Assembly (NCBI GenBank): GCA_021373255.1
Contig: JAJFTD010000031.1
Span: forward strand, 1 to 33,931
Origin: a bacterium
Lineage (GTDB): Bacteria; Armatimonadota; UBA5829
Reading direction: 5' to 3'
Length of the DNA: 33,931 bases
Shown here: positions 1-33,931 of the stretch, one piece after another
How positions within the stretch are numbered: position 1 is the stretch's first letter
How the letters are laid out: each line of letters begins with the position of its first letter
Translations under genes and position numbers: made by a program
Notes under the pieces: model-generated
Told to the model about the DNA's origin: nothing
What the model saw: the letters and a program-made list of their open reading frames with translations, nothing else
Database searches by the model: none

Positions 1-1154
1 ATGTGACCGACTACACCCTCCCTGCCGGAAATATACGGGCGTCTCATTGCCCGCAAGCCCAGTCCGACAAGGAAAACAAAGAACAAGCCCGAGAAAAGTG
101 CTACAGCCGCGAGAATCCAGATAGGTACCATAAATCCCTCCGATGCCCTGAACAGCATCATCAGTCCAAGGAACAAGCTCACCGTGCCGCCAACCGACAG
201 AATCCCATGGCTGGGTGCAAACAGGTCAACTATGAATAAGATTACAGCTAAACCTATAAACGCGAACCCGGCTGCGTTCACAGGAACCACACTGTAAGAA
301 TAAAGCAGGAGTATGACCGCAATGGAACCCAGAACGCCGGGAAATATGGAACCCGGATTGGCGAGTTCATATATGATGCCATAGATAGCTATCAATGTCA
401 GAAAGAGGGTCACGTAGGGGTTACTCAAGTAATGCAGAAACACCTCCCATGGCCCCATCGGCCTTTCCTCCAGTGGTGCGTTAACGGTATGCAGAGTAAT
501 AGTTCGACCTGTCGAGAGCTTCACCTGCCGGCCATCGATCATTTTCATCAACTGCGATGTGCTCCCGGCAACGTAGTCTATAACATTCTTATCGAGAGCC
601 TTGTCCGCGCTCAAACTTGCAGCCTCACGAACCGCAGCCGCGGCCCAGTCACCGTTGCGCCCCCGCTTCTCCGCAATGGATCTGGCATACTCGGCGGTGT
701 AGTTGATTTGCTTCTTCCTAAGCGTGGCATCTGTGCCGCCGCCCTCGCCGCCAGGGCCTATGTTGACAGGTGTCGCCGCGCCTATGCTGCTACCCGGCGA
801 CATAGCAGCCACATCAGCAGCCATAGTAATGAGCGCTCCCGCCGACGCCGCCCATGCCCCGCTTGGCGAAACGTATACAATAATAGGAATCTCCGCTGCG
901 AAGAATGACTTTACGATCTTCTGCATTGAGGAGATGAGCCCGCCCGGAGTGTCCATTATGACCAGCACCGCCTGCGCTCCGTCGCGCTGCGCGCTGTTCA
1001 CGCCATCTTGGATGTAGTCGGCAACAGCGGGATCGATCTGGCCATCGATGTGGAGCACGTGAATGGGCGCGACCCTGGCCGAGTGTGCAGCCAAAGGCAT
1101 TAGCAGTAGAAGAATGATCGTATAGATTGCGCAGCGCTTCATAATATTCTGCAT
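1..1154 (-). CDS. NfeD-family membrane-bound serine protease (ClpP class), 3' end off the window
   Basis: My translation of the minus strand gives an open frame of about 384 codons that leaves the left edge without a stop. It begins with a signal peptide (start at 1154, or at 1142 where MKRC precedes a Leu-rich core). A ClpP-like domain follows: the oxyanion segment MDTPGG near residues 67-72, the nucleophile in GAWAASAG (Ser about 104), and a Lys-containing segment before YARSIAEKRGRN. A block of membrane helices follows from about residue 215, and the frame ends in GREGVVG, the usual entry to the C-terminal NfeD OB domain, which lies outside the window. Known members cleave hydrophobic regions of stomatin-type proteins and are often followed by a stomatin gene; that partner would lie to the left and cannot be seen. 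No convincing ribosome binding site separates the two starts. Confidence 0.9.
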   Translation of the reverse strand, partial: MQNIMKRCAIYTIILLLLMPLAAHSARVAPIHVLHIDGQIDPAVADYIQDGVNSAQRDGAQAVLVIMDTPGGLISSMQKIVKSFFAAEIPIIVYVSPSGAWAASAGALITMAADVAAMSPGSSIGAATPVNIGPGGEGGGTDATLRKKQINYTAEYARSIAEKRGRNGDWAAAAVREAASLSADKALDKNVIDYVAGSTSQLMKMIDGRQVKLSTGRTITLHTVNAPLEERPMGPWEVFLHYLSNPYVTLFLTLIAIYGIIYELANPGSIFPGVLGSIAVILLLYSYSVVPVNAAGFAFIGLAVILFIVDLFAPSHGILSVGGTVSLFLGLMMLFRASEGFMVPIWILAAVALFSGLFFVFLVGLGLRAMRRPYISGREGVVGH

Positions 1155-1238
1155 TATACCCGTTCGCTGAGTGATAAGTTCTCAAGCAATCAGACATCAA
1201 GAGTATTGCACATATACGCTTGGATGTCCATAGAATGC

Positions 1239-1281
1239 ATCCGGCGGTTTCGGGAAGAGAGCGGCTTCCCGAAACAACTCA
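1239..1281. repeat. R1 repeat, short copy (hairpin core)
   Basis: This is a perfect 11-bp stem, GTTTCGGGAAG (1247-1257) and CTTCCCGAAAC (1265-1275), preceded by CCGGCGG and followed by CAACTCAGC. The flanks match the R1 copies at 5101 and 29818, while the stem bases differ in a paired way. The rest of the 1155-1509 gap holds the longer R1 copy and no credible gene. Confidence 0.65.
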
Positions 1282-1315
1282 GCGGCCATTCTTGCCTCAA
1301 TACCCATTCACTTTG

Positions 1316-1412
1316 TGCGTCCAGCGGCTTCGGCAGCTTCGCAATCCGAAGCAACGTACGTTATCTCTTCGTCCCTTTTCGCGTTTTCGCTCCTTCGCGC
1401 TTTCGCGATTAA
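1316..1412 (-). repeat. R1+R3 composite repeat, long copy
   Basis: Read on the minus strand, this stretch matches 29818-29897 closely. It starts TTAATCGCG, runs through repeated CGCGAA units (part R3), then GGGACGAAGAGATAACG, then the R1 hairpin region and GGACGCAC. The R1 hairpin here is degraded, with only CTTCGG and CCGAAG still pairing. It is intergenic between nfeD and the phosphoesterase gene. Confidence 0.75.
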
Positions 1413-1509
1413 GAGCATCCATGGCGCGCTTATCCTGGTTCGTATGGGAGGAATCCGACCGGCAATCGGCTAACATACCAACTACGTAAAGCACATCTGG
1501 AGGGATGAG

Positions 1510-2349
1510 ATGAGATACGTGCGAGCGGCATTGATAGCGGCAGTTCTGTTGGCGATGGCGATTTCGGTTCACGCTGATAAGGGGTTCTTCTTTGTTCAGC
1601 TAGCTGATACTCAACTTGGGTTCGGTGACAGTAACCTTACTCAAGATATTGCAAGCTTTCATAAGGCTGTTGAGCATATTAACCGGCTTCAACCGGCATT
1701 TGTCATCATCTCAGGCGATCTGATCAACTCGTCGCACAACCCAAAGCAGACTCGTGAGTTTTGGAAAGTAGCGCGAGAGATCAAGCAGGATATTCCACTG
1801 TATCTCGTGCCGGGCAATCATGACATTGGACAGGCCACGGCAGCTAACGTTAACTCGTATATAAAGCTGTTCGGTAAGGATCATTATGCGTTTTCGTGTG
1901 GTGGAAGTGAGTTTATCGTGCTTGATTCGCCAGTGATATACGACTCGGACAGCGATCAGGCCTTGCGAGCAGATCAGCGAAAGTGGTTTGAGGATGAGTT
2001 GGCGACGGCGCGCAAGAAGAATCCTGAGCATATTTTCGTATGCACTCATCACCCGTGGTTCTTCATTACCGTTGACGAAAAGGATGACTATTCCAACATA
2101 CCACAGGACCAGCGGCGGGATTATTTGGGCTTGATGAAGCAGTATGGGGTGGAATTCTCCTTCGCGGGACATTTTCATCAGAACGCAATTGCGAAAGACG
2201 GATCACTGCAAATTGTTATCACATCCGCAGTCGGCAGAGCACTGGGTAAAGACCCGCTGGGGCTGCGTATATGGAAAGTCTACCCGGACCGCGTGGAGCA
2301 CACCTATTATTCACTCGACAATGTGCCGGAGAAAATCAGCGTGAAGTAG
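1510..2349 (+). CDS. Secreted calcineurin-like metallophosphoesterase
   Basis: The 279-residue protein begins with a signal peptide (MRYVRAALIAAVLLAMAISVHA) and is probably periplasmic or secreted. The metallophosphoesterase motifs appear in order: LADTQLG near residue 31 (the Gln replaces the usual His of DxH, as in CPPED1-like members), SGDLINS, GNHDIG, THHPWF and GHFHQ. These residues would bind two metal ions and hydrolyse a phosphoester; the substrate cannot be read from sequence. The ATG at 1510 has GGAGGG 6-11 bases upstream, and an earlier ATG at 1505 meets a stop at once. It stands alone between two repeat-rich gaps. Confidence 0.9.
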   Translation: MRYVRAALIAAVLLAMAISVHADKGFFFVQLADTQLGFGDSNLTQDIASFHKAVEHINRLQPAFVIISGDLINSSHNPKQTREFWKVAREIKQDIPLYLVPGNHDIGQATAANVNSYIKLFGKDHYAFSCGGSEFIVLDSPVIYDSDSDQALRADQRKWFEDELATARKKNPEHIFVCTHHPWFFITVDEKDDYSNIPQDQRRDYLGLMKQYGVEFSFAGHFHQNAIAKDGSLQIVITSAVGRALGKDPLGLRIWKVYPDRVEHTYYSLDNVPEKISVK

Positions 2350-2379
2350 TTATTATAATAAGGTGTCGGGTGTCGGAGC

Positions 2380-2745
2380 TATAGTTCGGGTACATCTCTG
2401 ACGTAGCCCGCATTGGCAAAATGGCATCTCTTGATGCCACCACGCATTCTTCTAAACTACAGGTATGGGATCAGAAGATCCCACTTTATCCTTTTCGGCG
2501 CAGATCAGAGATCATTACTGTCGAAAGTTCAATTATGCTGTCTGCTTTTCCAGTCGACGAAGGCTATCGCAGTCTCTGCGAGCCTGCTGTCGCTGCGAGT
2601 CGACTTCGTGCCTTTGTTGCAGCGAATTCATTCGCCGGGCGACTAAAGTCACGGCAACAACAGCACAAAGTCCCCCTGCGGGGACTCGGAAAGAGCAACT
2701 TTCGACACTACTGATCCGAGATCTGCCCGAACTTTAGGAGATTCA
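2380..2745 (+). repeat. R2 repeat, copy A (hairpin string with inserted 207-bp core)
   Basis: A run of small hairpins: 2387-2410 (loop ATCTCTGAC), 2422-2439 (TGGCATC-TCTT-GATGCCA) and 2466-2483 (TGGGATC-AGAA-GATCCCA). Then TTTTCGGCGCAGATC opens a fourth hairpin, closed by GATCTGCCCGAAC near 2720-2732, with a 207-bp core lodged in its loop. The same layout recurs at 6762-7097, and a copy without the core sits at 11892-11952. Open frames crossing it look incidental. It fills most of the gap between the phosphoesterase gene and tex. Confidence 0.8.
2510..2716 (+). mobile_element. 207-bp inverted-repeat-bounded core of R2 (forward orientation)
   Basis: Bounded by imperfect inverted repeats: GATCATTACTGTCGAAAGTT at 2510-2529 and its near complement at 2697-2716 (GATCAGTAGTGTCGAAAGTT when read inward). 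The interior holds a long-range pair GACTTCGTGC (2602-2611) and GCACAAAGTC (2663-2672), and a short hairpin in GTCCCCCTGCGGGGAC. It encodes no transposase. By eye it differs at about 7 of 207 positions from the reverse complement of 6879-7085. A MITE-like element or an invertible segment would both fit. Confidence 0.65.
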
Positions 2746-2760
2746 CCCGAAACCATTTTG

Positions 2761-2802
2761 TCCCATTTCGCGCTTTCGCCCCTTCGCGCTGTCGCGATTA
2801 AA
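2761..2802 (-). repeat. R3 repeat (CGCGAA-rich)
   Basis: TTTCGCGCTTTCGC followed by CCTTCGCGCTGTCGCGATTAA. The same unit occurs in the composite copies at 1316-1412 and 29818-29897 and alone at 6706-6746. It lies 33 bases upstream of the tex start. Confidence 0.65.
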
Positions 2803-2835
2803 CTAAATGAAAATCATCTTAAGTAGAGGTTTGTA

Positions 2836-4989
2836 TTGAACAGCAGTCATATCAGTAAAATAGCCCACGAACTCGGTATTCACCCCAGGCAAGTCCAAGC
2901 TACAGCCGACCTTCTTGAACAAAGTGCAACAGTGCCGTTCATCGCGCGCTATCGAAAAGAAGCCACTGGAACTCTGGATGAGGTGGCGATTACCAGTATC
3001 AGGGACCGGTTGGAACAGCTTGCGGAGTTGGACAAGCGGCGCGAGGCGATATTAGAATCACTTACCCAGCGTGAGTTGCTTACCGATGAACTCAATAACA
3101 GCATCCTATCGGCTGAAACCATGGCTGAATTGGAAGATATATACCTCCCCTACAGGCCGAAGCGGCGCACGCGGGCTACTATCGCACGTGAGAAGGGGCT
3201 TGAACCGCTCGCTCAGATACTCGTCGCACAGGCAACTAACCCGCCCATAGACCCCGAAGCTGAGGCAGCGGCGTTTGTGAGTGAGGAGAAGGGTGTGGGG
3301 TCGGTTGATGAGGCACTGGCCGGGGCTCGGGATATTATCGCTGAAATGGTGAGTGAAGATCAGAAAGCTCGTGCGGATATGCGCGAGCTGTTCACCATCA
3401 AAGCTGCGATCAGCACTAATGTTGTCAAGGACAAAGAGGAAGAGGGCGCGAAGTTCAAAGATTATTTCGACTGGCGCGAGCCCATAACCAACTCGCCATC
3501 GCACCGAGTGCTGGCAATGATGCGCGGTGAGAAAGAAGGGTTCCTGCGGCTGCACATTACTCCACCCGAAGAAGAAGCTGTGGACTGGCTGCGGCGGCTG
3601 TTTGTGAGGGGCCGCACACCGGCATCGGAACAGGTGGACCTCGCAGTGCAGGACAGCTACAAACGGCTCCTCGCACCATCGATGGAAACTGAGATCAGGG
3701 CTGAACTCAAGCGCAGGGCTGATGAAGAGGCGATTCGAGTCTTTGCAGCTAATCTTCGCGAACTACTGCTCTCGCCTCCACTGGGTCAGAAGAACGTGCT
3801 GGCCCTGGACCCAGGATTCCGCACGGGTTGTAAAGTGGTGTGCCTGGACAGGCAGGGTAAACTGGTACACAACGAAACCATTTATCCTCACAATGGTGAG
3901 CACAAGTTAATCGACGCGACGCGTACGCTGCGAGCCTTGTGCGAGCGGTTTAATATCGAAGTAATCGCCATAGGCAACGGCACCGCCAGCAGGGAAACCG
4001 AGAGCTTTGTGCGTGCTGCCGGACTGGCGGGGAATATATCGGTGGTGGTTGTAAACGAGTCGGGAGCATCGATATACTCTGCTTCAGATGCGGCGCGGGA
4101 GGAGTTTCCTGATTATGATGTGACCGTGCGTGGGTCGGTTTCCATAGGTCGCAGGTTGATGGACCCGCTCGCGGAACTGGTGAAGATCGACCCGAAATCT
4201 ATCGGCGTTGGTCAGTATCAGCACGATGTCGATCAATCCGCGCTCAAGCGTAGCTTGGATGATGTTGTCATGAGCTGCGTGAACGGCGTGGGGGTGGACG
4301 TGAACACCGCCAGCAAGCAGCTTCTTACATACGTCTCCGGCCTTGGGCCGCAGCTTGCGGGGAATATCGTGAAGTATCGCGATGAGAATGGACCGTTCGA
4401 CTCACGTGTTCAGCTCAAGAAAGTAAAAGGGCTCGGACCGAAAGCGTTTGAACAGGCGGCTGGATTCCTGCGCATTCGTGAGGGTAAGAACCCGCTGGAT
4501 GCGAGTGCGGTGCATCCTGAGAGTTATCACATCGTTGATGAGATGAGCCGGGACCTCGGGTGCACTGTGAAGGATTTGATGAGCGACCCATCAGCCCGCA
4601 AACGGATCACGCTGGATCGCTATGTGTCCGACAAGGTCGGCATCCCCACCCTGCGCGACATCATAGACGAGCTCGACAAGCCCGGGCGCGACCCGCGCGA
4701 GAAGTTCGAGCCGTTCCAATTCGCTGAAGACATAGAGAAGATGGAAGATCTGGAAGTTGGGATGAAGTTGCCGGGAGTAGTAACTAACGTGACCGCGTTC
4801 GGGGCGTTCGTCGACATAGGCGTTCACCAGGACGGCCTCGTGCATATCAGCCAATTGGCGGATAAGTTTGTGAAAGACCCCAACGATGTAGTGAAAGTCC
4901 ACCAACGGGTGAATGTGACCGTGATAAGCATAGACATCCCGCGCAAGAGGATATCATTATCTATGAAGGCGAACCCGGTCATCGAATGA
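2836..4989 (+). CDS. tex: Tex-family RNA-binding transcription accessory protein
   Basis: The 717-residue protein has the full Tex layout. A helical N-terminal region contains VPFIARYRKEATG near residue 35. A YqgF/RNase H-like domain covers about 325-460, with LALDPGFRTGCKV, IGNGTASRET and NESGASIYSASDAA. A helix-hairpin-helix region spans about 490-565 (CVNGVGVDVNTAS; VKGLGPKAFEQ). A C-terminal S1 domain begins near 640 (LPGVVTNVTAFGAFVDIG, DGLVHISQ). Tex binds RNA and affects transcription and stress tolerance in several bacteria. The start is the TTG at 2836 with AGAGGT 5-10 bases upstream; the TTG at 2832 meets a stop after two codons. It appears monocistronic, with the R4 hairpin and a T-run downstream. 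Confidence 0.97.
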   Translation: MNSSHISKIAHELGIHPRQVQATADLLEQSATVPFIARYRKEATGTLDEVAITSIRDRLEQLAELDKRREAILESLTQRELLTDELNNSILSAETMAELEDIYLPYRPKRRTRATIAREKGLEPLAQILVAQATNPPIDPEAEAAAFVSEEKGVGSVDEALAGARDIIAEMVSEDQKARADMRELFTIKAAISTNVVKDKEEEGAKFKDYFDWREPITNSPSHRVLAMMRGEKEGFLRLHITPPEEEAVDWLRRLFVRGRTPASEQVDLAVQDSYKRLLAPSMETEIRAELKRRADEEAIRVFAANLRELLLSPPLGQKNVLALDPGFRTGCKVVCLDRQGKLVHNETIYPHNGEHKLIDATRTLRALCERFNIEVIAIGNGTASRETESFVRAAGLAGNISVVVVNESGASIYSASDAAREEFPDYDVTVRGSVSIGRRLMDPLAELVKIDPKSIGVGQYQHDVDQSALKRSLDDVVMSCVNGVGVDVNTASKQLLTYVSGLGPQLAGNIVKYRDENGPFDSRVQLKKVKGLGPKAFEQAAGFLRIREGKNPLDASAVHPESYHIVDEMSRDLGCTVKDLMSDPSARKRITLDRYVSDKVGIPTLRDIIDELDKPGRDPREKFEPFQFAEDIEKMEDLEVGMKLPGVVTNVTAFGAFVDIGVHQDGLVHISQLADKFVKDPNDVVKVHQRVNVTVISIDIPRKRISLSMKANPVIE

Positions 4990-5100
4990 GGTGACTGTGC
5001 ATGGAAAACGCCGATTATTAATTGCAGCGGCGGGGTAATTCATTAGGTGATCATAGCTGGGAGAAGGGAGCCCGGAGGCGCTATATCAGATTACGTTGTA

Positions 5101-5142
5101 CGTCCGGCGGCTTCGGTATCGGGATACCGAAGCAACCTAGCA
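5101..5142 (+). repeat. R1 repeat, short copy
   Basis: CGTCCGGCGG precedes a perfect 10-bp stem CTTCGGTATC (5111-5120) and GATACCGAAG (5123-5132), followed by CAACCTAGCA. Compared with the copy at 29863-29884 (CTTCGGCATC/GATGCCGAAG), one base pair has changed on both arms. Upstream, 4990-5100 holds nothing I recognise. Confidence 0.65.
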
Positions 5143-5162
5143 TACTGAGCACAACTAACCCA

Positions 5163-5256
5163 GCATCCTGAGCTCCGTCGAAGGGTGCGATCAAGTTTCA
5201 TCACATGTCACTTCGGAGTCGCACGCTTCGACAGGCTCAGCATGCTCACATTTTTT
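5163..5256. repeat. R4 palindrome, possible tex terminator
   Basis: Long imperfect inverted repeat. The left arm, 5163-5190, contains CCTGAGCTCCGTCGAAGGG and GTGCGA. The right arm, 5219-5245, contains TCGCACGCTTCGACAGGCTCAGC. The run TTTTTT at 5251-5256 follows. CTTCGACAGGCTCAG-type palindromes are common intergenic repeats in many genomes. The T-run means it could also end tex transcription. Confidence 0.6.
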
Positions 5257-5293
5257 CGACTGACGGCTGACACAGCAACCGGAGGCGAGCTAT

Positions 5294-5944
5294 ATGATGC
5301 CAATGGAGCATGTTGATCCACGATATAGGATTCCACTGCCTATGCCGGACCCGCAGCTTTCTGAGTTCAACCATCACCTTGCGGGGGTTATGGTCATATT
5401 GGTGGGGATTTCGGCGATACTCATCTACGCCCGGCCAAGGCAGTTCGGATTTTTGAAATACGTCTGGCCAATGTCGCTATTCTTGCTGGGGGCATATCTG
5501 GTAGTCTACAGTGACCCGCCGGGGTGGCCTACGTCCTATGTCAGCATTGCACACACATGGGATATGCCTGAAGCTCGACAACACAAGATATTCGCGCTGC
5601 TTTTACTGATGATGGGCAGCGTGGAAGCTGCTCGCGCGGCGGGTATAGCCAAAGGTCGAATGTGGGGTCTCGCATTTCCGGCGCTGGCACTGGCTGGGGC
5701 CGTGTATCTGCTGTTTCATAAACATGGCGGCAGTGGAGCGATGCACATGGAGCATGGCGAACACATGGAACATGGCTCGCCGATTGTCTTCTACCAGCAC
5801 TTCACATATTTCTTACTGGGCTTGGGCATAGTTGGGAGCCGAATATTGCTGGAAATGGACAAGCTCAGGACACGGTGGGGGCCGTATATCTGGCCGTCGC
5901 TGACTGTTCTCCTTGGGATTGCACTGGTGTTCTATAGGGAGTAG
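5294..5944 (+). CDS. Six-helix membrane protein with His/Met-rich loop, function unknown
   Basis: The 216-residue protein has about six hydrophobic segments: residues near 28-47, 55-73, 97-115, 119-139, 172-188 and 198-213. Between the fourth and fifth lies a loop built from HKHGG, AMHMEH, GEHMEHG, rich in His and Met as in copper- or other metal-binding loops. The N-terminus also carries Met and His (MMPMEH). The ATG at 5294 has GGAGG 9-13 bases upstream. No family is recognised. A role in metal handling or in a haem/copper membrane system is inference from composition only; there is no metal-related neighbour to support it. It stands alone between gaps. Confidence 0.75.
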   Translation: MMPMEHVDPRYRIPLPMPDPQLSEFNHHLAGVMVILVGISAILIYARPRQFGFLKYVWPMSLFLLGAYLVVYSDPPGWPTSYVSIAHTWDMPEARQHKIFALLLLMMGSVEAARAAGIAKGRMWGLAFPALALAGAVYLLFHKHGGSGAMHMEHGEHMEHGSPIVFYQHFTYFLLGLGIVGSRILLEMDKLRTRWGPYIWPSLTVLLGIALVFYRE

Positions 5945-6042
5945 CCTGTTTCTTCCGGTATTTTACGCAGGTGCCGGACACCCATAGCCATGGCATCATA
6001 TATACGTGCAAGTATCGTGTAATGCATCACTCAAACGGAGAC

Positions 6043-6119
6043 TCGTGGTAGGCTTCTCGCATCGATTACATCGATGCTGCCAGCCCACCACGAAGGAAGA
6101 AGCGGCGTTTGACGCCGCT
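6043..6119 (+). other. Two consecutive hairpins before a small gene (structured leader or terminator)
   Basis: Hairpin 1 spans 6043-6093: outer arms TCGTGGTAGGCT and AGCCCACCACGA (one mismatch) and inner arms GCATCGAT/ATCGATGC around TAC. Hairpin 2 is a perfect 8-bp stem AGCGGCGT/ACGCCGCT (6101-6119, loop TTG). The strong Shine-Dalgarno-like GAGGAGG at 6124-6130 follows at once. There is no T-run, so a leader fits better than a terminator, but no known riboswitch class is recognised. Nothing is seen in 5945-6042. Confidence 0.5.
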
Positions 6120-6172
6120 CTAGAGGAGGCAAAACACTCACAGATTATATCTATGGATCGCAAGTTCGGTTG

Positions 6173-6340
6173 ATGGCCTACCTTGATGGGGCCATGTTTC
6201 CGTGCTCACGTGCGGAGATTTTGATTTGCGCTGAGGATAACGAGGCGCCCGATTGCATTCTGGACGTGATTGAGAGTATGCCTAATGTGCAGTACTCGAC
6301 CGTGAGAGAGGCTGATGCGCTGTGCTACTGCATGGCGTAG
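6173..6340 (+). CDS. Small DUF2795-like protein
   Basis: A 55-residue frame not flagged by length-limited gene finding: MAYLDGAMFPCSRAEI, then a helix with AEDNEAPDCILDVIE, then SMPNVQYSTV. This follows the DUF2795 pattern (a Gly-aFPxSRxEi turn, an acidic helix, then a LP..Y.t segment), a small domain of unknown role. The ATG at 6173 has no good ribosome site. GAGGAGG at 6124-6130 is too far away, but a six-codon frame (ATG 6153, stop 6171-6173) overlaps this ATG as TGATG, so coupled translation is possible. The frame is also open upstream, so the true start may be an unusual codon or the gene may be decayed. Confidence 0.5.
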   Translation: MAYLDGAMFPCSRAEILICAEDNEAPDCILDVIESMPNVQYSTVREADALCYCMA

Positions 6341-6366
6341 TCCTCGATTGATGCAATACTAAGAGA

Positions 6367-6402
6367 TTGTGGCGCGGCTTCAAACCATCGAAGCCGCGCC
6401 AC
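6367..6402. terminator. Bidirectional terminator-like hairpin
   Basis: Perfect 14-bp stem TGTGGCGCGGCTTC / GAAGCCGCGCCACA with an 8-base loop. It lies between the convergent DUF2795-like gene (+) and the Trp-rich membrane protein (-). No long T-run on either side. Confidence 0.75.
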
Positions 6403-6421
6403 ATTCACATTTGCCCCAGGG

Positions 6422-6652
6422 CTATTCAAGCAGTGAAACCCAGTTCGGCGCGGAGGGCAGCTCAATGACATCCCGCGCTGGGGCTTGCTCAGGACCGCGG
6501 CCTGCTGGGCGACGGTTGCCCCCAGTGTTACTCCAACTCCACGGCCACGCCCACCACCATATCAAACCGAACAGGATGAGAATCGCGATGATGATCCAAA
6601 GCCATCCCCAACCCCATCCGGTGTAACCTCTACGCTCGGGCTCGTACTCCAC
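6422..6652 (-). CDS. Small Trp-rich membrane protein
   Basis: The 76-residue protein has a short charged N-terminus (MEYEPERRGY), then one long hydrophobic helix very rich in Trp (WGWGWLWIIIAILILFGL, then WWWAWPWSW), then a polar tail. The start is taken as the GTG at 6652 because GGAGG lies 7-11 bases upstream; the longer frame from TTG 6685 lacks such a site. No family is recognised. It ends just before a strong hairpin and faces the DUF2795-like gene. The Shine-Dalgarno site and the N-in charged/hydrophobic layout support a real gene, but its small size keeps confidence modest. Confidence 0.55.
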   Translation of the reverse strand: MEYEPERRGYTGWGWGWLWIIIAILILFGLIWWWAWPWSWSNTGGNRRPAGRGPEQAPARDVIELPSAPNWVSLLE

Positions 6653-6705
6653 GGCACACCTCCAACAGCAAAGACTTAGCTCCAATAGTGTTCACTTAGC
6701 ATGAT

Positions 6706-6746
6706 TTTTAATCGCGGCAGCGCGAAGGAGCGAAAGCACGAAATTG
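6706..6746 (+). repeat. R3 repeat (CGCGAA-rich)
   Basis: TTTTAATCGCGGCAGCGCGA then AGGAGCGAAAGCACGAAATT. Same unit as at 2761-2802 and in the R1+R3 composites, here on the opposite strand to the 2761 copy. Confidence 0.6.
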
Positions 6747-6761
6747 AATTCTAGTTGGGCT

Positions 6762-7097
6762 GGATCTCTGATCCGGACCCTATGAGCCAAGTGGCATCTC
6801 TGATGCCATAGCGTATGCTCAAGAGTAAGATATGGTTGGATCAGGAGATCCCATTTGGCCTTTTCGGCGCAGATCAGAGATCAGTAGTGTCGAAAGTTGC
6901 TCTTTCCGAGTCCCCGTAGGGAGACTTTGTGCTGTTGTTGCCGTGACTTTAGTCGCCCGGCGAATGAATTCGCTGCAACAAAGGCACAAAGTCGACTCGC
7001 AGCGACAGCAGGCTCGCAGAGACTGCGATAGTCTTCGTCGACTGGAAAGGCAGACAGTATAAATGAACTTTCGACAGTAATGATCAGAGATCTGCCC
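6762..7097 (+). repeat. R2 repeat, copy B (hairpin string with inverted core)
   Basis: Hairpins in the same order as copy A: GGATC-TCT-GATCC (6762-6774), TGGCATC-TCT-GATGCCA (6792-6808), GGATC-AGGA-GATCC (6838-6851). Then TTTTCGGCGCAGATCAGA and, at the far end, AGATCTGCCCGAAC. The outer parts keep copy A's orientation while the 207-bp core between them is reversed. It fills the gap between the Trp-rich gene and the DsbA-like gene. Confidence 0.8.
6879..7085 (-). mobile_element. 207-bp core of R2 (reverse orientation)
   Basis: Bounded by GATCAGTAGTGTCGAAAGTT (6879-6898) and AACTTTCGACAGTAATGATC (7066-7085). These are the right and left ends of the copy A core exchanged. Same length as 2510-2716 and about 7 substitutions by eye. 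No protein-coding content is credible. Confidence 0.65.
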
Positions 7098-7115
7098 GAA
7101 CCTTATTACTTGCAA

Positions 7116-7673
7116 TCAATCCTCTGAGATATCTTCTGCGGCTTCCTGTATCGCCTGAAGCATCGCATCTATCTCAGTAGGTCCTTCATATTTGCGATCA
7201 TTGATGAAGAAAGCTGGAGTTTCTTCTACTCCACTGCTTTTGCCACTGTTTATATCGTCCTGAACGCATTCGGCATAGGCATGGCTGGTCAAGTCACGCT
7301 CGAACTGGTCTGAATCCAGCCCTAAAAACTCTGCGTATTCCATTAATGAGGCATCGTCGAGTTTGTCCTGATGGTCAAAGAGATAGTCGTGCACTTCCCA
7401 GAACATGCCCTGTGCTCCGGCAGCCTCAGCAGCTTCGGCGGCAGCCTCTGCATGTTTATGCTTATAAGCCTTTGGGAATTGTCTGTAGACAAAGCGCAGC
7501 CAGTCACCAGACCGGCGTTGAACTCCTTTAATTACCGACTGAGCCTGCTTGGTATAGGGACACTCATAGTCTCCATATTCAACTAGAGTCACAAGAGCGG
7601 TGGAAGGACCCTGCACATGATCCCGTTCATCGACCGCTCTGACAAGTCTTGATGTAGCTGCTTCCTGGTTCAT
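7116..7673 (-). CDS. DsbA-family thioredoxin-fold protein with a single active-site Cys
   Basis: The 185-residue protein has a thioredoxin-fold start (TALVTLVEYGDYECPYTKQA). The usual CxxC is Cys-Pro-Tyr-Thr: Cys38 present, second Cys replaced by Thr41. A helical insert follows, then the cis-Pro loop (VEETPAFFIN near 155-164). There is no signal peptide, so the protein should be cytoplasmic. One-Cys members cannot cycle an intramolecular disulfide; thiol transfer or detoxification is more likely, by inference. The start is the ATG at 7673 with GGAGG 9-13 bases upstream, preferred over the TTG at 7679. The extra Cys near residue 136 (YAECVQ) is not part of the canonical site. Confidence 0.9.
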   Translation of the reverse strand: MNQEAATSRLVRAVDERDHVQGPSTALVTLVEYGDYECPYTKQAQSVIKGVQRRSGDWLRFVYRQFPKAYKHKHAEAAAEAAEAAGAQGMFWEVHDYLFDHQDKLDDASLMEYAEFLGLDSDQFERDLTSHAYAECVQDDINSGKSSGVEETPAFFINDRKYEGPTEIDAMLQAIQEAAEDISED

Positions 7674-7835
7674 ACTCAATTCCTCCCGATATCCACACTC
7701 TCAGCACCTATCTGTAGGTACCCAAGATAGCGAAATGTCTAAGCGGTAGTGATTCCAGACATTTGGCATGTAGTTCACATGGGCGATGGAACCAGCGGGG
7801 TACCGTCTCTAGTATTGTAAGCGGAGGTTGTTATT

Positions 7836-8198
7836 ATGAAGCGTATCTACTTAATTATCATGGCGATTACGGTTGCGGTTGTTGTGCTTGCTGCATCTGG
7901 TTGCAAGAACAATCGAACGATGATATCGTCAATTATCAACAATCCGGACAAGTTCACCGACCGCGAGGTGGCAATAGCCGGAACGGTTACCAAGGTTTAC
8001 GCTGTGAACCTGGTGATTACTGAAGCGGGTGCTTATCAGATCGATGATGGGTCCGGCAAGATCTGGGTCATCACCAAAACCGGTGCCCCCGATATGGGCG
8101 CGAAAGTCGGGCTTAAGGGCACTGTCGGCAGCGGTTTGAAGCTGGCAGGTGAAACATTCGGCACGGTAATCCGTGAGAAAGAACGCCGCACAAAGTAG
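7836..8198 (+). CDS. Small lipoprotein with OB-fold-like domain
   Basis: The 120-residue protein opens with a lipoprotein signal (MKRIYLIIMAITVAVVVLAA followed by SGC, lipid-anchored Cys at 23). The body, about 27-115, reads like a single OB-fold: KFTDREVAIAGTVTKVY, YQIDDGSGKIWVITKTG, KVGLKGTVG. Such tOB-type lipoproteins sit at the membrane, and their ligand is usually unknown. ATG 7836 has GGAGG 9-13 bases upstream. It converges on the SRPBCC gene with a terminator hairpin between them. Confidence 0.8.
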   Translation: MKRIYLIIMAITVAVVVLAASGCKNNRTMISSIINNPDKFTDREVAIAGTVTKVYAVNLVITEAGAYQIDDGSGKIWVITKTGAPDMGAKVGLKGTVGSGLKLAGETFGTVIREKERRTK

Positions 8199-8216
8199 CA
8201 TTTATCGTTATTATGA

Positions 8217-8253
8217 GGGTGAAGCCCCCGCTACGCATTTGGGAGCTTCACCC
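8217..8253. terminator. Hairpin between convergent genes
   Basis: Stem GGGTGAAGC (8217-8225) / GCTTCACCC (8245-8253) with a 19-base loop that can pair further (CCC/GGG). It lies between the lipoprotein gene (+) and the SRPBCC gene (-), and could serve both. Confidence 0.6.
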
Positions 8254-8276
8254 CACGTGTTTCTTGGGCACAGTGT

Positions 8277-8705
8277 TCACCCTCTCTCCACATGAGCTTT
8301 CACTGCTATATTCATAGCCTCCATCAACAGCTTCATACCCTCAGCGAGTTTCCTACTGATCAGGGAGAGTGCCCCTTTGTAGCGTTGCCTCTGGACCAGG
8401 CGCACCGTGCGGGAATCTATGTGCTCAATTGTTATGATCCGTTCGCTTTCAAAGATCAATGGTATGCGAGGCCGATCTACCCAACGTAGTTCCTGGTTGG
8501 GCTCGATACGGGTCAACTTCGGATTGAATATTATACTTTTCTTACCGGGTTGTAGGATTGAAATCTCGATCCTTGCACCACGTTTGAGTTCGCCGGTGAC
8601 ACGCATAAAAGGGTTCCACATCGGATAGTTGTAGAAGCTGGTAAGCGTCTTCCACACCCGCTTCGGCGACCCTTTGATCTCAATTTCCGTGCATACTTCT
8701 CTCAA
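8277..8705 (-). CDS. SRPBCC (START-like) domain protein
   Basis: The 142-residue protein matches the polyketide cyclase/SRPBCC pattern: an N-terminal strand (VCTEIEIKGSPKRVWKTLTS), FYNYPMWNPFM, GARIEISILQPGKK, ELRWVDRP, and a C-terminal helix (LISRKLAEGMKLLMEAMN). The fold forms a hydrophobic cavity for lipids or other small ligands; the ligand is not predictable. The start is the TTG at 8705 with a weak GGTGG upstream, and no better start is nearby. No operon partner. From 8706 to 8857 nothing is recognised. Confidence 0.85.
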   Translation of the reverse strand: MREVCTEIEIKGSPKRVWKTLTSFYNYPMWNPFMRVTGELKRGARIEISILQPGKKSIIFNPKLTRIEPNQELRWVDRPRIPLIFESERIITIEHIDSRTVRLVQRQRYKGALSLISRKLAEGMKLLMEAMNIAVKAHVERG

Positions 8706-8857
8706 GTAAGTTCACCACCACTTGAAGGTTACCCATGCAAGGAGATTAAGAGCAGCTTTTATGCACTATCAATGTTCTATAGCCGCGGGGCGCTGCTGGG
8801 CAGCACGAATGCGAGATACATCGAACTTCGGCACCCGGTTCTATTCATAAAGGTGTG

Positions 8858-8891
8858 GACTTTGTGCCTTTGTTGCCGCGGATTTATTCGC
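8858..8891 (+). repeat. Fragment of the R2 core
   Basis: GACTTTGTGCCTTTGTTGC followed by a GCGGATTTATTCGC-like stretch. It matches the interior of the 207-bp core (2602-2635 region) with a few changes. Only this piece is present; the inverted-repeat ends are missing. Confidence 0.5.
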
Positions 8892-8923
8892 AGGGATATA
8901 GCTGTTAAGCCCTGGTCTTCAGC

Positions 8924-8952
8924 TTGCTAAAACCCTCTGTCCGGCTTATAAT
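8924..8952 (+). promoter_or_regulatory. Sigma-70-type promoter of the TMEM165-like gene
   Basis: TTGCTA (8924-8929), a 17-base spacer and a perfect TATAAT (8947-8952). Transcription would start near 8959, leaving a leader of about 98 bases that contains the attenuator-like hairpin. Confidence 0.7.
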
Positions 8953-8984
8953 GAGGTTATATTGGCCGACGATGGTTTACGAGA

Positions 8985-9018
8985 CCTTTGCACCGGATGG
9001 GATGCAAAGGCCTTTTTT
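8985..9018 (+). terminator. Leader terminator (attenuator) before the TMEM165-like gene
   Basis: Stem CCTTTGCA (8985-8992) / TGCAAAGG (9003-9010) followed by CCTTTTTT. It lies between the promoter and the start codon, so it must be bypassed for expression. Genes of this family are often controlled by yybP-ykoY manganese riboswitches. I do not see the conserved aptamer core, and the leader before the hairpin is only about 25 bases, too short for one. The controlling signal is therefore unknown. Confidence 0.6.
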
Positions 9019-9056
9019 GTAGGTTATACTGGGTTGCTGCTGGGGAGACTTTAGAT

Positions 9057-9779
9057 ATGTCAGCTTTTTGGATGTCATTGGCTGGAGTATTTGGGCTTGA
9101 ATTGGGTGACAAGACACAGCTTGTTGCGCTGTGTTTAGCCAGCCGGTTTAATGCGAAGGTGGTCCTTTCGGGTATCTTCTGCGCTACGCTTGTGGTGCAC
9201 GTGATATCGGTTCTGCTCGGAGGTGGAGTAGGTAAGGTCTTGCCCGGCAACTGGATCAGCCTCGTCGCGGGACTTGCATTTGTTGGCTTCGGTTTCTGGA
9301 CCCTTCGCGGCGATGCACTTGACGATGACGAGTGCCAGAACTTGCAGGGTCGCTCGCCTTTCTGGCTGGTCGCCTCTACATTCTTTCTTGCAGAACTAGG
9401 CGACAAAACAATGCTCGGTACCGTCACCCTCGCTACTGATCACTCTCTAATTCCAGTATGGCTCGGTTCATCGTTGGGAATGGTGGTGGCTGATGGCCTC
9501 GCTATACTCGTGGGTAGCCTATTAGGTAAAGCTCTCCCCGAGCGTCCAATCAAGATCGGAGCAGCAATCATCTTCTTCGGCTTCGGCTTATGGAAATCAG
9601 CTCAGGGTGCTCTCACTCTACCGTCATATTCGTGGGTACTGGCAGCCTGTGTAATCGCCATTTTTCTCGGCTTATACATCAAAGGTGCTCGCCAGGAACC
9701 CATACCAACAACCCAGCCAGATCTCGAACCAGAATTGGTTTCCGTATCATCCGATTCAACTGCCAACCGCAAACTGTAA
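9057..9779 (+). CDS. TMEM165/GDT1 (UPF0016) family cation exporter
   Basis: The 240-residue membrane protein has two homologous halves, each opening with the family signature: FGLELGDKTQL near residue 14 and FLAELGDKTML near 113. About six helices are predicted. Family members export Mn2+ or exchange Ca2+/Mn2+ for protons; the acidic residues of the two ExGDK motifs line the ion path. The ATG at 9057 has GGGGAG 11-16 bases upstream. A longer frame from TTG 8988 would start inside the leader hairpin and is rejected. Expression probably depends on read-through of that attenuator. The C-terminal 30 residues are polar and variable. Confidence 0.93.
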   Translation: MSAFWMSLAGVFGLELGDKTQLVALCLASRFNAKVVLSGIFCATLVVHVISVLLGGGVGKVLPGNWISLVAGLAFVGFGFWTLRGDALDDDECQNLQGRSPFWLVASTFFLAELGDKTMLGTVTLATDHSLIPVWLGSSLGMVVADGLAILVGSLLGKALPERPIKIGAAIIFFGFGLWKSAQGALTLPSYSWVLAACVIAIFLGLYIKGARQEPIPTTQPDLEPELVSVSSDSTANRKL

Positions 9780-9793
9780 ACCTCCCTTCAAGT

Positions 9794-9822
9794 TTGACAG
9801 TCTGAGCGGGTTTAATTAGAAT
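9794..9822 (+). promoter_or_regulatory. Strong sigma-70-type promoter of hisS
   Basis: Perfect TTGACA (9794-9799), a 17-base spacer and TAGAAT (9817-9822). It leaves a leader of about 60 bases before the hisS ATG at 9889. Confidence 0.75.
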
Positions 9823-9888
9823 ACTAATTGGGGCGGGGGATGCATGTGCGTCTCTCGCTTATTCATTTGTTTTTGGAGCAATCACCTT

Positions 9889-11148
9889 ATGACCGACTAT
9901 ATAGCCCCTCGAGGAACAAGAGATATTCTGCCGGACGAGACGCCTCGCTGGCAATACGTGGAGCAGAAGTTCAGGGAGACGTGCGGCCTGTTCGACTACA
10001 GGGAGATCCGCACGCCTACATTCGAGCATACCGAACTGTTCACACGTAACCTCGGCGAGACTACGGATGTTGTGAGTAAGGAGATGTATACTTTCGAGAC
10101 CCGGGGGAATAAGAGCCTTACTCTTCGTCCTGAGGGTACTGCTCCAGCGATAAGGGCCTACGTTCAGCACAACTTAGGCGCGTCGCTGCCGGTGGTAAAG
10201 ATGTACTATATCGGCAGGCTGTTTCGCTATGAGCGCCCGCAGGCGGGGAGATATCGCGAGCACACACAACTCGGGATAGAGGCCGTGGGCTCTCAGGACC
10301 CTGCGATTGATGCCGAGATCATATCTCTGGCTGTGCAGTTTTTCAAGAGTGTAGGTATCGAGAAGTTCGAACTCAAGCTGAACTCCATCGGCTGCCCAAA
10401 TTGCCGCCCTAACTATCGCAAGGCGCTGGTAGAGTATGCTGCTGATAAGGTCGCGGACTTGTGCCCGTCCTGCGCTACTCGCTACGAGCAGAACCCAATG
10501 AGGATGCTGGATTGCAAAGATCCCGGCTGCAAAGCCATCCTTGCCGAAGCGCCCAAGATGACGGATTATCTGGACGAGGAGTGCGCGGAACATTTCGCCA
10601 AGGTTCAAGAGTATCTTACCAGCCTTGGAATCAGCTTTGTGCTGGATTCAAACCTGGTTCGAGGTTTTGACTACTACACCAAGACCGCATTTGAGTTTGT
10701 ATCAGGTGAACTCGGCGCGCAGAATGCCATAGGTGGTGGCGGCCGCTACGACAATATGGTCCACGAGATCGGTGCTCAGCCGACCCCGGCGATGGGCTTC
10801 GGCCTCGGGCTGGACCGGTTGATGCTCACTCTCGATGCGATGGGCGTTGAACTGCCGGTAGATGCAAGCCCGGCAGTGTTCCTAGCAACTATCGGCCCCG
10901 AGGCACACCAGGCTGCAATAAAGCTGCTCGCCAACCTGCGCAGACAAGGCATCGCTGCTGATATGGACTACACTGGTCGCAGCCTCAAGGCTCAGATGAA
11001 GCTCGTAGACAAAATCGGAGCGAAATACGCCGCGATAATCGGTGAGGATGAGATCAACACCCAAACCGCCAGCCTGCGGAACATGAAGACTTCCGAGCAA
11101 AAGACTATCCCGTGGTCTGAGTTGGCAGAGGTTCTGAGGTCAGCATAG
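9889..11148 (+). CDS. hisS: Histidyl-tRNA synthetase
   Basis: The 419-residue class II synthetase attaches His to tRNA-His. It begins with APRGTRDILPDE. Motif 2 follows in LRPEGTAPAIRAY and IGRLFRYERPQAGRYREHTQ, then the two HisRS-specific segments LVRGFDYYTKTAFEF and AIGGGGRYDN, then motif 3 (GFGLGLDRLML). The C-terminal anticodon-binding domain starts near VFLATIGPEA. A Cys cluster (CPNCR, CPSC, C, C near 175-225) sits in the insertion domain and could bind zinc. The ATG at 9889 has GGAG about 11-14 bases upstream; a frame extending to GTG-type codons at 9844 adds an unlikely N-terminus. Confidence 0.97.
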   Translation: MTDYIAPRGTRDILPDETPRWQYVEQKFRETCGLFDYREIRTPTFEHTELFTRNLGETTDVVSKEMYTFETRGNKSLTLRPEGTAPAIRAYVQHNLGASLPVVKMYYIGRLFRYERPQAGRYREHTQLGIEAVGSQDPAIDAEIISLAVQFFKSVGIEKFELKLNSIGCPNCRPNYRKALVEYAADKVADLCPSCATRYEQNPMRMLDCKDPGCKAILAEAPKMTDYLDEECAEHFAKVQEYLTSLGISFVLDSNLVRGFDYYTKTAFEFVSGELGAQNAIGGGGRYDNMVHEIGAQPTPAMGFGLGLDRLMLTLDAMGVELPVDASPAVFLATIGPEAHQAAIKLLANLRRQGIAADMDYTGRSLKAQMKLVDKIGAKYAAIIGEDEINTQTASLRNMKTSEQKTIPWSELAEVLRSA

Positions 11149-11152
11149 GGTA

Positions 11153-11202
11153 GCGGATCACAGATCCGCAAGAAATAGGTCCAGGATGGCACATCTTGGA
11201 CC
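11153..11202 (+). terminator. Twin hairpins after hisS
   Basis: GCGGATC-ACA-GATCCGC (11153-11169) and GGTCCAGGATG-GCA-CATCTTGGACC (11178-11202, one G-T pair). No T-run. The first has the same ATC/GAT-closed form as the R2 hairpins, so these may be repeat units that double as a terminator. Confidence 0.5.
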
Positions 11203-11227
11203 ATCGTAGGAATGGATACATAACCTA

Positions 11228-11761
11228 ATGCCTAGCCAACAGCTCAATAGAGATGACATACCATATTTATATCGGCCCAAATATCTCCGTTGGTGGATTA
11301 GAGGTATCATAACGTTCTGGCTAATTCTAGCTGTCGCGTTGTCCGACGTTCGCCCAGGTTTTCTAGAGCTTGCTGAAGGGATAATGCTGGGATATGTGAT
11401 GGGGTTATTGTTATCAATAACTTGGATCAGATACATTGCTGACGTTGCGATAGCTAGCCGCAGGCATCCTAGTTTTAAGTGGCTTGGAGCATGCGCTTAT
11501 CCTCTACAAATCAATAGGAATTATGTATTGAATGAATTGGCTAGCTTGCTGTATTTAGCTGTAGCTTTTGGGACGATTGCAGTGCGTTATGTAATTTGGT
11601 TTATATTTCCAGGGTTGCATTGGCCTTGGGCTAAGTTTGATCACGGTATAAACATATATGATCCATCAGCAAGTATTGTGTATATGTTTACTGTTTTCAT
11701 TACGGTAGCACGAAGCATAATGCGTTGGTATTCTTGCTTGCCTGATGATACGAGTGCGTGA
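11228..11761 (+). CDS. AT-rich membrane protein, function unknown
   Basis: The 177-residue protein has four likely helices: about 25-40, 49-66, 101-120 and 146-163. The N-terminus is polar (MPSQQLNRDDIPYLYRPKY). No family is recognised. Base composition is clearly more AT-rich than hisS on its left or the methyltransferase on its right. The ATG at 11228 has no visible ribosome binding site, and hairpins lie close on the left. This suggests recent acquisition or weak expression. A protein-coding frame of this length with a coherent helix pattern is still likely real. Position downstream of hisS is not evidence of a shared role. Confidence 0.6.
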   Translation: MPSQQLNRDDIPYLYRPKYLRWWIRGIITFWLILAVALSDVRPGFLELAEGIMLGYVMGLLLSITWIRYIADVAIASRRHPSFKWLGACAYPLQINRNYVLNELASLLYLAVAFGTIAVRYVIWFIFPGLHWPWAKFDHGINIYDPSASIVYMFTVFITVARSIMRWYSCLPDDTSA

Positions 11762-11891
11762 TATGACGAGACATGTCACTTACAGAATGTCACAGGCGTT
11801 ATATGCGGGAACTTACGGCAATATGTTATCAGAGGTTATATGCCAGCGCCGTTCCTGCATTATACCAAGGTTGGCTGGTATATCGGGAGGT

Positions 11892-11952
11892 GGTGAGATC
11901 AGGATATCTCATTTTGCCCATTTCGGCGCAGATGACACATCTGCCCGAACAT
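11892..11952 (+). repeat. R2 repeat, copy C (no core)
   Basis: GAGATCAGGATATCTC-like hairpin, then TTTCGGCGCAGATGACACATC and TGCCCGAAC. These form an 11-bp stem (11922-11933 with 11939-11949) with one bulged C and a five-base loop. It matches the fourth hairpin of copies A and B but lacks the 207-bp core. The rest of 11762-12314 holds short direct repeats (GACTTTATGA-type, about 11975-11996) and no credible gene. Confidence 0.65.
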
Positions 11953-12314
11953 TAGGCAATCCCTCCCAACTTTTTGACTTTATGACCTTATGACTTTCAA
12001 ACCCTCATTAAAGTAATGATATTGCCAAAAGAGCACCAATTTACCATGATTGGAGCACGATATTCCAAGACCGCACCCCCAAAAGAGGATTATGATATAC
12101 ACGGATGGTTGATCAATCTTCCATCCTCTCCTTTCTATCCTTTCCTTCGATTTGGGGTGGCTGCGAGTGCGGCCATCTCATTCTTTTTTTGACCCCGTTT
12201 GATTCTTAGTAAAAATCCCAAGCAACCACCCATTAAATTCCAGAATGTTTCAGCGGCGGCTATGCAGAATATATTAGTGCGTGGGCGAGATAGATTACAT
12301 CGGAGGTGGCAAGG

Positions 12315-13139
12315 TTGCTGATAGTTGGGGAACGGATCAATACCAGTCGGAAAGTAAAAGGCGAGCCGGTTATTGAGTCGGCTGTTATGAACAGGGATGA
12401 GCAGTTCATCAAAGACCTGGCCCGCAAGCAGTTTGAGGCCGGGGCTACATATATTGACGTCAACTGCGGCACGCTGACATCCGGTGAGCCGGAAGCGCTG
12501 GAGTGGCTCACGCAAGTCGTGATGGATGCGGTTGATGCGCCTATCTCATTCGACACACCTAACCCCGCCGCACTAGAGCGCGCACTGAGCGTTTATGACC
12601 CAGCCAAGGGCCAGCCGTTGATAAACTCCATAACCGCGGAGTCCGGGCGATATGAGAAAATTCTGCCTTTCGTACTAAAATACAAGGCCAAAGTAATCGC
12701 GCTCGCAATGGACGACACTGGGATTCAATCCGATCCTGAAAAGCGCCTCGCCGTGGCTCGGATGTTGGTAAATAATTTATTCACCGCTGGTGTCCCGATG
12801 GATGATATCTATGTGGACCCGCTCACTTTCCCGATAGGCACCGGGAGCGATGTGGCTGTGACTATGCTCGATATAATCGAGAAGCTGCGGAACGAGTATC
12901 CAAATGTCCACATCATTGCAGGTTTAAGCAACATCTCCCATGGCATGCCCGCTCGTAAACTCTTGAACCAGGCGATGACTGTCCTTTGCATGGGCCGTGG
13001 CCTCGATGCAGGTATTATAGACCCTAACGACCGCTATATGATGGCATTGATCGCCGCCACTGAGGCTCTTATGGGCTGCGACGAGTTTTGTATGAACTAT
13101 ATTTCCTACTCCAGAGAGGGTGCGTTCGAGGGATTGTAG
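12315..13139 (+). CDS. Methyltetrahydrofolate-type (pterin-binding) methyltransferase, stand-alone
   Basis: The 274-residue TIM-barrel protein belongs to the pterin-binding/MeTr group: LLIVGERINTSRK at the N-terminus, ATYIDVNCGT, PISFDTPNPAALERAL, LINSITAESGRYE, VIALAMDDTG, IYVDPLTFPIGTG and IIAGLSNISHGMPARKLLN. This resembles AcsE and the folate domain of MetH, which move a methyl group from methyl-tetrahydrofolate to a cobalamin protein. No corrinoid protein or other Wood-Ljungdahl gene is nearby, so the acceptor is unknown. The TTG at 12315 is preferred over GTG 12306 because GGAGGT ends 7 bases before it. Confidence 0.9.
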   Translation: MLIVGERINTSRKVKGEPVIESAVMNRDEQFIKDLARKQFEAGATYIDVNCGTLTSGEPEALEWLTQVVMDAVDAPISFDTPNPAALERALSVYDPAKGQPLINSITAESGRYEKILPFVLKYKAKVIALAMDDTGIQSDPEKRLAVARMLVNNLFTAGVPMDDIYVDPLTFPIGTGSDVAVTMLDIIEKLRNEYPNVHIIAGLSNISHGMPARKLLNQAMTVLCMGRGLDAGIIDPNDRYMMALIAATEALMGCDEFCMNYISYSREGAFEGL

Positions 13140-13151
13140 ATTGTAAAAATA

Positions 13152-13181
13152 GCAGGTCGGCGGGCATATCCGTCGACCTGC
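13152..13181. terminator. Strong hairpin between convergent genes
   Basis: A 12-bp stem GCAGGTCGGCGG / CCGTCGACCTGC (one G-T pair) around GCATAT. On the minus strand it is followed by TATTTTTA, a good terminator for the small membrane protein gene; it could also stop the methyltransferase transcript. Confidence 0.75.
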
Positions 13182-13186
13182 ATGCC

Positions 13187-13444
13187 TTACACGGGTCTGC
13201 CACCGACTAGGGGCCTGCGTCCCACGAGCCTTGTCGATCCGAAGATCAAGGCGATGGCTGACAGTATCAAGCCGATCGCCGACAGTGTCATATACGACCC
13301 AACAGCAAGGCCGATTATACCGAATATCAACCCGATCAACGCCATTGGTATCGTGAGGACGTTCAATATCCTTAACAAGGGCAGCAGGCTAGCCGCATAT
13401 AGCACAATCGCAATACAGCCCAAGATAATCGCTGCTATGCCCAT
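13187..13444 (-). CDS. Small hydrophobic membrane protein
   Basis: The 85-residue protein is almost wholly hydrophobic, with about three helices (5-22, 28-49, 55-69) and a basic tail (RLVGRRPLVGGRP). It resembles the short Gly/Ile/Leu-rich proteins of the DUF4190 type, but I cannot assign it firmly. The ATG at 13444 has GGAGGAAG about 9-16 bases upstream, which supports expression. It lies 31 bases downstream of the pyrophosphatase stop on the same strand, so the two may be cotranscribed. Confidence 0.65.
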   Translation of the reverse strand: MGIAAIILGCIAIVLYAASLLPLLRILNVLTIPMALIGLIFGIIGLAVGSYMTLSAIGLILSAIALIFGSTRLVGRRPLVGGRPV

Positions 13445-13475
13445 GGTAGTCTTCCTCCAATTTATTTGATATGCA

Positions 13476-13994
13476 TTAATATTTACCCAACCTCCGCCGC
13501 TTGCACTCGTCTATGACCTGCATGGCACGCTCAGCGCCTTCCCATCCCCTCACCACTGTATGCAGGTCTTCCAAGGTCTTGTATGTGTCGAAGAAGTTCT
13601 CTATTTCGCGGAGCCAGTGAGGGGAGATGTCGCTGATATCACGCACGCGGTCGAAGCGGGGGTCACCCACGGGCACGGCCAGAATCTTCTGATCTTCACC
13701 ATTTACATCCAGCATATTAAGCACGGCTATAGGTCGAATAGGCACGTAACAACCGGGGAAAGTGGGCTCCTCGACTATCACGAGTATGTCCAGGTGGTCA
13801 CCGTCTTCAGCCAGCGTGTCGGGGATGAAGCCGTAGTCAGTTGGGTAGTGAACGGACGAGTATAGCACACGGTCCAGCCGGATGATCCCACGCTCATCAT
13901 CATACTCATACTTGTTCCGTGCGCCACGAGGAATCTCGATGACGGCTTCCAGCGGATGCTCTCCTGTTGGTGCAGGTGTGCGTCTTTCGTTCAT
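13476..13994 (-). CDS. ppa: Inorganic pyrophosphatase (family I)
   Basis: The 172-residue soluble enzyme hydrolyses pyrophosphate to phosphate with Mg2+, pulling biosynthetic reactions forward. Key segments: EIPRGARNKYEYD (active-site Lys and Glu), SSVHYPTDYGFIPDT, the signature DGDHLDILV (its Asp residues bind the metal ions), and GEDQKILAVP. The C-terminal FFDTYKTLED is typical. The ATG at 13994 is used with GAGG upstream; the GTG at 14012 would add six residues. It probably precedes the small membrane protein gene in one transcript. Confidence 0.96.
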   Translation of the reverse strand: MNERRTPAPTGEHPLEAVIEIPRGARNKYEYDDERGIIRLDRVLYSSVHYPTDYGFIPDTLAEDGDHLDILVIVEEPTFPGCYVPIRPIAVLNMLDVNGEDQKILAVPVGDPRFDRVRDISDISPHWLREIENFFDTYKTLEDLHTVVRGWEGAERAMQVIDECKRRRLGKY

Positions 13995-14169
13995 TGTGTT
14001 ACGTCCTCTCACATATGGGATGACGGTTACCCACTAAGCATACCCATTCTTCGCTTGCATTTCGATATTACTGCACGACCTCCAGCCATATTCAACAACT
14101 AAAGAGGGTACTTAAAGCCATATAGGGTGTCAGGACCTTGTAGTCTCGGTGATTAGGAGGGCAATAAAA

Positions 14170-14634
14170 ATGGAAGTCCAGGTCAAGAGCCCTGCGTTTA
14201 GTGAGGGCGATTCAATACCAGATAAATATACATGCAATGGAGATGGAATGTCCCCACCTATTCAGTGGGATGTGCCGGGAGATAACGTTCAAAGCTTCGC
14301 TGTAATCTGCGAAGATCCCGACGCCCCGACCGGCGTCTTTACTCACTGGGTTGTATATGATCTACCACCGGATGTGCATGAACTTTCGGAGCGCGTCCCA
14401 AACGAAGACAAGTTGCCTAACGGCGGCGTGCATGGCGTTAACAGCATACACAAGACCGGGTATCTGGGGATGTGTCCTCCCAAGGGCACTCACCGATATT
14501 ATTTCAAAGTCTTTGCACTAGACAAAAAACTCGACCTTGCTCCCGGCGCGGGCAAGAAAAAAGTCGAAGATGCGATGCAGGGCCACATCGTTGGAGAAGG
14601 AGAGTTGATGGGCACCTACGCCCGTAATAGGTAG
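14170..14634 (+). CDS. YbhB/YbcL-type phosphatidylethanolamine-binding-like protein
   Basis: The 154-residue protein matches the bacterial PEBP family: VKSPAFSEGDSIPDKYTCNG, the ligand-site motif CEDPDAPTGVFTHWVVYDL, then GYLGMCPPKGTHRYYFKVFALD. It lacks a signal peptide and so is cytoplasmic. The cellular role of this family in bacteria is poorly defined. The ATG at 14170 has TAGGAGGG 10-17 bases upstream, which fits better than the GTG at 14149 that lies before this site. It is monocistronic. Confidence 0.95.
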   Translation: MEVQVKSPAFSEGDSIPDKYTCNGDGMSPPIQWDVPGDNVQSFAVICEDPDAPTGVFTHWVVYDLPPDVHELSERVPNEDKLPNGGVHGVNSIHKTGYLGMCPPKGTHRYYFKVFALDKKLDLAPGAGKKKVEDAMQGHIVGEGELMGTYARNR

Positions 14635-14687
14635 TCTCTATTGCTCAATGTGAAAATGTATAGATCCTGCTCTTAATGGGCCTCTGC

Positions 14688-14716
14688 TTGAAACAGTTGA
14701 GCTTAGGTGGTAGCAT
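14688..14716 (+). promoter_or_regulatory. Possible sigma-70-type promoter
   Basis: TTGAAA (14688-14693), a 17-base spacer and TAGCAT (14711-14716), with the ribosome site (AAGGGGG) just downstream. The leader would be very short. Confidence 0.4.
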
Positions 14717-14739
14717 TCTTTCGTAAGGGGGAATCTACC

Positions 14740-15300
14740 ATGGAGATAGTTCGCACGGTCTTTCAGAATGCCGAGTCCAGGGATGGATCAGGTGTGGGGC
14801 CAAAACTTGTTATTGTTCTGGATATGGGCCGGGAAATGGGCATGAATACTGCCGATATTCCCGGCCTTGCGCATAAGATGGAAATGGCGCTCCCCGGTAT
14901 ATTCCCTGATGAAGGCAGTCCATATTTGCACACATGCGGAGGGCAGAGCACTGGTATTGAGGTACACTCTTTTCGTGATGAGATCAAGCAAGGTACCGAT
15001 ATTCCACATCTGCTGGAACACGTGCTGCTGCACCTGCTCAGCCGCCGTACCAACCATTGCTCGGCTTATTGCGGTCAGCGCGCGACTGATCTTGATAGAG
15101 GCATCACCACTCATTACTATCTCGTAGTCGACTGTCCTTCGAGGATAGAGGGTATTGTCGCAGCGGACTTGGCGTATAATCTCGTTACTTCGTGGATCGA
15201 CAACAGCGCACTCGGCATTGATCCCGCTGCATACTTAGACGGCATCCGCGCCACGCTTGAGCCTATGATCGGCTTCATGCCAAACAACGCGCATCTATGA
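14740..15300 (+). CDS. Stand-alone domain resembling the N-terminal domain of cyanophycin synthetase
   Basis: The 186-residue protein carries the features of the CphA N-terminal region. An ALPGIFPDEGS segment near residue 45 is followed by an LLEHVLLHLLSR helix whose His and Glu-His match the GHVIEHVALEL helix of cyanophycin synthetase. Then comes a strand TTHYYLVVDCPSRIEG and an AADLAYNLV helix that parallels the EY.....AA..A segment. The ATP-grasp and Mur-ligase domains of CphA are absent. It has no signal peptide. The function of the isolated domain is unknown; substrate binding or regulation is a guess. The ATG at 14740 has AAGGGGG 9-15 bases upstream. It converges on the dehydrogenase gene with only a few bases between. 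Confidence 0.6.
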   Translation: MEIVRTVFQNAESRDGSGVGPKLVIVLDMGREMGMNTADIPGLAHKMEMALPGIFPDEGSPYLHTCGGQSTGIEVHSFRDEIKQGTDIPHLLEHVLLHLLSRRTNHCSAYCGQRATDLDRGITTHYYLVVDCPSRIEGIVAADLAYNLVTSWIDNSALGIDPAAYLDGIRATLEPMIGFMPNNAHL

Positions 15301-15307
15301 GAACTTC

Positions 15308-16372
15308 TCAACTAAAGACAATCAACGGCTTGATAATGCCATCTTCCTTGGTTGTCATCATGTGAATTGCTCTATCTACCTGATCGAACGGGAATGTGTG
15401 CGTAGTCATCAGACTTGGGTCTACGCGTCCGTTTTGGATCAGGCGAAGCAGTCTTTCAAGCCGCACTCGGCCGCCGGGGCACAAGCCGGTGCGTATGGTT
15501 TTATCGCTCATACCGACCCCCCATGCCAGCCTGGGGATCTTTACGTAGTCGCCCTCGCCGAAGTAGCCGACTATCGATATGGTCCCACCGGGCCTGGTCG
15601 CCTCCACGCATGCCTCGAATGTAACCTGTGACCCCAGCGCCTCAATTGACGAATCCACTCCATCGCCCTCAGTGAGATGCATAATTTCTTGTACAGCATC
15701 TACCTGGCTGAAATCGACTATCACATCCGCGCCATAGGTCTTGCCGAGTTCCTGACGCTTGGGCACACTTTCAACCCCGATTACCAGCCCAGCTCCCAGC
15801 AGTCTGGCTCCCACCACTGCCATAAGCCCCACTGGTCCCAATGCGAAGACGGCGGCGGTGCCGCCCAGTGGGATATTCGCATGTTCTGCGCCCATGAAGC
15901 CGGTAGAGAGCATGTCCGCGCAGTATACGGCAACATCATCAGAGATAGAGTCGGGAATGTGGGCGAGGTTGGCGTCGGCGTTGTTTACATGAAAGTACTC
16001 GGCAAAAACGCCATCTTTAATATTGGCGAACTTCCATCCTCCAAGCATTTGGGTGCACTGTGAGGGATATCCTCTCTGGCAGTTTTCACACTCAAAATCC
16101 GGTGTGATGGCGCTTACAGCCACACGGTCCCCAGGTTTCACTGTTTGCACTTCGCTCCCAACCTTATGCACTATCCCCACAGCTTCGTGCCCCAGTGTCA
16201 GATTCTCGCGTTCCCCAATCGCTCCGCGTACAGTGTGTGTATCCGAAGTGCATACCAGGGCTTTGGTAGTTTTTATAATTGCATCATTCGGCCCAGGCTC
16301 CGGGATCGGCTTATCCATAAACCCGACCTCACCGATCTTTTTCATCACAAACGTTTTCATCATATCGGGCAT
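15308..16372 (-). CDS. Zinc-dependent medium-chain alcohol dehydrogenase
   Basis: The 354-residue enzyme is close in length and motifs to the Thermoanaerobacter secondary alcohol dehydrogenase. Catalytic zinc ligands are seen in ALVCTSDTHTVRG (Cys), LTLGHEAVG (His, Glu) and CADMLSTGF (Asp). The nucleotide-binding loop is ALGPVGLMAV with VESVPKRQ after it; the residue after the second strand is Glu-Ser, so NAD versus NADP preference is uncertain. The structural-zinc lobe is reduced to CENCQRGYPSQC. It should oxidise small alcohols or reduce ketones. The start is the ATG at 16372 with AAAGGAGG 9-16 bases upstream; the longer frame to 16414 includes that site. Confidence 0.95.
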   Translation of the reverse strand: MPDMMKTFVMKKIGEVGFMDKPIPEPGPNDAIIKTTKALVCTSDTHTVRGAIGERENLTLGHEAVGIVHKVGSEVQTVKPGDRVAVSAITPDFECENCQRGYPSQCTQMLGGWKFANIKDGVFAEYFHVNNADANLAHIPDSISDDVAVYCADMLSTGFMGAEHANIPLGGTAAVFALGPVGLMAVVGARLLGAGLVIGVESVPKRQELGKTYGADVIVDFSQVDAVQEIMHLTEGDGVDSSIEALGSQVTFEACVEATRPGGTISIVGYFGEGDYVKIPRLAWGVGMSDKTIRTGLCPGGRVRLERLLRLIQNGRVDPSLMTTHTFPFDQVDRAIHMMTTKEDGIIKPLIVFS

Positions 16373-16502
16373 GAACATATCCTCCTTTGTTAGTTGATGG
16401 TTTACGCCAGCCAACGCACAACGCGTAACGCGTTAACGCACAACGAATAACTTAGCCGAAAAAGTTCTTACCCATTCTGCTCGATATGTCGTACACAAAT
16501 AA

Positions 16503-16528
16503 GGCCGGGCACTATTAAGTGCCCAGCC
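16503..16528 (-). terminator. Terminator of the AT-hook gene
   Basis: Stem GGGCAC/GTGCCC around a six-base loop, extended by GGC/GCC past a mismatch. On the minus strand it is followed by TTATTT. It lies 24 bases beyond the stop of the acidic AT-hook gene. Nothing else is seen in 16373-16502 apart from overlapping AACGCGTAACGCGTTAACG repeats near 16420-16445. Confidence 0.65.
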
Positions 16529-16552
16529 ATAAAGTCAGCTTTCGATCACGGA

Positions 16553-16813
16553 TTATGCCGCGACCTTGTTTGCTGGCCTCCCTCTTTTCCTTTTGAGGGG
16601 AGCCATTGTTAACTCCCTAATCCTGCGAGCTCTGTAGTTCCGCTCATACCGGGCGAACTGCTGATCAATCTCGTCCCTGAGTTGTGGAGTGTCGGAATCA
16701 TCCTGATCTTCCTCGGGCTCGATCTCATCTTCGTCCTCTATCCGGTTGTCGTATTCTGTTGTCTCTTCGCAGGTTTCGGGAGCCGCTATCAGTTCTAATT
16801 CTTCATCAACCAT
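16553..16813 (-). CDS. Small acidic protein with C-terminal AT-hook
   Basis: The 86-residue protein has two opposite halves. Residues 1-50 are highly acidic (DNRIEDEDEIEPEEDQDDSD). Residues 51-86 are basic, with a short helix (QQFARYERNYRARRIREL) and the AT-hook KRKRGRPANK, whose RGRP core binds the minor groove of AT-rich DNA. A nucleoid-associated or DNA-targeting adaptor role is inference. The ATG at 16813 has AGGAGG 11-16 bases upstream, and a terminator follows the stop. No family is recognised beyond the motif. Confidence 0.75.
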   Translation of the reverse strand: MVDEELELIAAPETCEETTEYDNRIEDEDEIEPEEDQDDSDTPQLRDEIDQQFARYERNYRARRIRELTMAPLKRKRGRPANKVAA

Positions 16814-17043
16814 GACAGCCGCCTCCTATCTACGATTTTACCTAGTCCCAGCCCGGTTTCCTGTTCAGGTTCCAAGCGGACTTTATATTATATACATAAA
16901 AACCCCAGGAATAAACCCTATGTTTCCTGATTGTTTCCAGTTTTGTATATCGGCATTGATGAACGACGGCTTTAGACTTTTTGAATGAAGGCTTGGAGTT
17001 GTTGGCGTTTACTAGTAGTTATCGATCCTCATTTTTGTAAACA

Positions 17044-17073
17044 TTGACAACGATCCTGTGGAAAGAGTATAAA
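17044..17073 (+). promoter_or_regulatory. Strong sigma-70-type promoter of the metzincin gene
   Basis: Perfect TTGACA (17044-17049), an 18-base spacer and TATAAA (17068-17073, overlapping TATAAAAT). The leader would be about 70 bases. The remainder of 16814-17152 holds nothing else I recognise. Confidence 0.7.
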
Positions 17074-17152
17074 ATTCAAGTTCTATAGCTTGGTTGGTAG
17101 CTCCCAAGAGCTATTGTGATATTGATTAAACGTATGGGCAGGGAGAGAGATT

Positions 17153-19423
17153 ATGTTGCAGGTAACGCAAAGTCGGGCATGGTGGCTGTGCTCGTTGGTT
17201 ATTGGAATATTTCTGCTTGGCGGTCTGAATAGTGTGTGGGCGGAACAGCATGAATTTGTTGAGTCACCCGTGCCGCTGGGTTACCCTGACGAGCAGATCA
17301 TCTGTCCCACAAAAGGCACCGTTACCTACACGCTGAAAATCAACGGTCAGGACGTCACGCACAATGAGGGCACGACTGTTACCACTATTGCTAATGTGCA
17401 AGCCAGCCTCACCCTTACAGGTGCAGAAACCTCTGTCAAGGAAAAGGGATCGTTTAGTGGTACCATAACGCATTCCCTAGTTGATTCCGAAGGCAATAAA
17501 TCGAAGGTTGTACAGACTATCAATACCACCGAAACCAATACTCTTCCTATCGTTGAAGGTGGCCTGATGGGTCTGGTTGGACGAGTGGCAGTGAGCAAGA
17601 AGCTCAGCCTGGCCTGTTTTGAGGTTACGGAACCGAAATGGAGCATTACCGATGGCGACACGACTGAAGTTGCCACTGCGAATGGCCACAGCGTCACCAG
17701 CCATGGCAGCGCTAATCTTTCTTTACGTGTTCCCTATTATGCTGAGACCCCTGGCACGGCATTTGCCGGTTTTGCTAATAAGGCTGAGTCAAGCGGAATC
17801 GGAAGCTCCGGTACTTCACTTTCTTTTATTGAGGGAGGCGTTTTTGAGACGACGTGGCATAACGGGGGCAGCAAGGGCAATATGTCTGTGCCTGTGTTGG
17901 CCTTGGTAACGGTTGGGGGTGCGATGGTAAGCACGCAGCCGGCGATCAAATCGCAGTGGGGGGATGCTATGAACCAGTATCCCCTAATCCAGGGAACGCT
18001 CACTATTAACTGGTCGATCGGTAATGTGCCGCTGCAGCCTAAGATGACCATTGCCCCGGTAACGCCTGAAATATATCAGAAGTGGGTGCCGGTGCCGCGT
18101 ATGAAAGACAACCCCAACAACATGTATGGTGTGCCTATGCCGTTGGGGATCGTAGCTGAGCTCAAGTCGCAAGAGAAGGGAAAACCTGCACCACAGGGGC
18201 GCATCGACTTTTACCTTACCGATGTTAGCACGAATAAAGGGCGCTGCTGCAATTATCCGCGCGATGTGAGCAAGAAAGACGACTTGTGCTTTGCTGATGA
18301 GCAGGCGGAGGGAATCGTTATCGATCCCAATGATCCCAAGCATGCCTATACAAGCGAACGTGTGTCGCTGGCTGCGGTGATTGTTGAAGCCACCGACTGC
18401 GGCGCCTACGGCCGGGTGAAAGCGGTGTGCGATGAGCTCAACGAGACGGCTCAAGACGAGGCCACCGGACGGCCGAGCCTGTCTATACCGCGTGATGAGA
18501 ACAACAACCACGTCGCTGATGCCTGGGAGGAAGAGCAGGGCATACGCAGCTACAACGAGGATTGGGATGAAGAAGAAGTTGCGGGACAGGAGATAAAAGG
18601 CGATGGCCTTTCTTTATATCGTGAATACCGCGGCTTCGTGGTTCTGAACGGGTCTTCTCTAATCCATAAGCGCCTTTCTCCTCGTGATAAAGACTTGTTT
18701 GTCATCGACGAGGGTAACATTTTTGACACACAGCTCTGGAAGCAGGCTTCCGGCATTACCGCTTATCGGCTCAATAACGAGCTTGTGTTCAACCGGGGTG
18801 GACTCACGATAGATCGCATTGTCGACTATAAAATGGGTGAGCCGAGTGGTTATCACAAGTATGCTGTACGGTTGACCACAGAGCCTGGGCTAGAAGACTC
18901 TGATAACATCAGACCACAGCATAATATCTATGGATACTGCAACAACAGTTCCAGCCCTGAAGACGCTGATTACACAAAGATCTTTCCCGCCCGCCTGCGC
19001 GGATATATTGACAGGATATATACACTCCTCGATCACGCTTTGAATCGACCGGGCTCAGACGAAGATAAGCGCCTGCAAGCATCCGGTATTCCGCGCTCCC
19101 TGGCTCAGCAAGCGTTTTCAATGATGGGTGAGACCACTCGCGAGCAACTGGTGCAGCAAATGGTCACCGTCTGCGCCATACACGAGGTCGGTCATGCCTG
19201 CGGCTTGCCGGGGCATGAAGTAGTGAACGATGACGGCAGCAGCAGTGAAAGTTCCGAGGGTTGCAAGTCATGTCCGATGCGTTATCCGGATAGTCCTAAT
19301 GAGCTCGATCTCGGTATCCTGCAGGTACTTTTCAAGAACAACGCACCACTGCCGCTGCAATACAACAGCTTCTGTAATGATGAAAGATACAATTGTCGCA
19401 AGAAGTTGAATGTGAAAGACTGA
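17153..19423 (+). CDS. Secreted metzincin-type zinc metalloprotease
   Basis: The 756-residue protein has a signal peptide (hydrophobic core 11-26, likely cleavage after VWA). A large region of mostly beta structure follows. A calcium-binding-like segment, DENNNHVADAWEEE, lies near 440-455. The C-terminal catalytic site is the metzincin signature HEVGHACGLPGH at 677-688 (His677, Glu678, His681, His688), and CPMRYP at 707-712 fits the Met-turn. Paired Cys residues (704/707; 747/752 region) suggest disulfides outside the cell. Substrate unknown. The ATG at 17153 has GGGAGAGAG just upstream. It converges on the exported-protein operon and may act in the same envelope process, by inference. Confidence 0.85.
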   Translation: MLQVTQSRAWWLCSLVIGIFLLGGLNSVWAEQHEFVESPVPLGYPDEQIICPTKGTVTYTLKINGQDVTHNEGTTVTTIANVQASLTLTGAETSVKEKGSFSGTITHSLVDSEGNKSKVVQTINTTETNTLPIVEGGLMGLVGRVAVSKKLSLACFEVTEPKWSITDGDTTEVATANGHSVTSHGSANLSLRVPYYAETPGTAFAGFANKAESSGIGSSGTSLSFIEGGVFETTWHNGGSKGNMSVPVLALVTVGGAMVSTQPAIKSQWGDAMNQYPLIQGTLTINWSIGNVPLQPKMTIAPVTPEIYQKWVPVPRMKDNPNNMYGVPMPLGIVAELKSQEKGKPAPQGRIDFYLTDVSTNKGRCCNYPRDVSKKDDLCFADEQAEGIVIDPNDPKHAYTSERVSLAAVIVEATDCGAYGRVKAVCDELNETAQDEATGRPSLSIPRDENNNHVADAWEEEQGIRSYNEDWDEEEVAGQEIKGDGLSLYREYRGFVVLNGSSLIHKRLSPRDKDLFVIDEGNIFDTQLWKQASGITAYRLNNELVFNRGGLTIDRIVDYKMGEPSGYHKYAVRLTTEPGLEDSDNIRPQHNIYGYCNNSSSPEDADYTKIFPARLRGYIDRIYTLLDHALNRPGSDEDKRLQASGIPRSLAQQAFSMMGETTREQLVQQMVTVCAIHEVGHACGLPGHEVVNDDGSSSESSEGCKSCPMRYPDSPNELDLGILQVLFKNNAPLPLQYNSFCNDERYNCRKKLNVKD

Positions 19424-19425
19424 CC

Positions 19426-19449
19426 GGGTGAGGCTGAGAGGCCTTACCC
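19426..19449. terminator. Hairpin between convergent operons
   Basis: Stem GGGTGAGGC (19426-19434) / GCCTTACCC (19441-19449) with one G-T pair and a six-base loop. Its right arm covers the stop codon of the minus-strand gene. Confidence 0.55.
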
Positions 19450-20559
19450 CTTAGTCACTTCACCGTGAATAAACGTCTTGCTCCAGGTGTCGATGGATAT
19501 GCCCATTCTCTTGCCCACGGCGCACTTTTCGATTCTCTCGGCAAGCTCGTTTCGATACTCGGCGTTGACGTAGACGTTGAGCTCCAGCACACCGTCGGAA
19601 TAGCGCTGCCTTTTTACGCGTGATACTCCTGCGAGGTTCTTTAGCGCGTCTTCCAGCCTTTTGGCTTCCGTTACGCCATCAAACCCGCCGATCTTTACGC
19701 TCACAAATGGTGTCATTTGAATGGGAGCGATCAGGATGTCTTTTGCGATAATCGCTCCTGCCTTTGCACCAAGGCCCTTCGCGCAGCGTGCGGCGGACAG
19801 TTTCTTGCTCTGGTCAATGGCATCTAGGGACGCATCAGTTACGGATATGATCTCGCCTGTGTCTGTGTAATAAGCCCGGGCGTCTATCCGGCCGCGTGAT
19901 CTGAAGAACTCTATCCCGCCCTGATCATCGCTGTCTACATTGCTTACGCTCAGCTCGCCGGCTATTATAATATCGACATTATACTCACGGCCGATAGCCT
20001 GCAGGGCTGATGGGTCACCATCTCCGGCCCGTGCCGCCATTTCGTCCTGTATAAGCTGTTTCCTTCGAGCTTCATCAATCACACGGAAGCCGGAGAGCAT
20101 CAGCTCGCGCGTGATTGCAGCCTCTGCTGAGGTGTCAGTTACCAGCACACCCACCTTCCACTCATGCGTAAGCCCAAGTTCTTTCAGCTTCTCCACCAAC
20201 GGCCGGTTGCTAACCGAAGCTCGTATGGTCACTTTAAGAATGCCGCCGCTGGTCTTTGATGAGATAACTTCATTCAGCTTTGCGAACCCACTTGCCTTGA
20301 GGAATATCTCGTCGCTTACTACTTGGTAATCGCTGCCCACAGTGGTAGCGTCTACATATACTCCTGCCCCTTTCATCACAGCGTTTCTGAGCGCATCGGC
20401 GATGGCTTTCTCTCTCGCGCCAGTCTCCGATGCAGGCGCCTCACCTTCGGCTTCGACCACTGTAAACTCCGCCGGGTGCTTCTCTTCGATTGCGATGGCG
20501 CTCGTTACCGATCCTGCCATCATCGCTGCTATGCACAATGCAATAATTATTGCCTTCAC
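19444..20559 (-). CDS. Exported FlgT/LPP20-like protein
   Basis: The 371-residue protein has a signal peptide (VKAIIIALCIAAMMAGSVTSAIA). A domain near 30-120 matches the FlgT N-terminal/LPP20 pattern: VVEAEGEAP, AREKAIADALRNAVMKGAG, SGFAKLNEVISSKTSGG, LKVTIRASVS. The middle part (KVGVLVTDTSAEAAI, NVDIIIAGELSVSN, ARAYYTDTGEIISV) recalls the CsgG/LpoB-type fold. The C-terminal 90 residues form an alpha/beta domain (VKIGGFDGVTEAKRLEDAL). FlgT-like folds help assemble envelope structures; there are no flagellar genes here. The GTG at 20559 is chosen: GGGGGG lies upstream and the previous gene stops 2 bases before it, implying coupled translation. Confidence 0.8.
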   Translation of the reverse strand: MKAIIIALCIAAMMAGSVTSAIAIEEKHPAEFTVVEAEGEAPASETGAREKAIADALRNAVMKGAGVYVDATTVGSDYQVVSDEIFLKASGFAKLNEVISSKTSGGILKVTIRASVSNRPLVEKLKELGLTHEWKVGVLVTDTSAEAAITRELMLSGFRVIDEARRKQLIQDEMAARAGDGDPSALQAIGREYNVDIIIAGELSVSNVDSDDQGGIEFFRSRGRIDARAYYTDTGEIISVTDASLDAIDQSKKLSAARCAKGLGAKAGAIIAKDILIAPIQMTPFVSVKIGGFDGVTEAKRLEDALKNLAGVSRVKRQRYSDGVLELNVYVNAEYRNELAERIEKCAVGKRMGISIDTWSKTFIHGEVTKG

Positions 20560-20561
20560 TG

Positions 20562-22388
20562 CTATTGCCCCCCATCCGCCGGAACCAGCGACCGCCGCAT
20601 AATGTCCGTCACTGCCTTCTCGCACGCCATTCTGAATGCTTCCGATGCAATTGTCAGGTCGCTTATAGTGGGCAGGGACGCGGGGGCAGTGGGGACATCT
20701 GGTTGGTTACCCTCGCCGCGCACGCTTACGTGGTCAGACGAGTAGCGATCTTCGCGTATCTCCTCACCCTCGATCGGGCATGTGAAGAGCACTCTTCCCG
20801 CGTCCTCAGAATCGACCGCATTCAGATCATATATCCGCAGATTGCCGGTGATTCTAGCACGTTGAATGGCATTGATGGACACTTCCCAGTCCATCTCGTG
20901 GTCATATCGACTGTTTTCATAATCTCGTTTGTCATGCTCCCAACGGTCCATGGCATCGCTGTAATCATCCATATTGCGACGCCATTCCCGGTGATCACGC
21001 TTGAACTGTGGGTCATTCCTACGGCTGCCGTCTACTTCCGAGTACCTGTGCCCGCCGAACAGGCCGAACTTACGCTCATCAGGGTCCGGCTCCGAGGGCT
21101 TTGAGGGTTGGGGTTGGGAGAATGAAGGGTAGGTTGGTGTGCAGCACTGGGGCTGGTTCACAACGTAGCTGGTCTGAGTATCGATAGCGGCCAAGTCCAC
21201 CACTGCCAGCGCGCATCCCGTTCCCACCTTGCGGCGCAGACTCGCAATGTCGCTGGTGTCCAGAGTGCCGTCTTTCTCGTGCATCAGCGCCGTGTAGACC
21301 AGTTCCTTGAGGTCCTGTCGACTCACGCACTGAAAACCGGTCTTGTTTGCTAGCGCCGTGGTCATCTTCCCCGCCAGGTCATCGACAGCCGATTCATCGG
21401 CATTGTCCCTGTCACCCGCACGTGCTATAACTATCATCTCGCGATAGCTGCTGAGGTTGGCGAACTCACTTGTAGTGAATGTTTGCGGTATCGACTCAAT
21501 TGATGAATATTGATTCAACGCCATCTTTAGGTGTCGCTCTGATGGAGCCACGACGACTGATACCGTCTGCCAATCACCCTCCGAGCTTTGCACTGACTGC
21601 CGTTCGGCGGCCCAGCAATGGGTGCTTGCCTCTCCGTCGCACCAGGATTCCACATCATCCGGCAGGTCTTCCAACACCTGGCCCGACTTCGCGTCTAATT
21701 GTGCATGGTTCAGCAAGAAGAGCACATCGGTCTCAGGATCTAACTCATCGATCTTACCGTCAGATGGTACAAAATCCCAATCAATTGTATCCTTGCCCGG
21801 TTTCGACTGCCGAGTCACCCAGTCCTGTGCCACCTGCTTGCCCACGTTGGAGACTATGCGAAGTCGCTTAACGCGATATCTATCGAGTATACTGCCGCGC
21901 TCGTCCAAACGAAGCCCACCCAGTTCCGAGCCGCACAGCCGCTCCAGTTCCCATTTCAGCCATTTCTCATTAGGGGCGCTTATAAGTATCTCCCACGCAT
22001 TCTTGTCGGCAGCTTTTTGCGCGTAGAGGACAACTTGATCAGGATCAATAGCGGACATTTTGCAGGGGAGCAGTCGTTCTTCTTCGCGAATCACCCGCCT
22101 GGCTTTGCTGCGGTCGATTATGTAAAGTATGCTCTCGCCATCTTTGAAGCCGCTCTTGTTTACTAACAGTTCAGCTATAGCTATTGGCTCATCGGTTTTC
22201 AGCCTCAGATCGAAGAGGAACTTGCTGAGGGAGTCTTCTTTTTCAGTGGTCACCACATGAATTTTGTGCTCATTAAGTATCCGCGATATCGTGACCGCAC
22301 CCTTTCGCGCCCACGCGCACGATACCTGCAGCATCAGGCACATGCATAGCATCAGCGTTCTCATTACCCACACCTTGCGAGTACACAT
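20562..22388 (-). CDS. Large exported protein of unknown function
   Basis: The frame is 608 residues, with a signal peptide beginning MRTLMLCMCLMLQVSCAWA at residue 9, so the ATG at 22364 (600 residues) is the likelier start; it has AAGGTG at a usable distance. The first half is a mixed alpha/beta region without known motifs. Around 305-425 lies a domain with IVIARAGD and the helix DDLAGKMTTALANKTGF, resembling CsgG/LpoB-type modules (ALAVVDLAAIDT). A Pro-rich linker is followed by a charged Tyr/Asp/Arg-rich helix (440-500). The C-terminal ASEAFRMACEKAVTDIMRR is typical of such envelope proteins. It is coupled to the FlgT-like gene and follows the FecR/propeller gene after about 110 bases. 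Confidence 0.7.
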   Translation of the reverse strand: MCTRKVWVMRTLMLCMCLMLQVSCAWARKGAVTISRILNEHKIHVVTTEKEDSLSKFLFDLRLKTDEPIAIAELLVNKSGFKDGESILYIIDRSKARRVIREEERLLPCKMSAIDPDQVVLYAQKAADKNAWEILISAPNEKWLKWELERLCGSELGGLRLDERGSILDRYRVKRLRIVSNVGKQVAQDWVTRQSKPGKDTIDWDFVPSDGKIDELDPETDVLFLLNHAQLDAKSGQVLEDLPDDVESWCDGEASTHCWAAERQSVQSSEGDWQTVSVVVAPSERHLKMALNQYSSIESIPQTFTTSEFANLSSYREMIVIARAGDRDNADESAVDDLAGKMTTALANKTGFQCVSRQDLKELVYTALMHEKDGTLDTSDIASLRRKVGTGCALAVVDLAAIDTQTSYVVNQPQCCTPTYPSFSQPQPSKPSEPDPDERKFGLFGGHRYSEVDGSRRNDPQFKRDHREWRRNMDDYSDAMDRWEHDKRDYENSRYDHEMDWEVSINAIQRARITGNLRIYDLNAVDSEDAGRVLFTCPIEGEEIREDRYSSDHVSVRGEGNQPDVPTAPASLPTISDLTIASEAFRMACEKAVTDIMRRSLVPADGGQ

Positions 22389-22499
22389 AGGCCACCAGTC
22401 TCCCTTCTCCTCTTTATTATACCAATAGACGTAATGATCCTTGTGATGTGACCTGTAAGGCGTGCATAAGTGAAATCTTGAGCAAAAATGTTATAGGTA

Positions 22500-25400
22500 C
22501 TACTTTTCGGTGGAAATAACCTGCCCGTTCTTATCTATCCATCCGTTTGTGCAGACCTGCCTTGTCTGTAGCACGCGCACAGTGCCGAAAACTCGGAATC
22601 TGCAACTTGGCTCAAGCTCATAGACTTCTGCCTCATTTGGTTCTCTTATCAGAAAATTGAGGCCATAAGGCCCGAATGATCCCCACTGCCCACTGGTTTT
22701 GACTTTAACATTGAACAGTAATCTTGCGGGTTCACCATCGATGGTTTTGTAGTCGGTTACCGGAATGCCGGCTTCATATTGAGCGATAGCCCGGCAGAAC
22801 TCCAGTTCTTCCTCTGCGTCTTTGACATCATCCGCAGGCAAATTGCCCCAATCGACGTTACCAACGGCATCTATGGCACGTGCAATGCTTCCCCTGTCTG
22901 TTGGGAGGCTGAACTCTGTATTCGTGATAATACTTCCGGTTGGCAAGAGCTTTGCTGTTCCATGAACCTCATATTTATCAGCAAACTTGTGATAGATGAT
23001 GGTCAGTGGTTCGTTACCGAAATTTTCGAATGCATATGGTGTGCCATAGACTCTTCGGCATGCGCCGGTTCCACTGTTGGCCATAAGCATTTCGACCATA
23101 TCCGTATTCATCCACTCTTCCCATACACAACGCTCTGATGGATGCAAAGGACATCTCAGGATAACGTCACCAACAATGGGAGATTTTCCTGGAGGAGGCG
23201 GTGAATAGATATATGACGTGGGTCTGTGTCCCTTCATGCCTGGGCATTGAAAGAGCATCTTCACACGTTCCGTATCACTGCATAACAGCGAGCTAGTCTG
23301 CCACCAGGGCAACCTCAGGGAATCCTGCTGCAGTGTCGCTATATCCTGTGGAAAAACATGACTCGCGTGAATGGATGTATATAAAACATGCGAAAGAGCA
23401 GCCATACGATCATGACAGGCTTCTTCCAACATTTTATCATCCGATTCGCCAGCCAGCTTAATGGCGGCATCAGCATATCGGAGTGTATCATCCGTACCCA
23501 GGCCAGACAACGGGTAAGCCCATACCAACTGCGCGAATAAATTAGCGGCGGACCTAAAACTCTTCCTACTCTCTGCCAGGTTGCCATCATATCTATAATC
23601 ACAACCCGCGATATAGCGTAAGGCGGCTTCATAAATTGCCGCGCGCGCTGCATCGGTTTGGGCTTGGATTTCGGGTGGGAGCTTGATGTCCTGCTGTTTA
23701 CTGTCGCCAAACACCTCTCTGGCACCCGATCCGTCCGCCGAAACCAACAGCGTTTTTGGCTTCCTGTCATGAATTGTAACGTATACTGCATCTCCGGATT
23801 GAGCCCAAGAGTATGCCTCTACATTATAATCTGCCAAGATATCCTTGTGATCGCTGCCGTCAGCGTTTACTATACTCAAGTGCCTATCTCGCGCCTGATA
23901 CAGAATGCGTGTACCGTCAGGAGACCATCTTGGATTTACCGCCCCTTCATCACTGCTGAGCGAGACTTTTAGGGGCTTGGCCTTGGAAGCAAGATCGAGC
24001 ACATAGATATCGCCGCTTAGGGGGACTCCGTAGCTCCAACAGTCGCACTTGGTGAAATTGCCGCTATAGGCGATCTTCTTGCCATCAGGCGAAAAACAGG
24101 CGCCAGCGCCGTTGATACCAAGATTACGTATCTGTCCGGTCACTACATCTATTATCACCAGATTGTGGGCGACAGTATATTCCTGACCTGACGATATAGC
24201 AATATACCGGCTATCGGGACTCCATGCAGGAATAGTGCTGATCTCTCCACTCAGGAGGCGGGTCACTTTGCCTATCGTCCTATCGCAAACATACAGACCA
24301 TAGTCACAACTCTTGTTTCCGGCGTCTTCATGACGATACGATCCGGAAAGAGCCACGAGAGAAGGATCCGGCGCAATGGCCACATAACATCCCCCGAGAC
24401 CTTCAGGGGAATTATCATAGAAAGGCAGACTCTGCCCCGTGGCGGCATCCAACAGTAATCTCCAGCTCCCATCGCGCGCTATCTCTCTGCGCCTATCAGG
24501 ATCGCTTGAGTCAGGCGTCACATACAAACCATCAATCTTGACGCTAAGCAGCCGCTCACCCGGCTCCCACGTCCCCAGGATGCACGCGCCAATGAAGCTT
24601 CTTACTCTGTGTTTGTCGCTGCCGTCGGATTTCATCATCCAGACTTCAACCAGTTCGTCTCCTCGCTGGACCGTATATGCGAGGTCTCCGAAATCGGACT
24701 GATAGTCGCCGCGACCAAGATACCAAGAAGTCTCTTTATAGGCATTGACATGCACTCCTGACCGCGGTGGACGATACGCAACCATCAGCGAGCGATTACC
24801 TGCGTCCACAAGCGCACTACCATGCCGGTTAGAAAGCTCGACTTTCCCTTCGACTACAGTTACAGCAACAGTGTCTCTTCGAACGACTGTATTTACCACA
24901 GTGCCCAGCAATCGGACTCGGCCGGCGGGTGTATCGATACGTGCTATTTCCTTATCACGGTTGCTGCAATAGAGTCTGCCACGATTGGTCGCTGCGACAT
25001 TATTTGAAGTAAATGTAAGCGTGCTGTTTGAGTCGAGATGAAGCTCGCTTCCTTTGCGGGTTACTAAAGTTATTCGACCGCTTTTTCCAGTTTTTACAGA
25101 TGCGCCGACAGACAGCCTGTCGCCCATCTTTAGAGCTTTGCCCGCGCCGTCGGTAACCGGCTGTTGAACAGAAATAACCGCCACAATCGGCTCTGCAAAC
25201 TGCTTCGCCAATATCGGCTTGATATTCGATGCCGGATTAGCAGATAGAGCTTGATGCTTTATTGCACTGCTGTTTTTCTGAACCGGCAGCCGGATTGCAA
25301 CATTATGCGGATAATTGGAACCGTGTTGAACGGTTTCTATAGGCTTGTTGGTTGGAACCGGAGTTTTCACGCCAGTTGCAATGTTGTTATGATGCGAAGG

Positions 25401-25637
25401 CGTGTTAGGGTTTTCCATTACAGAATAGATGAAATACCATACCAGCAAGGATATAACAAATACTGATGCAACTCCAGCGAGATTTGCAACCCAGCGAGTT
25501 TTTTGTGTTCGCTGACGAGCAGCAACGGCCGATCGGCTTTGATCTAGCAACTCACGGCGATACTCATCGCTCATTTCGATTGCGTAGTAGCTCTCGCTCA
25601 AAAGCTCAATTGGGTCGGTTTGATGGTTTCTATTCAT
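22500..25637 (-). CDS. Membrane-anchored FecR/beta-propeller protein, probable anti-sigma or sensor
   Basis: The 1045-residue protein has a cytoplasmic N-terminus of about 48 residues (EYRRELLDQSRSAVAARQ), one membrane helix (50-72), and a Pro/Asn-rich linker. A FecR domain spans about 150-285 (MGDRLSVGASVKTGKSG, DTPAGRVRLLGT, VTVVEGKVELSN). TolB/WD40-like propeller blades follow at about 300-630 (PAWSPDSRYIAISS, CFSPDGKKIAYSG, PRWSPDGTRILYQ). The C-terminal region has Cys pairs (FQCPGMKG, RCPLHPSERC). Its ATG at 25637 overlaps the sigma gene stop by 8 bases with AAGGTG upstream. FecR proteins control ECF sigma factors across the membrane, which suggests this is the partner. No zinc-binding anti-sigma motif is seen in the N-terminus. 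Confidence 0.85.
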   Translation of the reverse strand: MNRNHQTDPIELLSESYYAIEMSDEYRRELLDQSRSAVAARQRTQKTRWVANLAGVASVFVISLLVWYFIYSVMENPNTPSHHNNIATGVKTPVPTNKPIETVQHGSNYPHNVAIRLPVQKNSSAIKHQALSANPASNIKPILAKQFAEPIVAVISVQQPVTDGAGKALKMGDRLSVGASVKTGKSGRITLVTRKGSELHLDSNSTLTFTSNNVAATNRGRLYCSNRDKEIARIDTPAGRVRLLGTVVNTVVRRDTVAVTVVEGKVELSNRHGSALVDAGNRSLMVAYRPPRSGVHVNAYKETSWYLGRGDYQSDFGDLAYTVQRGDELVEVWMMKSDGSDKHRVRSFIGACILGTWEPGERLLSVKIDGLYVTPDSSDPDRRREIARDGSWRLLLDAATGQSLPFYDNSPEGLGGCYVAIAPDPSLVALSGSYRHEDAGNKSCDYGLYVCDRTIGKVTRLLSGEISTIPAWSPDSRYIAISSGQEYTVAHNLVIIDVVTGQIRNLGINGAGACFSPDGKKIAYSGNFTKCDCWSYGVPLSGDIYVLDLASKAKPLKVSLSSDEGAVNPRWSPDGTRILYQARDRHLSIVNADGSDHKDILADYNVEAYSWAQSGDAVYVTIHDRKPKTLLVSADGSGAREVFGDSKQQDIKLPPEIQAQTDAARAAIYEAALRYIAGCDYRYDGNLAESRKSFRSAANLFAQLVWAYPLSGLGTDDTLRYADAAIKLAGESDDKMLEEACHDRMAALSHVLYTSIHASHVFPQDIATLQQDSLRLPWWQTSSLLCSDTERVKMLFQCPGMKGHRPTSYIYSPPPPGKSPIVGDVILRCPLHPSERCVWEEWMNTDMVEMLMANSGTGACRRVYGTPYAFENFGNEPLTIIYHKFADKYEVHGTAKLLPTGSIITNTEFSLPTDRGSIARAIDAVGNVDWGNLPADDVKDAEEELEFCRAIAQYEAGIPVTDYKTIDGEPARLLFNVKVKTSGQWGSFGPYGLNFLIREPNEAEVYELEPSCRFRVFGTVRVLQTRQVCTNGWIDKNGQVISTEK

Positions 25638-26259
25638 AGCTATCACCTTCGGTGCTGCCAAGCAGCCGGTTGAATGCCGAACGAAACGAAGCGCGCGCTC
25701 TCACTAAAAGAGACTCGGCTGCCTTCGGGGAACTCTGAATCCGTTGAGCCAGTTCGTCCGTTGTATAACCCTCGACATATTTTGCAATCAGAGCTGCAGC
25801 TTGCCGTTCCGGCAGGCAGGCGAGAGCGCGGTTGACCACATCCTGCATTTGCACTTTATCCGATAGGCCGGAGGACGTGGATTCCGAATCGGAGGATTGG
25901 TCGACAAAATCGGGGATGAGAGGCAGCTCGATACGGCGACTGCGACAAAATCTGGCAAGGCGATTTCGCGCCAGACCATGCACCCATGCGTCAAGATCGC
26001 CGCGCTTGGGATTGAATTTCCCAATGCTTTTCGCGGCTGTCAATATTATATCGGAGCACAGGTCTTCGGCATCCGCATGGTTTCGACCCAAGTGATAATA
26101 AGCGAAGCGGTACGCCCAGGACGAATAGCGGTCAAAGAAACGATCCCATGCATCCGTGTCCCCTAGCCCTATCCTGTGTGCCAAGGCTTCATCGGCTTCA
26201 ATTGTATCCACGCTTCCGGCGATGCCTCGCTGCTGGTTCAAAGTCACTTCGATCTCCAA
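25630..26259 (-). CDS. ECF-type RNA polymerase sigma factor
   Basis: The 209-residue protein has sigma region 2 at about 35-105 (DAWDRFFDRYSSWAYRFAYYHL, ADAEDLCSDIILTAAKSI, DLDAWVHGLARNRLARFCR). A Ser-rich linker precedes region 4 at about 145-200 (LPERQAAALIAKYVEGYTTDELAQRI, KAAESLLVRARASFR). It should direct RNA polymerase to its own regulon, normally held inactive by the overlapping membrane gene. The TTG at 26259 is preferred: GAGG lies 9-12 bases upstream, whereas the GTG at 26268 overlaps that site. Two TATAAT boxes lie upstream on the minus strand near 26330-26385, without clear -35 boxes. The gap 26260-26558 holds no gene. Confidence 0.9.
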   Translation of the reverse strand: MEIEVTLNQQRGIAGSVDTIEADEALAHRIGLGDTDAWDRFFDRYSSWAYRFAYYHLGRNHADAEDLCSDIILTAAKSIGKFNPKRGDLDAWVHGLARNRLARFCRSRRIELPLIPDFVDQSSDSESTSSGLSDKVQMQDVVNRALACLPERQAAALIAKYVEGYTTDELAQRIQSSPKAAESLLVRARASFRSAFNRLLGSTEGDSYE

Positions 26260-26558
26260 TGGATGCACCTCGGCTTTTGGTCATTCATGGATAAGTTGCC
26301 ATTGGAGGTAGAAAATCCCTCGGTGATATCAGTATTTATCGTAGGTAATTATATCAGGCACTCACATAGCCGCATTATATTGATCGTTCTGCGGTTGAAT
26401 AATCAGCTTTTGCCGACATAGTGTTTAGTCCTCAGTGTGAGTCTTCAATGGATCATTTTCTCCGTCTTGCCTCCGAGATGACAAAGGTTACGCGAAGAGA
26501 CCACATGCATTTTCATTACATCAGGATAGCCTTTGGTCGCACCTGCGTAAAAAGCCAG

Positions 26559-28448
26559 CTACCCATTCCTCAGCCAAACCGACATCCAGCCAGGCTCGCG
26601 GTTATCCCAGGCATAATATGGTATGGCTTTAATAGTGCACTGACGCGCAGCAGGTGGGGTATCATTGTATAGCACACCATCCCAACCCTGGTCGTCCAGG
26701 CAGAGGGCATCTGCAATAATCGTCACCACACCACCCAGCAAGTCGGGCTCAAAAACAGCTTCAAACTCGGCATCATCAGGAAGCAAAATCTTGTGCGGCT
26801 GAATGGAATTATCCACACCCTCCAGGCAATAGACAATAGGCCCACGCTGCATTGCAACCATGCCCGAATCCTGCTTCACATTGGGATTTGCATAGATACG
26901 CTTAACCAGCATGGGGAAGTTAAGCTCCACTTTGTCTCCATTTCGCCACTCACGATTGATCTTCAAGTAGCCTTTTTCAACATCAGCCGCTTCCAATGGT
27001 TCGCCGTTCAGGCTCACTTCAACTCCGTCGGACCAACCCGGTATGCGCAGCTTCAGGGCGAATGTTGAGGATTGATCGACTTGCACGGTGATCGCGACAT
27101 TGCCGTCCCAGGGGTAATTGGTCTCCTGCTTGAGTGTAATGTGCCTGCCGCCGATTTCCAACTGCCCCTCGCCTTGCACATAGAGATTCACAATAGCATC
27201 AGTGTCGTTATAAAAATAGACATAGCTGCCAAGTGAAGCGATCATGCGGGTGATATTGGGCGGGCAGCATGCGCAGTCGAACCACTTCTGACGGTGATGG
27301 CTGCCGCTGCTGGCAAGTGGGTTTTCGTAGAAATAGCGTGTCCCATCCAGAGAGATTCCGCTCAGCGAACCATTATAAAGCGCGCGTTCCATTACGTCGG
27401 CGTAGTGACTATCGAGATCGAAGCGCAGCATTCTGTGGCTCCAAAGGATCAAACCAATAGCCGCGCAGGTTTCCGCATAGGCGGTTTCATTAGGCAGGTC
27501 GAAATCCGTGGTAAATCCTTCATTGCTGGCTGAAGGGCCAATGCCGCCGGTCAGATACATCCGCTTTGTGGTGAGGTTGTCCAGAAGAGATTCCAGGACG
27601 GAGAAGAGGCCGGAGTCATTATTGATACCGGCAAGATCGGCAGCACCTGAATAGAAATACATTGCCCGGACCGCATGCCCTGCTATCGTAGTCTGCTCTC
27701 TTACAGGAACATCAGCCTGGCAATAGGCGTAAGTCTTAGCCCAATATTCATCTGCTTTTTCTCCACGCGCGATAGCTTCCTGATCGAAATAGTGTGGCAG
27801 ATAGCCGCGTTCCTCAATAAAATACTCACTCAGCTTCAGATATCGATCATTCCCCGTGACCTCATACAGCTTCACCAGGGCAAGCTCAATCTCTTCATGG
27901 CCGCAATAACCTCGCTTCTTGCCGGGTTCCACGCCGAAAACGGAGTCTATATAGTCTGCGTACTTGCACATAGCGTCCAAAAGCGTTCGTTTGCCGGTGG
28001 CGCGGTAGTGGGCAACGGCAGCCTCCATCAGGTGCCCCGCACAATACAGCTCATGGCAGTCGCGGAGGTTCGTCCAGCGGTTTTCTGGCTCGACCACGGT
28101 GTAGTGGCTGTTGATGTATCCGTCGGGCTGCTGCGACGAAACGAGCAGGTCCACGGTCTTGTTCATCATAGCTTCGATTGATGCGTCGGATTGTACGGAT
28201 ATAGTATATGCAGCGGCCTCGATCCACTTGGCAACATCGGAGTCCCAGAAAATATGAGGCACCGGCTCCATACCGGGTTTCCATTCCAGTTTGAACGCCG
28301 CAAGCCTGCCGGTGTCCTCAAGCTGTTTGAACTGAGTGGGGATCGTCTGCTTTGCATTAGTCCTGATGCGCGGCCCCCAGAAGTTGTCTTCAATCTTGAC
28401 TTTGTTAAACGGCAGCGGCGAGTTGCCACCCCGGCGATCGTCGGACAT
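26559..28448 (-). CDS. GH127 glycoside hydrolase (beta-L-arabinofuranosidase type)
   Basis: The 629-residue protein is full length for GH127 (formerly DUF1680). It contains the catalytic zinc-cysteine site: AYAETCAAIG supplies Glu and Cys, and DCACCPPNITR supplies Cys392, Cys394 and Cys395. This matches the Glu-Cys-Cys-Cys zinc centre of the Bifidobacterium enzyme HypBA1, in which a Cys acts as nucleophile. (alpha/alpha) barrel segments such as DCHELYCAGHLMEAAVAHY and GHEEIELALVKLYEVTG come before it, and beta-sandwich segments (GDKVELNFPMLV) after. There is no signal peptide, so it probably acts on imported arabinosides. ATG 28448 has GGAGGG 11-16 bases upstream. No transporter or sugar-catabolic partner is nearby. 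Confidence 0.93.
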   Translation of the reverse strand: MSDDRRGGNSPLPFNKVKIEDNFWGPRIRTNAKQTIPTQFKQLEDTGRLAAFKLEWKPGMEPVPHIFWDSDVAKWIEAAAYTISVQSDASIEAMMNKTVDLLVSSQQPDGYINSHYTVVEPENRWTNLRDCHELYCAGHLMEAAVAHYRATGKRTLLDAMCKYADYIDSVFGVEPGKKRGYCGHEEIELALVKLYEVTGNDRYLKLSEYFIEERGYLPHYFDQEAIARGEKADEYWAKTYAYCQADVPVREQTTIAGHAVRAMYFYSGAADLAGINNDSGLFSVLESLLDNLTTKRMYLTGGIGPSASNEGFTTDFDLPNETAYAETCAAIGLILWSHRMLRFDLDSHYADVMERALYNGSLSGISLDGTRYFYENPLASSGSHHRQKWFDCACCPPNITRMIASLGSYVYFYNDTDAIVNLYVQGEGQLEIGGRHITLKQETNYPWDGNVAITVQVDQSSTFALKLRIPGWSDGVEVSLNGEPLEAADVEKGYLKINREWRNGDKVELNFPMLVKRIYANPNVKQDSGMVAMQRGPIVYCLEGVDNSIQPHKILLPDDAEFEAVFEPDLLGGVVTIIADALCLDDQGWDGVLYNDTPPAARQCTIKAIPYYAWDNREPGWMSVWLRNG

Positions 28449-28528
28449 GTCCTACACCCTCCAGTGCAAATTGGCATTATTAGCCTGGATATCACGTGGC
28501 AAATAGCGTGAGCTAGATTGCTGATAGT

Positions 28529-28557
28529 ATGATAGCTGAGGGTGAAGTTAACTGCAA
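28529..28557 (-). promoter_or_regulatory. Sigma-70-type promoter of the GH127 gene
   Basis: On the minus strand: TTGCAG (28557-28552), a 17-base spacer and TATCAT (28534-28529), leaving a leader of about 75 bases. For the divergent sortase-substrate gene only a weak TTGCGA-N18-TTAAAT (28682-28711, plus strand) is seen. Confidence 0.6.
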
Positions 28558-28737
28558 GGTGGTAATTGCGTAGAATATTGGGACAATTCCTACTATACGA
28601 GACCAGCACTAGCCGATACATATTGCTCACATCAACCGTCCGGCTGGAACATTTTACCATATGCGGCAGTTTGAGCCGAAGTTGCGAGGGGTACGAGATT
28701 ACCGATTAAATATGCTCAATTATGAGGTGACGACATT

Positions 28738-29193
28738 ATGATCAGGTCATCTATGTTACTGGTTGCAATCATTGCCATGATATTTATGGCAAGCAGCTTG
28801 GTCACTGCGGCTGGTGCTGCTCAGGACGATTACCCGCCTGGGTCATATACTGTGGCTCAAGCCAATACTGGTGCAGGCGGCACGGGTACCACTGGAGCGG
28901 GCCCGGGAGCAGAACCAAGCAGCACCGGGATAAGTGGGACCAGCGGCACTGGAGGGATGAGTTCTGGAGCCGGAACGGGAGCTGGACCTGGTGGAACAGG
29001 CGGAGGAACTGCCGGGCAGGCCACTGACACAGGAGACGGCACACAAGGAGCTTACGGCGATGAATATGGAGACGAATACGCCACCGGCCAACGAGAAGCG
29101 ATACCCCGCGCCGGAGTTGACTTCGGCTGGATATCTGTAGCCAGTGGTGCTATTGCGTTCGCTGGAATAGCCCTACGAAGAAGACGAAAATAA
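28738..29193 (+). CDS. Gly/Thr-rich exported sortase substrate with IPRAG sorting signal
   Basis: The 151-residue protein has a signal peptide (1-28) and a low-complexity Gly/Thr/Ser region (43-100). A short acidic Tyr stretch (YGDEYGDEYATG) follows. It ends in a classical tripartite sorting signal: IPRAG at 122-126, a hydrophobic helix at about 130-146 and a basic tail RRRRK. IPRAG deviates from LPxTG at L and T. The ATG at 28738 has GAGGTG about 9-14 bases upstream. The next gene is a sortase, which strongly suggests enzyme and dedicated substrate. The low-complexity part probably acts as a stalk or wall-spanning spacer. Confidence 0.8.
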   Translation: MIRSSMLLVAIIAMIFMASSLVTAAGAAQDDYPPGSYTVAQANTGAGGTGTTGAGPGAEPSSTGISGTSGTGGMSSGAGTGAGPGGTGGGTAGQATDTGDGTQGAYGDEYGDEYATGQREAIPRAGVDFGWISVASGAIAFAGIALRRRRK

Positions 29194-29199
29194 TGGCAT

Positions 29200-29234
29200 T
29201 ACAGAAGCCGCTATTGCGAATGGCGGCTTCTGTA
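29200..29234 (+). terminator. Perfect hairpin between substrate and sortase genes
   Basis: Stem TACAGAAGCCGC (29200-29211) / GCGGCTTCTGTA (29223-29234) with an 11-base loop and no T-run. It could reduce read-through so that the substrate is made in excess of the sortase. Confidence 0.6.
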
Positions 29235-29258
29235 TGATAATCAATCAGGCTTGCTAAT

Positions 29259-29813
29259 GTGAGAAAGAACGAGCTAGCGGCAGATGTGATAATAGCAGTA
29301 GGTTTGATGGGACTGCTGACGCCGGTCCTGTGGTCTGTGAGATCAGCGTACTTGCAGTCTCGTGAAATGGTTGCGTGGAAAGAATCGCTGCGTCACCACT
29401 CGAATTCTTCACAAGACAACATCAAAAGATCTAGGATACTTATACCGAGACTCGATCTGGAGGCGGTTGTGGTGGAAGAGGTGAAGCCCTCAGACCTCGA
29501 TCGAGGCCCCATGCACCTCGCAGGAACCGCACGCCCTGGGGATATTGGGAACTGCTGCATAGCCGCACACAAAGAAAAGTGGTTTCGGGGCCTGGAGACA
29601 TTATCCATAGGCGATAGCGTGATCCTCTGTAAAGGTAAAACACGCTATCTATACAGCATAACTAAACGAAAAGTGCTGCGCGCCAACCAGGTTTCCGTCC
29701 TGGCCCCTACCCCGACTTCTACTATTACACTAATAACCTGCACAGGCCCCGCATTCTTTGGACGCGGTAATGGACGCCTGGTACTGACAGGCCCACTGAA
29801 GATGGTTGAGTAG
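29259..29813 (+). CDS. Sortase (class D/E-like transpeptidase)
   Basis: The 184-residue protein has an N-terminal membrane helix (about 8-28) and a sortase barrel. The catalytic triad is His104 (IAAHKEKWF), Cys161 (TLITC) and Arg173 (GNGRLVL). The usual TLxTC and downstream Arg spacing are kept. Family members cut a sorting signal after its Thr-like position and join the protein to the envelope or to another protein. The start is the GTG at 29259 with a weak AGG upstream. The short length and short N-terminal region suit class D/E sortases. It lies 65 bases after its presumed substrate gene, separated by a hairpin. Confidence 0.9.
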   Translation: MRKNELAADVIIAVGLMGLLTPVLWSVRSAYLQSREMVAWKESLRHHSNSSQDNIKRSRILIPRLDLEAVVVEEVKPSDLDRGPMHLAGTARPGDIGNCCIAAHKEKWFRGLETLSIGDSVILCKGKTRYLYSITKRKVLRANQVSVLAPTPTSTITLITCTGPAFFGRGNGRLVLTGPLKMVE

Positions 29814-29817
29814 CTTT

Positions 29818-29897
29818 TTAATCGCGAAAACGCGAAATGGGACGAAGAGATAACGTACGTTGCTTCGGCATCCTGATGCCGAAGTCGCCGGACGCAC
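29818..29897 (+). repeat. R1+R3 composite repeat
   Basis: TTAATCGCGAAAACGCGAAA, then TGGGACGAAGAGATAACG, TACGTTG, then the R1 hairpin CTTCGGCATC-CT-GATGCCGAAG (29863-29884) and GCCGGACGCAC. Close match to 1316-1412 on the other strand. From 29905 to 29990 an imperfect inverted pair (CGCTGAAGGA and TCCTTTCAGCG) lies before the pfkA stop. Confidence 0.75.
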
Positions 29898-30000
29898 TAT
29901 GTTGTGTTCCCTGAAACGCTGAAGGACTAACGCCGAGCACTTGTACTTTCTTATTCAGCGTCTTCATATCCTTTCAGCGCCTCAGCGATTCAATATTCAT

Positions 30001-30972
30001 CTAGTGTGCCAAAGGTTCGGCCAGACGCAGAGCTTCTTTGCTTAGTTCCGGGCTTGTGGAGAGCACTGTTTCGATATCAGTTGTAATCATCTCCCCGGCT
30101 TTGAGACCGATCATCACGCCGGTGTTGCCCATCACAAGATTATCGACAGCCGCTGCACCGAAGCGCGTGCCCAAAAGCCTGTCGAAACAGCTTGGGCTGC
30201 CACCACGCTGCACGTGCCCGAGGACGGTACTGCGGGCATCGTGGCCGGACTCGATGATGTAATCAGTCAGGAGGTTTGTGATGCTCTTCTCAGGAGTTGA
30301 TGCGCCTTCAGCGGCGACTATTATAAAATGCGGCTTACCGCGCAGAAACGCCGACTTTACCTCGCGCATTACGGCGGCTTTGCTCACTTCTCTCCCCGGA
30401 AGGATAACCATCTCCGCCCCACCAGCTATACCAGCCATCAGCGCGAGATAGCCATGAGCCCGGCCCATTACTTCGATGATAAAGGCGCGCTGATGGGCGC
30501 TGGCGGTGTCCTTGATCTTGTCCATCGCATCTAAAATAGTGTTCAGGGCGGTATCGACACCGATAGCCATCTCCGTACCAGCGATGTCGTTATCTATGGA
30601 AGCGGGGATGCCCACAACCGGGAAACCCAACCTGTGCAGGCAGGCGGCACCGTTCAGAGAGCCATCGCCACCAATCACCACCAAGCCGTCGATCTCCCAG
30701 CCGTGCAATACATCCAACGCCTTTGCTTGCCCTTCGGGGGTTTTGAACTCAGCGGAACGGGCGCTCATGAGAACAGTCCCACCCTGCCGGATAATCCCAC
30801 CAACCGACCGGGAGTCCAGCTTGCTAATGTCGTTCGACATAAGGCCGGCATATCCGCGCCGGATACCATAGACTTCGGCCCCCGCCGTAATTCCGTATCT
30901 CACAACAGCGCGGACGCATGCGTTCATCCCCGGCGCATCTCCACCGCTGGTTAGGACTGCTATTCGTTTCAT
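30001..30972 (-). CDS. pfkA: ATP-dependent 6-phosphofructokinase
   Basis: The 323-residue glycolytic enzyme phosphorylates fructose 6-phosphate. Motifs: LTSGGDAPGMNACVR (ATP site), RRGYAGL, VVIGGDGSLNG (the Gly-Gly-Asp-Gly form favours ATP over pyrophosphate), PASIDNDIAGTE (catalytic Asp in IDND), EVMGRAHGYLAL and GHVQRGGSPSCFDR. Length is normal for the bacterial ATP enzyme. The ATG at 30972 has AAGGAG at a slightly long spacing. It lies 78 bases downstream of the epimerase gene on the same strand and may be the last gene of that transcript. Confidence 0.96.
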   Translation of the reverse strand: MKRIAVLTSGGDAPGMNACVRAVVRYGITAGAEVYGIRRGYAGLMSNDISKLDSRSVGGIIRQGGTVLMSARSAEFKTPEGQAKALDVLHGWEIDGLVVIGGDGSLNGAACLHRLGFPVVGIPASIDNDIAGTEMAIGVDTALNTILDAMDKIKDTASAHQRAFIIEVMGRAHGYLALMAGIAGGAEMVILPGREVSKAAVMREVKSAFLRGKPHFIIVAAEGASTPEKSITNLLTDYIIESGHDARSTVLGHVQRGGSPSCFDRLLGTRFGAAAVDNLVMGNTGVMIGLKAGEMITTDIETVLSTSPELSKEALRLAEPLAH

Positions 30973-31050
30973 ATTGTTTTCAGACTCCTTGGGATAATGT
31001 TGATGACGCCATAAATGGAGTTCGGCAGGCTTGGGGTGGGTTCCTGCTTA

Positions 31051-31974
31051 TTATGAACCTGCGAAATGGCGCTTCAGCTCTGAGAAGTAGGTGGTGCCTA
31101 TCCAGTCGGCGTTGTCATGGAGCCAGTCGCTCAGCTTTGTGCCTGCGGTAGGTGGATGGCTGGAAACCAACAGGTTCGCCTGGAGACCGGCTACTTCATC
31201 AGGAGTAAGAATAACATCTCCGACTAGCGCGCCTATAATACCAGTCGCAATGAGGGCGATGCTTGGTGGAAAGTGCATTATCAGCGTCTTGCTGTGAACG
31301 GCTTGGGCGATGAGGTGGACCCAATCGTTGAACGAGAACGCTTCAGGGCCGACGGCGTCGATTATAACATTCTCATGCTTTTCACCCCACTCCACCGCGA
31401 GATCGGCCAAGTCCTCTACGAATATCGGCTGCATCTTGTATTGACCTGAGCCGGGAACTCCAAAGACCGGGACATGGCGCAGAAACCAGGCGATGTTGTT
31501 GATGAGTATACCCTGGTCACCAAAGAGCACGGCTGGGCGAAGGATTGCATACGGAATATTTGAACTTGTAATCGCCTTCTCAACAGCAGCTTTGCCTTTA
31601 TAATATGGCAGCGGGGAGTCTTCGGACGGATTTGCAATGCTCACGTGGACAATTCGCCCCACCCCCGCGTCCTCTGCCGCCTTGATAAGCGTTTTGGAGT
31701 TGGCAACGGCCTTATCGAAAGTCATGTCGCCATGAGCAAAGCGTATCCAATAGTTATTATAAAGCACGTTGACACCATGCAGGCTGCGCGCAAGGGCTGC
31801 GGGGTCATCGAAGTTATATGATACGGAGGTGACGCCATCACCAAGATCATGCGGCCTGTCGGGGTGGCCGGTGAGGTTCAACACCCTCGTACCTTTGGAC
31901 AAAAGACGCCTTGCAATGCTGCGCCCACTGAAGCCGTTGGCGCCGGTTACCGCGCAGAGGTCAGGATTGCTCAT
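31051..31974 (-). CDS. NAD(P)-dependent epimerase/dehydratase (atypical SDR)
   Basis: The 307-residue Rossmann-fold protein begins with LCAVTGANGFSGRSIARRLL (glycine-rich nucleotide site) and then VNVLYNNYWIRFAH. A YYKGKAAVEKAI segment carries the Tyr-x-x-x-Lys-like pair, followed by YAILRPAVLFGDQG and PIFVEDLADLAV. This resembles NDUFA9/NmrA-type SDRs; the substrate is unknown. The C-terminal 100 residues include a hydrophobic stretch (IALIATGIIGALVGD). Its ATG overlaps the stop of the type B membrane gene by 4 bases (ATGA), with GGGAG 8-12 bases upstream, so it is translationally coupled. A truncated paralog sits at 33072-33236. Confidence 0.9.
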   Translation of the reverse strand: MSNPDLCAVTGANGFSGRSIARRLLSKGTRVLNLTGHPDRPHDLGDGVTSVSYNFDDPAALARSLHGVNVLYNNYWIRFAHGDMTFDKAVANSKTLIKAAEDAGVGRIVHVSIANPSEDSPLPYYKGKAAVEKAITSSNIPYAILRPAVLFGDQGILINNIAWFLRHVPVFGVPGSGQYKMQPIFVEDLADLAVEWGEKHENVIIDAVGPEAFSFNDWVHLIAQAVHSKTLIMHFPPSIALIATGIIGALVGDVILTPDEVAGLQANLLVSSHPPTAGTKLSDWLHDNADWIGTTYFSELKRHFAGS

Positions 31975-32486
31975 TGTTGTTCTCCCTGGGGAATAGTTGA
32001 GAGTGGAGAGTCCAGATAGAGATGTTTTGCGCCTGTGAGTAGATAGGCACTGATTGCTAGGGTAACTGCGGCAGTGAGGAAGTTAGGAGTGAGGTGCCAA
32101 CTCCTATTTATAGTACTAGTCATTTGAAGAGCAACATAATGACCGACAACAGATTCACACAGATCCCACAAGCCGTGAAGCAGCAAAACCAACCCCATCA
32201 CCTTAGCCGATGTTGAAAAGGCCCAACGCTGCCAGTCGCTGTCCATGGTCACGGGTTGTGGAACCAATAGTCGGGCAATCTGGTTAGAAAACACTAGCAT
32301 AACCAGCGATATCAGCAGCGCCAATGCTGGAGAGATGCAAGCTGCTACGGCTAATGACCGCAAATCTGCCACTGGAAAAGTGTTATAAACTTGAGACACA
32401 GCCTGATACACACCTGATATAAAAACTATCAGCCACACTATGCCCAGCACCCTTCCTGCGAGTGATAGCACATCACGATCAGTCAT
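31971..32486 (-). CDS. Type B four-helix membrane protein (downstream copy)
   Basis: The 171-residue protein has about four helices (10-30, 45-67, 90-110, 135-155). Its first residues, MTDRDVLSLAGRVLGI, are shared exactly with the type B protein at 33223-33801, as are ARLLVP, WQRWAFSTSAKV and LTGAKHLYL-like stretches. The C-terminus is short and polar. No known family is recognised. It overlaps the type A gene upstream by 4 bases and the epimerase downstream by 4 bases, a tightly coupled three-gene unit. Roles are unknown. Confidence 0.8.
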   Translation of the reverse strand: MTDRDVLSLAGRVLGIVWLIVFISGVYQAVSQVYNTFPVADLRSLAVAACISPALALLISLVMLVFSNQIARLLVPQPVTMDSDWQRWAFSTSAKVMGLVLLLHGLWDLCESVVGHYVALQMTSTINRSWHLTPNFLTAAVTLAISAYLLTGAKHLYLDSPLSTIPQGEQQ

Positions 32487-33007
32487 GATCGGCTTTCCTC
32501 TGTTATGACGTCGCGACCCGGTGCAAAGGTCATCAAATACCGTGCTCCCGTGAGTAGATATATACCGATTCCAATACCTACAACAGGGCTCAAGACTACA
32601 AAGAGGTCATTTACTTTGCTTGTCGACATAAACAACAACGAATAGAGAGGCCTGATCACAGCCGGTATATTATCAGCGAAGACCACCAGCCCTACGACTC
32701 TCAGCACCAACTGGAATATATCGTGCATGTTAACTCCGGAAGGGATAGCTATCACCACATCGTTACGAACAAAGCGATGAGCAATACCATCAGCCGCCCC
32801 AATAAGAACACAACCCAATACAAAGAGTATGGTGTGCGTAATTACCGACCCAATCAGCGTAATACTCGCATAGTCCCTACTCATCTCTAGCATATCCGTA
32901 GAAGGGTGCAAGTAGAACACCAGGTATGGAATCGATAAAATCACAGAGATAAAGCACCACACCCCCAGCACTCTGAGGGCAATTGACAGCACATCACGCT
33001 TGGTCAT
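32483..33007 (-). CDS. Type A four-helix membrane protein (downstream copy)
   Basis: The 174-residue protein begins MTKRDVLSIALRVLGV, related to the type B opening. About four helices (10-32, 48-70, 98-118, 130-152) are followed by LTGARYLMTFAPGRDVITEE. The opening and LLTGA motif suggest types A and B are distant paralogs. The ATG at 33007 is preferred because it aligns with the type B start and has GAGGTG at good spacing (33010 and GTG 33016 are alternatives). No known family. First gene of the intact A-B-epimerase unit. Confidence 0.8.
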   Translation of the reverse strand: MTKRDVLSIALRVLGVWCFISVILSIPYLVFYLHPSTDMLEMSRDYASITLIGSVITHTILFVLGCVLIGAADGIAHRFVRNDVVIAIPSGVNMHDIFQLVLRVVGLVVFADNIPAVIRPLYSLLFMSTSKVNDLFVVLSPVVGIGIGIYLLTGARYLMTFAPGRDVITEESRS

Positions 33008-33071
33008 CATCTTCACCTCGCATAATAGTCATAAAAGGATTCGCCACACTGTAAGCTATTCCTGCATTTAC

Positions 33072-33236
33072 TCACGACGGGTTTGATTTCCCTGGCAGGC
33101 AGGTATGAGCCAATAACGGTGTTGTGAGGAGATGAATGTTCAGCACTCTCTTGCCCCTGGACAACAGGCGCCTGGCAATACTGCGCCCGCTGAAGCCGCT
33201 GGCACCAGTGACCGCGCAGAGCTCAAGGCTGCTCAT
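33072..33236 (-). pseudogene. Truncated epimerase paralog (upstream copy)
   Basis: A 54-residue frame from ATG 33236: residues 1-33 (SLELCAVTGASGFSGRSIAR, then RLLSRGKRVLN) are a near copy of the start of the epimerase at 31051-31974. The sequence then departs abruptly to unrelated residues and a stop at 33072. The break lies near 33138. The start overlaps the type B stop (33223) by 14 bases, the same order as in the intact unit. The rest of the enzyme is missing, so it cannot be active. Confidence 0.8.
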
Positions 33237-33801
33237 TTTGGTTCTCCTTAGGGAGTAGTTGAGAGAAGAAAGTAGAGAACACAGAGAATGGATAATTCAG
33301 ATAGAGATGTTTTGCGCCCGAAACCAGATAGACACTGATCGCCAGGGTGGCGGTGATAGCAAAAATGTTAGAAGTGATGTCACGACTCCAGTCTATTGGG
33401 ACATTAGGCTCCGCATACATCACAATATGGGTCGCGATGTAATGATTGATCACATAATCCCACATTTGATCCAAACCTTGAAGCAGCAAGACCAGCCCGA
33501 TCACCTTGGCGGATGTAGAGAAAGCCCATCGCTGCCAGCTATCTCCTAAATTCGCGGGGTGTGGTACCAATAGTCTTGCGATCTTGCTAGAAAACATTAA
33601 CATAGCTAACGCAATCAGCATATCCAACAACGGAAAGGCATAAACTGCGTTCAGCACTGATTGTGAGACATTCGCATGATCAAGTGTATTGAGAAGATAT
33701 TCATGTAGAGATGCTGATGAGCGCATTGAAGACACAAATACTGCCAGCCACATTATACCTAGCACTCTTCCTGCGAGTGACAGCACATCACGATCAGTCA
33801 T
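33223..33801 (-). CDS. Type B four-helix membrane protein (upstream copy)
   Basis: The 192-residue paralog of the 31971-32486 product has the same opening (MTDRDVLSLAGRVLGI), and SSKIARLLVPHP, DSWQRWAFSTSAKVIGL and SGAKHLYLNYP also match. It is about 20 residues longer, mostly in the first loop and the tail. The ATG at 33801 has GGAGAG 7-12 bases upstream; it aligns with its paralog, so the longer frame from 33840 is rejected. It overlaps the preceding type A gene by 8 bases. Function unknown. Confidence 0.8.
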   Translation of the reverse strand: MTDRDVLSLAGRVLGIMWLAVFVSSMRSSASLHEYLLNTLDHANVSQSVLNAVYAFPLLDMLIALAMLMFSSKIARLLVPHPANLGDSWQRWAFSTSAKVIGLVLLLQGLDQMWDYVINHYIATHIVMYAEPNVPIDWSRDITSNIFAITATLAISVYLVSGAKHLYLNYPFSVFSTFFSQLLPKENQNEQP

Positions 33802-33931
33802 TATCAACTCTCCTTGCAACAACCTCACGTCCCATAGCAAACTCGACCAGGCCCCATGCTCCTAATAGCAGGTATGTTCCAATGATGATAGCTACAATTC
33901 TGCTTATGAGTGCTGACCAATCAGATATCAT
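33794..33931 (-). CDS. Type A membrane protein (upstream copy), C-terminus only
   Basis: The final 45 codons of a frame that continues past the right edge: DWSALISRIVAIIIGTYLL, then LGAWGLVEFAMGREVVARR. This parallels the end of the type A protein at 32483-33007 (GIYLLTGARYLMTFAPGRDV). The frame ends at 33794, overlapping the type B start by 8 bases. The codon at the window edge happens to be ATG, but homology says it is internal. Confidence 0.7.
   Translation of the reverse strand: MISDWSALISRIVAIIIGTYLLLGAWGLVEFAMGREVVARRVDND

Follow-up and report, generated by a model that had tools for sequence, protein, structure and literature searches.

A conserved gene pair of an ECF sigma factor and a FecR/TolB-like-propeller membrane protein in Armatimonadota, with a candidate autoregulatory promoter

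Results

Anatomy and Conservation of the Sigma/FecR-Propeller Operon

The window analyzed here is the whole 33,931-nt stretch of contig JAJFTD010000031.1 (assembly GCA_021373255.1) from an uncultured bacterium of the Armatimonadota (UBA5829). The five open reading frames of interest are present on the strands given by the initial annotation (Table 1), and the gene for the ECF sigma factor overlaps that for the FecR/propeller protein, the former ending at 25630 and the next ATG lying at 25637. Pfam confirmed the identities proposed for both products, with FecR and PD40 in the membrane protein and with Sigma70_r2 (PF04542, E = 1.7e-14, residues 45–112) and r4_2 (PF08281, E = 4.1e-11, residues 145–193) in the sigma factor, which has sigma2 and sigma4 only and is without sigma3. 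Comparison of the leaders among relatives indicates that the sigma gene probably starts at TTG 26259, preceded by the Shine-Dalgarno sequence GAGGTG, rather than at GTG 26268.

Table 1. Coordinates of the genes, protein regions and promoter-like element in the window.
Feature	Position	Strand	Basis or remark
Candidate autoregulatory ECF promoter, GAGGGATTT-N12-GGCAACT	26294..26321	-	Conserved footprint upstream of sigma
ECF sigma factor	25630..26268	-	sigma2 + sigma4, 212 aa as called; Pfam and orthologues
FecR/TolB-like propeller membrane protein, putative anti-sigma factor	22500..25661	-	1053 aa from TTG; 1045 aa from ATG 25637
Cytosolic N-terminal segment (~58 aa) and single TM helix	25413..25661	-	TM prediction, family alignment
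FecR domain, residues 189–275	24837..25097	-	PF04773, E = 6.5e-9
TolB-like PD40 beta-propeller, ~residues 320–650	23712..24704	-	PF07676, TIGR02800, Foldseek
Helical stretch and Cys-containing linker, ~residues 655–855	23097..23699	-	AlphaFold helices, alignment
C-terminal shared domain, residues 857–1053	22503..23093	-	No Pfam match; recurrence in other ECF-linked membrane proteins
608-aa exported protein, outside sigma module	20562..22388	-	Without sigma/FecR in G001, G003, G005, G013
FlgT_N-type exported protein (393 aa), partner of 608-aa protein, outside sigma module	19444..20625	-	
Secreted metzincin-like protein, outside sigma module	17153..19423	+	G004 homologue in another context

The sigma factor was found in 8 of 291 Armatimonadota genomes, its orthologues within the phylum being 54–65% identical. 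In all eight, the sigma gene is immediately followed by the FecR-propeller gene, and in most the two overlap. The two genes are a real two-gene unit, as the initial annotation had proposed for this part of the locus, with the anatomy of an ECF sigma factor plus membrane regulator. A contig profile scan returned nothing with a single protein as the query and five Armatimonadota metagenome-assembled genomes (MAGs) with an alignment as the query. A literature search for FecR with WD40 and ECF, and for Armatimonadetes ECF factors, gave no matching paper.

The membrane protein has a single predicted transmembrane helix (TM) at about residues 56–83, a position shared by every member tested; it leaves about 58 residues on the cytosolic side. 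In the family alignment this N-terminus carries the conserved motif LLxxxYExxxMxDxYRxxLLxxTR, whose YRxxLLxxTR part resembles, by eye only, the ASDI helix. Pfam searches matched no anti-sigma domain in the N-terminus and, in the protein, neither zf-HC2 nor, up to E = 1, FecR_N (DUF4880). The FecR domain, the best conserved part of the family alignment, is placed outside the TM. It is followed by the propeller, for which the PD40 match (E = 1.8e-12) is accompanied by a partial match to TIGR02800 (TolB) with a score far below the curated cut-off and by top Foldseek matches to TolB from a low-confidence model. AlphaFold helices were predicted at residues 663–803, and the helical stretch and Cys linker are conserved in the alignment of G004, G018 and G034. 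Given that the full-length AlphaFold model (6 sequences) was poor (pLDDT 51) and that of the C-terminal domain alone reached a pLDDT of 35, no fold is claimed except that of the propeller.

The new point of the analysis is the C-terminal part of about 195 residues, for which there is no Pfam model. The initial annotation had described it as Cys-rich; the enrichment is mild, and a single Cys is invariant. Matches to this domain were found in 8 of 291 genomes, in contexts read as ECF-linked, solo or secreted. They include membrane proteins encoded just downstream of unrelated ECF sigma factors, which are only 22–26% identical to the window sigma, the proteins of G005, G020 and G022 that combine zf-HC2 with an RseB-like part, and exported solo copies beside the sigma/FecR-propeller operon. 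The domain is missing from the sigma/FecR homologues in G018, G034 and G237. From this distribution the domain looks like an input domain common to different anti-sigma factors, and its recurrence across ECF-linked membrane proteins points to a possible site of signal entry.

A Promoter-Like Element Upstream of the Sigma Gene

All seven genomes with readable upstream regions have the element GAAGGATTT-N12-GGCAACT (family consensus) 32–40 nt before the sigma start codon, with fixed internal spacing. In each of the seven, the element is also the best genome-wide match, and in G004, G034 and G237 the exact pattern is unique within the genome. An unbiased footprint search across six independent upstream regions returned exactly this pattern as its best gapped word, with 3 mismatches in total, compared to a minimum of 15 and a mean of 17.8 in shuffles (n = 60). 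Given its presence in seven of seven genomes and its rank within each, the operon probably controls its own transcription by way of a new ECF promoter, in which GAAGG and GGCAACT would be the candidate −35 and −10 boxes, separated by a 16-nt spacer.

The sequence of the element differs from common ECF boxes, although its spacing is promoter-like, and the conserved element may serve as a regulator site and not as a promoter. It could be bound by another regulator or act as a leader or RNA element, with the sigma gene controlled from elsewhere; the −10-like half GGCAACT is unlike common ECF −10 boxes, and in G034 and G048 the first half contains a possible small inverted repeat. That inverted repeat is, however, not kept in G000, G018 and G055, and both the 16-nt distance between the halves and the 32–40 nt that separate the element from the start codon are as expected of a promoter. 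Moreover, the same footprint method, applied as a positive control to a sister ECF group, recovered the similarly placed CGAACC-N17-GACATA, whose layout is close to that of textbook ECF promoters. We regard a non-promoter function as unlikely.

No convincing second member of the regulon was identified. A site with two mismatches in G018, 152 bp upstream of a long ORF for an exported protein adjoining sigma, is too weak to count as one. As for the next-best sites in G000, L126 overlaps a long antisense frame and L136 falls within a 384-aa frame.

The Exported Pair and the Metzincin-Like Protein Are Separate Modules

Both exported proteins and the metzincin-like protein have signal-type hydrophobic N-termini; the initial annotation had described them as exported or secreted. 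For the 608-aa protein, Pfam, NCBIfam and PDB gave nothing of note, and it was assigned to no family. The proposed likeness of the 393-aa protein to FlgT holds by a narrow margin, the FlgT_N match (E = 1e-6) scoring 29.6 bits against a Pfam cut-off of 28.8. It should be noted that this match implies no flagellar role. A profile comparison of the two proteins detected no relationship. Their genes adjoin each other in G001–G004, and in G054 the 393-aa protein is fused to a relative of the 608-aa protein.

The metzincin label is weaker. In the motif HEVGHACGLPGH the third His comes one place late relative to HExxHxxGxxH, with CPM following, and the best family match, to archaemetzincin, has an E of 0.18. 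We call the protein metzincin-like because HExxHxxGxxHH occurs in distant relatives, in one case together with a CPM Met-turn. No sigma-70-like promoter emerged from a scan of the region before its gene, to which the initial annotation had assigned a promoter of its own.

The initial annotation had joined all five genes in one envelope-sensing system: under the control of sigma, the two exported proteins would be assembled into a structure, and the metzincin would have a part in the process. The order sigma-FecR-608-393 lies on the same strand, and the ~112-bp gap between the operon and the pair has no strong terminator, so that transcriptional read-through from the sigma operon into the pair is possible in this one genome. 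The exported pair, however, occurs without sigma/FecR in the same-genus genomes G001 and G003, and elsewhere it adjoins different genes. The gene couple that the 608-aa gene faces in G002, G003, G004 and G013 is a different one, which we take to be 'PaaK-like' and 'ACT-like'. In G004, the closest relative, each of the three modules is on a contig of its own (C39, C47 and C55), the metzincin-like homologue (68% identical) being on C55 in another context. The sigma-linked element is absent upstream of both the exported pair and the metzincin gene, the pair's own upstream regions have no common footprint, and no promoter shared by the pair and the metzincin gene was found. A single five-gene system is therefore very improbable, and the envelope-assembly model is rejected since its modules are separate in relatives. 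The five genes are three modules, and the exported pair and the metzincin gene are chance neighbours of the operon; the tempting five-gene story is that of a chance neighbourhood.

Discussion

ECF sigma factors connect the cell exterior to gene expression, and in most ECF groups neither the sensing part nor the promoter is, to our knowledge, known. The window provides a whole sigma unit from an almost unstudied phylum, with a precise, testable promoter candidate. A two-gene autoregulated ECF signalling operon with a membrane-held sigma factor is, we believe with fair confidence, the best explanation of what the computations show, namely how the operon is built and conserved, the promoter-like element and the shared C-terminal domain. 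Sigma would transcribe its own operon from the conserved element, and the second gene would yield a single-pass membrane protein whose cytosolic N-terminus holds sigma and whose outer part consists of the FecR domain, the TolB-like propeller, the helical stretch and a C-terminal tip that can be exchanged. When the tip or the propeller binds an extracytoplasmic ligand or partner, the protein would change or become exposed. Sigma would then be freed by proteolysis or by a conformational change and would amplify its own operon. In this scheme we infer the binding of sigma, the sign of regulation, the release step and the topology outside the membrane. Because the N-terminus matches no Pfam anti-sigma domain, the membrane protein could instead act as an activator, a role that FecR has in part.

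More tentatively, and with somewhat less than even confidence, we propose that the sigma factor represents a new ECF group that recognizes a promoter code of its own, and that the C-terminal domain is a previously undescribed sensory domain, transferred in Armatimonadota among unrelated ECF/anti-sigma pairs of the FecR-propeller and RseB-like types.

FecR of the E. coli iron citrate signalling system is a class I anti-sigma factor of group AS243 (PMC7406223). The operon resembles FecI-FecR in that an ECF sigma gene is followed by that for a single-pass regulator whose cytosolic N-terminus is short and whose FecR domain lies outside. A surface system of the FecIRA type, in which the STN domain of a TonB-dependent receptor, encoded at another locus, signals to the FecR protein, would account for the FecR domain, and plug domains of such receptors occur in seven of the eight genomes. 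No receptor gene was found beside the operon, however, and among the matches listed STN and Plug never fall on the same contig in any of the eight genomes, which are drafts, so that no FecA-like transducer was seen. Furthermore, fecIR is controlled by sigma-70 and Fur (PMC9249621), in contrast to the apparent autoregulation here. Such a system is hardly probable for the window operon, whose membrane protein also differs from FecR in its added propeller, helical stretch and C-terminal tip and in having no FecR_N/DUF4880 match.

With the RseA/RseB-type and zf-HC2 anti-sigma systems, the preferred two-gene operon shares overlapping genes for sigma and the (here putative) anti-sigma factor, a single TM and, in the case of G005, G020 and G022, the C-terminal domain, whereas the window protein is without zf-HC2 and the RseB-like part, and the sigma factors are only 22–26% identical. 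ECF57 sigma factors have WD40-like C-terminal extensions (PMC8999054) and are similar in associating an ECF sigma factor with WD40-like repeats; there the repeats are fused to sigma, whereas here they are predicted to be extracytoplasmic and belong to a separate membrane protein. Finally, the PD40 propeller is TolB-like, but in contrast to TolB the window protein is membrane-anchored and combines the propeller with a FecR domain and an N-terminal segment on the sigma side.

Organization of the neighborhood

At 33.9 kb, the window spans contig C91 in full; the draft genome to which it belongs comprises 4.19 Mb in 201 contigs. The five named relatives are without exception Armatimonadota MAGs. 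Among them, UBA5829 (DJHI01000023) is apparently G002, a member of the window's genus, given that L070 and contig C188 of G002 are identical in sequence. All five ORFs described in the initial annotation are present. Domain searches backed the ECF sigma, the FecR protein with PD40 repeats (FecR-propeller) and the FlgT_N protein, and left the 608-aa protein without a family assignment. In the facing protein a metzincin-like motif is all that was seen, and we call it metzincin-like. The third His of this motif (HEVGHACGLPGH, residues 677-688) is one place off, as it is in the same-genus relative G004; distant relatives contain HExxHxxGxxHH.

Coordinates of the features discussed
Feature	Source	Position (strand)
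ECF sigma gene	window	25630-26268 (-)
Pre-sigma leader	window	26259-26290 (-)
FecR-propeller gene	window	22500-25661 (-)
608-aa exported protein	window	20562-22388 (-)
FlgT_N-type 393-aa exported protein	window	19444-20625 (-)
Metzincin-like protein	window	17153-19423 (+)
FecR-propeller gene	G004, C39	20530-23712
Exported pair	G004, C47	29901-32839
Metzincin-like gene	G004, C55	31346-33580
DUF305/DUF4142 proteins	G004, L022	8885-9646 and 14438-15136 (-)
Secreted propeller protein	G052, L025	9358-11310 (+)
Two-mismatch element	G018, C293 (L132)	19888-19915
1401-aa fusion	G054, L089	4163-8365 (-)

When each protein was used as a separate query against 61 genomes, the neighborhood resolved into three modules rather than the single five-gene system proposed initially. 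In G004 the modules lie on three contigs, and in G001 and G003, also of the same genus, the exported pair is found while the FecR-propeller relative and an orthologue of the window sigma are both missing.

The exported pair is itself a genuine unit, as its genes adjoin each other in G001-G004 and relatives of both proteins are joined in one 1401-aa frame in G054, which suggests that the paired proteins act together. The same frame encodes a copper amine oxidase N-terminal-like domain. In G002, G003, G004 and G013, a constant set of two genes is transcribed away from the 608-aa gene; its products, of 435 and 138 aa in G003 and G004, are taken here to be PaaK-like and ACT-like. The best 435-aa homologue in the window's genome (77% identical) lies on contig C98, followed by the 138-aa homologue and without the exported pair; thus, the pair appears to have switched neighbors in the window's lineage.

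The sigma/FecR-propeller unit

Searched with a profile built from five orthologues, 291 Armatimonadota genomes yielded the sigma in 8, spread over five families, and in all eight its gene overlaps or directly abuts that of the FecR-propeller protein, which bears out the proposed coupling. Compared with their window counterparts, the sigmas are 54-65% and the membrane proteins 36-47% identical, and every membrane protein tested has a single TM helix ~50-80 residues from the N-terminus. The C-termini differ: G000 (the window's genome), G004 and G002 share a tip of ~195 residues, in the G034 homologue its place is taken by TPR and F5/8 type C domains, and that of G018 has yet another end. The FecR and propeller core is kept and the tip is swapped, a trace that a changing input may have left.

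The shared tip has no Pfam match and was found by profile search in 8 of 291 genomes. In G005, G020 and G022 it closes a membrane protein with N-terminal zf-HC2 and RseB/LolA-like parts, directly downstream of an ECF sigma; G237 has a weak partial match at the end of a similar protein lacking zf-HC2, whose gene overlaps an ECF sigma. The sigmas encoded at these other tip loci share 22-26% identity with that of the window. In G005, G020 and G022 they are 49-57% identical to one another, and these three loci (L156, L030 and L029, respectively) represent a second ECF group with zf-HC2 and RseB-like anti-sigma proteins. Exported solo tip copies adjoin the sigma/FecR-propeller operon in G004 and G002, and a partial tip ends a secreted propeller protein of G052, with no sigma. 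This G052 protein resembles the outer part of the FecR protein; FecR, TM anchor and sigma gene are absent. The sigma/FecR/solo-domain operon of G004 has an exported Cys-Pro-rich DUF305/DUF4142 protein on either side.

A promoter-like element upstream of the sigma gene

Comparison of upstream DNA revealed GAAGGATTT-N12-GGCAACT, with at most two mismatches, before the sigma gene in all readable relatives (the G002 region is a run of N). In an unbiased footprint, six independent upstream regions of 160 nt were scanned for every gapped word of the 6+6 type with a spacer of 8-18; the result was exactly GGATTT-N12-GGCAAC, with 3 mismatches summed over the five other sequences, compared to at least 15 (mean 17.8) in 60 dinucleotide shuffles. 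As a positive control, the method recovered CGAACC-N17-GACATA, a textbook-like ECF layout, perfect upstream of the sigma genes of G005, G020 and G022. In the sigma/FecR-propeller unit, a start codon with a Shine-Dalgarno-like sequence follows 32-40 nt after the end of the element. Given this placing, the span of the regions from 42 to 72% G+C and the lack of conservation in the 12-base spacer, the element is under constraint and does not reflect kinship alone.

With up to three mismatches allowed, the site before sigma was the top match in 7 of 7 whole genomes, and the exact pattern occurs once in each of G004, G034 and G237. The window contains this site and one three-mismatch match within the FecR gene; none precedes the metzincin-like gene or the exported pair. 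Upstream regions of the pair likewise yielded no common footprint (13 mismatches vs. a shuffle minimum of 12). In G018, a 1236-aa exported protein is encoded next to sigma, and a two-mismatch copy of the element is located 152 bp ahead of its long ORF; this protein is possibly a second target.

The leader preceding sigma resembles the G004 N-terminus MNDRKPRC and contains a stop in G002. As this sequence and sigma are in different frames in the window, translation is suggested to start at TTG 26259, and the leader is probably untranslated.

Comparison with known systems

We consider it most probable that the ECF sigma is autoregulated and would be kept in check by a membrane anti-sigma factor, which may sense some signal on the outside via its propeller and exchangeable tip. 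The proposals for sigma binding, for the signal and for the release step draw on what is known of FecR and RseA-type regulators (PMC9249621, PMC7406223). As far as tested, the unit does not belong to a FecIRA system: the FecR_N domain is absent, no receptor lies alongside, and STN plus plug on one contig was not found in eight draft genomes. In the open papers, we found no match for the combination of FecR, propeller and shared tip, the promoter sequence or the tip domain. An ECF sigma with a membrane regulator is of a kind already known. The arrangement differs from that of ECF57, in which WD40-like repeats are carried by the sigma itself (PMC8999054), whereas the window's propeller is part of the FecR membrane protein.
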